From Fidelibacterota bacterium (GTDB lineage: Bacteria; Fidelibacterota; Marinisomatia; SCGC-AAA003-L08; TS1B11): a stretch of 43,809 nucleotides of DNA. The notes below the pieces were generated by a model. That model was given only the letters and a program-made list of their open reading frames with translations. It did no database searches and was not told the DNA's origin. The DNA lies in contig SCKI01000017.1 in NCBI GenBank assembly GCA_004124295.1, forward strand, positions 1 through 43,809, in the 5' to 3' direction. Positions 1 through 43,809 of the stretch are shown in pieces. How positions within the stretch are numbered: the first letter of the stretch is position 1; the number at the start of each line of letters is the position of its first letter. The position numbers and the translations under genes are program-made.

Positions 1-3000
1 CTCGGGCCTGAAAGCAGGCTCACAGTGGGTATGGGCCAGCCCCGGGCCAAGGCCTGGTATTCCCTGGTGCTGCCGACGTAGGTGACCAGATCCCGGGCAA
101 ATATCTCTGCCGCGATAGAGACCCCGGCATTGTCCGGGCTTGGCATCGCTAAAATGCTCGGCGCACCCAAGGAGCGGCGAATATGGTTCCTGTTGGCCGT
201 AAGATCGAGAGAGATGGGGATGCCGGTATTGGAATCGGTTGAATCCTTCTCAAAGGGCCAGTAGCCTGCCAGCCCGGTTTCATTGCCGATAAGGCTGGTA
301 TTCATCGCAGAAATTATATCGCTGGAAGTTTTGGCAACATTCCAGACCCGCAACTCATCGATGAGACCGTTATAAGCGTGCCTCCGGCTGCGGTACCGGT
401 TGCCCAGTGTCCAGCGGTCAGCCCCGGCCCCAAGTGCAAAGCCGTTGGTTACCGCCCCCGTGCCCACGGCGCCGTTCACGAATATATCAACAGCAGAGCC
501 CGAATAGACCCCGGCAATATGGACCCATTGCCCGCCGGTGATAGGCTCCCTGGCCACGGCCACCTGGCTGGCGCCGTCACTGACGGCAAACTCGACATTG
601 ATGTTGCCGATCGCATCCGCCACCAGGCGCAATTCGTATCCAATCAGGTTCCCACTGAAGAAATCGGGACGGGAGAAAATCACTCCGGTATCACCCGCTG
701 CGAGTACCATGGGAAAGACCCAGGCCTCCACCGCCAGCTGCTTCCCGGTAACAATAAGGCCGCCAGGGTTAGCGGCGCCATCAATGGGGAATTCGTCGGC
801 AATGACCGCCCGCGAACCGACGCCTGTAAAGTAAATGGCGGCAGTGTTGGCCTCGGGCAGCGTGGGCGTGGCGCCGGCCTCCTCCGAGGGAGGACCTTCA
901 TTCCCGGCCTGGTCTACGGCCGTGAGCCGGAAATAGTAGGGCGTGTCATTCGCCAGATTCGCATTGAGGGAGGCCACGTTGTGCCTCGACAGACGTCCGA
1001 TCAGATACGTGGTGCTGATGCTGAATCCGGAGGCCGTGGAGCGGTACAGCAGGTAGTGGGACAGGTCCGCCTCCGTGCTGGCGGTCCAGCTCAAGGTGAC
1101 CGAACCGTCCCTGCCGGTGGCCACCAGTCCGGCCGGCGCAGCAGGCGCGACGGTATTGGCCGTGCCTATGGCATCGCTGGCGATACCCGTCGAGATCATC
1201 TCAACAAGCCCATCGCCATCCACATCGGCCATGGCCCCGTAAACACCCCCGCCAAGGCCCGTTTCCACCACGTAATTACCCGACTCATATTCCACGATGA
1301 GAGCAGTGCCGCCATTGACCAGCACATGCGCCTCCGGGAGTCCATCGCCGTCGATATCGCCGGCATGCACCTGGAACATGCCATTGCCTGCATCGTTCAG
1401 CAAGGTCGATACCTGGTAGTTGGTGCCGTCATAATCAACGCGGTAGATGGGATAGGTGGCGGCGCCCACATTGAAAAGGCCGGCAACGATTTCCTGTGTG
1501 CCGTCACCGTCAAAATCTGCAATGGCGGCGCCACCGAGACCGTCGGCGAATCCAGTGATCTCGGCCTCAAGCACATAGTTGGCGCCGTCATAGCCCAACA
1601 CCGCGATCGCCCCGGGATTGCCCTTGCCCACCAGGATGACCTCAGTCTCACCATCGTTGTCCGTATCGCCGGCAGAAATTTGCAGTGTGCTCCAATTGGT
1701 GACATTAACTGAGGCAACCGACTCAAGGGCATTGAGGCTGGGGTTGTACCTGAAAACCTCCATCTTTCCGGGCAGGGCCAGCACGATCTCGTTCAGGCCA
1801 TCCCGGTCAAGGTCCAAGATCACCGTCGGTACATTGGTCCAGGGCAGGTACTGCTGGAACACCTGCCGGTAAGTGGCGCTGCCGCTGTCCCATTCGTACA
1901 TGTAGACGCTGTCCTGGGAGGCCACCAGGAACTCAGTCTGGAAATCGTTGTCGAGATCACCTACGGCGATGGGAATCAGCCAACCGTCATCGCTGAGGAT
2001 TTTCCCGCTCCACTCCCGGACATAACTGCCAGCGGAGTAACCATAGACATGGACACTGTCCTCAAGGTTGCTGGAGAAGACGGTCCGCGCCAGGCCGTCA
2101 TCCCTGAGGTCCCCGGCCAGGACCCCCCAAATGCCGCCCAAGATTGTCGGCGTCGCATCAGTCACCAATCTCGGCACAGGTGCCCCCAGTAGGTTCTCGA
2201 AGGCGCCCATATCGGGGTTGCTGCCGGCAGGCAGTGGCCGGGCAGTGCCGGCAATGTCGAAATCAAGGGGGGATGAGACCACCGCCGCGTCTCCGGCCCC
2301 AATGGCCAGGGAGCGGCTGCTGAGGCTGTAGTCCCCATTGGCCGCATCGACAAACCGGGGCATCTCCGTTATCGAATTGGTCTCCAGCCCGGTCCCGGCC
2401 TGATAGGCGGCCAGGTCGGCATAGGCCGTCACTCCCCAATAGACCAGATTTGCGCCGTTGCTGTAAAGCATATTGTTGTTGCTGCTGTAAGGGGTGGGTA
2501 TGGTAGCGGTGTAGACCGCGTGGCCGCCGCCATTGTTGACGATATAGTTATTCTTGACCGAGATATACCCGCCATCACGGATGTGTACGGTCCCATCGGC
2601 GCTTTCGGTGCTGATTATGGTGTTATGGTAGACATTGAAATACCCGGAAGATGTAGCAAATAGAGCCGCCCCTCCACCCGAACTGTTCAAATTGATAACA
2701 TTGTTCGCCACCAGAACTTCACCCGGAAATCCTGAAACACCATTAAGAGAAATGCCCCGAAAACCAAAGGCAATATCAATTCTGTTACCCAGTATAAGGA
2801 GTTCATTGATCGCACCGAGGATATCAATGGCTATATAGCCGGCCTCGGCAGTGTTCGAATTCTTGATGGTATTGGCACTGATGACCGGCGCGTCAACATT
2901 GTGGAACTGGATGGCGGCACTGAGTTGTCCAGAAAAAGTATTGCCATCAATCAGTGTACCCGTCACCTCATCGCCGGCCGAACCCGTCATCCATATACCC

Positions 3001-3755
3001 CGGGCGCCATCCAAAAAGGTGTTACGCTGTACCGTCAGATTGTCTGCTCGTAGCCCCGGACCGCCACCGACAACCATAATATCAGCGGCCAAACTCGCTG
3101 TGGAGCCTATGAATGCGTTATCAACGAGCAGGAGATTATCCGCGTCAAAATCAATCGACACGACCCGGGAGTTGGTGGCGTGCAGCGCCTTTATGGTCAG
3201 CTGTCTGATGATGATCCACTGCGCGGAACTGAGCAATAATACCGGTGTATTGACGTCGGCAGAGTTGTACTCCAGCGTCACCGCGCCCGTATTGGCGGGG
3301 TGGGCCTCGAAAGTGATGGTATTGGCGGCGCTGACGCCTGCAATGAGTCCGATGGTGACCTGCTCGGTATAGGTCCCCTCCACCACCTGGAAGAGAACCG
3401 GACCGGCGACGCCCTCGGCGTTAAGGGCGGCCACAGCGGCGGCGAAGGTGGCGTAGTTGTCCTCCACGTTCGGGCCGATGACATAGGTGCCGGACAGGGC
3501 GGCCGGGGCGGCGCTCACCTCGCTCAGGGAGAGATAGGCCAGGCCGCCGGTTATGCCGTAGCTGGGGCCAGCCGCCACTCCGCCAGCCAGCGGACCGACG
3601 CCCCCGGTGATGGAAAAGCTCGGCCCGGCCACCTTGCCGCCGCCGCTGTTCACCCCGCCGTCGGTGCTGCCCTGGCCCCAGAGGGCGAGCGGCAGCAGCA
3701 GGAGAGGGACGGCACCGAGGGCGCCTATCCGCAGCTTAAAATGACGGGCTTTCAC
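1..3755 (-). CDS. Giant secreted beta-helix / FG-GAP / Fn3 / LamG protein, C-terminus cut by window edge
   Basis: I read one uninterrupted minus-strand frame from a GTG at 3755 to the left edge, so at least 1251 residues are present and the stop lies outside. The start is chosen because it gives a classic signal peptide (basic MKARHFKLR, then a hydrophobic core ending near LALWGQ) 19 nt after the stop of the upstream gene. The Shine-Dalgarno is weak. Approximate domains: right-handed parallel beta-helix at residues 90-470 (many short N-x-(I/L)-x turns), FG-GAP/VCBS-like repeats at 535-870 (several DxDxDG-type calcium loops such as DIDGDG and DVDGDG), a fibronectin type III domain at 875-955, and a LamG/concanavalin-like domain at 975-1170 with the usual GLIDELRVWN signature. 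This architecture is typical of exported surface or cargo proteins of FCB bacteria; a T9SS-type tail would be expected beyond the edge. Likely cotranscribed with the two upstream genes. The ligand is unknown. Confidence 0.85.
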   Translation of the reverse strand, partial: MKARHFKLRIGALGAVPLLLLPLALWGQGSTDGGVNSGGGKVAGPSFSITGGVGPLAGGVAAGPSYGITGGLAYLSLSEVSAAPAALSGTYVIGPNVEDNYATFAAAVAALNAEGVAGPVLFQVVEGTYTEQVTIGLIAGVSAANTITFEAHPANTGAVTLEYNSADVNTPVLLLSSAQWIIIRQLTIKALHATNSRVVSIDFDADNLLLVDNAFIGSTASLAADIMVVGGGPGLRADNLTVQRNTFLDGARGIWMTGSAGDEVTGTLIDGNTFSGQLSAAIQFHNVDAPVISANTIKNSNTAEAGYIAIDILGAINELLILGNRIDIAFGFRGISLNGVSGFPGEVLVANNVINLNSSGGGAALFATSSGYFNVYHNTIISTESADGTVHIRDGGYISVKNNYIVNNGGGHAVYTATIPTPYSSNNNMLYSNGANLVYWGVTAYADLAAYQAGTGLETNSITEMPRFVDAANGDYSLSSRSLAIGAGDAAVVSSPLDFDIAGTARPLPAGSNPDMGAFENLLGAPVPRLVTDATPTILGGIWGVLAGDLRDDGLARTVFSSNLEDSVHVYGYSAGSYVREWSGKILSDDGWLIPIAVGDLDNDFQTEFLVASQDSVYMYEWDSGSATYRQVFQQYLPWTNVPTVILDLDRDGLNEIVLALPGKMEVFRYNPSLNALESVASVNVTNWSTLQISAGDTDNDGETEVILVGKGNPGAIAVLGYDGANYVLEAEITGFADGLGGAAIADFDGDGTQEIVAGLFNVGAATYPIYRVDYDGTNYQVSTLLNDAGNGMFQVHAGDIDGDGLPEAHVLVNGGTALIVEYESGNYVVETGLGGGVYGAMADVDGDGLVEMISTGIASDAIGTANTVAPAAPAGLVATGRDGSVTLSWTASTEADLSHYLLYRSTASGFSISTTYLIGRLSRHNVASLNANLANDTPYYFRLTAVDQAGNEGPPSEEAGATPTLPEANTAAIYFTGVGSRAVIADEFPIDGAANPGGLIVTGKQLAVEAWVFPMVLAAGDTGVIFSRPDFFSGNLIGYELRLVADAIGNINVEFAVSDGASQVAVAREPITGGQWVHIAGVYSGSAVDIFVNGAVGTGAVTNGFALGAGADRWTLGNRYRSRRHAYNGLIDELRVWNVAKTSSDIISAMNTSLIGNETGLAGYWPFEKDSTDSNTGIPISLDLTANRNHIRRSLGAPSILAMPSPDNAGVSIAAEIFARDLVTYVGSTREYQALARGWPIPTVSLLSGP

Positions 3756-3774
3756 TGGTTGGCTAGCCACTATC

Positions 3775-6711
3775 CTACGGCAACGGGTTGGTGACGGTGT
3801 AGACAACTTTGCCGCCGTAAAATTTCAGATTTGATGAAGTTGTTGCAGCGCCAAAGGATAGATAAATATAATAGGCGTAAATATTATTATCCACTGTGAA
3901 AGTATAATTAGTCTTACTGACTTGAACAACTGAAGTCGATGGCCCAGACGTATTAAACGAACCGTGAGTAGCTACGCTGCCGCTGCTTAGTGTTTTTCTG
4001 TAAAAGCTTACATGAATGTTATACGTGGGGTCATTATCAACGATTGTCACCCAAAGCTCCTTTACCGAGGCGCCGTGGGGCATATTGAGTGGTGCCAGGT
4101 AGACTCCGGCAGCATTGGGAGAAATATAAGCCGATGTCCCGGTATAAGATTGCGTGCTGGTGATGGGATTCACGCTGGCGTTGGAAATGGAGAGGTACCG
4201 GGTGGTAGTGGGCACCGTGAGGTTGCCTGTCAAGGTCAGGTTGGCGAGGACGCTAGTGCTGTTGGGGTCGAGGTAGTAGGCCGTGTTATCCCAGTCAATC
4301 AGCCGGTCTGCCAGCCAGAGGTCCGTAAAAGACGCGTTGGTAGCCCCTATGTATGCGGCGACACCCTTAATGTAGACGGTATACAGATTGGAGATGGCAT
4401 TGGGGTCCAGATAGTAGGCCGCGTTATCCCAGTCATACAACTTGTCCGCCAGATAGAGGTCGGTCCCGGACGTGGCGCTGGCCCCGATGTATGCAGCAGC
4501 ACCCTTAATGAACAGGGTATACAGGTTTGAGGTGCCGTTGAGGTCCATGTAGTAGGCCGTGTTATCCCAATCAATAAGCCGGTCAGCCAGAAAGAGGTCG
4601 GTTACAGACGTGGCGCTGGCCCCTATGAATGCACTATTACCCTTAACGTACAGGTCAAACAGGCTAGAGCTGCCACTGGGGTCGAGATAGTAGGTTACGT
4701 TATCCCAGTCAATCAGCCGGTCGGCCAGATAGATGTCGGCCGCCGAAGCATTGCTGCTACCTACGTATACATCCCCGGCCACTTGCAGCTTGGCGGTTGA
4801 GAGCGCATTGGTTGTGCCAATCCCTAACGTGCCGCTAACGTATGAATCGCCAAGGCCGTAAAAGGCCCAGGCCTTGCCTGTCCCGAGCGGGTTGGCATGG
4901 CTGTAAACGCCGTAGGCAGACCCGGACCCATAGGCGGTGGCAAATGATTTTATGCCGTACCCCGAAGTGTTGCCGGAGTTCGCAGGGGTTGCCGTTGCAT
5001 ACAGCCCGTATGCGCTGACGCCGAATCCTTTCGGGCTTGATTCGACTCCAACGGCGTAATTGAAACTGTTTGAGGTGTCCACCACATGCAGCTTGTAGAA
5101 CGGCTGGAAGGAGAGCAGATCGCCGATGCCGAGCCGGCCTTGGCCGGTCATTCTGAGCAGCTCGTGGCTCCCGGCGGTGATTTTGAACGGCGTGCCACTA
5201 AAGGCTGATGTATCGGCCATGTGGATCTCCAGGCCGCCGCCGGTCTTATCGGTGTTTTCAATGCGGGCCACGGCATTGGTGGTGTTGTCCACCAAATCCA
5301 GGCGGAAATTCGGCGCCGTGACGCCAATACCCACCTTCCCAGCGGTGTAGGTGATGCCGCCGGTAACAGCGCCCCAGGGGCTGGTTGTCAGGCCCGTCAG
5401 GGCCGAGCCGTCTCCCGCGAATGCGGTGGCGGTAACCGTGCCGGCCACTTGCAGCTTCGTGCTGGGGGTGGCCGTCCCGATGCCCACCTTGCCACTGCCG
5501 ATAACTGTAACATCGCCATTGCCCAGGTTGAGGGCCCATGGAGACGCCGAGGTCTGCAAGGTCCCATCCGGGAACGTGATGCCATCCACTCCAGGGGTGC
5601 CACCGATGTGCAGCAGGGTCGCTGGGTTTGCGATACCGATGCCCACGTTGCCGACAGCGTCAATGGTGAGCCGGGGCGAGCCGATGTTCACGTCAATGAT
5701 CGAAAAACCGCCCGGAGGCACCAGGTTGATGTCCGAGCCGGTGGCGCCCACCGCAAAATCGAAGATGCGGCCGCCGACCAGGTTGTTCTCAAGGCGGATC
5801 ATGACGCCGGTGGGGTCGTAAGGGATGGCGTGAATCCGGGCCAACGGGGCAGCGGTTCCGAAGCCGACATGGCCGGCGGTAAAGAAAGCCTGGACGCCAT
5901 TCACGGCGTAGCCCCGGATTTTTGCAGAAACAGTACCGTCCACTGCGTTATGAAGATTTATAGCACCACCGAACGTCGGCGTGTTGAGCAGCGATATTCT
6001 ATTCTGCAGGGAGGCGGAATCCTTAATTGAGATGCCGCTTCCGGCGTTGACCAGTTCCAGTTGCCAGGTGGGAGCTGTCGTGCCAATGCCCACGTTACCC
6101 GAGCTGTAGCTGATATCGCCGCCAGCGCCACTGCTCCACAGGCCGCTGGTGGCAGCGCTGGTCTGCAGCGTCCCATCAGGGAATTTGATGCCGTCTACCC
6201 CGGCGATGCCGGTGATTTCCAGCCTGGCCGAAGGGTTGAGGGTGCCGATACCCACGCTGCCGCTGCTGGGAAAAACATTTTCCGTACCCTGGACCTCCTC
6301 GGCCGCAGCGGCCCTGACCGCGTAGGGGACAGTGGTGAACGGCACCAGCGGCAACATGGCCTCCCAGGCCGTTGTGTAAATGGAGATTTCAAGCCAGTAC
6401 TGCGTATCGAAGTTGAGCGCATCCAGCGGCGCAACGGGTCCCCCGAGCTGCACCGTAAACAGGCCGCCATTCACCGGGACGGCACTGCCGCTTGTGGCCA
6501 GGAATGTCTGGGTCCAGAGAATCGTGGCAGTCTGATTGCTACTGCCGTCATAGAGCTGGAAGCGCATGTCGTAGTTGCCGTCGGCGACGATGACGCCGTT
6601 GCTGTCCTTCAGCAGACCTTGGTAGGTGATGACCTTGGGTATCTGTCCCCACAACACCGAGGCTGTCAGCAGCACGGCGAGACCTGCGATAAATCCGCGA
6701 AACCGGTTCAT
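3775..6711 (-). CDS. Tail-fibre-like secreted repeat protein
   Basis: A 978-residue protein. The ATG at 6711 is preferred over longer in-frame starts because it has an AAGGAG ribosome site and begins a clear signal peptide (MNRFRGFIAG, cleavage near LWGQ). Residues about 20-150 form the domain beginning VITYQGLLKDSNG, common in large secreted FCB proteins. The middle holds many NVGIGT(T/A)xP-type motifs, as in phage tail-fibre and collar-like proteins, interleaved with DGTLQTSA segments. Near the C-terminus a 46-residue unit is repeated four times. The last ~100 residues (about 3775-4150) are coded by visibly more AT-rich DNA. A structural surface fibre or adhesin is likely. No intramolecular chaperone peptidase domain was seen at the end. 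It follows the CsgG-like gene by 82 nt. Confidence 0.8.
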   Translation of the reverse strand: MNRFRGFIAGLAVLLTASVLWGQIPKVITYQGLLKDSNGVIVADGNYDMRFQLYDGSSNQTATILWTQTFLATSGSAVPVNGGLFTVQLGGPVAPLDALNFDTQYWLEISIYTTAWEAMLPLVPFTTVPYAVRAAAAEEVQGTENVFPSSGSVGIGTLNPSARLEITGIAGVDGIKFPDGTLQTSAATSGLWSSGAGGDISYSSGNVGIGTTAPTWQLELVNAGSGISIKDSASLQNRISLLNTPTFGGAINLHNAVDGTVSAKIRGYAVNGVQAFFTAGHVGFGTAAPLARIHAIPYDPTGVMIRLENNLVGGRIFDFAVGATGSDINLVPPGGFSIIDVNIGSPRLTIDAVGNVGIGIANPATLLHIGGTPGVDGITFPDGTLQTSASPWALNLGNGDVTVIGSGKVGIGTATPSTKLQVAGTVTATAFAGDGSALTGLTTSPWGAVTGGITYTAGKVGIGVTAPNFRLDLVDNTTNAVARIENTDKTGGGLEIHMADTSAFSGTPFKITAGSHELLRMTGQGRLGIGDLLSFQPFYKLHVVDTSNSFNYAVGVESSPKGFGVSAYGLYATATPANSGNTSGYGIKSFATAYGSGSAYGVYSHANPLGTGKAWAFYGLGDSYVSGTLGIGTTNALSTAKLQVAGDVYVGSSNASAADIYLADRLIDWDNVTYYLDPSGSSSLFDLYVKGNSAFIGASATSVTDLFLADRLIDWDNTAYYMDLNGTSNLYTLFIKGAAAYIGASATSGTDLYLADKLYDWDNAAYYLDPNAISNLYTVYIKGVAAYIGATNASFTDLWLADRLIDWDNTAYYLDPNSTSVLANLTLTGNLTVPTTTRYLSISNASVNPITSTQSYTGTSAYISPNAAGVYLAPLNMPHGASVKELWVTIVDNDPTYNIHVSFYRKTLSSGSVATHGSFNTSGPSTSVVQVSKTNYTFTVDNNIYAYYIYLSFGAATTSSNLKFYGGKVVYTVTNPLP
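4189..4740 (-). repeat. Four tandem 138-bp (46-residue) in-frame repeats
   Basis: The anchor ggtc(g/a/t)gccag recurs at 4719, 4581, 4443 and 4305, exactly 138 bp apart. In protein each unit reads LADRLIDWDN, then YYLDP, then YxKG, then AYIGAS. The fourth (C-terminal) unit diverges in its second half. The pattern lies inside the fibre-like coding frame and is protein repetition, not CRISPR. Confidence 0.9.
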
Positions 6712-6793
6712 GGAAACTCCTTCAGTTCGTCTCATTTCTGACTGCCTGCTGCGCCGGCCCGATGCCTGGCGGCAGGTCTGGGCAATAGCAAGG

Positions 6794-7555
6794 TCAGGGA
6801 GGCGTCGGAAATTCCGGTGGCCCTTCGATAATGGTGGCGCCTCCGCCATCGCCGCCCAAGGTCAATGCATAGGCCGCGCCCCCTCCGGCAGCCGCCAGAA
6901 GTACCAGCCACAACACGCCCCGGCCACCCTTCTTCTCTTTCTCGTCCTGGGGACCAAGCTGTGCTGTCTGCGCCTGTCCCTGGCCGGTCCTGCCTACCTG
7001 GGCAAGATTGATGCCTGACGGCTCGTCCCGGAGCTGGCTCAGCAACGCGTCGGGATGCACCAGGCCCACCAGCTCCCAGGCAATATGCTCGATCTCGGTG
7101 ATCAGGCCGTCAATCTCGCCGCGGTAGTTCCGGCTCATGGTACTGGCGATGGCCCCGGTCTCAATGTCGATGGTGCGCAGGTCGAGGGTAAAGGTGGAGC
7201 CGATCTTGCCCACCGTCCCGGCGATCATCATGGTCACGCCGAGCAACTGGCCAATCTCCACCGCGCATTCATCGGAGGTACAACCGGCGAGCTGGAAGTC
7301 CTGTTCGGCCAATATGGCCTGCATCTGGCCCCGCTCTACCACATTCACGGCCCCGGTACGCACCAGTTCGGTACGCATGCGGTCGGTGAGGCTGGCTGCC
7401 TCTATGGCGGAGATGCCCCGGCCCTCCATGTCCATCACGGCCACCGATTCCTTTTCCTGGCCCATGGCCAGAAGCGGCAATAACAGCGCCAAGGCCAGCC
7501 AGGCCGGCCGGAAAAAGGGCGCCCTCACCGGGCAATTATGCTGGTGTATCAACAT
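6794..7555 (-). CDS. CsgG-like periplasmic/outer-membrane protein
   Basis: A 253-residue protein with an N-terminal export signal (hydrophobic LALALLLPLLAMGQ) followed by a CsgG/FlgO-like fold: VAVMDMEGRGIS, then LTDRMRTELVRTG, VVERGQMQAILAEQ, and the family-typical CTSDECAVEIGQLLGV with two cysteines. A Gly/Ala-rich hydrophobic segment follows near residue 215 (VLWLVLLAAAGGGAAYAL). CsgG proper forms the curli export pore. Many FCB relatives instead carry such proteins of unknown role beside surface proteins. ATG 7555 is used, but the GTG 27 nt downstream would give a shorter signal peptide. It is the first gene of a probable operon with the fibre and beta-helix genes. Confidence 0.8.
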   Translation of the reverse strand: MLIHQHNCPVRAPFFRPAWLALALLLPLLAMGQEKESVAVMDMEGRGISAIEAASLTDRMRTELVRTGAVNVVERGQMQAILAEQDFQLAGCTSDECAVEIGQLLGVTMMIAGTVGKIGSTFTLDLRTIDIETGAIASTMSRNYRGEIDGLITEIEHIAWELVGLVHPDALLSQLRDEPSGINLAQVGRTGQGQAQTAQLGPQDEKEKKGGRGVLWLVLLAAAGGGAAYALTLGGDGGGATIIEGPPEFPTPP

Positions 7556-7713
7556 TCGATCCCCACTATTGACCGTTGAGCGGCATATAATTATTTGAAA
7601 CCAGGTATGGATGACTCTCAGCCTCCACAGGTAAATCTACGGCAGCGCTCATGTGGGCACAAGCTTTACGAACCCTCCGGCGGCCTTCCGTTCACGACGG
7701 GCAGGTCACCCAA

Positions 7714-7729
7714 TGTGACATGGGTCATA
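7714..7729. promoter_or_regulatory. CRP-like palindrome TGTGA-N6-TCATA
   Basis: TGTGA, six bases, then TCATA: one mismatch from the classical cAMP-CRP core TGTGA-N6-TCACA. It sits between the divergent CsgG-like gene (start 159 bp to the left) and the nucleotide cyclase (start about 480 bp to the right). A single match to a short consensus is weak evidence; the interest is its position beside a cyclase gene. Confidence 0.3.
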
Positions 7730-8124
7730 TAATTGGCGCACCCCGTAAAGCGACATTGGCGGGTCAATTCGGCCTGGCCGCCCCGTTCTGGCACCGCTCC
7801 CGCCGGCCCTTAACGGCCCCCCAAGGGCCACCGAAGATGCTGCCCAAGCCCCTCGTTTCCCTTAAAGTGTTACTTTATTAAACTCCCACTATGGTCCATT
7901 TAATCATATCCGCGAGGTCACCCGTTTCAGGTGTTTCCGGAACCGATGCATTGCCGCCGCCCTGCACCGCGCCCCCCGATACCTCAACGCAAGCGCCAGC
8001 GGGGGAACTGGCCCGGGCGGAAGTCTCCGGCCACCTACGGACCCCGTTCCTGCGCATATTATTCGTGCTTGATATTGCATTTGGGCTCCCCTACCTTTGT
8101 ACTGCCTCATGCATTGACATCCTA

Positions 8125-8143
8125 CCGGCCCCCAGGAGGCCGG
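8125..8143 (+). other. GC-rich hairpin in cyclase upstream region
   Basis: CCGGCC and GGCCGG arms separated by seven bases, followed by an AT-rich stretch, 64 bp before the cyclase ATG. It could be a leader structure. It lacks a T-run, so it is not a convincing terminator. Confidence 0.35.
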
Positions 8144-8206
8144 CAAATTATTACGGTGACCCTTCCGTTAGCCGTGGCGGAACGGCATAAGGGAGCTGTG
8201 TCTCAC

Positions 8207-9955
8207 ATGACGCTCCATCGGAACCGCCGCTCCAGGCGGATACACAATTTTATGCCCCGCCTGGCCAAAGCTGTGGCAGCTTCAATGGAACGGAGTTTTC
8301 AAGCCGCCGCTCCTTTCCTGTTCACGGCCGCGCTATTGGGCATCATCGGGCACCCCCTCTTTTACCTGATCTGGACATACATCTTCCCCCAGCCCTACGA
8401 GAACCTTGCCCTGCGGCTGCTGGCGTCCGCCTCGGCCGTGCCAGTGCTGATGTGGCGCCGCTGGCCGTCCCGCTGGGCCCGCTTCCTGCCTCTGTATTTC
8501 CATTTTGTCGTCATCTATCATCTGCCGTTCCTGTTCCTCTATTTTCTGGTGCAAAACGGCTTCTCCCAGATCTGGGTCCTGTCCGCCATCGGTGCGGCTT
8601 TCGTGCTCACCTTCCTGATCGAATGGCGCGGCGTGGCGGTCATCTATCTGGCCGGCGCCGTGGCATGGGGTTTCATTGCGACCCTGGCGCCTGCCCACTC
8701 CACCCCCGATGAGCTGGCCCCCTATATCGCCGTGCTGCTGTTCCCCCTTTCCTTTGGGGCCATCTTCAGCTACCAGCTGGCCAAATCCCGCCAGGCCCAG
8801 CAGCGGCTGGAGCGCAGGATCAGACGTATCTCCGCTGAAAATACCCGCATGATGCAGGAACAGAACCGCCTGTTCAGCCTGTTTCTGTCCAACAGTATTG
8901 TCTCCCGGCTGCAGCAGTACCAATCCCAGTTCGGCCTGGAGAAGGCCATCTCCATGATCACCAGCCGGGAGCAGCGTTTCTGCGGCATTATGGAGGCCGA
9001 TGTGCGCAATTTCACACAGTTGTTCCTGAAGGATTCGGAGCACGACGTGGCCCAGCTCATCAGCCGCTGTTTCAACCAGATTACCGCCATCGGCCAGGAC
9101 TTGTCGGTGATCAAACCGGTGGGCGACGCCCTGTTCATTTACACTGACGATACCTCCGGCCGGGAGTTGGCCGTCACCAACGTGCTGGCGCTGGCGATCC
9201 TGTTCGTGCAGTCGCTGGAGGAGGTGAATGCGGTGCTGGTGGCGGAGCACGGTACCCCCCTTAATTTCGGCATTGCCGTGCATGCCGGGGAGGCCAGCTA
9301 CGGAAACCTGGCCAGCGAAACCCTCATTGACCCCACCATCATCGGCTTGAATGTGAACTTGACGGCCCGTCTGGAGGAGCTCACCAAGGAGCCGGCCCTG
9401 CAGGCCGTTATCGGCCCCAACGCCATCCTGCTTACCGATGCCGTCGCCGATTATGCCAGCAGCCTGGTTGACCCCCAACGGCTCACTCCCCTGGACCTCC
9501 ACAGTATGGGCCTCAAGGTCCGCGATTTCCCCGACGTCAGCCGGATATATGCCCTTTCCAGCGCCGCCGCCGCCACCCTGTTTGATATCGCCGGCCGGCA
9601 TGTCGCCACCCAGCGCAGCCGCCTGTCAACGCCCACGGCGCGCGTCGAGGCCAGTACCTATCATGGGGTGCCGTATTATTTTGAAATGCAAGGCGCCGGG
9701 CCGGACACGAACTGGACCATTCTTATCGATTTCGGCACGCTGCCGGGACAGATACTGAACGAATATGCCAAGCGCCACCTGGGCGACCTGGAGTATGATC
9801 TAAAGGAAGGTGACAGCCAGTGGCTGGTGCTGAACACGGCCCGGTCGCCGGGCGCATTCGATGAAGCCGATGTGGAGGCCCGGGTCCACCAGGTCATCCG
9901 GGACCTGGAGCCGATGGCGGCCAAACAGCGGCCCGTACCCGTGGTTCGGGCTTAG
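8207..9955 (+). CDS. Class III nucleotide cyclase with CqsS-type membrane receptor domain
   Basis: A 582-residue protein. ATG 8207 is chosen for its AAGGGAG site; longer in-frame GTG starts lack support. Residues about 33-190 form six predicted membrane helices resembling the CAI-1 receptor CqsS of Vibrio: a GHPLFYLIWTYIFPQPYENL block (49-68), then ARFLPLYF, LPFLFLYF and QIW at matching spacing. A basic coiled-coil linker (191-250) leads to a class III cyclase domain (255-455). All catalytic positions are present: metal Asp265 (ADVRNFT) and Asp307 (PVGDALF), base-binding Lys303 and Asp375, and transition-state Asn384 and Arg388 (NLTAR). The Lys/Asp pair suggests adenylate cyclase. A C-terminal ~120-residue segment is unrecognised. 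Known CqsS proteins carry a histidine kinase instead. The neighbour, overlapping tail to tail, is a CqsA-type autoinducer synthase, so this is probably its receptor (inference). Confidence 0.9.
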   Translation: MTLHRNRRSRRIHNFMPRLAKAVAASMERSFQAAAPFLFTAALLGIIGHPLFYLIWTYIFPQPYENLALRLLASASAVPVLMWRRWPSRWARFLPLYFHFVVIYHLPFLFLYFLVQNGFSQIWVLSAIGAAFVLTFLIEWRGVAVIYLAGAVAWGFIATLAPAHSTPDELAPYIAVLLFPLSFGAIFSYQLAKSRQAQQRLERRIRRISAENTRMMQEQNRLFSLFLSNSIVSRLQQYQSQFGLEKAISMITSREQRFCGIMEADVRNFTQLFLKDSEHDVAQLISRCFNQITAIGQDLSVIKPVGDALFIYTDDTSGRELAVTNVLALAILFVQSLEEVNAVLVAEHGTPLNFGIAVHAGEASYGNLASETLIDPTIIGLNVNLTARLEELTKEPALQAVIGPNAILLTDAVADYASSLVDPQRLTPLDLHSMGLKVRDFPDVSRIYALSSAAAATLFDIAGRHVATQRSRLSTPTARVEASTYHGVPYYFEMQGAGPDTNWTILIDFGTLPGQILNEYAKRHLGDLEYDLKEGDSQWLVLNTARSPGAFDEADVEARVHQVIRDLEPMAAKQRPVPVVRA

Positions 9956-11187
9956 GCGGCGCTCCGGCTGCGGATTCCTTGGCCCCGCCAGCGGCTCAGA
10001 CGAAATTGGCGGCGCAGGCCATCACACGCATCCACCACCCGATCCAGATCGCTTAGCGGCAGATCGCTGTGCAGGGAAAACCTGACCAATGCCCGGCCCC
10101 GCCCCGCCGCCGGCCAACAGAAAATTGACCCGAATACGTCCCGCTCTTCCAGGGCCTCCCGTACCTCCAGGGTCAGTTCCTCATCGCCGGGCTGAAGGGC
10201 CATAATGTGGGTCTCGCTACCGGCCAGGTCGAAGCCCAGGTCCAGCAGTTCGGCCCGCAGGTAGGCGGCCTTGTCCTCGAGGGCGGAGCGCTTCCCGTCC
10301 GCCTGGCGGATAACCTCCAGAGTAGCCGCGAAGGCCGCCGCCTCGCTGTCCAGCAACGCCGAGGAGAATATCGCCGGCAGGGAGGTGTAGCGGAAATATT
10401 CCAGATGCCGGGGACTGCCCAGAACGATTCCTCCACGGCCGGCAAACGCCTTGGAAAGGCTGGCAGTGATAAAGGGCACCTGAGCGGTCAGGCCAAACTC
10501 AGCCACCAGCCCAGCCCCGGCGGGCCCGAACAGACCCAGGGAATGGGATTCGTCCACCACCAGCAGAGCGCCGAACTGGTCGGCCAGATCGGCCATATCG
10601 GCCAGGGGACAGAGGTTTCCATTGGTGCTGTATAGGGAATCGACGGCCACAATGCCCGGCCCGTGGCGCTTGAGCATCTTTTCCAGGGAGGCCGGGTCGT
10701 TATGCTTGAACGGGCGCACCCGCGAGCCGCCGCTACGGGCCCCTTCCCACAGGGACATATGGGCCTGCATATCAAGATAAACGGTGACTTCCGGCCCGCC
10801 CAGCGCCTGTATCAGGCCGACGTTGGCCTTCCAGCCCGATTGGGCCAGGACCGCATCGGGCATACCCATCCAGTGGGCCATATCCTGCTCAAAGCGGCGC
10901 AGTATGCCGCCACCGTGGCGGAAAACATCGGAACGCATTTGTCCCCTGCCCCGGGCCGCCAGATGCTCGCGTTGACCGCGAATGATCCAGGGATCGCCAC
11001 TCAGCGCCAGGTAATCGTTGGAGGTGAGGTCGACACTGCCGGGACCGGGACTGCGGCCCTGTAAAATGTGCCTGCCAAAGCGCTTGGAGCGATGTTCGTA
11101 ATCGAGAATCTGGGCGCTGAGAAAGGGTGGTTCGGAGGAGGGACTGGCGGCAGATCGATAGGGCCGGAAATGCGGGGCTCTCGCCAT
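9952..11187 (-). CDS. cqsA: CqsA-family autoinducer synthase (PLP alpha-oxoamine synthase)
   Basis: A 411-residue fold-type I PLP enzyme. CqsA makes the alpha-hydroxyketone/aminoketone autoinducer CAI-1 from an acyl-CoA and an amino-acid-derived substrate (SAM in Vibrio); LqsA of Legionella is the related enzyme. Visible features: SNDYLAL (56-62), AQSGWKANVGL (115-125), AHMSLWEGAR (142-151, His143 to stack on PLP), HGPGIVAVDSLYST (175-188), VDESHSLG (211-218), PLP lysine Lys246 in TASLSKAF, PAIFSSALL (271-279) and VFGSIFCWPA (351-360). These blocks match Vibrio CqsA far better than KBL or BioF, notably WEGAR and VFGS(I/V)FC. Start ATG 11187 has an AAAGGA site 7 nt upstream. The stop overlaps the cyclase stop by two bases in a convergent arrangement. 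The acyl chain length of the product cannot be read. Confidence 0.9.
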   Translation of the reverse strand: MARAPHFRPYRSAASPSSEPPFLSAQILDYEHRSKRFGRHILQGRSPGPGSVDLTSNDYLALSGDPWIIRGQREHLAARGRGQMRSDVFRHGGGILRRFEQDMAHWMGMPDAVLAQSGWKANVGLIQALGGPEVTVYLDMQAHMSLWEGARSGGSRVRPFKHNDPASLEKMLKRHGPGIVAVDSLYSTNGNLCPLADMADLADQFGALLVVDESHSLGLFGPAGAGLVAEFGLTAQVPFITASLSKAFAGRGGIVLGSPRHLEYFRYTSLPAIFSSALLDSEAAAFAATLEVIRQADGKRSALEDKAAYLRAELLDLGFDLAGSETHIMALQPGDEELTLEVREALEERDVFGSIFCWPAAGRGRALVRFSLHSDLPLSDLDRVVDACDGLRRQFRLSRWRGQGIRSRSAA

Positions 11188-11679
11188 CGGTAATTCCTTT
11201 CAAGCTTTTATGCCCCCCGCCGGGACGGAGCCACCACAACCCCGGCAGATGCGTTATAAGCCGAAACGGGGGAGATTTGAGCGACGGTCAGTCAGACCAT
11301 GCCGGTCCGCCCTGAAAGCGGCGCTGCCCCTGCGGCCATAGTTCCGCCGATTAGTATGCATAAAACATGCCGAAGATTCGGGGACCGGGCCTGCGGGCCT
11401 TGCATGGGGATGTTCAGAATGGCGCGAAAGGGCTATTAGATAGTGCAGAAGGAACTCTGTATTATGGGTAATATTGATAATGGGGGCAGGGAGAGGGTGC
11501 CCTATGCGTTGAGGTTTAGGAAGAAATTGCATCTAAGCCACTGTCCAGTTTTTGAGGCCAACTTCTGAGTATCGGACAGCAATTATATTCCTAAGCACAG
11601 AGTGGCCAATAAGCAGGAAATTAACATTAAATCGTATTTCCTCTTCACGGTATATTAGTTGATTACAAAAGGAATTATT
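11188..11679. other. Intergenic region at the edge of an AT-rich island
   Basis: About 490 bp between the cqsA start and the nuclease gene. Base composition changes visibly from GC-rich to AT-rich near 11400. An open minus-strand frame (11254-11532) has no signal, motif or ribosome site and is treated as chance. No repeat or tRNA at the boundary was recognised. Confidence 0.5.
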
Positions 11680-12549
11680 ATGAGCGCTATCGATCATCAT
11701 CACTGGGCAAAAAGAATCTTGGGACTGCTAATCCAGCACGTGGGATCGTTTAGAGGGGGTGTTAAATATCTTACATATGGTGAAGTGGCCATAAGAGTAG
11801 GTTATCCGGAACCCTACACTGGCAATCTTTTCGGAAAGAACATTGGTGCGACTCTCGGCGTGATGGGCCATTTGTTTGATAGTATTATTATCAGAGGGGA
11901 GACAGTACCCATGATACAGACCTTAGTTGTATCAAAGAGTGCGAAGCTACCGAGTGAAGGATTGAAGGAATTCAAACCGACATATCCCAATTTATCTACT
12001 GAGAAGAAGAGAGATTTCGCCAAGAATGAATACCAAAAGATCGACCACTTCGGGGATAGCTGGGTACTGCTTGCAGAACAGTTAGGTATTGAAATGGATG
12101 GAAGTCTAGCAAACACTAGCGTCACTGTTGGAGGCAGGAGGAACACGTATGGAAGCGAGGGTTCACCCGAGCACAGAACGCTCAGGAATTATATTGCGAA
12201 CAATCCGGAAGCGATCGGATTGCCCCATGGTGTCGATGGGATAACCGAGTACCCACTAAAATCGGGAGACAGCATTGATGTAGTGTTTGAATATGAAGAC
12301 AGAGTTGCGGCAGTAGAGGTAAAGTCGCTACGATCGGGAGATGATGATATAGAAAGAGGACTTTATCAATGCATTAAATATGCTGCCGTGCTGGAGGCAG
12401 AAGAAATAACCTCCAGCTCGGCAAGGGCTATAGACTGCTCACTTGTATTAGAAGGCGATTTGCCTAAGACTCGAGTCAAAGATCAGACATCGCTTGGAGT
12501 GACAGTATATAGTAATATTTCACCGGGAGGCTTATCTGAGCTGGCATAA
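11680..12549 (+). CDS. Stand-alone PD-(D/E)XK nuclease-like protein, probably horizontally acquired
   Basis: A 289-residue protein. ATG 11680 is preferred over the in-frame TTG at 11659 because AAAGGA lies just before it. The C-terminal half has the PD-(D/E)XK core: Glu in GSEGSPEHRTLRNYI, Asp in GDSIDVVFEYED, the E-V-K of AAVEVKSL, then GLYQCIKYAAV with the usual following Gln/Tyr. The N-terminal half has LTYGEVAIRVGYP and a following glycine-rich stretch recalling a winged-helix DNA-binding module of the alkyltransferase type (weak). DNA here is visibly AT-rich, with codons such as ata, aga and tta unlike neighbouring genes. There is no methyltransferase or partner nearby. A restriction or defence role is plausible but unproven. 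Confidence 0.7.
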   Translation: MSAIDHHHWAKRILGLLIQHVGSFRGGVKYLTYGEVAIRVGYPEPYTGNLFGKNIGATLGVMGHLFDSIIIRGETVPMIQTLVVSKSAKLPSEGLKEFKPTYPNLSTEKKRDFAKNEYQKIDHFGDSWVLLAEQLGIEMDGSLANTSVTVGGRRNTYGSEGSPEHRTLRNYIANNPEAIGLPHGVDGITEYPLKSGDSIDVVFEYEDRVAAVEVKSLRSGDDDIERGLYQCIKYAAVLEAEEITSSSARAIDCSLVLEGDLPKTRVKDQTSLGVTVYSNISPGGLSELA

Positions 12550-12668
12550 CTAATTGACTGCGCAACCTGATTTTGATTGATGAGATCTTTCCCCCGGTGA
12601 TATTGATGACGGGAGTAGTGGCGGGTCGCCCCCCCATGGTCGGGCGGGAAATGGGATAAAGCAGGCGT

Positions 12669-13169
12669 CTATTGCGTATTCACAAACTCCATTTTCAATA
12701 TATTGGTGATTTCCTGGATATATTCGATGAAATCAGCACTGTTGGGCAGACGAACGCCGATCGTATCGGAAACCAGTATGACCCTGTTTTCAGCAATGAA
12801 TGAGATCGGCCGGGTCGTCATCAGCCCATAGGATGTTCCCCGCAGTGGCCCGCCACGGATAAATATTCTGGTCTCAGCCGTAACACTCCCCTCGGCCATC
12901 TCATCGGCAAACGGTTCGCGGCTCTTCCAGGAAGTGCGGATATCGACGTGGGAAGGGGTCACCTCGTACCGGTAGATGGCATAGGCATAACGTTCCAGGA
13001 TGGTGTAGACGCGCTCCTCCAGCACCCGGTTTGTGGCCGGCCCCAGAGAGATCTCAAGATTGCGGTAGCCGCCGGAAAATGCCGCCGATCCTGAACCGGC
13101 GCAGCCGCCCAGAACGGCCAGCAGGCCAGCCCAGCTCGCCAGCCCAACGATTTTAGCCCTGAATATCAT
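12669..13169 (-). CDS. Small lipoprotein, paralogue of next gene
   Basis: A 166-residue protein with a signal peptide ending in a lipobox (LGGC, Cys23). GGAGG precedes ATG 13169. The mature part has RNLEISLGPATNRVLEERV, an aromatic-rich RYAYAIYRYE, the block (I)RGGPLRGT and a C-terminal EYIQEITNIL. It aligns over its whole length with the protein at 13314-13823, so the two are a tandem duplication. No family was recognised. An envelope-anchored role is inferred from the lipobox only. Confidence 0.8.
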   Translation of the reverse strand: MIFRAKIVGLASWAGLLAVLGGCAGSGSAAFSGGYRNLEISLGPATNRVLEERVYTILERYAYAIYRYEVTPSHVDIRTSWKSREPFADEMAEGSVTAETRIFIRGGPLRGTSYGLMTTRPISFIAENRVILVSDTIGVRLPNSADFIEYIQEITNILKMEFVNTQ

Positions 13170-13313
13170 GGCATCCTCCGGTGCGGTTGGAGATAATCCG
13201 GACAGTGGAAGCTACTGCATTCAACGAGGCGGCGAAAGCGATTCCGCAGCACGGAGCGGCACTGCCGGACCGTCCCTGTGGATGGAGGCCCCTGCTTAGG
13301 CCCTGGGGCAGTG

Positions 13314-13823
13314 TCACAGCCCCATGGAATCACGCAGGTATTCGGATTTCAACTCCGCGGCGATTTCCTGGATATAGGCCGTAAAATAAGCGCTGTTGGC
13401 CGGGGCCATACCTGTCGCTCCCTGTCCGCTATGGACTCTGTTTTCAGCCACCAGCCAGACCGGCCGCTGGGTCTGTTTGTTATTTGCCGTGCCCCGCAGC
13501 GGACCGCCGAGGAGTCTCAGCCGGGTTTCTGCGGATACGGCCCCTGCTTTCGCTTCGTCCTCAAACGGTTCGCGAATCAGCCAGGTGGTTTCGAAATAAA
13601 TCCTGGTGGGTGAGGTTTCCTCTCTGATGAGGATAAATCCGTATCGCTGCAACACCCAAAATGTTCTCTGTTCCACGGCCCGGGTCGTGGCCCGCCCCAG
13701 GCTGACCTCCAGCTCCCGGTATGTGCGGGTCCCCTCCTCCTCCAGCAATGCGGCACAGCCCCCGCTGACCGCCAACAACCATGCCCCCAGGAGGATGGTC
13801 AGGATATTCTTGTACTGCCGCAT
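13314..13823 (-). CDS. Small lipoprotein, paralogue of preceding gene
   Basis: A 169-residue protein with a lipobox SGGC (Cys23) and a ribosome site CGGAG before ATG 13823. It shares with its downstream neighbour the blocks RELEVSLGRATTR, FxxExxxGxVSAETR, LGGPLRGTAN, (L/F)(V/I)AENRV and YIQEIAAEL. The two genes are 144 bp apart, same strand, probably cotranscribed. Function unknown. Confidence 0.8.
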   Translation of the reverse strand: MRQYKNILTILLGAWLLAVSGGCAALLEEEGTRTYRELEVSLGRATTRAVEQRTFWVLQRYGFILIREETSPTRIYFETTWLIREPFEDEAKAGAVSAETRLRLLGGPLRGTANNKQTQRPVWLVAENRVHSGQGATGMAPANSAYFTAYIQEIAAELKSEYLRDSMGL

Positions 13824-14073
13824 GAGGCTCCGCTATTCGTCATTTATTGCTTGGTCGGAGGAAAAGTACACCATTCCGGTTGCACAGGTCAAACGATTCC
13901 CGGCCGGCCTGCGAGAGGACTGATTTTTGCCTCCCTTGCAAGCGCGGGTGCACTAAATTTTACCCGCCGGCAAGCGCATTCTCTCCTGCCGATCCAGGGA
14001 ACGGTTAGGGCAGGACAATGCACAGCCGGGGATGGCACCCGGACCCACTCAGCACCTCAACAGAACAGGCGCC

Positions 14074-15327
14074 ATGTCCACTCATGAACTGTACGTATGC
14101 GAAGGGGGCGGCGCCGGCAACTTGCGGCCCCTCTCCTGGACCCGGCCGGTATTCGATCTCAGGTGCGGGGTCAACTCGCTGCTCGACAAGATCATCGCCG
14201 CCTACGGCGTGCGCTCCTGCTATCTAGGCGTCCGGCCCTACCTGGCCGAACTGGCCGCCGCCGGCAGGCCCCTTTCCGCGGTGAATCGACTACCCCCTGC
14301 CGGGGCCCTGGTCATCAACGGGCGGACGTTGTGGAATCCGGCCCTTGCCGCTGCCATACCCCTCGAAGGTCCCGAAGGCATCTACATCTCCGGCCGGACA
14401 ATCATCGCTGCCCGCCTCGATGCCGGCACGCTGGCCAACCTTGACCCGCTGCAGCCGCTCTCCGGCCTCCCGGACCACCTGCCTGTCATGGAAAGGCCGG
14501 CAGAGGTGATCACCCATCCCTGGGAGCTGGTACAGAAAAATGGCCCACGGCTGCTGGCAGACAGCCGCCATTTCGGCAACCTGGGTCTTCACGAAGGGCA
14601 GGTCCATCCGGCGGCCACCCTCATGAATCGCGCCGGCATCTCCCTGGGCTCAGGCGCCATCATCGGTGCGGGAGTCGTGCTGAATGCCGAAGCGGGTCCC
14701 ATCATGATCGCCGAGGGGGTGATCATCGAACCCAACGCCGTTCTGGAGGGACCCCTGTACATCGGCGGGCGCTCACTTGTCCGGGCCGGAGCGCGCCTGT
14801 ATGGCGGCACCTCCATCGGTGAAACCTGCAAGGTCGGCGGCGAAATCAGCCACACCATCATCCACGGCCACAGCAACAAGCAGCATGATGGCTTCCTCGG
14901 CCACGCCTACCTGGGCGAGTGGGTCAATCTTGGGGCCGGCACCACCAATAGCGATCTGAAGAACGACTACGGAACGGTAAAAATGTCCATCTCCGGCGGC
15001 GAGCCGGTCGATACGGGCGAAATGTTTGCCGGCAGCATCATCGGCGACCATACCAAGACCGGCATCGGCACGCTGCTCAATACCGGCGCGGTGCTGGGGG
15101 TCGGCTGCAACCTGTATGGCGGCGGCCTGCTCCCGAACTATGTGCCCAGCTTCTCCTGGGGCTCCAGTGGGCGCTTCACAACCTACCGGATGGACAAGTT
15201 CATCGCGGTCGCCGCTACCGTCATGGCCCGGCGCGACCTCAGCATGACCCCCGCCATCGAAAAAATGTTGCGGGAGGTGGCTGATCTGACGGCCCCCGAG
15301 CGCAGCTCGTACACCAGCACGGGCTAA
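14074..15327 (+). CDS. GlmU-like sugar-nucleotide / acetyltransferase enzyme of the Bacteroidota type
   Basis: A 417-residue protein from ATG 14074 (the open frame extends upstream without support). The N-terminal region begins with RPLSWTRPVFDLRCG, the start of the alternative bacterial GlmU family (TIGR03991 type), in which a divergent nucleotidyltransferase-like region precedes a left-handed beta-helix acetyltransferase. Hexapeptide-repeat rungs are visible from about residue 190 to 360 (IIGAGVVLN, GVIIEPNAVLEG, GARLYGGTSIGE, GIGTLLNTGAVLGVG), with GHAYLGEWVNLGAGTTNSDL as the acetyltransferase-like signature. The expected role is UDP-GlcNAc synthesis for peptidoglycan and envelope sugars. 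A stem-loop follows the gene. Confidence 0.82.
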   Translation: MSTHELYVCEGGGAGNLRPLSWTRPVFDLRCGVNSLLDKIIAAYGVRSCYLGVRPYLAELAAAGRPLSAVNRLPPAGALVINGRTLWNPALAAAIPLEGPEGIYISGRTIIAARLDAGTLANLDPLQPLSGLPDHLPVMERPAEVITHPWELVQKNGPRLLADSRHFGNLGLHEGQVHPAATLMNRAGISLGSGAIIGAGVVLNAEAGPIMIAEGVIIEPNAVLEGPLYIGGRSLVRAGARLYGGTSIGETCKVGGEISHTIIHGHSNKQHDGFLGHAYLGEWVNLGAGTTNSDLKNDYGTVKMSISGGEPVDTGEMFAGSIIGDHTKTGIGTLLNTGAVLGVGCNLYGGGLLPNYVPSFSWGSSGRFTTYRMDKFIAVAATVMARRDLSMTPAIEKMLREVADLTAPERSSYTSTG

Positions 15328-15340
15328 CCCACCCTTTCCG

Positions 15341-15377
15341 GTAATCGGTCCCGTTCCTGCCGTATAAAACCGATTAC
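15341..15377. other. Stem-loop between GlmU-like and DUF5916 genes
   Basis: GTAATCGGT (15341-15349) and ACCGATTAC (15369-15377) are perfect 9-bp arms around a 19-bp loop, 13 bp after the GlmU-like stop. There is no T-run on either side, so it could be a weak terminator or a protein-binding palindrome. Confidence 0.45.
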
Positions 15378-15479
15378 GGAGGCAACCAATTGGGCCGGGC
15401 TGGCGTCTAACCGCTGAGAGTCGGGACCCTTTATGGCCCCCAGGGGGCGTCCACCACGGTTACTGCCGGGGAGATAACC

Positions 15480-18137
15480 ATGCGTTTTTACAGACTATTC
15501 ATGCTGGCCTTGTCAGCATCCGGGTTGCTGTATGGCCAGGATCAGGCGAACCATCCCGCCAAAGAATTGCGGGCTTATCCTCTACAGGAAGTTGTCCGCA
15601 TTGACGGCATCCTCGACGAGGCCATTTGGGCCCGCCCCGGCGCCAGCGGATTCGTCCAGAGGGATCCCATCGAGGGGAACGCCCCCAGCCAACGCAGCGA
15701 AATTGTGGTGGCCTATGATTCACGGGCCCTTTATATCGGCGCCAAACTTTATGACAGCGCTCCCGATTCCATCACCCGCCGACTGGTCCGCCGGGACGAG
15801 GACGCCACCGCAGACAAGTTTATTGTCGGCATCGATCCCTGGCTGGATCACCGTAGCGGCTTTTTCTTTGCGGTAAACGCCGCCGGGTCCATTGAGGACG
15901 GGACCCTGTTCAATGACGATGACCTGGATAATTCCTGGGACGGTGTCTGGGAGAGCGCGGTGCAGATCAACGCCGAGGGCTGGTTCGTGGAAATCCGCAT
16001 CCCTTACTCCCAGCTGCGTTTCCCCGATCGGCCGGTGCACACCTGGGGCATCAACTTTCTCCGGCTAATTGAGCGGCACAACGAGGAGAACTATTGGGTC
16101 CTGGTCCCCAAAAGCGCCAGCGGCCAAGTCTCCTGGTTCGGCCACCTTACCGGCATCGCAGGGATTGAACGGCCCGCCTATATCGAGCTGCTGCCCTACA
16201 GCGCCGGAAAGTCCGCCTTCAGCCACCCGGCGGAAGGGGACCCGTTCAATGATGGCAGCCTGCTCAGCGGCCAGGCCGGGCTGGACATCAAGTTCGGCGT
16301 TACCAGCAGCCTCACCCTGGATGCCACGTTCAATCCCGACTTCGGCCAGGTGGAGGTCGATCCGGCGGTGGTCAATCTCTCCGATTTCGAAACCTTTTTC
16401 CCGGAAAAGCGGCCTTTTTTCATCGAGGGCCGGGACATCTTCCGGTTTGGCCGGGGCGGCGTGAACAACACCTGGTCCTTCAATTACAGCAATCCGGACC
16501 ACTTCTACTCCCGGCGCATCGGCCGCGCCCCCCAAGGCTCCCCGACCCGGGGCTACGATTTCCGCTCAATCCCTGCAGGCACGACTATTCTGGGCGCCGC
16601 CAAGCTGTCCGGCAAGCTGACGCCGGAATGGTCCCTGGGGGTGGTCAGCGCCGTCACCGCCAGGGAATACGCCAGACTCGATTCCCAGGGAGTCCGCTTC
16701 CGGGAAGAGGTCGAGCCGCTATCGAGCTACAACATTTTCCGGGCCCTGCGGGAATTCAAGGATGGCCGCCACGGGCTGGGAATCCTCAGCACATTCATGG
16801 TCAGGGACCTGCGTACGGATAACCTCAGCCAGACCCTCACCCGCTCGGCGATGGACACCGGTATTGACGGCTGGATCACACTGGATGAGGAGCGTGCCTA
16901 CGTGGTAACCGGGTGGTTCGGTTCCAGCCGCATTGCCGGGGAAGCGGGCGTTATCGAACGCATCCAGCGCTCCAGCCCGCACTATTTCGGGCGGCCGGAT
17001 GTCGACTACCTCGGCGTCGATCCCACAGCCACCGATCTATCGGGGTTGGCCGGCAGGGTTTACATCAACAAGCAGAAGGGGAATGTCGTCTTTAACAGCG
17101 GACTGGCCGTAGTCACTCCCGGGTATGAAGTGAACGACCTCGGATTTCAAAGGAGCGGTGACCAGATCAATTGGCACGTCGCGCTTGGATACCAGACCTT
17201 TGAGCCGGGGAAAGTGTGGCGCACTACTTTCCTCACCCTGGCAACTTTCCGGAACTGGGACTTTGGCGGGAACAATTATGGAATGGGTTATTTTCTGTTC
17301 GCCAATGCGCAACTGCTCAACTATTGGTCCGGCCGGCTCGAAGCGTTCTATTATCCGCAGACCGTGAACAAAAATCTGACCCGGGGCGGGGTCATGACCA
17401 TTCAGCCGCGGAGCATGGCCATCGGGGGCGGTATCAACAGCGACCGGCGCAAGGAATTCTCTCTCTCGCTGGGGTTCTTCCACGGCCGGGCCACCCGGGA
17501 ATTCTGGAGCTTTAATGCCGGCCTCACCTGGAAACCCAACCCCACCATGGAACTGTCGCTGAGTCCTCGATACCAGGTTGATGTCACCGAAGCGACCTGG
17601 GTCGGCACCCAGGACGATCCGCTGGCCGAGGCGACCTTCGGCACCCGCTATCTCTATGCGGAGACCATCCAGCATTCCTTCTCGATGGGCACCCGGCTCA
17701 GCTGGAGCTTCTCCCCCACCTTAAGCCTGCAATTTTTCGCCCAGCCGCTCATTTTTGCCATTGACTACGACGACTATAAGGAACTGGGCGCGGCGGGCAG
17801 TTTCGATTTTATGATCTACGGCACAGACGGGAATTCAACCATTGTGGAGCAGAATACGGAGGGGGACATTACCTACACTGTCGATCCTGATGGCGCGGGA
17901 CCGGCCGCCAGCTTCACTATCGGTAACCGGGACTTCAATTTCAAGTCGCTCCGGGGCAACGCGGTGCTGCGCTGGGAGTACCGGCCCGGGTCCGTATTCT
18001 ATTTTGCCTGGACCCACAAGCGCAACGCCAGGGCCGCCACCGGTCTATTTGATCTGGCCGCCGACATCAATGCCCTTACCGAAGCTCCCAGTGATAACAT
18101 TTTCCTGATTAAATTCACCTATTGGCTGGCCCCGTGA
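15480..18137 (+). CDS. DUF5916 outer-membrane protein with N-terminal CBM9-like domain
   Basis: An 885-residue protein. ATG 15480 follows GGGGAG. Signal peptide to about residue 19 (cleavage near LLYGQ). Residues about 38-230 are a carbohydrate-binding CBM9-like sandwich (VVRIDGILDEAIWARP, then IGIDPWLDHRSGFFF, WDGVWES, RIPYSQLRF). The rest matches DUF5916: DFGQVEVDPAVVNLSDFE, FFPEKRPFFIEGRDIF, then alternating amphipathic strands ending in KFTYWLAP, as expected for an outer-membrane beta-barrel. These proteins are common in FCB bacteria; the substrate is unknown. It stands 32 bp upstream of msrB, possibly cotranscribed. Confidence 0.88.
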   Translation: MRFYRLFMLALSASGLLYGQDQANHPAKELRAYPLQEVVRIDGILDEAIWARPGASGFVQRDPIEGNAPSQRSEIVVAYDSRALYIGAKLYDSAPDSITRRLVRRDEDATADKFIVGIDPWLDHRSGFFFAVNAAGSIEDGTLFNDDDLDNSWDGVWESAVQINAEGWFVEIRIPYSQLRFPDRPVHTWGINFLRLIERHNEENYWVLVPKSASGQVSWFGHLTGIAGIERPAYIELLPYSAGKSAFSHPAEGDPFNDGSLLSGQAGLDIKFGVTSSLTLDATFNPDFGQVEVDPAVVNLSDFETFFPEKRPFFIEGRDIFRFGRGGVNNTWSFNYSNPDHFYSRRIGRAPQGSPTRGYDFRSIPAGTTILGAAKLSGKLTPEWSLGVVSAVTAREYARLDSQGVRFREEVEPLSSYNIFRALREFKDGRHGLGILSTFMVRDLRTDNLSQTLTRSAMDTGIDGWITLDEERAYVVTGWFGSSRIAGEAGVIERIQRSSPHYFGRPDVDYLGVDPTATDLSGLAGRVYINKQKGNVVFNSGLAVVTPGYEVNDLGFQRSGDQINWHVALGYQTFEPGKVWRTTFLTLATFRNWDFGGNNYGMGYFLFANAQLLNYWSGRLEAFYYPQTVNKNLTRGGVMTIQPRSMAIGGGINSDRRKEFSLSLGFFHGRATREFWSFNAGLTWKPNPTMELSLSPRYQVDVTEATWVGTQDDPLAEATFGTRYLYAETIQHSFSMGTRLSWSFSPTLSLQFFAQPLIFAIDYDDYKELGAAGSFDFMIYGTDGNSTIVEQNTEGDITYTVDPDGAGPAASFTIGNRDFNFKSLRGNAVLRWEYRPGSVFYFAWTHKRNARAATGLFDLAADINALTEAPSDNIFLIKFTYWLAP

Positions 18138-18168
18138 CCAGCCGGGGAGAGTAACGGAGGCGCATTCG

Positions 18169-18579
18169 ATGAGCGATAAACAGACCCGCACCGAAGCCGA
18201 ATGGCGCGAAAGCCTATCGCCGGAGCAGTACCATGTCCTTCGGGAGCAGGGCACCGAGCGGGCTTTCAGCGGCGCCTTGGTCGATAATCATGAGTCGGGC
18301 GTCTATCGCTGCGGCGGCTGCGGACAGGTGCTGTTTTCTTCTGCGGCGAAGTTTGATTCCCGTAGCGGTTGGCCCAGTTTTTCTGAACCCGTATCGGCTG
18401 AATCGGGGCGCTCAGTGAGCGACACCAGCCTCGGCATGGCCCGGACGGAGTATCGTTGCAGCCGCTGTGACGGCCACCTAGGCCACATATTCCCCGACGG
18501 ACCGGCCCCCACGGGGCAGCGCTATTGCATCAATTCGGCGGCGTTGGAGTTTGTGCCGGAGGGCGCTACCGGCAAATAG
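18169..18579 (+). CDS. msrB: Peptide methionine (R)-S-oxide reductase
   Basis: A 136-residue MsrB that reduces methionine-R-sulfoxide in proteins. Structural zinc is held by Cys48, Cys51, Cys97 and Cys100 (YRCGGCG and YRCSRCD). The catalytic Cys120 lies in RYCINSAAL, with the family blocks SGWPSF and GHLGHIFPDGP intact. Cys120 is cysteine rather than selenocysteine. GGAGG precedes ATG 18169. No signal peptide is visible, so it is cytoplasmic. Length is normal for a single-domain MsrB. Confidence 0.96.
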   Translation: MSDKQTRTEAEWRESLSPEQYHVLREQGTERAFSGALVDNHESGVYRCGGCGQVLFSSAAKFDSRSGWPSFSEPVSAESGRSVSDTSLGMARTEYRCSRCDGHLGHIFPDGPAPTGQRYCINSAALEFVPEGATGK

Positions 18580-18588
18580 ACCGGTGAG

Positions 18589-19437
18589 TTAAAGCCCGGG
18601 CGGCTGAAGGGGCAAAAACCTGAAAACCATGATGCCGGCAAACAGGGGGCCATCGTCACGAAACAGGTATCCGAGGAAATCTTCACGGGCCGTTGCGCCG
18701 GCATCAAGGCCGGCATGAATCAGTTCCCGCCGGTCAATAATCATCCCTTCATGGCCCACCACCAGCCCCAGATCAAACCACTCTTCCTTCACGAACGCGA
18801 CCCCGCATAGCGCCGGCAACCGGGCCAGCAGGCTTTCATCAACGAATCGGCTGGGGATATACCGGGCCCGCACCGGTCGCTCCCAGCCCAGGTTGAGGAA
18901 TTCCCCGCCATCGGCCTTGCGGTTGAGCACCACTTCCGCCGTGGCAAGTTGATCTGCCGGCACCAGGCTGGCCGTGATGTCCTGCGTGGAAGGATTGTCC
19001 ATGATCCGGTCGGTGGTGTAGTGCCAACGGCTGTTGTAGGTCGGTTCCTTGCGCCCGTCCGCAGCAGGTTTGTAGTGGATGGCGATCATATTTCGCCGGG
19101 CATCGGCCCAGTCGCGGCTCTGGGCCAGGGCCAGGCTGGTGAGAATATGGCTGGTGCAATCGGATACGTCCAGGCGGAAGAGCGGGTCGGGATCGGGCTC
19201 CTGCTCCTCCCCGAGCCGGAACGCCCCGTACGGGGTGCCGACACGCCAGATGGCCAGGGCCCGCAGGCGCTGCTCGAAATCTGGATAGCGCTGCTCAAAC
19301 CGGGGCAGGACCTCGGCCAGTTGATCAGGGGCCAGTTCCCACGGATTGGGTAGACCCGCCAGCCAGGCATCGTCGCTGAGGGTCCTCGTACAGGTTGCCA
19401 GCAAGGCCAGGACTCCCGTAAGCAGAATCATTTTCAT
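18589..19437 (-). CDS. DUF1460 family N-acetylmuramoyl-L-alanine amidase-like protein
   Basis: A 282-residue exported protein (hydrophobic MKMILLTGVLALLATC). It matches the DUF1460 amidase-like family of the NlpC/P60 superfamily: VGTPYGAFRLG (66-76), the nucleophile Cys94 in SDCTSHILTSLAL, YNSRWHYTTDRIMDN and DITASLV, and a likely catalytic His in VVGHEGMII. Typical DUF1460 proteins read DC(V/T)xF at the nucleophile, so the Cys is retained. Predicted role: cleavage of peptidoglycan or a related amide in the periplasm. Convergent with msrB, stops 9 bp apart. Confidence 0.8.
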   Translation of the reverse strand: MKMILLTGVLALLATCTRTLSDDAWLAGLPNPWELAPDQLAEVLPRFEQRYPDFEQRLRALAIWRVGTPYGAFRLGEEQEPDPDPLFRLDVSDCTSHILTSLALAQSRDWADARRNMIAIHYKPAADGRKEPTYNSRWHYTTDRIMDNPSTQDITASLVPADQLATAEVVLNRKADGGEFLNLGWERPVRARYIPSRFVDESLLARLPALCGVAFVKEEWFDLGLVVGHEGMIIDRRELIHAGLDAGATAREDFLGYLFRDDGPLFAGIMVFRFLPLQPPGL

Positions 19438-19610
19438 GGGGTGTCGGTTCCGGCTCTGGGGGCCAGGATGGTCAGCTTAGCAATCGGCGGCGCTCTATCG
19501 GGCTGGATCGTGGGCCTCACCTTATTTTTCTCTGAGCGGCTGAGAAACGGGCGGGTCATCAGGAGCTGGGCAAATACCGGCCTCGGCTGCGCCGGGAATA
19601 GCGCCCCGAG

Positions 19611-20108
19611 TTAGTGCTCCATCCCCGGATGGTCACCTCCCGCGTCAGGTTCGCCGCCTTGTTTGCCGGTGAGCATGGCAACTCTTGCTCCGGCAATTGC
19701 TAGCGCAACGCCCCAGGCCCACGAGCGTTTGTACCAGGGCCTGGATAACTTGGGCGTGTCACCGATATGCACAACTTTCATCCCTGCAACCTCCACTACT
19801 GATCTGATGCTGTCCATCAACGCCAGTTTGGCCCCGTCAACGGGAAATGAGTCATCCAGGGATATAGCCGCCCTTAGCAACGTCGGCTTATCATATTGGA
19901 ATTGAACTTCGGCGACCTCATCCAGCATCATCAAAGAGGTGCGTAAAAGTTCTTCTTGAACTTGTGCGGAAGAGCGATCGGTAGCCTGGACCCAGCAGTA
20001 AAGAACTTGCGCTCTTTCAGTTGCCAGCTTGTCTTGTGGTGCCAGAGCCTGGGCTTTGCCCATGCTGAGCATAACCAGCACGGCCGCGGGATAAACGGCA
20101 ATTATCAT
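19611..20108 (-). CDS. Exported HMA-fold-like protein with C-terminal membrane helix
   Basis: A 165-residue protein whose ATG overlaps the upstream TlpA-like stop as ATGA, showing translational coupling. It has an N-terminal signal (MIIAVYPAAVLVMLSMG). The middle (about 33-118) follows a beta-alpha-beta-beta-alpha-beta order and ends AGMKVVHIGD, similar to a heavy-metal-associated (HMA) domain but without a CxxC pair; only YCW has a Cys. A hydrophobic segment (SWAWGVALAIAGARVAML) and a His/Gly tail follow. The HMA relationship is inference from pattern and from its two HMA-type neighbours. Confidence 0.6.
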   Translation of the reverse strand: MIIAVYPAAVLVMLSMGKAQALAPQDKLATERAQVLYCWVQATDRSSAQVQEELLRTSLMMLDEVAEVQFQYDKPTLLRAAISLDDSFPVDGAKLALMDSIRSVVEVAGMKVVHIGDTPKLSRPWYKRSWAWGVALAIAGARVAMLTGKQGGEPDAGGDHPGMEH

Positions 20109-20689
20109 CCGTCGATCATCACTTCCAGAACTTTTCGGGTCCGGCTCCCATCAGCCTCCCCAGCGTTAATGCGTTGAGGTAACCCCAACAGCATGCGGAT
20201 GTCAGATTCAAACGTTTCCCGATAACGAAAACCGATATACTTCCGCACGACGGTTTGAGAACTGTCCAGAACAAAAGTAACGGGAAGCGCATTTATCCCC
20301 CCGAATGCCCGCTCGACTTCAGTGTCAGCCATCAAGATAGGGAAACTTACGTTAAGGCCTTTCTTTTCCATAAAACCGGTTACGAATTCAGGATCCTGAT
20401 CGGTACTTAGGCTCACCATCTGGAAGCCCCTGTCGGAATACTCTTTGTACAAGGTTTCAAAATGGGGCATTTCCGCGAGACAGGGGATGCACCACGTGGC
20501 CCAGAAGTCAACAATCGTAACCTTGCCGGCCAGTGAGCGCAGAGACACCATTTCTCCGTTCAGATTAACCAGGGAGATGTCCGGCAGCGGGAAGGCTTCC
20601 ACGAAACCGTCCGGTTCGTCGTCCGCAGCTGCTGGCAACAAGCCCACAGCCAACAGACCCAAAACCATATAGATACCGGTTTTTATCAC
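20105..20689 (-). CDS. TlpA/ResA-like periplasmic thioredoxin
   Basis: A 194-residue thiol-disulfide oxidoreductase. GTG 20689 has a GGAG site; an ATG seven codons later would shorten the signal. The thioredoxin core shows VTIVDFWATWCIPC with active-site Cys67 and Cys70 and the cis-proline stretch LPVTFVLD. The N-terminal signal (MVLGLLAVGLLPAAA) places it in the periplasm. TlpA-like proteins keep specific periplasmic cysteines reduced. Here the probable client is the CxxC or UxxC motif of the neighbouring HMA-type proteins (inference from context). It is 19 nt downstream of the candidate selenoprotein. Confidence 0.9.
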   Translation of the reverse strand: MIKTGIYMVLGLLAVGLLPAAADDEPDGFVEAFPLPDISLVNLNGEMVSLRSLAGKVTIVDFWATWCIPCLAEMPHFETLYKEYSDRGFQMVSLSTDQDPEFVTGFMEKKGLNVSFPILMADTEVERAFGGINALPVTFVLDSSQTVVRKYIGFRYRETFESDIRMLLGLPQRINAGEADGSRTRKVLEVMIDG

Positions 20690-20708
20690 AGCTCGCTCCG
20701 TATGGCGA

Positions 20709-21239
20709 TCACTGTACGGCTACGAATTTCTCAAGGGTAAGAGAACCCACCGGTTCGTCCGGGACAGGCTCACCCTTGGGCGGCGGAATGACCACTGTGC
20801 CGAAAATATTGAAGGGCGTCTCCGCATCCTGGGACTGCGCGAGAAGTTGGTCGAGAACTGCATTCTGATTCAGCAGGTAGCGGGCATTCGATTCCTGCAA
20901 CATGAAGGCATACCCCGTGTTCGTCCTTTCCAGTATTCCCGTCGCATTTATCTGCAGACTGCCGACCGTAAAGCCATTGTCCCGCACCACCTTTACAAGT
21001 TGGGGGACGTCCAACTCAAAGTCACCGCCAGGGATCTCCACCCTGCCTTCCAACACATCCACACTGATTTCCTTAACGCCTACCAGGCGTTTGAGGCTCG
21101 TTTCAAGACCGAGCGCACACAGGTTTCAGGTCATGCCGTAGACGCCAATGACCACTTCCTTGAGCTGTCCAGTCGCGGCTATGGGCATCGACAACATCAG
21201 CACAGCCAGTAAGCGTCTGATGGATTTCTGCAGGTTCAT
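20709..21239 (-). CDS. Candidate selenoprotein: exported HMA-like protein with in-frame UGA (GMT-U-x-x-C)
   Basis: Reading from ATG 21239 (strong GGAGG upstream) gives a signal peptide (MNLQKSIRRLLAVLMLSMPI), then KEVVIGVYGMT, an in-frame TGA at 21126-21128, then NLCALGLETSLKRLVGV and the rest of an HMA ferredoxin-like fold. Read through, the protein has 176 residues. The TGA falls exactly on the first Cys of the HMA motif GMTCxxC, giving Sec38 and Cys41. A 5-bp stem with loop starting GUCUU lies immediately downstream, at the distance expected for a bacterial SECIS. A conventional caller would report only the part after 21062, starting at a GTG. The alternative is a nonsense-mutated gene, but the coding frame is intact on both sides. 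The C-terminal ~80 residues after the HMA fold are unrecognised. Confidence 0.75.
21096..21114 (-). promoter_or_regulatory. Putative bacterial SECIS element
   Basis: In the minus-strand mRNA, GCUCG and CGAGC form a perfect 5-bp stem around the 9-nt loop GUCUUGAAA. The loop begins 16 nt after the UGA. Bacterial SECIS elements lie just after the UGA, with a G at the start of the apical loop. The GGUCU string across the closing pair and loop is also found in the E. coli fdhF SECIS loop. Lower-stem pairing is poor by eye. Confidence 0.6.
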
Positions 21240-21273
21240 TCTCCGATCCTCCATTCAAATTGTTAAGTATTCA

Positions 21274-22209
21274 CTAAAAGGCGTGCTGCCAATGCAGCCA
21301 CAGCGCCAGCACGGGCCCCTTGACCCCCAGCTGTTCCCCGTTCAGGTCCTGGAAAATGGGCCAGAATACCCGATATTGCAGTCCCAGCCACACAAAAGGC
21401 TGCCAAAAACCACCCGGGGCCACGAGTGAGAGCCGCTGGCCCCCACTATTTGGCAGCCGTTCTCCATTCCGGTAGGCGGCTCCGGACACGATATAATTCA
21501 GGCCCCCACCGATGACGAACATAGGCCCTGGATATTTTTTCTGAATTAGCCGGTAGTTGGCCCCGGCATTCAGCTCTACCCAGGGGGACCGGCGCAGGCC
21601 ATCACCGTTCTCCCCATACCACTTGGCCAGCACGCTGGCCCCTCTGCCCACCCTTCTTTTGGGGAAAGCACCCCCTACGGCCGCCAGCCAGTTCCAGGAA
21701 CCGGTGCCGGGCTGGAGCGCGGGCGCATATCGAGACCCGCTCCCGTCCTTGATCTGTGTCGCGCCGACAGGAATCTCCGGCCCAATAGAGATGGTAAACT
21801 GGGTCGTGCCCCCGCGATAGTCCTTCCGGTACACGCGATAGCGGGCCAATAGTAACAGATCGCCCCGACCAAAGGTATCCTGGGTCCGATTTACGCCATC
21901 TTCGAGGATGCTGCGGGCGGTGTATTTCAGGGGAAGCGAAGCAAACAGCTGAAAATCGGGGTATGGGCTGTAGGCGAATTGTATCGGAAACCGGTGTTGG
22001 ACAAGCCTTTGATTTGCGGGATCGTCGATGCTGCTCGTCCCCGAATATAGACCTTCCCGAACCTGCTGGACCCAGAAGACCCGCACGGACATACCCTTGA
22101 GCCAGATGACGGCCCCGGACCTCGGACCCGGGTTTTGGGCCTGCCCTATGCCGGCGACACTGATGAGCAGGGCGAACAACAGAGCGCCCGCCCGGTTAGT
22201 TTTCCACAT
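21274..22209 (-). CDS. Outer-membrane beta-barrel protein
   Basis: A 311-residue protein. ATG 22209 is chosen because it starts a signal peptide (MWKTNRAGALLFALLISVAG); the longer open frame upstream has none. The mature part alternates polar and aromatic residues in short strands (FQLFASLPLKYTA, LLLLARYRVYRKDY, QFTISIGPEIPVGAT, WVELNAGANYRLI, PFVWLGLQYRVFW) and ends in HWQHAF with a terminal Phe, as for outer-membrane barrels of the transporter/phenol-MetA-like kind. In this gene neighbourhood it may be the outer-membrane channel of the metal/redox set (inference). A structured 190-bp spacer separates it from the HMA gene. Confidence 0.75.
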   Translation of the reverse strand: MWKTNRAGALLFALLISVAGIGQAQNPGPRSGAVIWLKGMSVRVFWVQQVREGLYSGTSSIDDPANQRLVQHRFPIQFAYSPYPDFQLFASLPLKYTARSILEDGVNRTQDTFGRGDLLLLARYRVYRKDYRGGTTQFTISIGPEIPVGATQIKDGSGSRYAPALQPGTGSWNWLAAVGGAFPKRRVGRGASVLAKWYGENGDGLRRSPWVELNAGANYRLIQKKYPGPMFVIGGGLNYIVSGAAYRNGERLPNSGGQRLSLVAPGGFWQPFVWLGLQYRVFWPIFQDLNGEQLGVKGPVLALWLHWQHAF

Positions 22210-22275
22210 ATCTGCTGTGTCCTCCCGTCTTTTTCTGGCCCCTGTTATAATCCCGCTGGGACTACCCAATCCTGA

Positions 22276-22309
22276 CCCCTCCCAGAATACCGATTGTCCC
22301 TGGGAGGGG
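22276..22309 (-). terminator. Strong hairpin in the HMA-barrel spacer
   Basis: CCCCTCCCAG (22276-22285) and CTGGGAGGGG (22300-22309) are perfect 10-bp arms around a 14-base loop. There is no clear U-run, so it may be a partial terminator, a processing site or an mRNA-stabilising hairpin between two genes of the same strand. Confidence 0.5.
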
Positions 22310-22324
22310 GCGTTTATCGGGCCG

Positions 22325-22377
22325 CCCGATTGCGCCGGGAGACCAGCTCCCGGTCTTGAAGAGCGACCGCAATCGGG
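22325..22377 (-). other. Nested inverted repeats just after the HMA gene
   Basis: Outer arms CCCGATTGCG (22325-22334) and CGCAATCGGG (22368-22377) are perfect. Inside them CCGGGAG (22335-22341) and CTCCCGG (22347-22353) form a second perfect hairpin. Together with the hairpin at 22276 they make a compact structured spacer. Confidence 0.6.
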
Positions 22378-22402
22378 ACCGGAGCCCACACTATTGGATC
22401 AT

Positions 22403-22798
22403 TTAGTAGCCGGTGGCTTTCTCCACATCCTCGGCTTCCTCAACAAGAGTTGCCACGAAGTTGACTTCCGCGATGGCGGCGGGGATCAGATCCCGCGCCT
22501 GGGAATCTTTGGCGATTGTGACTGTGGCCGTCCCCATCCCGAGATCGACAGACTCCACCGAAATGACCCCCTCAACACCCAGCAGGGCCGTCTCTACCCG
22601 GCCAGTGCAGCCGGCGCAGGTCATCCCTACCATATTGTCCTTCCCAGAGATGTTATAAATGCAGATTTCGGTATTGGCCTCGCTAGAGGCCAGGACCGCA
22701 TCCTTTGATTCCCGAGTCTGAGCCTGAGCGGTGCCTACGAACATTAGCCCTACAGCCAACAGGCCCAGTGCCCTCGTGATTGATGAAACGTGTGTCAT
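22403..22798 (-). CDS. Exported HMA heavy-metal-binding protein (MerP/CopZ-like)
   Basis: A 131-residue protein with signal peptide (LGLLAVGLMFVGTAQA) and one HMA domain: VGMTCAGCTGRVETALLGVEGV with metal ligands Cys61 and Cys64, then a VESVDLGMGTATVTI strand. HMA domains of this form bind Cu(I), Hg(II) or similar soft metals and pass them to partners. Because it is exported, it acts like a periplasmic MerP-type carrier. AAGGAG precedes ATG 22798. It is the ordinary-cysteine counterpart of the UGA-containing protein two genes downstream. Confidence 0.9.
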   Translation of the reverse strand: MTHVSSITRALGLLAVGLMFVGTAQAQTRESKDAVLASSEANTEICIYNISGKDNMVGMTCAGCTGRVETALLGVEGVISVESVDLGMGTATVTIAKDSQARDLIPAAIAEVNFVATLVEEAEDVEKATGY

Positions 22799-23144
22799 CC
22801 GTGTCTCCTTCCTTCGTTCGGTTCAGCCGCTCTCGACGGGGCGGCATCAAATCTTGATTTTATGGTGGCCCGTTTTATTTGACCGCCAGTATCTCCCGAT
22901 TTCCAGCACCGTGCTTCACGGCCTGGGTTTTGTTTGCCGGGCCATGCGGACATCTGCAGAATCCATACAGCGCGCATCACTGGCCCTCGTTCTACATGTT
23001 TAGACGACGGGCGCCTCGAAAATCTTCCATTTCATTTTCACTTAAAATAAAGTCTTGGATTTCCCGGATCAGTTTGTCTCACCCGCTGGGCCGGCGCCGG
23101 CATATCCGGCCCCAATCAGGCCGCACCCATTCCGATTCTTCACC
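22799..23144. other. Intergenic region, no feature seen
   Basis: About 345 bp between the HMA gene and the 171-residue protein gene. Both strands were scanned for short genes. A minus-strand stretch around 22990-23060 reads like protein for about 25 codons but has no start or ribosome site. A promoter for the HMA operon may lie here; none was convincing. Confidence 0.4.
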
Positions 23145-23660
23145 TTAAGACGGCCGCAATCCAATGGATTGCAAAAATGTCAAAAAGCCCTCTTCGCCCA
23201 ACTTATCTGCATTCTTTATATAGTACGCCTGAACCTTTCCAGCTTGCGAACGGTTGCGCAGAAAGCTGATGGCTTCATCTGGATTCTTCTTCGCCCGGAG
23301 CTCCGTAGCCACCTGGTCATCGAAAACAAGGATGATGCCGGGGCCGTCTTTTTGGAGCCGATTCGTCCGCTCTACGCTGAAACCAGCGGCGGTTTTCGTC
23401 CAGATCACGCCATAGGCGCTTTCCAGGTCTTGAGTGACGCCAACCTTCGCGCCCTGTGCCAAGGGCTCAAAAAAGTCACTGTTTCGATTAAGCCAGCTCT
23501 GCCATTGTTCAACATCCGTTACAACACTATGGTCCTTTAACCCTTTCATAAACAGGTCCAGCCGGGTAAAGCCACCCGTAAGGTTGGCGACCAAAATAAA
23601 GCCCAAGGTCAACGCCCCGGTATGGAACCAGTATCTTTTGATAAACCGCGTGAATCGCAT
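23145..23660 (-). CDS. Membrane-anchored protein of unknown function
   Basis: A 171-residue protein with an N-terminal basic stretch and one hydrophobic segment (MRFTRFIKRYW, then TGALTLGFILVANL), so it is probably a periplasmic domain on a single anchor. The soluble part (SVVTDVEQWQSWLNRNSDFF, then GPGIILVFDDQVATELR) contains no cysteine and matches no family I know. An AGGGTG ribosome site precedes ATG 23660. It lies downstream of the Cys-rich peptide gene and its hairpin, within the sigma-factor cluster. Confidence 0.7.
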   Translation of the reverse strand: MRFTRFIKRYWFHTGALTLGFILVANLTGGFTRLDLFMKGLKDHSVVTDVEQWQSWLNRNSDFFEPLAQGAKVGVTQDLESAYGVIWTKTAAGFSVERTNRLQKDGPGIILVFDDQVATELRAKKNPDEAISFLRNRSQAGKVQAYYIKNADKLGEEGFLTFLQSIGLRPS

Positions 23661-23695
23661 GCTTCACCCTCACTACACAATGCTGCATAATTATG

Positions 23696-23731
23696 CCGGG
23701 GAGCGGGAGATTCTACTCACCCGCTCCCCGG
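23696..23731 (-). terminator. Perfect 12-bp hairpin after the Cys-rich peptide gene
   Basis: CCGGGGAGCGGG (23696-23707) and CCCGCTCCCCGG (23720-23731) pair fully around 12 bases. It lies 43 bp after the peptide stop and 36 bp before the next gene. No U-run follows, so it may act as a leaky terminator or a 3' stabiliser. Confidence 0.6.
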
Positions 23732-23773
23732 TTATGACAATAACGGAACCCTTTCGTCGGATCCGTTACTTTA

Positions 23774-23914
23774 TCACATTTGACATTGGCCGCAACAACT
23801 GCCGGAGCCGCATAGGCCATACTCGTTGACGCTGGTATTGCCACTCATGGAATAACCAAAACTTCCCAGAGTGAGAAAAGCCAGCGTCACCAGCGTGATG
23901 ATTCGCTTTTTCAT
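23774..23914 (-). CDS. 46-residue secreted Cys-rich peptide
   Basis: A short gene. An almost perfect AAAGGAGGTG ribosome site stands before ATG 23914. The product begins with a signal peptide (MKKRIITLVTLAFLTLG, cleavage near SFGYS) and ends in a 13-residue tail with four cysteines arranged C-x4-CC-x2-C (LCGSGSCCGQCQM). The stop is TGA followed at once by TAA. It lies between the anti-sigma factor and a strong hairpin. It may bind a metal, form disulfides or be a precursor peptide. The anti-sigma periplasmic part has a similar CC-x4-C cluster. No family recognised. Confidence 0.75.
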   Translation of the reverse strand: MKKRIITLVTLAFLTLGSFGYSMSGNTSVNEYGLCGSGSCCGQCQM

Positions 23915-23991
23915 TCGTGTTTCACCTCCTTTCATCCGTGGATTGTTGCCTCTTCAGCCGGGGCCATTTTGCCCCACATCGTATCCGATGA

Positions 23992-24867
23992 TTATTGACC
24001 GACCGCATTGATAATCGCCGCCATCTGCCCTTCAATTGATTCACCTATGGCGACAAACTTGCTCTCGCTTCCTACCCAGCTAATGGCTTGATAGGAGCCG
24101 GCCACCGCTTTATGATACCAACGGCCTGCGATGTAGGTTCTCTCCAGCGGATAATCACCAAAGGCAAAGGGATGTTCCTTGGGCTGCTGGAAGATCACCA
24201 CGAGTTGGGAATCCTTGCGTATGGTACATTGCACCGAATGGCAACAGGCGTTTCTCAATAGCCGTACGTCTGTCAACTCGTATTCCTCCGCTTCCTCCGC
24301 GCGATGAGAAAAAGATGCTAAGCGGAAAGGTAGCGCGTCCCTGGCAGCCGCGTAGCTTGTAGGTTGGCTCTCGTACCGCTTCTCAAAGGCCGTGGGCGGC
24401 CGGCCTTCAGATAAAGCCCCAAGGTACAGGCCGTAATCGAATACGTAGTTGGACATCCAATCATAGGCGGCCAGTTGGTATTGCGGTTGGTCCGTCTGAA
24501 GGGTGACCAGAATATTAGCCACGAGCAGAAGTGCCAGCGCCAGCGAGGCAAAAGCTGGACGTGTGAGCAAAGAAATAGGACGACTTCGACGGACGGACTC
24601 GGCTGCTCTCCGGCCAAAGCCTGGCTGAGTTGACTCCTGAGGTGCCGCAAAAAGTTGGCTGCGCATACTTTCCCATAAGCGTTCAGTCGCCGCCCATTCG
24701 GGAACCTCTAAGTGCGAAACCCATTCCTTGCCCTCGCGAATGTGCTCTAATTCTCTCCGGCAAGCGGCACAACTTCGGAGATGATCTTCTATCTTTCGAC
24801 TGTTGACTTCATCCAATTCGCCGTCCAGATAGGCGGAAAAATATTTTCTTATCCTGAAATGCCACAT
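23992..24867 (-). CDS. Zinc-finger anti-sigma factor, transmembrane
   Basis: About 291 residues. ATG 24867 is preferred: AGGG lies 8 nt upstream and it follows the sigma stop directly. ATG 24894 and TTG 24897 are in-frame alternatives that would overlap the sigma gene. The N-terminus is a typical zf-HC2 anti-sigma domain: FSAYLDGELDE, then His29-x3-Cys33-x2-Cys36. A membrane helix follows (FASLALALLLVANILVTL). The periplasmic part carries Cys208, Cys209 and Cys214 (NACCHSVQC) and ends with a compact domain. Expected role: hold the ECF sigma factor until an envelope signal is sensed; the periplasmic cysteines could be the sensor (inference). Confidence 0.88.
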   Translation of the reverse strand: MWHFRIRKYFSAYLDGELDEVNSRKIEDHLRSCAACRRELEHIREGKEWVSHLEVPEWAATERLWESMRSQLFAAPQESTQPGFGRRAAESVRRSRPISLLTRPAFASLALALLLVANILVTLQTDQPQYQLAAYDWMSNYVFDYGLYLGALSEGRPPTAFEKRYESQPTSYAAARDALPFRLASFSHRAEEAEEYELTDVRLLRNACCHSVQCTIRKDSQLVVIFQQPKEHPFAFGDYPLERTYIAGRWYHKAVAGSYQAISWVGSESKFVAIGESIEGQMAAIINAVGQ

Positions 24868-24868
24868 G

Positions 24869-25471
24869 TTAAGCGCCCTGAAAATAGGTTTCATCAATGC
24901 CCATTCGTGACAGAGTGCGTCTGAGCTGCATTCGGCCTCGATTGAGCCGTGAACTAACGGTACCCTCAGCGCATCCTAATATTTGCGCCACTTCCTTAAG
25001 GGACAACCCCTGAATATGCTTCAAAACAATCACCACCCGTAATTTTGGCTTTATTTGATTTAACGCTGCTTGTAACATTTGCTGAAGCTCCGTATGCCAA
25101 ACCTGTTTCTCTAAGGCATTGCTTCCCTGGTCCAAAGCGACTTCGCCAACTCCGTGCCCATGTATTTCCAAATTTACCTTCGCGTGGTATTTCTCCCGTC
25201 GCTGGCGTTGCCGGTTTTTATCCAGACAAACATTTACGGTGATGCGATAGAGCCAGGTATAAAAGCTGGAGGTCCCCTGAAAATTGGCAATTTCTTTAAA
25301 GACCTTGAGAAACACCTCCTGGGCGATATCCTCCGCCTCCTGAATATTCCCGCTGAATCGAAAGGCGAGGTGTAAAACCTGCCGATGATATTGTTCAAAT
25401 AGTTGTCTAAATGCACTTTCGCTACCTTTTTGACACGCCTCTAACAGTTCGTCCTGGTTTAGGTTGTCCAC
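24869..25471 (-). CDS. ECF (RpoE-like) sigma factor
   Basis: A 200-residue group 4 sigma-70 factor. Region 2: AFRQLFEQYHRQVLHLAFRF, then AEDIAQEVFLKVF and TWLYRITVNVCLD. Region 4: LRVVIVLKHIQGLSLKEVA, then CAEGTVSSRLNRGRMQLRR as the helix-turn-helix. GTG 25471 is the only sensible start (region 1 is short as usual). The stop TAA precedes the anti-sigma ATG by one base, so the pair is coupled. It heads the gene cluster running left to 19.6 kb and may control it. No ECF consensus promoter was recognised upstream. Confidence 0.95.
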   Translation of the reverse strand: MDNLNQDELLEACQKGSESAFRQLFEQYHRQVLHLAFRFSGNIQEAEDIAQEVFLKVFKEIANFQGTSSFYTWLYRITVNVCLDKNRQRQRREKYHAKVNLEIHGHGVGEVALDQGSNALEKQVWHTELQQMLQAALNQIKPKLRVVIVLKHIQGLSLKEVAQILGCAEGTVSSRLNRGRMQLRRTLSRMGIDETYFQGA

Positions 25472-25597
25472 ATCACGCTCAACAAGTTAGACGGTGGGCA
25501 ACTGAGAAATCGTCCATACATTCTTAAGATATATTCGAGGAGCTTTTGGATTCCCTGGCGCGCTGAATGCCGACTCTTCATCGCTGACGACTCGTCG

Positions 25598-25624
25598 CGA
25601 CGGCTGATGGCTGACTGCTGATTA
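25598..25624. repeat. Short degenerate GCTGA-type repeat
   Basis: Three imperfect copies of a 7-8 base unit (GGCTGATGGCTGACTGCTGA) in the spacer between pncA and the sigma gene. Low-complexity DNA without clear function. Confidence 0.5.
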
Positions 25625-25706
25625 AGGTACGGGCCCGAAACTTGCCGGGCAACATCCGCCGGGACCCGCCGCAGCTGCCGGTACGCCCCTACCGGCCTGG
25701 GACCGG

Positions 25707-26291
25707 TCAGCCGGTGGGCGGCAGTTGGTCCACAGACGCCGATTCGGCCAAGCGCACGCCGGCCCTTTCGATTTCCGTTAAGGCCGCCGCAGAATCCCCC
25801 GGATTGACCTCGACCCCCCGCACAGCATCGGTCAGAACGGTGACTTCCAGTCCTGCGGCCAGGCCGTCCAGGGCGGTGGCCCGAACGCAGTAATCGGTGG
25901 CCAGTCCACAGACGATGATCTTGCCGATGCCCGCAGCCGCCAGCCACCCCGCCAGGGGGGTCTCGTCGAAGCCTGAGTAGGCATCCTTATCGGTCCGGGT
26001 CCCTTTGGTGATGATGACCACATCGTCCGGGAGCGCCAGGCCGGGATGGAAGCGGGCGCCGTCGGTATCCTGCACGCAATGCGGTGGCCAGGGACCGCCC
26101 TGGGCCTGAAAACTGATGTGCCCGGCCGGATGCCAGTCCCGGGTGGCATAGATGGGGCCCCCCGCCGCGGTGAAGCTGGCCATGAGCCGGTTGACCAGCG
26201 GAACGATGGCATCCCCTTCCGGGACGGCCAGGGTACCGCCCGGGCAGAAATCATTCTGCAGATCGACGATGATGAGGGCCGTATCGGACAT
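25707..26291 (-). CDS. pncA: Nicotinamidase
   Basis: A 194-residue nicotinamidase of the isochorismatase-like hydrolase fold, converting nicotinamide to nicotinate in NAD salvage. The catalytic triad is Asp10 (IVDLQNDF), Lys96 (TKGT) and Cys135 (GLATDYCVRAT). Metal ligands are Asp52, His54 (RDWHP) and His71 (WPPHCVQ). GGGAGA precedes ATG 26291. It lies 23 bp after the pncB stop on the same strand, so the two steps of the pathway are cotranscribed. Confidence 0.96.
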   Translation of the reverse strand: MSDTALIIVDLQNDFCPGGTLAVPEGDAIVPLVNRLMASFTAAGGPIYATRDWHPAGHISFQAQGGPWPPHCVQDTDGARFHPGLALPDDVVIITKGTRTDKDAYSGFDETPLAGWLAAAGIGKIIVCGLATDYCVRATALDGLAAGLEVTVLTDAVRGVEVNPGDSAAALTEIERAGVRLAESASVDQLPPTG

Positions 26292-26314
26292 CGGTTCTCC
26301 CGGCAGCGGAACGC

Positions 26315-27538
26315 CTATAGGGGAATATGGACCAGACGGTCATTGGGTTGCAGGCTACGGCCCACCTTGGCCACCGGCTGCCCGTCAACCTGGACAATGT
26401 CGGCCGTAAAGTCCCGGGCGCCGCCCATCAGCGATGAACCCACGCCGTAAATGTCCACCGGCACACCCTGCTCTTCAAACGCGGCAATGCGCTGGGCATC
26501 AAAGCCGCCCGAGACGATGATCTTTACGTGGCCGTGGCCGGCGCTGTCCAGGGCCTCGCGCACATTCCGGACCAAGTGCGGGTTGACACCGGTGGGGGGA
26601 AAGTCGCCCAGTTGGTCCTGGAGCGATTTGTCCACCAACGTGCCGGAAGTATCCAGCCGGACACCCCATAGCCGCTCCCCGAGGTGCTCGGCCACCGCCA
26701 GCGAAGTCCCAATGCTGTCATTGTCAAAATCGACCAGGGCGATCAGGTTGGTGTCGGGATAATTTTCCGAGAACAACTGCACGGCGCTGACCGTGTCCCC
26801 CCGGCAGGCGGCGATAAGGGCGTGGGGTATGGTTCCGGCGCCCACTGCGCCCCACCACTCCCCCTGGGCGTCTGTGGATACGGTCTGGGCGCCGCCGATG
26901 CGGGCAGCGTAGCCATCGCCACCCTGCATGTGCCAGTGGTCAAAACGGGCCGGGAAGTAGAGGATCGGCTTGCCCCCGGCGGCCTCAACCACCCGGCGGA
27001 CAGAAGTGGCGATACGGGTGCGCCGGGCCAGGATGCCCAGAAACAGGGTTTCGAGATGGATGAACTGGTACAGGGGGCCGGCAATGGTCATTACCGTTTC
27101 CCAGGGACCGATATCATCGCCGTCGCGGAGCGTGTGCACGCTGATTTCGTCGGCGGTGGACTGCCACAGACGGTCCAACTGGTGTTCGATATCCAGGCGC
27201 TCCTTCTGGGCCGCCAGCATATCGGACCGGGACTGGAAGTAAAGGAAACGAATCTTTTTCTTCAGCAGCATCAACTGGTCGAACAGCTTGTAGGCCCCAT
27301 CCCGGTCGGTGTAGTAGCCCGAGCCAAGCTTGAGGGTGGCCAGCGATTCGTCGACGCCGCAGAGCACCGAGTCGTCGCGCTGAAACACCTGGCTCATGGC
27401 CGCCACATGGTTTTGGGAATTTTCCAGGGCCACTTTACTGCGCCAGAAATAGACATCGCTCCGGTAGCCCCGGCGAATTTCATGAACCGGGATATCGAAG
27501 GTCTCTGACGGCAGGGGTGTCCAGGTTTCAGGGCTCAC
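26315..27538 (-). CDS. pncB: Nicotinate phosphoribosyltransferase
   Basis: A 407-residue enzyme joining nicotinate to PRPP to give nicotinate mononucleotide. Family marks: YRSDVYFWRSK near the N-terminus, ETLFLGILARRTRIAT, ARFDHWHMQGGDGYAA, GAVGAGTIPHALIAA, VDFDNDSIGTSLAVAE, and the phosphate-binding end KIIVSGGFDAQRIA then YGVGSSLMGG. The start is GTG 27538 with GGAG upstream. It is directly followed by pncA, giving a complete Preiss-Handler entry module. The length fits the shorter bacterial branch of the family. Confidence 0.93.
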   Translation of the reverse strand: MSPETWTPLPSETFDIPVHEIRRGYRSDVYFWRSKVALENSQNHVAAMSQVFQRDDSVLCGVDESLATLKLGSGYYTDRDGAYKLFDQLMLLKKKIRFLYFQSRSDMLAAQKERLDIEHQLDRLWQSTADEISVHTLRDGDDIGPWETVMTIAGPLYQFIHLETLFLGILARRTRIATSVRRVVEAAGGKPILYFPARFDHWHMQGGDGYAARIGGAQTVSTDAQGEWWGAVGAGTIPHALIAACRGDTVSAVQLFSENYPDTNLIALVDFDNDSIGTSLAVAEHLGERLWGVRLDTSGTLVDKSLQDQLGDFPPTGVNPHLVRNVREALDSAGHGHVKIIVSGGFDAQRIAAFEEQGVPVDIYGVGSSLMGGARDFTADIVQVDGQPVAKVGRSLQPNDRLVHIPL

Positions 27539-27609
27539 GTGGCATGCTCCGGGTGAAATTTAGCCCCGGGAGTTTGCAGGTGGGGTAACCCTGGACAGGC
27601 TGGCCGCGC

Positions 27610-28500
27610 TCAGGTGAGGATGGAGCGCAGGGCCGGTTCCAGATCGGGGTAGGTGAAATGATACCCGCCGGCAATCAGTTTGTCCGGCGTTACCCGCGCC
27701 GAAGCCAGCAGCAGTTCGCCGGCCATTTCCCCCAGCAGCAGTTTGGCAGCGATGGCCGGCAGAGGGAACAGCGTCGGCCGTTTGAGGACCCGCCCCAGCG
27801 TTCGGGTCCACTCCCGGTTCGTCACCTGCTGGGGTGCGACGAGGTTCAGCGGCCCGTCGAGTTTGCCGTCACCGAGAAGGTGCCGCAGCGCGTCCACCAG
27901 GTCGGTCAGGGCGATCCAGGGCATCATCTGCCGGCCATTGCCAATGCGCCCGCCAATAAACAGCCTGAAAGGCAATGCCATCAGCGGCAGGGCGCCCCCG
28001 CGCCCCAACACGACACCGCTACGGATATGCAGGGTGCGGATACCGGCCTGCCGGGCCGGATCGGCCGCCGCTTCCCAAGCCTGGCAGACCTCGGCCAGGA
28101 AACCTTCGCCGGCAGCACTCTGCTCATCCAGCATCTCGTCCCCGCGGTCCCCATAGTAACCCACGGCCGAAGCGCATATGAGCAGTCGCGGCGGGTTGTC
28201 CAGATTGGCCAATGTCTCGGTCAGCAAACGGGTCCCCTGAACGCGGCTCTCCAGGATGCGCTGTTTTTTGCGCGTGGTCCAGCGGCCGCTGCTCAAACTT
28301 TCGCCGGCCAGATGGACGACCGCAGCGAGCCCCTCCAAGGCCGGCCCGGGCAACTCCCCTGTGGCGGGATCCCAGGGCACGTCCGGTTGGCGGCTCCGGG
28401 AGGGCCGGCCGATGGTCACGACCTGGTGCCCATGATCGGCCAGACTGGCAGCGAGGGCAGTCCCTATGAAGCCGCTGGCCCCGGTGATCGCTATTCGCAT
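27610..28500 (-). CDS. TIGR01777-family NAD(P)-dependent epimerase-like protein (SDR39U1)
   Basis: About 296 residues from ATG 28500 (MRIAITGASGFIG). The short upstream extension has no support. The Rossmann nucleotide motif GASGFIG is followed by VVHLAGESLSSGRWT, ASAVGYYGDRGDE, RSGVVLGRGGALP, and a C-terminal DUF1731-type region (GPLNLVAPQQVTNREWT, then LFPLPAIAAKLLLGEM). The substrate is unknown for this family. A degraded fragment of a close paralogue lies at 32130-32215. Confidence 0.92.
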   Translation of the reverse strand: MRIAITGASGFIGTALAASLADHGHQVVTIGRPSRSRQPDVPWDPATGELPGPALEGLAAVVHLAGESLSSGRWTTRKKQRILESRVQGTRLLTETLANLDNPPRLLICASAVGYYGDRGDEMLDEQSAAGEGFLAEVCQAWEAAADPARQAGIRTLHIRSGVVLGRGGALPLMALPFRLFIGGRIGNGRQMMPWIALTDLVDALRHLLGDGKLDGPLNLVAPQQVTNREWTRTLGRVLKRPTLFPLPAIAAKLLLGEMAGELLLASARVTPDKLIAGGYHFTYPDLEPALRSILT

Positions 28501-28625
28501 GGCCGAAGCTAAGGCCAACCTGGGCGCGGTGGGTCAAATGAAGCCACAGTGTGGCATGGTAATCTCACTAGTATTCCGCCCCAGGGGATTTGGAGCCAAT
28601 CAGACCATCGTATTGACGACACAGC

Positions 28626-28657
28626 AATAAGCCCCAGGACGGTTCCTGGGGCTTATT
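28626..28657. terminator. Bidirectional hairpin terminator
   Basis: AATAAGCCCCAGGA (28626-28639) and TCCTGGGGCTTATT (28644-28657) pair perfectly over 14 bp with a four-base loop and AT-rich ends on both strands. On the minus strand it ends transcription of the S8 protease gene before the epimerase. Confidence 0.8.
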
Positions 28658-28681
28658 GGGCTTAGGATTTTAATTTGTGAC

Positions 28682-28705
28682 CTATTTCAGCAGTACCATC
28701 CTTCG
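28682..28705 (-). pseudogene. Remnant of a second T9SS-type gene end (RRMVLLK-stop)
   Basis: Read on the minus strand, codons 28705 to 28682 give R-R-M-V-L-L-K-stop. This is nearly the same as the KMVLLK-stop end of the protease gene just upstream, but with different synonymous codons. It looks like the last codons of another sorting-domain gene left by recombination or deletion. Confidence 0.55.
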
Positions 28706-28722
28706 AGAGCCTCAGGATGATT

Positions 28723-30724
28723 TTACTTGAGTAAAACCATCTTGCGGGTCTGGGTGAAGCGCTCCCCGCTGTCGAGGCCAGTGGCGATGATGCGGTAAAT
28801 GTAGACCCCCGTCGGCACCGGCCGTCCGGCGCTGTCCCGGCTGTCCCAGACCACCTGATGGTAAGCCGGCTCCATGGGGCCGTCTGCCAGCCGAATCACC
28901 TCTCGACCCACCAGGTCGTAGACGACCAGGGTGACATCGGCATGCTCCGGCAGACCGAAGCGGAGGGTGGTGACCGGGTTGAACGGGTTGGGGAAGTTGG
29001 GCGAGAGGGAGTAGGTGGGGGGGATGGCAGGCATCGCTTTTAGGAGATAACCGGTGGCGCTCGCCGTATTGGAAGGACCCGATTCGCCAAGGGGGTTAAC
29101 GGCGGTCACGTAGTACTCCAGCCAGTCCCAACCCATGGGGTCGAGCCAGGCCCCGTAGTCAATGTACAGGTTGTCGCTTGTTGTGGCAATATTCTGCCAA
29201 CTCCCGGCCTGAAATCGGCGATAGACTTTGTAAGATGTGGCGTTGCAAACTGGATCCCAGGAAAGGATTGGGTTATTACCGAGCCACCCGCCGTCATTAG
29301 GCTATGATCAGCCCTGTGGGAGCGGCGGGTGGGTCTAGGCTATTGACTGCTTCAAAAGCATTCAGTCTGCCATAACCATAGTAAATCGTGAAATTATTCC
29401 CTCCCATGCCAGGGACTTTATCTGCCGTATTCTCAATAATATTTCGAATTTCGGCAGGTGTCTTACATGGGTTCGCCGAAAGTATCAAGCCAGCCACTCC
29501 CGCAACATGGGGAGCGGCCATGGAAGTGCCAGCCAAGTAGCCGTAATTCAGGGGAGTACCACTCCCCTGAAGGGTAAAATCATAATTTGGCGTCGTTGAA
29601 TAGATATCGTCTGCATTCCTCGTAGAGCCATAGCCACCTGGAGCGACTACAGTCAGCTCCAGGCCATAGTTTGAATATGACGATCTAACATCTTTATGGT
29701 CTGTTGCTCCGACAGCAATTACGTTTGAATAGGATGCAGAGTAAGCGGCTGGCCATATAACGGGCCCACCGCTGGGATTAGTGTTACCGGTTGATGCCAC
29801 TATTGGGACAAAACGCTGGTTAGCATATTGGACCGCCTGCTCTTTAGTTGCTGAGGGAGTTCCACCGCCACTGTAATTAATGACATCTGCCCCATTATCC
29901 ACTGCATATATCACTCCATCACGGAACGCTTCGTGCGATCCGAGACCAAGAGCATTAAAGACCTGGATCACCATCACTCTGCAATTTCCACATACGCCGG
30001 CGATGCCCGTGCCGTTGTTTGTTTCAGCAGCGGCAATGCCAGTCACATGTGTACCGTGGCCACGGTCATCTCTGACTCCATCAGCAGGTTTATCGACATA
30101 ATCCGGGCCCAGGATGAACTTACTGGGATCATCCAGATCGGGATGGGAAAGATTGCCATTTACGAGCGGAATTCCTGAGTCCAGAATGGCGATGATAACT
30201 GAAGAACTTCCCATGGTGATGTTCCACACCTCTGGTGCATCAATATCAGCATCCGATGTTCCGCCCGGAGGATTTTGTCCAGTGTTATTCAATCCCCATT
30301 GATGAGAATAAGTCGCCGGAGACGTCCCTTGGTAGTAAGGATCATTAGGGTCGAAACCAGCTCTAACCACCATATTGGGCTCCGCAACTTCTATCAAAGG
30401 ATTCCGTTTCAACGTCGCAGCCAGGGACAACACATCTACGGCCTCCGGCAGTTCGATCAGTCCCCAACGGAGCTTGTCAAAGTCTCTTTTGATGGTTGCG
30501 CCGTGGCTCTGGAGAAGGGGCAGCACATCAGCTTGAACTACACCCGGGTTAAGGATGATAGCAATTTCACCTTCCAGATATTCGATTTGCCGGCCTTCCC
30601 ATATGCCTGTTCTTACCAGTTTGCCGCTGATCGTTTCCTGGGCGGATAGAGATGCCCAGGATAGTGACACCAACGTGAACAAAGTAAACAACATTCTCTT
30701 GGAGCTGGTTGTTCTGCACCCCAT
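28723..30724 (-). CDS. Secreted S8 subtilisin-like protease with Fn3 and T9SS/FlgD-like sorting domain, interrupted by a frameshift
   Basis: ATG 30724 has AAAGGA and begins a signal peptide (MLFTLFTLVSLSWASLSAQ). An inhibitor-I9-like propeptide (about 50-120) precedes the S8 catalytic domain with Asp182 (AILDSGI), His223 (GHGTHVTG), oxyanion Asn314 (STGN) and Ser401 (GTSMAAPHVAG). The frame ends at TAA 29297-29299 in PTGLIIA. Skipping one base continues with NDGGWLGNNPILSWDP, a fibronectin III domain, then FPNPFNPVTTLRFGLP and GVYIYRI and the terminal KMVLLK. So a single extra base (29299) separates protease and sorting domain. It may be an assembly error, a real mutation or +1 recoding. Without the tail the protease would lose its sorting signal. 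Confidence 0.85.
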
Positions 30725-30807
30725 AACGATGTCCTTTCTGGAGTTACGGTTGCTGGTTGTAAAACGGCGAAATGATTCCTGATTTAAGGGTCGTTTGCAT
30801 GACTTAT

Positions 30808-31977
30808 CTAATCCGAAAGCACATAAATTCCCAAAGCACCTGCATAGACCGTGCCTCTCCTGGAAACAGCTATTGTATTTATTCTCACAAACGTTTGAGC
30901 GCCTACCATTGTCCAGCGCCCATCTTGACTGCGTAGATAAGCCGCTCCTTTGCTCATGTCATTAGCAGCAATATAAATGCCAGCATCAGACAGCTGAACC
31001 CTACGGACACCAACGGTGTCAGGTAACCCGGTATTCGCATTCTCCCAAGTGGTTCCACCGTTTGTGCTATAATAAAAGCCATACCGCCATGTCCCAGCGT
31101 AAACGATTTCCGGATGAGCAGGATGAACGAGCAAGTCATTTACAATCCCCACCTCGGGGAAATCAAGTCTGTCCCAGCTCGTGCCCCCGTCCGTGCTTTT
31201 GAGAATTGCCCCAACCCCCTCAGTCCCAACATAAAGTATATCTGAATTGTCCGGGTCAATGGCCAGGGCCGTCACCCCACCATATACTATATCACTTTGT
31301 CCAATCCTTTTCCAATTAAGACCTCCATCTGAACTTTTATATAGATATGCAACACCAAAGTCATTACTTCCCATATAGAGGGTTTCAGGGTTAAGGGGGT
31401 CAATAGCCAATATGCCTGGCACACCGTACAAACCCAAAACCAACCCTGAGTCGGCAGCCACCCAGGTCCGCCCGCCATCGGTCGTCTTGCTGACTAGCGC
31501 ACCACCGCCAAGTACATAGATGATCTGTGGGTTGGCCGGGTGGATATCAATATCCCTGATAATTGTGCCGCTCATAAGGGTGTCCCAACTCGAGCCGCCA
31601 TCAATACTCTTAAAGAGCCCACCGAATTTATTTGCATCGTAATTGATCGTGCTACCCGCATAAATGGTCCTGTCATCGGAAGGGTCCACAGCTATGGCGT
31701 TGATGCTTTCTTCTTCGAGGCCGAGCAGGCTCCACTCATATGAAGAATTGCTTGAAGATTTTGGCTCTTGACAGGCTGTAAAAATGCTTGCGAAGAGGAT
31801 AGTTAAGACGATGGTTAATCTAGCTTTGATTTGCCTCCTCGCCGGATGTGTGGCTAATGCCGTAATTATTCCTCCAAAGGGGCCCACATTGGTCCAGGTT
31901 TGATCCTGAATGCTGGCATCACCCTGAGCCACTGCCGCCAGCCTGAACGTAAAAACAGTTGAAAATCTTCTACTCAT
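30808..31977 (-). CDS. BNR/Asp-box repeat lipoprotein with a fused N-terminal remnant
   Basis: About 389 residues from ATG 31977 (GAGGGAA upstream). From residue about 80 on it has at least five Asp-box repeats of a beta-propeller (KSIDGGSSWD, KTTDGGRTW, KSSDGGLNW, KSTDGGTSWD, YSTNGGTTW), as in sialidase- and sortilin-like WD/BNR proteins. Oddly, a full lipoprotein signal peptide (KARLTIVLTILFASIFTAC) lies inside, at about 49-68, preceded by a good GAGGAGG ribosome site but with ATC where ATG is expected. The first 45 residues (ending WTNVGPFGGIITALATHP) look like the start of a different BNR protein. The gene therefore seems to be a chimera. Confidence 0.75.
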   Translation of the reverse strand: MSRRFSTVFTFRLAAVAQGDASIQDQTWTNVGPFGGIITALATHPARRQIKARLTIVLTILFASIFTACQEPKSSSNSSYEWSLLGLEEESINAIAVDPSDDRTIYAGSTINYDANKFGGLFKSIDGGSSWDTLMSGTIIRDIDIHPANPQIIYVLGGGALVSKTTDGGRTWVAADSGLVLGLYGVPGILAIDPLNPETLYMGSNDFGVAYLYKSSDGGLNWKRIGQSDIVYGGVTALAIDPDNSDILYVGTEGVGAILKSTDGGTSWDRLDFPEVGIVNDLLVHPAHPEIVYAGTWRYGFYYSTNGGTTWENANTGLPDTVGVRRVQLSDAGIYIAANDMSKGAAYLRSQDGRWTMVGAQTFVRINTIAVSRRGTVYAGALGIYVLSD

Positions 31978-32133
31978 GGTGTTCCCTCTGAACGGCTGAT
32001 GGTACGATAATATGCGCATAAATGCAAGGAAATGTAACTATGCTGTATGTAATTACTGTCATTTGTGGCGGCGAGAAGGGTAGGCTCATCTGGCGCTTGA
32101 CGGACTCGGAATGACAACAGGTGGCCCGGCATT

Positions 32134-32213
32134 AAAAAAGCCCGGGACGGCCGGGCAATGCTCATAACCTGGTGCCCAGGATCTGCCAGATTGGCGGCGG
32201 GCGCCACCCACTG
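32134..32213 (-). pseudogene. Fragment of a TIGR01777 epimerase gene
   Basis: On the minus strand this reads APAANLADPGHQVMSIARPS, matching TALAASLADHGHQVVTIGRPS near the N-terminus of the intact epimerase at 27610-28500; the DNA is similar too (ACCTGGTGCCCA shared). It has no start and runs into unrelated sequence. On the minus strand GCCCGG-CCGTC-CCGGGC followed by six T resembles a terminator, but it may just be part of the remnant. Confidence 0.65.
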
Positions 32214-32270
32214 CCACCTGCTACTGCCACTGCCAACTGATTCCGCCACCTGCCACTGCTGCTGCCGACT
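32204..32270. repeat. CTGCCA-rich low-complexity repeat
   Basis: Several imperfect copies of a CTGCCAC-like heptamer in succession, next to the epimerase fragment. Confidence 0.6.
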
Positions 32271-32452
32271 GGGCAAGAGCCATCAGCATAAACTCGATTT
32301 GCCGGCCTCCGGCATCAATAGGTTGTCGGCCAGCGGAATAATGAGTTATTATCAGGGCCTGACAACCAAATTCCTCGCTATCAGGTCAGATAGGTAGCCA
32401 ATGCAGTGGAGATTATTTTGAACCGGCATTTAAACCGGCAAAGGAGGAACCG

Positions 32453-33613
32453 ATGCGACGGTTAAAAAAACGGCCTCTGGGATTGATTCTCATGGCCCTG
32501 ATGGTCACTTCACCGGCCCTTATTGCGCAGCAATCAGACGATGGCGGCGAGTGGCTGTTCAAAGTCAAGCCGAAGCAGAAACTCCGCGTTGACCTGGAGA
32601 CGGGCGGGAATATTACCATCGTGGGCTGGAAAAGGAACGAGGTTAAAGTCATCGCCCGCCCCGAATGGGGCAGCCAGGACGACGTGGACGTGGAAGTGGT
32701 CAAAACATCCTATGGCGTCAAAATCATGACCTCGACTCCCTTCCGCTGGGGGGATATGGGTTGGGGCAGGAATAATCCGGACGTCGACTTTACCATCAGT
32801 ATCCCCGACAAGTTTGATGTGGAGCTGGAGTCTCATGGCGGCGATCTTTTCATCCGGGGCGTAGAGGGTGATTTCGAAGGCCAGACCATGGGCGGTGATC
32901 TCGATCTTGAAGATTTGCGGGGTGATATTGACCTGGGCACGATGGGCGGCGATATCACCATCCGCGATTCCCGCCTTGACGGCCGCGTACACACCATGGG
33001 CGGTGATGTGGAACTGACCAACGTCAGTGGCGCGGTGAAGGGCTCCACCATGGGGGGCGACGTGCGCTATTCAGGCGAGAACACGGCCAAGGCCAGCGAT
33101 CCGATCCGCATCAGCACCATGGGCGGCGATATCCGTGTGGATGACGCGCCCTTCGGTGGCGAAATGAAAACCATGGGCGGCGATATCCATATCCTCTCCG
33201 CAGCGGCTTATATCAGCGCCCGCACCATGGGTGGCGATATCGAAATCAAGCGCCTTGATGGGGGCGTCCGGGCCACCACCATGGGGGGCGATATAGAGAT
33301 CAGGATGGTGGGCGATGTGACCAAAAAGGACCGCCGCGTGGAACTGATTTCAAAGGGCGGCGATGTGCTCCTCATTGTCCCGGAGAACCTGTCGATGACG
33401 GTGGACATCACTATCGCCTACTCCCGCCGGGGATCCGACCGGGTCTTCATCGAAAGCGACTTTGATCTGACGATCGAGGAATCGGACGAGGGCCGGGACC
33501 GCTGGGGCAAGAACCGCCGTTATATTTACGGTAAAGGGGTCTTCGGCGGCGGGAAGCATATGGTCCGCATCGAAACCGTCAATGGGCGGGTGATTCTGCG
33601 GAAAGGTAAATAG
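32453..33613 (+). CDS. DUF4097-type secreted beta-helix protein with TMGGD repeats
   Basis: A 386-residue protein. AAAGGAGGAACC precedes ATG 32453. Signal peptide (LGLILMALMVTSPALIAQ). The mature protein starts KLRVDLETGGNITIVGW, the usual DUF4097 entry. From about residue 130 to 300 the motif TMGGD(I/V/L) recurs about every 18-25 residues (eight copies), each one rung of a beta-helix; the coding units ACCATGGGCGGCGAT are nearly identical. The end (RIETVNGRVILRKGK) is also family-like. These proteins are surface or periplasmic and their role is unsettled. The stop is 5 bp from the convergent SDR gene. Confidence 0.85.
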   Translation: MRRLKKRPLGLILMALMVTSPALIAQQSDDGGEWLFKVKPKQKLRVDLETGGNITIVGWKRNEVKVIARPEWGSQDDVDVEVVKTSYGVKIMTSTPFRWGDMGWGRNNPDVDFTISIPDKFDVELESHGGDLFIRGVEGDFEGQTMGGDLDLEDLRGDIDLGTMGGDITIRDSRLDGRVHTMGGDVELTNVSGAVKGSTMGGDVRYSGENTAKASDPIRISTMGGDIRVDDAPFGGEMKTMGGDIHILSAAAYISARTMGGDIEIKRLDGGVRATTMGGDIEIRMVGDVTKKDRRVELISKGGDVLLIVPENLSMTVDITIAYSRRGSDRVFIESDFDLTIEESDEGRDRWGKNRRYIYGKGVFGGGKHMVRIETVNGRVILRKGK

Positions 33614-33618
33614 CTCTG

Positions 33619-34476
33619 CTAGGGCGCCGAGACGCGCCGCAGAACCATCCGATGAAACAGCCTGCCCGGCAGCAGTTTCCGTAAGCGCAACATTTGCCGG
33701 GCCCGGCGGCCCACCACGTAGCGCAGATCCGGCCGGGCTTTCTGCAGCACAATTTCAATAACCCGGGCCACGTCCTCAGCATCCCCCATCAGGTCCGACG
33801 TTTCCAGCAGCTTGTCCATCCGGGCCCTTAACCAGCGCGCATATTCCGCGTAAGGACTATGCGGATTTGCGGCCCGGCTGGCCACACGGGCATTCTCGGT
33901 GAATATCTTTGTACGGTAGCTCCCCGGCTCGATCAGGACCACATGGATATGAAACGGCTGCAACTCGTAATACAGCCCCTCACTGAACCCCTCCAGGGCA
34001 AACTTTGAGGCCGTATAGGCCCCCAGGCCCGGCACGGCAATCCGGCCCTGGACACTGGATATATTGACAATCCGCCCCCAACTGCCGCCGGCTGCTGACT
34101 GGCGCATCAACGGCAGGGCGGCCCGGGTCACTGCCTGGAGGCCGAAGAAGTTGGTGTCGAACTGGGCCTGAATTTCCGCCGCTGACAAGTCCTCGAAAAA
34201 TCCGCCCAGGCCATAACCGGCATTGTTGATCAGCACGTCGAGGCGCCCGGCCTCCTTTTCGATGGAGGCCAGCACCCGGGCAATGGAATCCACATCGGTG
34301 ACATCGAGCTGCACCAGATGGGCTACCGTCTTCCGGCGCTCGAGCTCTGCCGCCAGATCATGACTGCCTGCAAGGCTGCGCATGCTGGCATAAACATCGT
34401 GGCCAGCGGCAGCCAGCCGGGCCGCAGCCAGCAGGCCGATACCGCTCGATGTGCCGGTGATGAGGACGACTGCCAA
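33619..34476 (-). CDS. Short-chain dehydrogenase/reductase
   Basis: A 285-residue classical SDR. The NAD(P) motif TGTSSGIG lies at 7-14, then NNAGYGLGG, the catalytic Ser in VNISSVQG and Tyr/Lys in YTASK. The start is TTG 34476, supported by AAGGAAG 8 nt upstream; no ATG fits. The C-terminal lobe (MDKLLETSDLMGDAEDVARV, then a basic RLRKLLPGRLFHRMVLRR) is that of retinol-dehydrogenase-like oxidoreductases. Substrate unknown. Cytoplasmic. Confidence 0.93.
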   Translation of the reverse strand: MAVVLITGTSSGIGLLAAARLAAAGHDVYASMRSLAGSHDLAAELERRKTVAHLVQLDVTDVDSIARVLASIEKEAGRLDVLINNAGYGLGGFFEDLSAAEIQAQFDTNFFGLQAVTRAALPLMRQSAAGGSWGRIVNISSVQGRIAVPGLGAYTASKFALEGFSEGLYYELQPFHIHVVLIEPGSYRTKIFTENARVASRAANPHSPYAEYARWLRARMDKLLETSDLMGDAEDVARVIEIVLQKARPDLRYVVGRRARQMLRLRKLLPGRLFHRMVLRRVSAP

Positions 34477-34550
34477 AGTGAAACTTCCTTCTAAAGGGTG
34501 CTGATTCGCCTCCGGCCCGGGGCCCGGCGGCGCACTGCGCTGCTTTCGGG

Positions 34551-35240
34551 CTACGACGCCCGGCTTACGAATTTATAGCCGGCGGTATGGACGGTTAGAA
34601 TATGATTCGGGTTGGCGGGATCGTCTTCGATTTTCTTGCGCAACGAAAGTATAAAGTTATCGACAGTCCGCGTCGAGGGGTATCTCGCATAGCCCCATAC
34701 CTCTTCAAGCAACTGCTGGCGGCTGACCACCCTGTCCTCATGCTCGATCAGGTAGTGGAGCACCTCGAATTCCTTGGCGGTAATCTTCTGAAGTTCCCCC
34801 CGCCTGGTCAGTTCCTGCTTACGAAAATCGACCTCGATATCGCCGAAACTGAACTCGTTGATTTCCGGGCATAAAGTCCCCTGGCGCCGCAGTAGCGCCC
34901 GTATTCTGGCCACCATCTCCCGTATGCCGAACGGTTTCGTCATGTAATCGTCCGCGCCGAGTTCAAGACCGAGGACCTTATCCGTCTCCTCCGTCTTGCT
35001 GCTGAGGATCAGGATGGGGGTTTCAACCCCGGCTGCGCGCAGCTCCCGGCAAACCTCCTCCCCGTTTTTTCGGGGCAGCAGCAGATCGAGGATAATCAGG
35101 TCGAAGCGGGTCTCGCGGCCCAGTTCACTGCCCACGACGCCGTCCCGGGCCTGCTCGATCTGGAAATGCTCCGCCTCCAGGGATTCGGTCAAGCCCTGTA
35201 ACACGGCAGGATCGTCTTCAATGATCAGAATGCGAATCAT
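34551..35240 (-). CDS. OmpR/PhoB-family response regulator
   Basis: A 229-residue protein. Receiver domain with acidic pocket Glu8/Asp9/Asp10, phospho-acceptor Asp52 (LIILDLLLPRKNG) and Lys in MTKPFG. C-terminal winged helix (ITAKEFEVLHYLIEHEDRVV, then YPSTRTVDNFILSLRKKIE). Its ATG overlaps the kinase stop as ATGA, so the pair is coupled. Targets unknown. Confidence 0.96.
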   Translation of the reverse strand: MIRILIIEDDPAVLQGLTESLEAEHFQIEQARDGVVGSELGRETRFDLIILDLLLPRKNGEEVCRELRAAGVETPILILSSKTEETDKVLGLELGADDYMTKPFGIREMVARIRALLRRQGTLCPEINEFSFGDIEVDFRKQELTRRGELQKITAKEFEVLHYLIEHEDRVVSRQQLLEEVWGYARYPSTRTVDNFILSLRKKIEDDPANPNHILTVHTAGYKFVSRAS

Positions 35241-37711
35241 CCGCTTCCTAAGACGGGAAAGTTCAGCACAAAGACACTGCCTTTACCGGGCTCGCTCTCC
35301 AGGTCGATATGGCCCCGGTGGGCTTCCATGACGTGCTTAACGACCGAAAGTCCCAGCCCTGTGCCAGGGGGACTGCCCGATGGGGTAGTCACAGCCCTGT
35401 AGAACGGGTCGAAAATGTTGGCCTGGCGGTCTGCCGGTATGCCGATGCCCTTATCGGCAACCTGCACGCAAACGTGCCTGTCCCTACTGTAAGTGGTTAC
35501 CCTGATCTGCTTTGTTTCGGCAACATATTTCAGGGAGTTGGCCAGCAGGTTCACGAGAACTTCCGTTACCGCATCCGCATCGGCGCGCAACACCAGCTCA
35601 TCTTGGGCCAGTTCCTGCTGCACCGTGAAACCGTTCATTTCAAATTGATACGCCATGGTGTGCATCACATGTTCAACCAGGCGGTTCAGCTCGATCTCCG
35701 CGAATTTGTATTCCTTGATGCCCTTCTCAATTTTGGCAAAATCGAGCACGTTATTGATGAGCCGCGTAAGCCGGTCGCTTTCGCCTTCGATGATCCGGCA
35801 GTATTCGCCGATCTTCTCCGGCGCCAGATGGCCGCCCCCCATTAACTCGGCAAACAACCGGATGGAGGTCAGGGGTGTCTTCAGATCGTGGGAAACGCTG
35901 GATACGAAGTAGGACTTGATTTTGTTCAAATCCTCCAGCCGCCTGGTCTCCGCCCGCTCCAGTACAAGGCGCTGGTGCAGCAGGATTCTGTCAATGGCTA
36001 TGACGGCCTGCCCGGCGAAGGCGGACAACAGGTCCACATCCGCCCGGGTAAATTTGGCTCCAGATTTTTTTGCGCCTATCAGAATAATCCCCAGCCGCTG
36101 CCGTTCCTCAGACAGCATGCTCACCGCCAGCGCCACCCCCATTTGCCGAAACGCCTCCTCCGGTGGCTGCCCGGCCCCGGCATCATACTCCAGGCTTTCC
36201 GCCAGTGCCAGCGGTTGTCGAATGGCTGGCAGGCTGCTTTTCAAATCGAGAGGCAGCCGGTGTCCGCTGAGGTGGTCAGCGTTGCGTTGGTCGAGCAGTT
36301 GCACTGAACCGTCGTTAAGGACCACTCCAAATACTGCCACCCGCGTGGGCGCCAGCAGATTGTCCAGCTCGGCGGTGATAACCATAGCCACCTGGCGGGT
36401 ATCTACGCAGCCGGCGAGGCGCTCGGTGAACCTTTTCTGGGCCTCCCGATAGTGGTAGGCGGTGCGGAAAATTGTCCGGTCCACAAAGGCCATGACGGTG
36501 CGCCGGGTCGGTTCCAAAATGGCCATTACTATCGCCGCAGCCAGTGCTGAGGCAAGCAGCGACGAAGTGACGGTGAACTGCTGCACCAGGGTTGCCACCA
36601 ACCCGACCACCATGGCATAAACAGCGAACATGATGGCCAGCAGGATGGTCAGAGCGGTGCTGCGGTTGAACAGGACGAAGATGTCCAGGACATGATGGCG
36701 GATGATGGCAATGGCAAATGTGATGGGCACGGCCCCCAGCAGTATCAAACTGAGGTTGACACCGATGAGGGGGCGGCTGATGACCAGCTGGGGAATGACC
36801 CACAGCAGCACATAGCTCAGCGGGCCGAGAACAGCGCCGAGACCAATCCACAGCAACTTCCGGCGTTCCTGCTCCTCCCGGGCGGTGACGAAGGAGTGGA
36901 TCAAATTACCAACCATCACGATCAATGCAATGGCCAGCAGCCAGCGGGTCATTAAAAACGCCCCCTCGAACAGCCTGAAGGCAGCCATGTTCGGGGGATT
37001 GGCTGCCCGGACGAAGGTAACCGCCAACCAGAGCCAGAGGGCCCCACCGATGCCGTAGGGTACCCATATCAGGTTACTGCCGGACGGCCATTTCCGGCGC
37101 GGAAACACGAAACTGAAATGGAGGGCCAGGGCCGGGATAAAGGCGTTCCCGGCCATATCCAGGATCTGTATCATCAGCCCGACCCAGCCCGGATTCATTT
37201 TGAGACTGGCCCAGGATGTTGTCAACATGATGGCGGCCGTGACCATCAGCCCGTGAAAGACCCGGGCTTCCAAACTGCCCCGCCTGCGCACCAGCACAAA
37301 GACGGCCAGGAAGAAATAGAGCGCCGCCACAGCCATGCTGATCATGACTGTGGAAGGCGGGAATCCGCGATGCATTATCACCGGTGCCGTTACCAGCGCC
37401 CCGGACCGGCGCACCTCCACTTGCACCGTATCACCCGGGAGGTAGTGGTTGGATATGAATTCCAGCTGGTAGTAGCTGCCCACCGGGAAATCCTCGATGG
37501 AGACCAGCAGATCGCCGGGGGCTAGAGCAGCCCCGGCCGGAGACAGTATCGGAGCCTCGATCATGAAGCCGGCAGGCGACTCGGCCAATCGTGCCGGTAG
37601 TTCGGCCCGGTACTGCAGTCTGTAAACGGCCAGCAGCAGGACGCCTGCCAACAGCGCATCAATGATGTAGATGTACGGCCGGTTCCGCGGATTGCCGTCA
37701 AGAAATGCCAT
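35237..37711 (-). CDS. Multi-pass membrane sensor histidine kinase with PDZ-like and GAF domains
   Basis: About 824 residues from ATG 37711 (the longer open frame is unsupported). Order: one N-terminal helix (YIIDALLAGVLLLAVY); a short periplasmic PDZ-like segment (APILSPAGAALAPGDLLVSI) at about 45-100; roughly eight membrane helices to about 385 (including VMISMAVAALYFFLAVFVLV); a GAF domain at about 415-590; HisKA with phospho-His near 608 (SHDLKTPLTSIR); and HATPase_c with NLLANSLKY, DKGIGIPADRQ and GTGLGLSVVKH. Directly coupled to the response regulator. The signal may be bound by the PDZ-like or 7TM-like part. Complete catalytic motifs suggest an active kinase. Confidence 0.92.
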   Translation of the reverse strand: MAFLDGNPRNRPYIYIIDALLAGVLLLAVYRLQYRAELPARLAESPAGFMIEAPILSPAGAALAPGDLLVSIEDFPVGSYYQLEFISNHYLPGDTVQVEVRRSGALVTAPVIMHRGFPPSTVMISMAVAALYFFLAVFVLVRRRGSLEARVFHGLMVTAAIMLTTSWASLKMNPGWVGLMIQILDMAGNAFIPALALHFSFVFPRRKWPSGSNLIWVPYGIGGALWLWLAVTFVRAANPPNMAAFRLFEGAFLMTRWLLAIALIVMVGNLIHSFVTAREEQERRKLLWIGLGAVLGPLSYVLLWVIPQLVISRPLIGVNLSLILLGAVPITFAIAIIRHHVLDIFVLFNRSTALTILLAIMFAVYAMVVGLVATLVQQFTVTSSLLASALAAAIVMAILEPTRRTVMAFVDRTIFRTAYHYREAQKRFTERLAGCVDTRQVAMVITAELDNLLAPTRVAVFGVVLNDGSVQLLDQRNADHLSGHRLPLDLKSSLPAIRQPLALAESLEYDAGAGQPPEEAFRQMGVALAVSMLSEERQRLGIILIGAKKSGAKFTRADVDLLSAFAGQAVIAIDRILLHQRLVLERAETRRLEDLNKIKSYFVSSVSHDLKTPLTSIRLFAELMGGGHLAPEKIGEYCRIIEGESDRLTRLINNVLDFAKIEKGIKEYKFAEIELNRLVEHVMHTMAYQFEMNGFTVQQELAQDELVLRADADAVTEVLVNLLANSLKYVAETKQIRVTTYSRDRHVCVQVADKGIGIPADRQANIFDPFYRAVTTPSGSPPGTGLGLSVVKHVMEAHRGHIDLESEPGKGSVFVLNFPVLGSG

Positions 37712-38162
37712 TTTCCCAACCCCATTTGCCCCCTGAGTCCCCCGGTTCAGATTACGGGCGGGCTCAGAGTTATCGGTACGCCTACGGGTGTGCGGGGAGC
37801 ATACGGAAAATAAAACCATTTGTCAACGGCTGTGCAGGATATAACTGCGTCCGCCCGGCGGGCCGGGGCAATTTATGCGAACCGCTTCTCGATGACCTGG
37901 CTCGCCTGCCGCCGGGCTGCCGGCTGCTGTCCAACCGGATACGATTCCGCGATGCAGACCGGCCAGTGCCGCTCTCCTGCTGCATTTTGCACCCGGAAAC
38001 CTCTAGAGGCGTATCTGATAATATTAAATATCCCTATGGGCCGTCAGGTGTGATCCCTATCAAACCGCTGACGCCCTGGACTGCTTATAATCAGCCCGGT
38101 ATGGGGGATACCCGCACAAAGCGTATGACTTATGATAGTATTTCAACTGGATGGAGACCGAT
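37712..38162. other. Divergent intergenic region
   Basis: 450 bp between the kinase operon and the acidic lipoprotein gene. A plus-strand frame stays open in part of it but has no ribosome site or export signal. It must hold two promoters. An AT-rich stretch near 38015-38035 (TGATAATATTAAATATCC) is a candidate site; nothing more specific was seen. Confidence 0.45.
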
Positions 38163-39110
38163 ATGAAGAAATTAACTTTGGCAACCGCCCTCATCATTCT
38201 GGCCGCCTGCGATCAAAGCACCGACCCACAACCTGACCCCACCATCTGGGACGATGTTCCGGCGGGCAAATCACTGGCATCCCTGGCGATCCAGGGCACG
38301 GCGCCGGCAGCAGTGGCCAAGGCGCTGGCCGATTCGATTGTGCTGCCCGTAAACGATGTCAACGGCGTCAATATCGGTACTCTTGTGCTGCACGACGCCC
38401 GGGTGGCCCTCAAGGATATCGAACTGATGACCGAGGAAGAACAAGATGGTGCAGACGAGTTGGAAATTGAGTTCGCCGGCCCCTTCGTTGTCGATTTGAT
38501 CACCAATATGGTCGCACCCTCCCTGGACACTGTGATCATTGATACGGGCAATTACACACAGATCGAATTGAAAATCGACAAAATCGAAGGCGATGAGGAG
38601 GATGACGATGGCACCCAGCTGGTGGATCCCGCCGATCCGCTGTTCGGGAATTCCATCTACCTTAGCGGGACTTACAGCGGCATGACTGCCGGCGGCCAAG
38701 TCACCGGTATGCCCTTCGTCATGAGTTTCGATTTCGGCGAGGAGTTTGAGCTGAGCACCATCGACTCAGCCACCGGGGTGGCCGATACCTCCCTCGGTTT
38801 TGATGTGCAGGAGCAAACCCTGGCGGCAATCATTATCGCCTTCAGGCTTGCCAAGTGGTTCAATTTTACGGACCCGGAAACCAATAGCGATGGCGTTGAT
38901 TTCAATAGCCTGATGACGGTTGAGGATCCTCCGGGAACCTTCACCATCCTGCTGGACGAAGACGCGGACGGTGACAATGACGCCATCCGCGATGTCATCA
39001 AGGAAAACATCGAGGAGTCCGCCGACTATGGCGAGGACAAGGATGGCAATGGAATACTGGAGTCAGACGAAGACGACGATCCGGACGAGGATGACGACGA
39101 CGACGATTAG
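38163..39110 (+). CDS. Acidic lipoprotein with calcium-loop-like tail
   Basis: A 315-residue protein. ATG 38163 (TGGAG upstream) gives a lipoprotein signal MKKLTLATALIILAAC with lipid Cys16; the four-codon longer start would only extend the basic end. The body is rich in Asp, Glu and hydrophobic strands. The last 60 residues hold EF-loop-like acidic runs (DEDADGDNDAI, DKDGNGILESDED) and end in a poly-Asp tail, as in calcium-binding thrombospondin-type repeats. No enzyme motif seen. A strong terminator follows. Confidence 0.78.
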   Translation: MKKLTLATALIILAACDQSTDPQPDPTIWDDVPAGKSLASLAIQGTAPAAVAKALADSIVLPVNDVNGVNIGTLVLHDARVALKDIELMTEEEQDGADELEIEFAGPFVVDLITNMVAPSLDTVIIDTGNYTQIELKIDKIEGDEEDDDGTQLVDPADPLFGNSIYLSGTYSGMTAGGQVTGMPFVMSFDFGEEFELSTIDSATGVADTSLGFDVQEQTLAAIIIAFRLAKWFNFTDPETNSDGVDFNSLMTVEDPPGTFTILLDEDADGDNDAIRDVIKENIEESADYGEDKDGNGILESDEDDDPDEDDDDDD

Positions 39111-39151
39111 GGGGGTTCCCGGATAGACTGATCTTGCCTCTTTCAACCGTG

Positions 39152-39180
39152 CAAAGCCCCGGCGATCACCCGGGGCTTTG
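39152..39180 (+). terminator. Hairpin terminator after the acidic lipoprotein
   Basis: CAAAGCCCCGG (39152-39162) and CCGGGGCTTTG (39170-39180) pair perfectly with a 7-base loop, 42 bp after the stop. The arms begin and end in A/T runs, suiting a terminator for both directions. Confidence 0.8.
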
Positions 39181-39223
39181 TAATGCTAGGCAATGGGCTT
39201 CTTTTCGACCCCTTTTTCCCGCC

Positions 39224-39667
39224 TTAATCGTCCCACTGCAGGAAGGTATCGAACCAGTCTACCGTCCAGTGGATGAAGTTCTCCTGATGGGCCCGCTCCC
39301 TGAAGGCGTGGGGCTCACGGGGGTAGAGGATCATCTTCGTGGGCACACCTTTGATCTTCAGAAACGGGTACAGCTGCAGGCTCTGTTCCGGATGGACCCT
39401 GGCATCGACCAGGCCGCGGACCACCAGCGTGGGCGTCCGGGCATCGTTGATGTAGGCCCCCGGTGACCGCTGCCAGTGCAGTTCAGGATTTTCGTACCAG
39501 CACTGGTTCCAGTGCACCAGGGACATCTCGTAGGGAATATCGGTGGTCCCGGTAAAGGATATCCAGTTGGTGAGGCCTGCCGCTACGATGGCGGCCTTGA
39601 ACAGTTTGGTATGGCGCGTGGCCGCCCAGGCCGACAGGTTACCGCCGTAAGACCAGCCGCCGAGCTG
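39224..39667 (-). pseudogene. 5'-truncated S9 prolyl oligopeptidase
   Basis: Only the catalytic C-terminal end remains (about 150 of the usual 600 or more residues). It shows nucleophile Ser in LGGWSYGGNLSAW, the Asp region RGLVDARVHPEQS and catalytic His in EPHAFRERAHQ, ending FLQWDD-stop. The frame has no start codon between the permease stop (39682) and the homology. The open frame extends further only as a shadow of the permease gene. Everything upstream of the GxSxGG motif was lost, apparently by a deletion whose other end is the permease gene. Confidence 0.85.
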
Positions 39668-39681
39668 CCGGCGCTTCCTTG

Positions 39682-40491
39682 TTAGGTTTTCCGGATGACC
39701 ATTCGCAGCAGCGCCAGAATGACCAGCAGCAGGCCCAGTGTGACCACTATGGCGGCCCCGGTTGGCAGGTCGAGCCAAATGGATGCCAGGATACCCAGCA
39801 GGCTGGCCGTCACGGCCATGATCCAGCCGAAGATCAGCCGCGCCCGCCAGGTTTGGACATAAAGCATGGCCGCCGTCGCGGGTACGATCAGGTAGGAGAA
39901 TACCAGCAGAATACCGATGATCCGCACGGAACTGGTGACCACAAAGCCAAACAGCGCGTAGAAAAGGAAATTCCACTTGCGCCACGATTCGTCTGCAGCG
40001 ACATCGTGATAGTGCGCAGAGGCCTCGGAGATGGGACCCCTGAAGAAGTGCATGATGCCCCCGATGATGAGGTACAGCACCAGGGTGTAGCCGACAGTAC
40101 CGGGGGTGACGAACAGGATGCTGCCCACCAGCAGTTCGTTGATGTGCGCTGCCCCCTCCGGGGCCTTGCTGAGCAGCAGGACCATGACTGCCGCCCCCAC
40201 GGCATAGGTGATGCCGATGACGGCCTCCTGGGGAATTTGCCCCCTTATGTTGCGGGTCACCGTGAACAGCCAGGCCCCCAGCAAGGTGAAGCTCAGGGCC
40301 GTGGCATAGGCGCCGATGCCTTCGGGATCCAGGCCTGACAGGAACGCCACCGTGGCGCCCACCGCTGCTGCCTGGGCCAGCGCCAGATCGACAAAAATAA
40401 CCCCCCGGGTGACCACATGCAGACCGAAGTAGACATGGATGGAACTCACCACCAGGGCGGCTATCAGGGGCCAGAATATGAGATCGGCCAT
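39682..40491 (-). CDS. Zinc/manganese ABC transporter permease (ZnuB/TroC-like, ABC-3 family)
   Basis: A 269-residue inner-membrane permease from ATG 40491 (AAGGAG 5 nt upstream; longer open frame rejected). About eight hydrophobic helices. Family blocks: VTRGVIFVDLALAQAAAVGA near residues 25-46, GQIPQEAVIGITYAVGAA, and RIIGILLVFSYLIVPATAA. It starts 10 bp after the substrate-binding protein. No ATPase gene follows: the next downstream DNA is a truncated peptidase. The ATPase must be encoded elsewhere or was deleted. Confidence 0.92.
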   Translation of the reverse strand: MADLIFWPLIAALVVSSIHVYFGLHVVTRGVIFVDLALAQAAAVGATVAFLSGLDPEGIGAYATALSFTLLGAWLFTVTRNIRGQIPQEAVIGITYAVGAAVMVLLLSKAPEGAAHINELLVGSILFVTPGTVGYTLVLYLIIGGIMHFFRGPISEASAHYHDVAADESWRKWNFLFYALFGFVVTSSVRIIGILLVFSYLIVPATAAMLYVQTWRARLIFGWIMAVTASLLGILASIWLDLPTGAAIVVTLGLLLVILALLRMVIRKT

Positions 40492-40501
40492 AAGGCGCTC
40501 C

Positions 40502-41491
40502 TTACTGTTTAAGGCCGGCGGCCACCTGCCGGACGATCTGATCCAACATGGCGATATAATCAACCGCTACATCATTTCCGTTTGTGGAATAAGGTACCTT
40601 CACGATTCTGGCCCCGGTCTTTCCCGCCACCATTCTGGGAGCCTTGTTCCCCTTGAACGAGGCCATGATGATCAACGGCACCTGCTTGGTTTGCATCATG
40701 TCGATGAGCCGCAGCAGGTGGCCTGGACTGGGGGCGATGCCCGGCTTGGCCTCCAGCTCCCCAACGGTAATCAGGCCGAAGCGCCGCAAAAAATAGCTCC
40801 AGCTGCGGTGGTAGGTCACCACCTGCGTGCCGGCGTAGGGTGCCAGGATGGCGCTCCAGCCCCCTTGGGCCGGGGCCCGCTCTCCGTTGGACTGCCCCGC
40901 CCACATCTCTTCCACGGCCCCGCTGCCGAACATGGCCTCATCGATACGCCGGGTGAACTGCGCTGCGTTGCTGGCAAATTCGGCGGCGTGCTCTGGATCG
41001 AGCTGGCCGAGCCGGTCGGCAATGGTCCGGGCGATGATGCGGCCGTTGTAGGGATCAAGCCAGTAGTGCGGATTCCCCATGGCGTGGACATCCCCCAGGG
41101 AACGATCCACAGGCCCGGTGGGCACTTCCAGGCGTTCAATACCGGCCGACGCGTCAAGGTGGCCTGGATTGCCGAGCTGGATTTTCCGGTTCCGGGAGCC
41201 TTCCAGCACCAGGCTTTCCCAGCCCCGCTCCATCTCCAGTCCGATGCGGATAAACAGGTCGGCCCGGCGCAGCATGATCATATAGCTCGGCCGCGCGTCG
41301 ATGAAGTGGGGATCCTGCTTGCCGGTGCTGATACTGCTAACCGATACATAAGCGCCGCCAACAGCTTCGGTGATCGATTTCAAGTCGGTAGTGGTGGTAA
41401 CCACGCGCAGTTCCCGGGCCGAGAGTGAACTCAGGGCCAGGAAAGCGAGCAGGGTCGCCTTCCCGCGCATTATTTTATAAGTAGGTTTCAC
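40502..41491 (-). CDS. Zinc/manganese ABC transporter substrate-binding protein (ZnuA/TroA-like)
   Basis: A 329-residue periplasmic protein. GTG 41491 is preferred over an ATG seven codons on because GGAGG stands 8 nt before it. After the signal peptide it shows VVTTTTDLKSITEAVGG, His62 (QDPHFIDARPS), His142 (GNPHYWLDP) and later His in TYHRSWSYF, the cluster-A9 metal-ligand pattern. There is no long His-rich loop, so Zn versus Mn cannot be decided from this. It captures the metal for the permease encoded next to it. Confidence 0.93.
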   Translation of the reverse strand: MKPTYKIMRGKATLLAFLALSSLSARELRVVTTTTDLKSITEAVGGAYVSVSSISTGKQDPHFIDARPSYMIMLRRADLFIRIGLEMERGWESLVLEGSRNRKIQLGNPGHLDASAGIERLEVPTGPVDRSLGDVHAMGNPHYWLDPYNGRIIARTIADRLGQLDPEHAAEFASNAAQFTRRIDEAMFGSGAVEEMWAGQSNGERAPAQGGWSAILAPYAGTQVVTYHRSWSYFLRRFGLITVGELEAKPGIAPSPGHLLRLIDMMQTKQVPLIIMASFKGNKAPRMVAGKTGARIVKVPYSTNGNDVAVDYIAMLDQIVRQVAAGLKQ

Positions 41492-41512
41492 GGATAAGTC
41501 CTCCGATATGGC

Positions 41513-42685
41513 TTAAAATTTGTGGCCGGCATGCTGGCCCATCAGGAATTCGAACTGGAGCCAGATGCCGAAAATGTTGTCCCGGTCCAGAAAGGCGCCA
41601 TCATCAAGATTGGTCTGCAGGCGGACCTTTGAAAATTCGGACGGGTAGTAACTGAGGTTGGCCGACCAGCGGCTGCGGTCAGCGCTTCCATCGGCCGGTC
41701 CACCGCTGGCATAAACCTGGCCGTGGCGCAGCCCCGCGATCCAGCCCCGCTTGAAACCCCACTGGACCTGCCCGTACCAACCGGCATCCTCCAGGGTTGC
41801 CGCCGGCAGACCGGCCTCTGCATTGGCCGAGGCGTCATATTGCCGCCACATGCCCTCGAATTGCAGCGTCACGAATGGCCAGCCCTGGTCAGTTGCCGGA
41901 GGCTGCCACTTGGCGAACAGATCGGCCCCCAGAATTGTGGTGGCGCCGTCGGGTCCGGTCCGGTTGGGGCCGAACAGGCCCGACAGTCCGACATTGACGG
42001 CCAGGTTGGCAGATGGAACAAAGGCATTGAGCCAGGTGACTGTTTTGAGAAGATCGGCCAGGCCGGCGGCTTCACGCTCCACCAGGGGGCGGTCCAGGAA
42101 CAGTTCCTCCTCGGGCGATCCCAGGAAGCTGACCGCCGTTTCACCGTTGGCATTCTGCAGGCCGCCGGTCAGTTCGGAGTACCACGGCAGGGGCGTGAGC
42201 CAGGAGATGCGCCCACCGGGCCCCCGTAGGCCGTCGCCCCCCATGAAGCGGTTATTGACCAGGGGCTGGTCCACGTAGCTCCAGCTATGCGGATGCTGGG
42301 GATTGAGCCGCCCGAAGCCGGTGAAAAAGGTCCCGGCCCGGACCTGCAGTCCCAGGGGCATGCTGCGGGTGGTCAGAAACGCCTCTTCCACCTCCAGCAG
42401 GGACTCCCCCTCGGCGTCGATTTGAAAGATAAGGTGGACTTCGCCGTTAAGGAACGGGTCGATGGCCCCGGTGAGGGAGAGTTCCAGGTTTTGCACCGTA
42501 AAGCCCGTTACCCGCGGATCGTGGGCGCCACTCTGCAGTGCGAGCAAATCCGCGCCGCTGACTGTGGCCCCTCCGGCGCTGAACAGGCCGCTGAAAGAGA
42601 GATTGACGTAACGGGTCTGGGCCGTCTGGGGCAATAAGGGGGTAGCTGTCAAGGCTATGGCGGTTATGACCGTCATCATGCGCAC
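41513..42685 (-). CDS. Outer-membrane porin-like protein of the zinc/manganese operon
   Basis: A 390-residue protein. GTG 42685 has AGGAG 8 nt upstream (ATG codons follow at once). Signal peptide (VITAIALTATPLLPQTAQ). The mature part resembles phosphate-selective-porin-type or zinc-operon outer-membrane barrels: NGEVHLIFQIDAEG, VEEAFLTTRS, RAGTFFTGFGRLNPQHPHSW, WGFKRGWIAGLRHGQVYASG, and a terminal strand ending GHKF with final Phe. Twenty-one bp upstream of the binding-protein gene, so it probably passes the metal across the outer membrane (inference). Confidence 0.85.
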   Translation of the reverse strand: MRMMTVITAIALTATPLLPQTAQTRYVNLSFSGLFSAGGATVSGADLLALQSGAHDPRVTGFTVQNLELSLTGAIDPFLNGEVHLIFQIDAEGESLLEVEEAFLTTRSMPLGLQVRAGTFFTGFGRLNPQHPHSWSYVDQPLVNNRFMGGDGLRGPGGRISWLTPLPWYSELTGGLQNANGETAVSFLGSPEEELFLDRPLVEREAAGLADLLKTVTWLNAFVPSANLAVNVGLSGLFGPNRTGPDGATTILGADLFAKWQPPATDQGWPFVTLQFEGMWRQYDASANAEAGLPAATLEDAGWYGQVQWGFKRGWIAGLRHGQVYASGGPADGSADRSRWSANLSYYPSEFSKVRLQTNLDDGAFLDRDNIFGIWLQFEFLMGQHAGHKF

Positions 42686-42759
42686 GATAATTTCTCCTGA
42701 TTCAGGTAAGTTGAGATGCCCCGCCTATCGCAGGCCGGGATGTCTTCAGGCGGATGGAA

Positions 42760-43086
42760 TCAGGCTAGGGGCGGTGCGCGAGGGGAGCAGCCGGTGACGG
42801 CAGGGCTACTGCAGGACTGGTCGCCATGCAGCGGCAGGTCCCTGGAGAACGCCAGCAGAACGGCCCCGGGCGGAGACTGCGCCAGGGCCAGCAAAGTCCG
42901 GCCCCCTTTGAGCCAGCGACAGTCTTCGTGATGGATACCGTGCAGGTCTCCGGTACTGTCATGGGAGGCCAACTGGAGCGGAATGGTATGCCCGAAGCAG
43001 TGCGGCTGCAGATCGGCAAGGGACACCGATAACGGGGCCAGCAGCACCGCAATGGATAGGGCGGAAGTGATTAACGGCTTCAGCAT
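42760..43086 (-). CDS. Small exported His/Cys protein, possibly DUF2946-like
   Basis: A 108-residue protein with a signal peptide (LITSALSIAVLLAPLSVSLA). It has a His/Cys-rich segment (PHCFGHTIPLQL, then GIHHEDCRWL) and ends CSPRAPPLA, recalling small DUF2946-type proteins beside metal-uptake genes. No ribosome site is visible before ATG 43086. It heads the porin/ABC set and might bind or sense metal. The family assignment is tentative. Confidence 0.5.
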   Translation of the reverse strand: MLKPLITSALSIAVLLAPLSVSLADLQPHCFGHTIPLQLASHDSTGDLHGIHHEDCRWLKGGRTLLALAQSPPGAVLLAFSRDLPLHGDQSCSSPAVTGCSPRAPPLA

Positions 43087-43157
43087 GGAGCGTCAATTTA
43101 ACCCCGCAGGAGGCGCTTGACAGGAAAAGCGTCGAACTGTCTGCCCCCTGCGCTACC

Positions 43158-43809
43158 CTACTGAAAAATATAGGCCTTCCCGGTCAAAACTCCGGCGCTG
43201 GTTATACCGGGTACCCCCACGATGATCACGCCGCCACTAGCGGCAACGTACTCGCCGAAATAGTCTCCACCCTGGGCATCGGAGGCGGTGAGCTGGACCA
43301 CTTCGGTCCACACCCCGCCGACGCTTTCAAATATATAGGCCGCCCCGGCGGCACTGCCACCGCCGTCATGCCCTGCGGCCCCTACGACGACCTCGTTCCC
43401 CCTGAAGGCTACAGCCGAACCGAAAAAGGCTTCAGTTTGGGCATCAGAGGCGGTGAGCTTGGCCACTTCGGTCCACATCCCGCCGACGCTTTCAAAGACA
43501 TAGGCAGCCCCAGCAAGGGTCCCGTCGAGGGATTCAGTGAAATCCCCCACCACCACCACATTCCCGCTGATGGCCACTTCGCGGCCAAAGGTATCAAAAG
43601 TCTGGGCATCAGCATCAGAGGCGGTCAGTATGGCTACTTCGCTCCAGATGCCGCCGCTGCTCTCAAAGACATAGGCAGCCCCGCTCTGATTCTTATTTTG
43701 ACCCCCATTTGTCCCCACAATGACCACATCGCCGCTGATCGCTACGGACTTACCGAAAGCATCAAAATCGCGGGCGTCGGAGGCGGTGAGCTGGACCACT
43801 TCGGTCCAC
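43158..43809 (-). CDS. FG-GAP repeat protein, N-terminus beyond window
   Basis: The frame is open to the right edge, so the start is missing; at least 217 residues remain. It is made of FG-GAP (integrin-alpha-like) repeats of about 63 residues: LTASDA, then FGxxVAISG, VVVVG, GAAYVFES and GGxWTEV, copied three and a half times with very similar DNA. It ends GKAYIFQ-stop without a T9SS tail. Probably a large secreted or surface protein. Confidence 0.85.
   Translation of the reverse strand, partial: WTEVVQLTASDARDFDAFGKSVAISGDVVIVGTNGGQNKNQSGAAYVFESSGGIWSEVAILTASDADAQTFDTFGREVAISGNVVVVGDFTESLDGTLAGAAYVFESVGGMWTEVAKLTASDAQTEAFFGSAVAFRGNEVVVGAAGHDGGGSAAGAAYIFESVGGVWTEVVQLTASDAQGGDYFGEYVAASGGVIIVGVPGITSAGVLTGKAYIFQ

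Follow-up and report, generated by a model that had tools for sequence, protein, structure and literature searches.

Layout of the locus

The window, by which we mean the whole stretch of 43,809 nucleotides analysed here, carries a gene for a predicted CqsS-type receptor adenylate cyclase next to a gene for a CqsA-family autoinducer synthase (Table 1). The initial annotation had placed the two genes end to end with overlapping stops, and both lie there as described, convergent and tail to tail, with an overlap of 4 nt. Because the orientation is convergent, an operon of synthase and cyclase genes is ruled out. A close homologue of the receptor cyclase, P0002, likewise has 582 amino acids and a similar start. 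Across the 12 cyclase loci compared, the window included, no third gene was common to all. Further matches among the 45 rows listed for these loci were mostly opposite-strand frames over the two genes, and the remainder were neighbours common to few loci.

Table 1. Features of the synthase-cyclase locus, in window coordinates; gene coordinates include the stop codon
Feature	Position	Strand	Details
CqsS-type receptor adenylate cyclase (predicted)	8207..9955	+	ATG at 8207, TAG ending at 9955; 582 aa
Six-helix CqsS-type sensor domain, residues 28-195	8288..8791	+	Profile match to Vibrio CqsS; reciprocal search
W123, position of CqsS W104 (head-group residue)	8573..8575	+	W in 27/27 cyclase rows
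S126, position of CqsS S107	8582..8584	+	16 S and 11 T among 27 cyclase rows
F179, position of CqsS F162 (head group)	8741..8743	+	F in 27/27 cyclase rows
F187, position of V. cholerae C170 (acyl-tail length)	8765..8767	+	10 F, 12 I, 3 V, and 2 L among 27 cyclase rows
Helical linker, TM6 to cyclase	8792..8977	+	Predicted helices 170-224, 229-242, and 244-273
Class III cyclase catalytic domain	8978..9388	+	PF00211 match; D265, K303, D307, T377, N384, R388
Conserved C-terminal alpha/beta domain, residues 440-570	9524..9916	+	Present in 11/11 cyclase loci
CqsA-family autoinducer synthase	9952..11187	-	ATG at 11187, stop at 9952; 411 aa

The synthase is of the CqsA type

The window synthase scored 476 bits against NF005526, the NCBIfam equivalog named "alpha-hydroxyketone-type quorum-sensing autoinducer synthase" (cut-off, 428 bits), and the other 22 NCBIfam models listed for it all stayed below their own cut-offs. 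Among solved structures, the CAI-1 autoinducer synthase was the best match (302 bits), followed by serine palmitoyltransferase (151 bits). In a tree with nine rows of unlike make-up (a program warning), 84 CqsA rows, including Vibrio CqsA, Legionella LqsA, and the window synthase, were split with an SH-aLRT of 100 from 12 outgroup rows, which are predicted alpha-oxoamine synthases of the same phylum that score below the CqsA cut-off (12 of 23 candidate loci). Both trees in this study are quick trees with SH-aLRT support alone and carry a long-branch warning, the window CqsA being among the branches concerned. Judged by these sequence comparisons, the window synthase belongs to the CqsA family, as initially proposed; a BioF, KBL, or SPT identity is ruled out by the NCBIfam score, the structure matches, and the tree.

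The initial annotation also took WEGAR and VFGSIFCWPA as blocks peculiar to CqsA, a claim that stands in part. WEG occurs in 56 of the 84 CqsA rows and a looser form of FG[STA][IVL][FY]CWP in 65, and neither these nor the strict motif occurs in any of the 12 outgroup rows. However, the strict motif is found in only 8 of the 84 CqsA rows, 7 of them Neomarinimicrobiota, and VFGSIFCWPA is thus not CqsA-wide. Four loci of the sister group contain, next to a stand-alone CqsA, a second CqsA joined to an MMPL-type exporter, and these fusions argue that such products are exported.

The membrane anchor is related to the CqsS sensor

A profile built from the cyclase sensors matched all three Vibrio CqsS proteins (E values of 1.5e-34 to 4.9e-32), and one short Vibrio ORF reached an E value of 0.007. 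In the reciprocal direction, the sensor of V. campbellii CqsS matched the receptor cyclase alone in the host genome (E value, 1.9e-24; 33% identity); no second relative was found in this genome, which is 93% complete, so a second receptor may have been missed. Against eight other cyclase loci of the same genome (L001 to L008, of nine), the cyclase-sensor profile gave nothing below an E value of 1. A genome scan found 252 CqsA loci, and in the best 80, which were examined, the profile matched 63 of 2,049 ORFs, located in 62 of the 80 loci, with 0 of 2,049 matches among reversed ORFs. These 62 sensor-bearing loci comprise 11 with cyclases and 51 with kinase-type receptors (H-box motif in 48 of the 51); the other 18 had no sensor relative in the nearby DNA, several being cut by contig ends. 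In a multiple alignment, the sensor is 26 to 30% identical to Vibrio CqsS and 28 to 30% identical to Legionella LqsS. Mere likeness of membrane helices is ruled out by the reversed ORFs, the other cyclases of the same genome, and the reciprocal search. The resemblance to CqsS noted initially for the six-helix N terminus therefore extends, by profile and reciprocal searches, to homology over nearly the whole sensor length.

An AlphaFold2 model of the receptor cyclase contains six long N-terminal helices (mean pLDDT, 73; pTM, 0.43). Foldseek found no solved relative of the sensor part; at an E value of 0.001 or better, it returned one chain only, a cyclase.

We took the CqsS ligand-contact residues from passages of PMC3376566 and PMC5007282 and verified the numbering on CqsS of Vibrio sp. 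THAF191d, counting from the Met that gives W104 and S107. The head-group set W104, S107, and F162 is present in the receptor cyclase as W123, S126, and F179. The position of W104 holds W in three of three Vibrio CqsS proteins and S in the two Legionella LqsS proteins compared, and that of F162 holds F in 10 of 10 kinase receptors. Among the 27 cyclase rows, which include near relatives but omit P0005 and P0007 (near-copies of loci present) and P0001 (the window's own protein), variation is seen at the tail-length position and in part of the head-group gate (positions 177, 183, and 187). In this genome, F187 suggests a short, C8-like signal tail.

A predicted class III cyclase in place of the kinase output

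PF00211 was the sole Pfam family above cut-off in the receptor cyclase (26.7 bits; cut-off, 21.9), and the Pfam scan revealed no kinase domain. Lacking a histidine kinase output, the protein is not a CqsS, though it has the same sensor. Residues D265, K303, D307, T377, N384, and R388 are invariant across the 27 cyclase rows, and the intact class III cyclase C terminus of the initial annotation is thereby confirmed; we take D265 and D307 to be the metal-binding aspartates, N384 and R388 to act on the transition state, and K303 and T377 to serve base recognition. The linker preceding this domain contains two stretches with pLDDT below 50 (residues 222 to 236 and 251 to 264). Residues 440 to 570 have no Pfam match, and their ten-residue blocks are modelled with mean pLDDT values of 66 to 91, except for 45 at residues 471 to 480. 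A PF00211 search found ten class III cyclase domains in the host, among which the receptor cyclase scores lowest; cAMP made by the receptor would therefore have to compete with other sources.

Synthase and cyclase genes are inherited together

Among 395 genomes surveyed, some of them incomplete, 13 carried both genes, 382 carried neither, and none carried one alone. In the survey of the phylum, CqsA exceeded the cut-off in 7 of 245 genomes and a full-length cyclase was present in the same 7, in agreement with the proposal that the two co-occur in relatives. The other two surveys, of SAR324 and Betaproteobacteria, found both genes in 4 of 52 and 2 of 98 genomes, respectively; since these surveys were centred on genomes found via CqsA, their positives are not independent, whereas their negatives are. 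Of the 14 genomes known to have both genes, 13 have them side by side in convergent orientation, as seen in the window, in all 11 cyclase loci of the scan (six of which are the same loci as those of six of the seven phylum genomes), and in G385; in the SAR324 genome G246, the two genes are on different contigs. The two genes are thus co-inherited in three phyla, the pair spanning Neomarinimicrobiota, SAR324, and Betaproteobacteria. In the betaproteobacterial genome G251, there is a further, diverged cyclase, and the 4.5 kb examined around this second copy contain no CqsA.

Distances among synthases correlate with those among sensors (r = 0.84 for 64 pairs and 0.81 for the 12 cyclase pairs; 0 of 2,000 permutations as high). 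Correlated distances and co-inheritance are also expected from shared descent and joint transfer.

Comparison with known systems

The Vibrio CqsA/CqsS system, which uses CAI-1, has in common with the window pair the synthase family, the six-helix sensor family, and the positions of W104, S107, and F162. The genes are also adjacent and convergent in three Vibrio loci (L137 to L139), and inheritance, rather than function, may account for the layout. The difference lies in the output: Vibrio CqsS combines a histidine kinase and a receiver domain (PF02518 and PF00072) and feeds LuxU/LuxO, whereas the window receptor has a class III cyclase. Legionella LqsA/LqsS, which uses LAI-1, and Jqs-type clusters likewise have a six-helix receptor from this sensor family close to a synthase of the CqsA family (L084, L109, and L128), but LqsS is a kinase and, in the two proteins compared, has S instead of W at the W104 position (a passage of PMC3376566). 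According to a passage of PMC3566124, a cognate sensor kinase adjoins the synthase gene in all organisms that have one; the window pair is an exception to that statement.

Rv1625c and further class III cyclases with six-helix anchors are built alike, the anchor preceding the catalytic domain. Where ligands are known for these, they came from screening, whereas the synthase of the likely ligand adjoins the window cyclase. Their anchors cluster apart from CqsS in the map of 1,616 six-helix modules described in PMC4821796, where the CqsS cluster consists of sensory histidine kinases and matches cyclase anchors only locally, at about 20 to 25% identity; the natural cyclase of the window, in contrast, matches CqsS over nearly the whole sensor. 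The same source (Beltz et al. 2016) contains the CAI-1-responsive chimera mentioned in the initial annotation, in which the six-helix sensor of CqsS drives the class III cyclase Rv1625c and CAI-1 stimulates adenylate cyclase activity 4.8-fold. That construct was made in the laboratory, and the window gene is a natural fusion; the pair is best read as a natural counterpart of the chimera. We found no natural pair of a CqsA and a CqsS-type cyclase in open-licence papers, where the coupling was reported only as a laboratory construct, in line with the initial remark that no experimentally described pair was known.

Proposed circuit and alternatives

We consider it probable that the two genes form a complete quorum-sensing circuit, in which the CqsA product gates the neighbouring CqsS-type cyclase and signal concentration is read directly as cAMP. 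CqsA would make an autoinducer of the alpha-hydroxyketone or enaminoketone type, with acyl-CoA and SAM as the substrates expected for its family, and this CAI-1-like molecule would bind, within the membrane, the six-helix sensor of the adjoining protein. The bound sensor would likely switch the class III catalytic domain, presumably as a homodimer and with ATP as substrate. Ligand binding would activate rather than inhibit, as seen in the engineered CqsS-Rv1625c chimera, and CRP-family proteins of the host may pass the message on. The initial annotation had named in advance three outcomes that would speak against such a pairing (a sensor unrelated to CqsS, a synthase outside the CqsA type, and a lack of co-occurrence), and, where these comparisons were run, the outcomes favour the reading.

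One alternative is that the sensor is a relic that now responds to another membrane lipid or to the physical state of the membrane, with the CqsA product read by a different receptor. Rv1625c, a six-helix adenylate cyclase, is reported in PMC12505454 to be lipid regulated via its membrane domain, and the variation at positions 177, 183, and 187 would fit such a change of ligand. We nevertheless regard a relic sensor as improbable, given that the W104 and F162 positions are unchanged in every cyclase row, that none of the 395 genomes has synthase or sensor without the other, and that the Vibrio sensor search finds no further candidate receptor in the host. Alternatively, CqsA may make an internal or membrane metabolite monitored inside the producing cell, a metabolic feedback rather than communication, and indeed the two sequences give no sign of a product leaving the cell and the 12 loci share no third partner gene. 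Such feedback seems unlikely considering that the synthase exceeds the equivalog cut-off of the CqsA family, that fusions to an exporter exist in four related loci, and that characterised CqsA and LqsA products act between cells (a passage of PMC3376566). Production of cGMP instead of cAMP is less probable still: Cya2, a guanylyl cyclase, is among the nearest solved folds, as is an artificial adenylate/guanylate cyclase regulated by phytochrome, but K303 and T377, invariant in the cyclase rows, are as in CyaB (3r5g), whereas Cya2 (2w01) has E and G, and this sequence evidence favours cAMP. That an unrelated membrane cyclase stands by chance beside an acyltransferase is refuted by the co-occurrence counts, the conserved convergent adjacency in three phyla, and the homology of the sensor to CqsS, and has practically no probability left.

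Taking the pair as a quorum-sensing circuit read out as cAMP, we think it likely that CqsA-type quorum sensing has a third, previously unrecognised class of output, found naturally in three or more phyla, with a one-protein receptor leading from autoinducer straight to cAMP. It probably arose once, when an adenylate cyclase took the place of the kinase in a CqsS-like receptor, the resulting two-gene cassette spreading afterwards; among class III cyclases, the receptor would be the first with an anchor that descends from a chemoreceptor and with its ligand's synthase next door. A long-standing question is whether adenylate cyclases use their six-helix anchors as receptors, and it was approached with the engineered chimera since no ligand was known for the anchor native to the cyclase. 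Evolution made the same kind of fusion and set a synthase of the likely ligand next to it, which makes the receptor question accessible to a two-gene test in E. coli. If the circuit operates as proposed, lineages seen chiefly in metagenomes would couple quorum sensing to cAMP with no intervening phosphorelay, and the pair would offer a two-gene part for synthetic biology.

CRP-like proteins are present in the host genome, and a CRP-like site with one mismatch lies upstream of the cyclase at 7714-7729, one of three such one-mismatch sites in the window. We set this site aside as evidence, the window having 11 matches at up to two mismatches against a chance mean of 12. A CRP-like site upstream of the cyclase occurs in two of the seven genomes tested, the window included.

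Identity of the gene pair

The window carries, end to end, genes for a CqsA-family synthase and a predicted receptor cyclase with a CqsS-type membrane sensor. As the initial annotation had described, their ends overlap; the two are convergent and share 4 nt at 9952-9955. By sequence tests the synthase is CqsA, the identity first proposed for it: it scores 476 bits against the NCBIfam model NF005526 (cut-off 428), each of the remaining 22 NCBIfam models listed for it falls below its own cut-off, and its best structure match is the solved CAI-1 synthase (302 bits; next family, 151 bits).

Coordinates of the gene pair and of related or neighboring features
Feature	Location	Strand	Remark
Receptor cyclase, 582 residues	window 8207-9955	+	open reading frame
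CqsA-family synthase, 411 residues	window 9952-11187	-	open reading frame
Cyclase C-terminal domain, residues 440-570	window 9524-9916	+	present in 11/11 cyclase loci of the scan
CRP-like palindrome	window 7714-7729		one mismatch
Repeat-rich ORF, 1024 residues	window 3775-6849	-	many GNVGIGT..P-type repeats
Two adjoining small proteins	window 12669-13169, 13314-13823	-	lipoprotein-like starts
Second, diverged receptor cyclase	L154 (G251, C228:9142-10695)		36% identity to the window's
CqsS-type receptors without H-box phosphoacceptor His	L099:1595-2968, L127:8780-10261	-	GQDLRTP, AREIRAP
CqsA-exporter fusions	L087:3622-7269, L093:3622-7254, L127:5200-8787, L136:2261-5899	all +	PF03176 + PF00155 in 4/4

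A sensor profile made from cyclases only (residues 28-195) was searched against three loci from Vibrio and another eight host loci that encode cyclases. It matched Vibrio CqsS in all three over nearly its entire length (E 1.5e-34, 2e-34, and 4.9e-32), one short Vibrio ORF reached E 0.007, and the eight host loci gave no score below E 1. Among 2,049 ORFs from 80 CqsA loci the profile matched 63, and none when the same ORFs were reversed. Searched with the V. campbellii CqsS sensor, the host genome (2.55 Mb, 93% complete) has a single matching place, the window cyclase (E 1.9e-24, 33% identity), so that homology in both directions upholds the earlier suggestion of a CqsS-like six-helix N terminus.

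Six of seven sensor-profile receptors checked by Pfam contain HATPase_c and are thus histidine kinases (the receptor of locus L099 had no match). In the window protein, the only Pfam match above cut-off is PF00211 (residues 258-394), in agreement with the proposal that a cyclase has replaced the kinase. By its domains, the receptor carries the CqsS sensor yet is not a CqsS, because the kinase is absent. Alignments with solved cyclases place D265 and D307 at the metal positions, K303 and T377 at the base-recognition positions, as in CyaB (the guanylyl cyclase Cya2 has E and G), and N384 and R388 at the transition-state positions. All six are invariant in the 27 aligned cyclases, and the receptor is, judged by its sequence, an intact class III cyclase, as first read. 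An AlphaFold2 model of moderate quality (mean pLDDT 73, pTM 0.43; catalytic domain partly of low confidence) has six long N-terminal helices, a catalytic domain, and a C-terminal alpha/beta domain; the best-matching solved structures are cyclases, aligned over the catalytic domain. No Pfam match was found for the C-terminal domain.

The closest precedent is the engineered CqsS-Rv1625c chimera, which the initial annotation had mentioned as CAI-1 responsive; CAI-1 stimulates it 4.8-fold (PMC4821796). In a map of 1,616 six-helix modules by the same authors, the CqsS cluster is described as sensory histidine kinases and has only local matches to the cyclase anchors, at ∼20 to 25% identity (PMC4821796). 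The CqsS cyclases mentioned in the available part of a 2025 review are engineered only (PMC12414865), and searches of open-licence PubMed Central papers turned up none that we recognized as describing a natural one. The observation of the pair is correct, and its interpretation as a receptor cyclase for the CqsA signal, a predicted function, is well supported on sequence and evolutionary grounds.

Co-occurrence and distribution

The two genes co-occur in relatives: across three surveys, 13 genomes have both genes, none has one only, and 382 have neither. In the host phylum, CqsA exceeded the cut-off in 7 of 245 genomes and the full-length cyclase was found in the same 7 (next-best cyclase match, E 1.8e-13, catalytic part only); both genes occur in 4 of 52 genomes of the phylum of the SAR324 genome (neither in 48) and in 2 of 98 of one betaproteobacterial family (neither in 96). 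Four further genomes of the host's family have neither gene. Counting G251, a betaproteobacterial genome outside the surveys (locus L071), the pair is adjacent and convergent in 13 of the 14 genomes holding both, including G385, where a contig end interrupts CqsA. The exception is the SAR324 genome G246 (loci L149 and L062/L158), the only unlinked case seen, whose CqsA and receptor cyclase are on different contigs. G251 also encodes a second receptor cyclase in addition to the CqsA-paired one, with no CqsA in the 4.5 kb around it.

The CqsA alignment, used to scan species genomes, gave 252 loci. Among the best 80, 11 have a cyclase with a CqsS-type sensor, 51 have a kinase-type receptor (48 with the H-box motif), and 18 have no six-helix receptor within the locus DNA searched. 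The cyclase is convergent with CqsA in all 11 and in the window, with spacing from a 60-nt overlap to a 150-nt gap; no third gene is common to these 12 loci. Searching 5.8 billion proteins for homologs of the sensor, which reaches only relatives sharing short exact words, returned 20 proteins, of which 2 are kinases and the other 18, counting that of the window itself, are cyclases. Those with a database name are annotated as adenylate/guanylate cyclase domain-containing protein or class 3 adenylate cyclase.

Putative ligand pocket

According to reviews (PMC3376566, PMC5007282), the C3 group of CAI-1 is read by W104 and S107 (helix 4) of CqsS, its head group by F162, and its tail length by C170; C170F limits V. 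cholerae CqsS to C8 tails (PMC3285556). Numbered from one possible start Met, Vibrio sp. THAF191d CqsS has the corresponding residues at 104, 107, and 170, and the window cyclase has W123, S126, F179, and F187 at the W104, S107, F162, and C170 positions. Across the 27 cyclases, the W104 and F162 positions are always W and F, the S107 position is S (16) or T (11), and the C170 position is I (12), F (10), V (3), or L (2). These counts show retention of the best-known head-group residues together with a variable tail pocket, a pattern that would be expected of related but distinct signals. Variation is also seen at two more gate positions: the F160 position is L in the window cyclase (seven residue types across the 27 cyclases) and the F166 position is F (F 14, V 13). 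In the two Legionella LqsS proteins examined, S occupies the W104 position, in agreement with a review (PMC3376566).

Origin

The 12 cyclase-paired synthases, together with that of G246, form one group of 13 in the CqsA tree (SH-aLRT 97), nested in other CqsA sequences, most of them kinase-paired; the 12 cyclase sensors likewise form one group in a midpoint-rooted tree (support 85). Both are quick trees with long-branch warnings. Synthase and sensor pairwise distances correlate (r 0.84 for 64 pairs, 0.81 for the 12 cyclase pairs; 0 of 2,000 permutations as high in either set), in part owing to shared descent. On the simplest reading, a cyclase would have replaced the kinase once, after which the two-gene cassette would have moved between phyla. 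The L099 and L127 receptors without the phosphoacceptor His, whose synthases belong to the clade sister to the cyclase-paired one, might be a step between kinase and cyclase. CqsA relatives from a cyanobacterial MAG (L068), Nocardia (L108), and Streptomyces (L134) sit on long branches, with no six-helix receptor in the locus DNA searched.

Proposed signaling and export

The predicted product of CqsA is an alpha-hydroxyketone or enaminoketone. Being lipophilic, it would meet the six-helix sensor in the membrane, and the sensor would relay the change via a helical linker to a homodimeric cyclase. Because kinase activity dominates at low autoinducer in Vibrio (PMC5007282) and CAI-1 stimulates the chimera, activation of the window cyclase is, by analogy, the better guess. 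CRP-family regulators of the host could be the targets: of seven cNMP-binding matches there, two or more lie in proteins about as long as CRP (229 and 281 aa), whose DNA-binding part was judged by eye. The host genome encodes ten class III cyclase domains, among which cAMP from the window cyclase would have to stand out by amount, time, or place. The CRP-like palindrome that precedes the start of the cyclase gene by ∼490 nt is within chance for the window.

That CqsA-family products may be exported is supported by four proteobacterial MAG loci in which an MMPL/RND-type exporter with a C-terminal CqsA fusion (∼1,200 aa) adjoins a second, free CqsA. NF005526 is over its cut-off in both fusions scanned, and in the CqsA tree these loci belong to the clade sister to the cyclase-paired one. 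Such a fusion might point to the way the signal gets out of the cell.

Elsewhere in the window, by eye, the repeat-rich ORF recalls repeat surface proteins, and the two adjoining small proteins, similar in sequence, are probably a tandem duplication.
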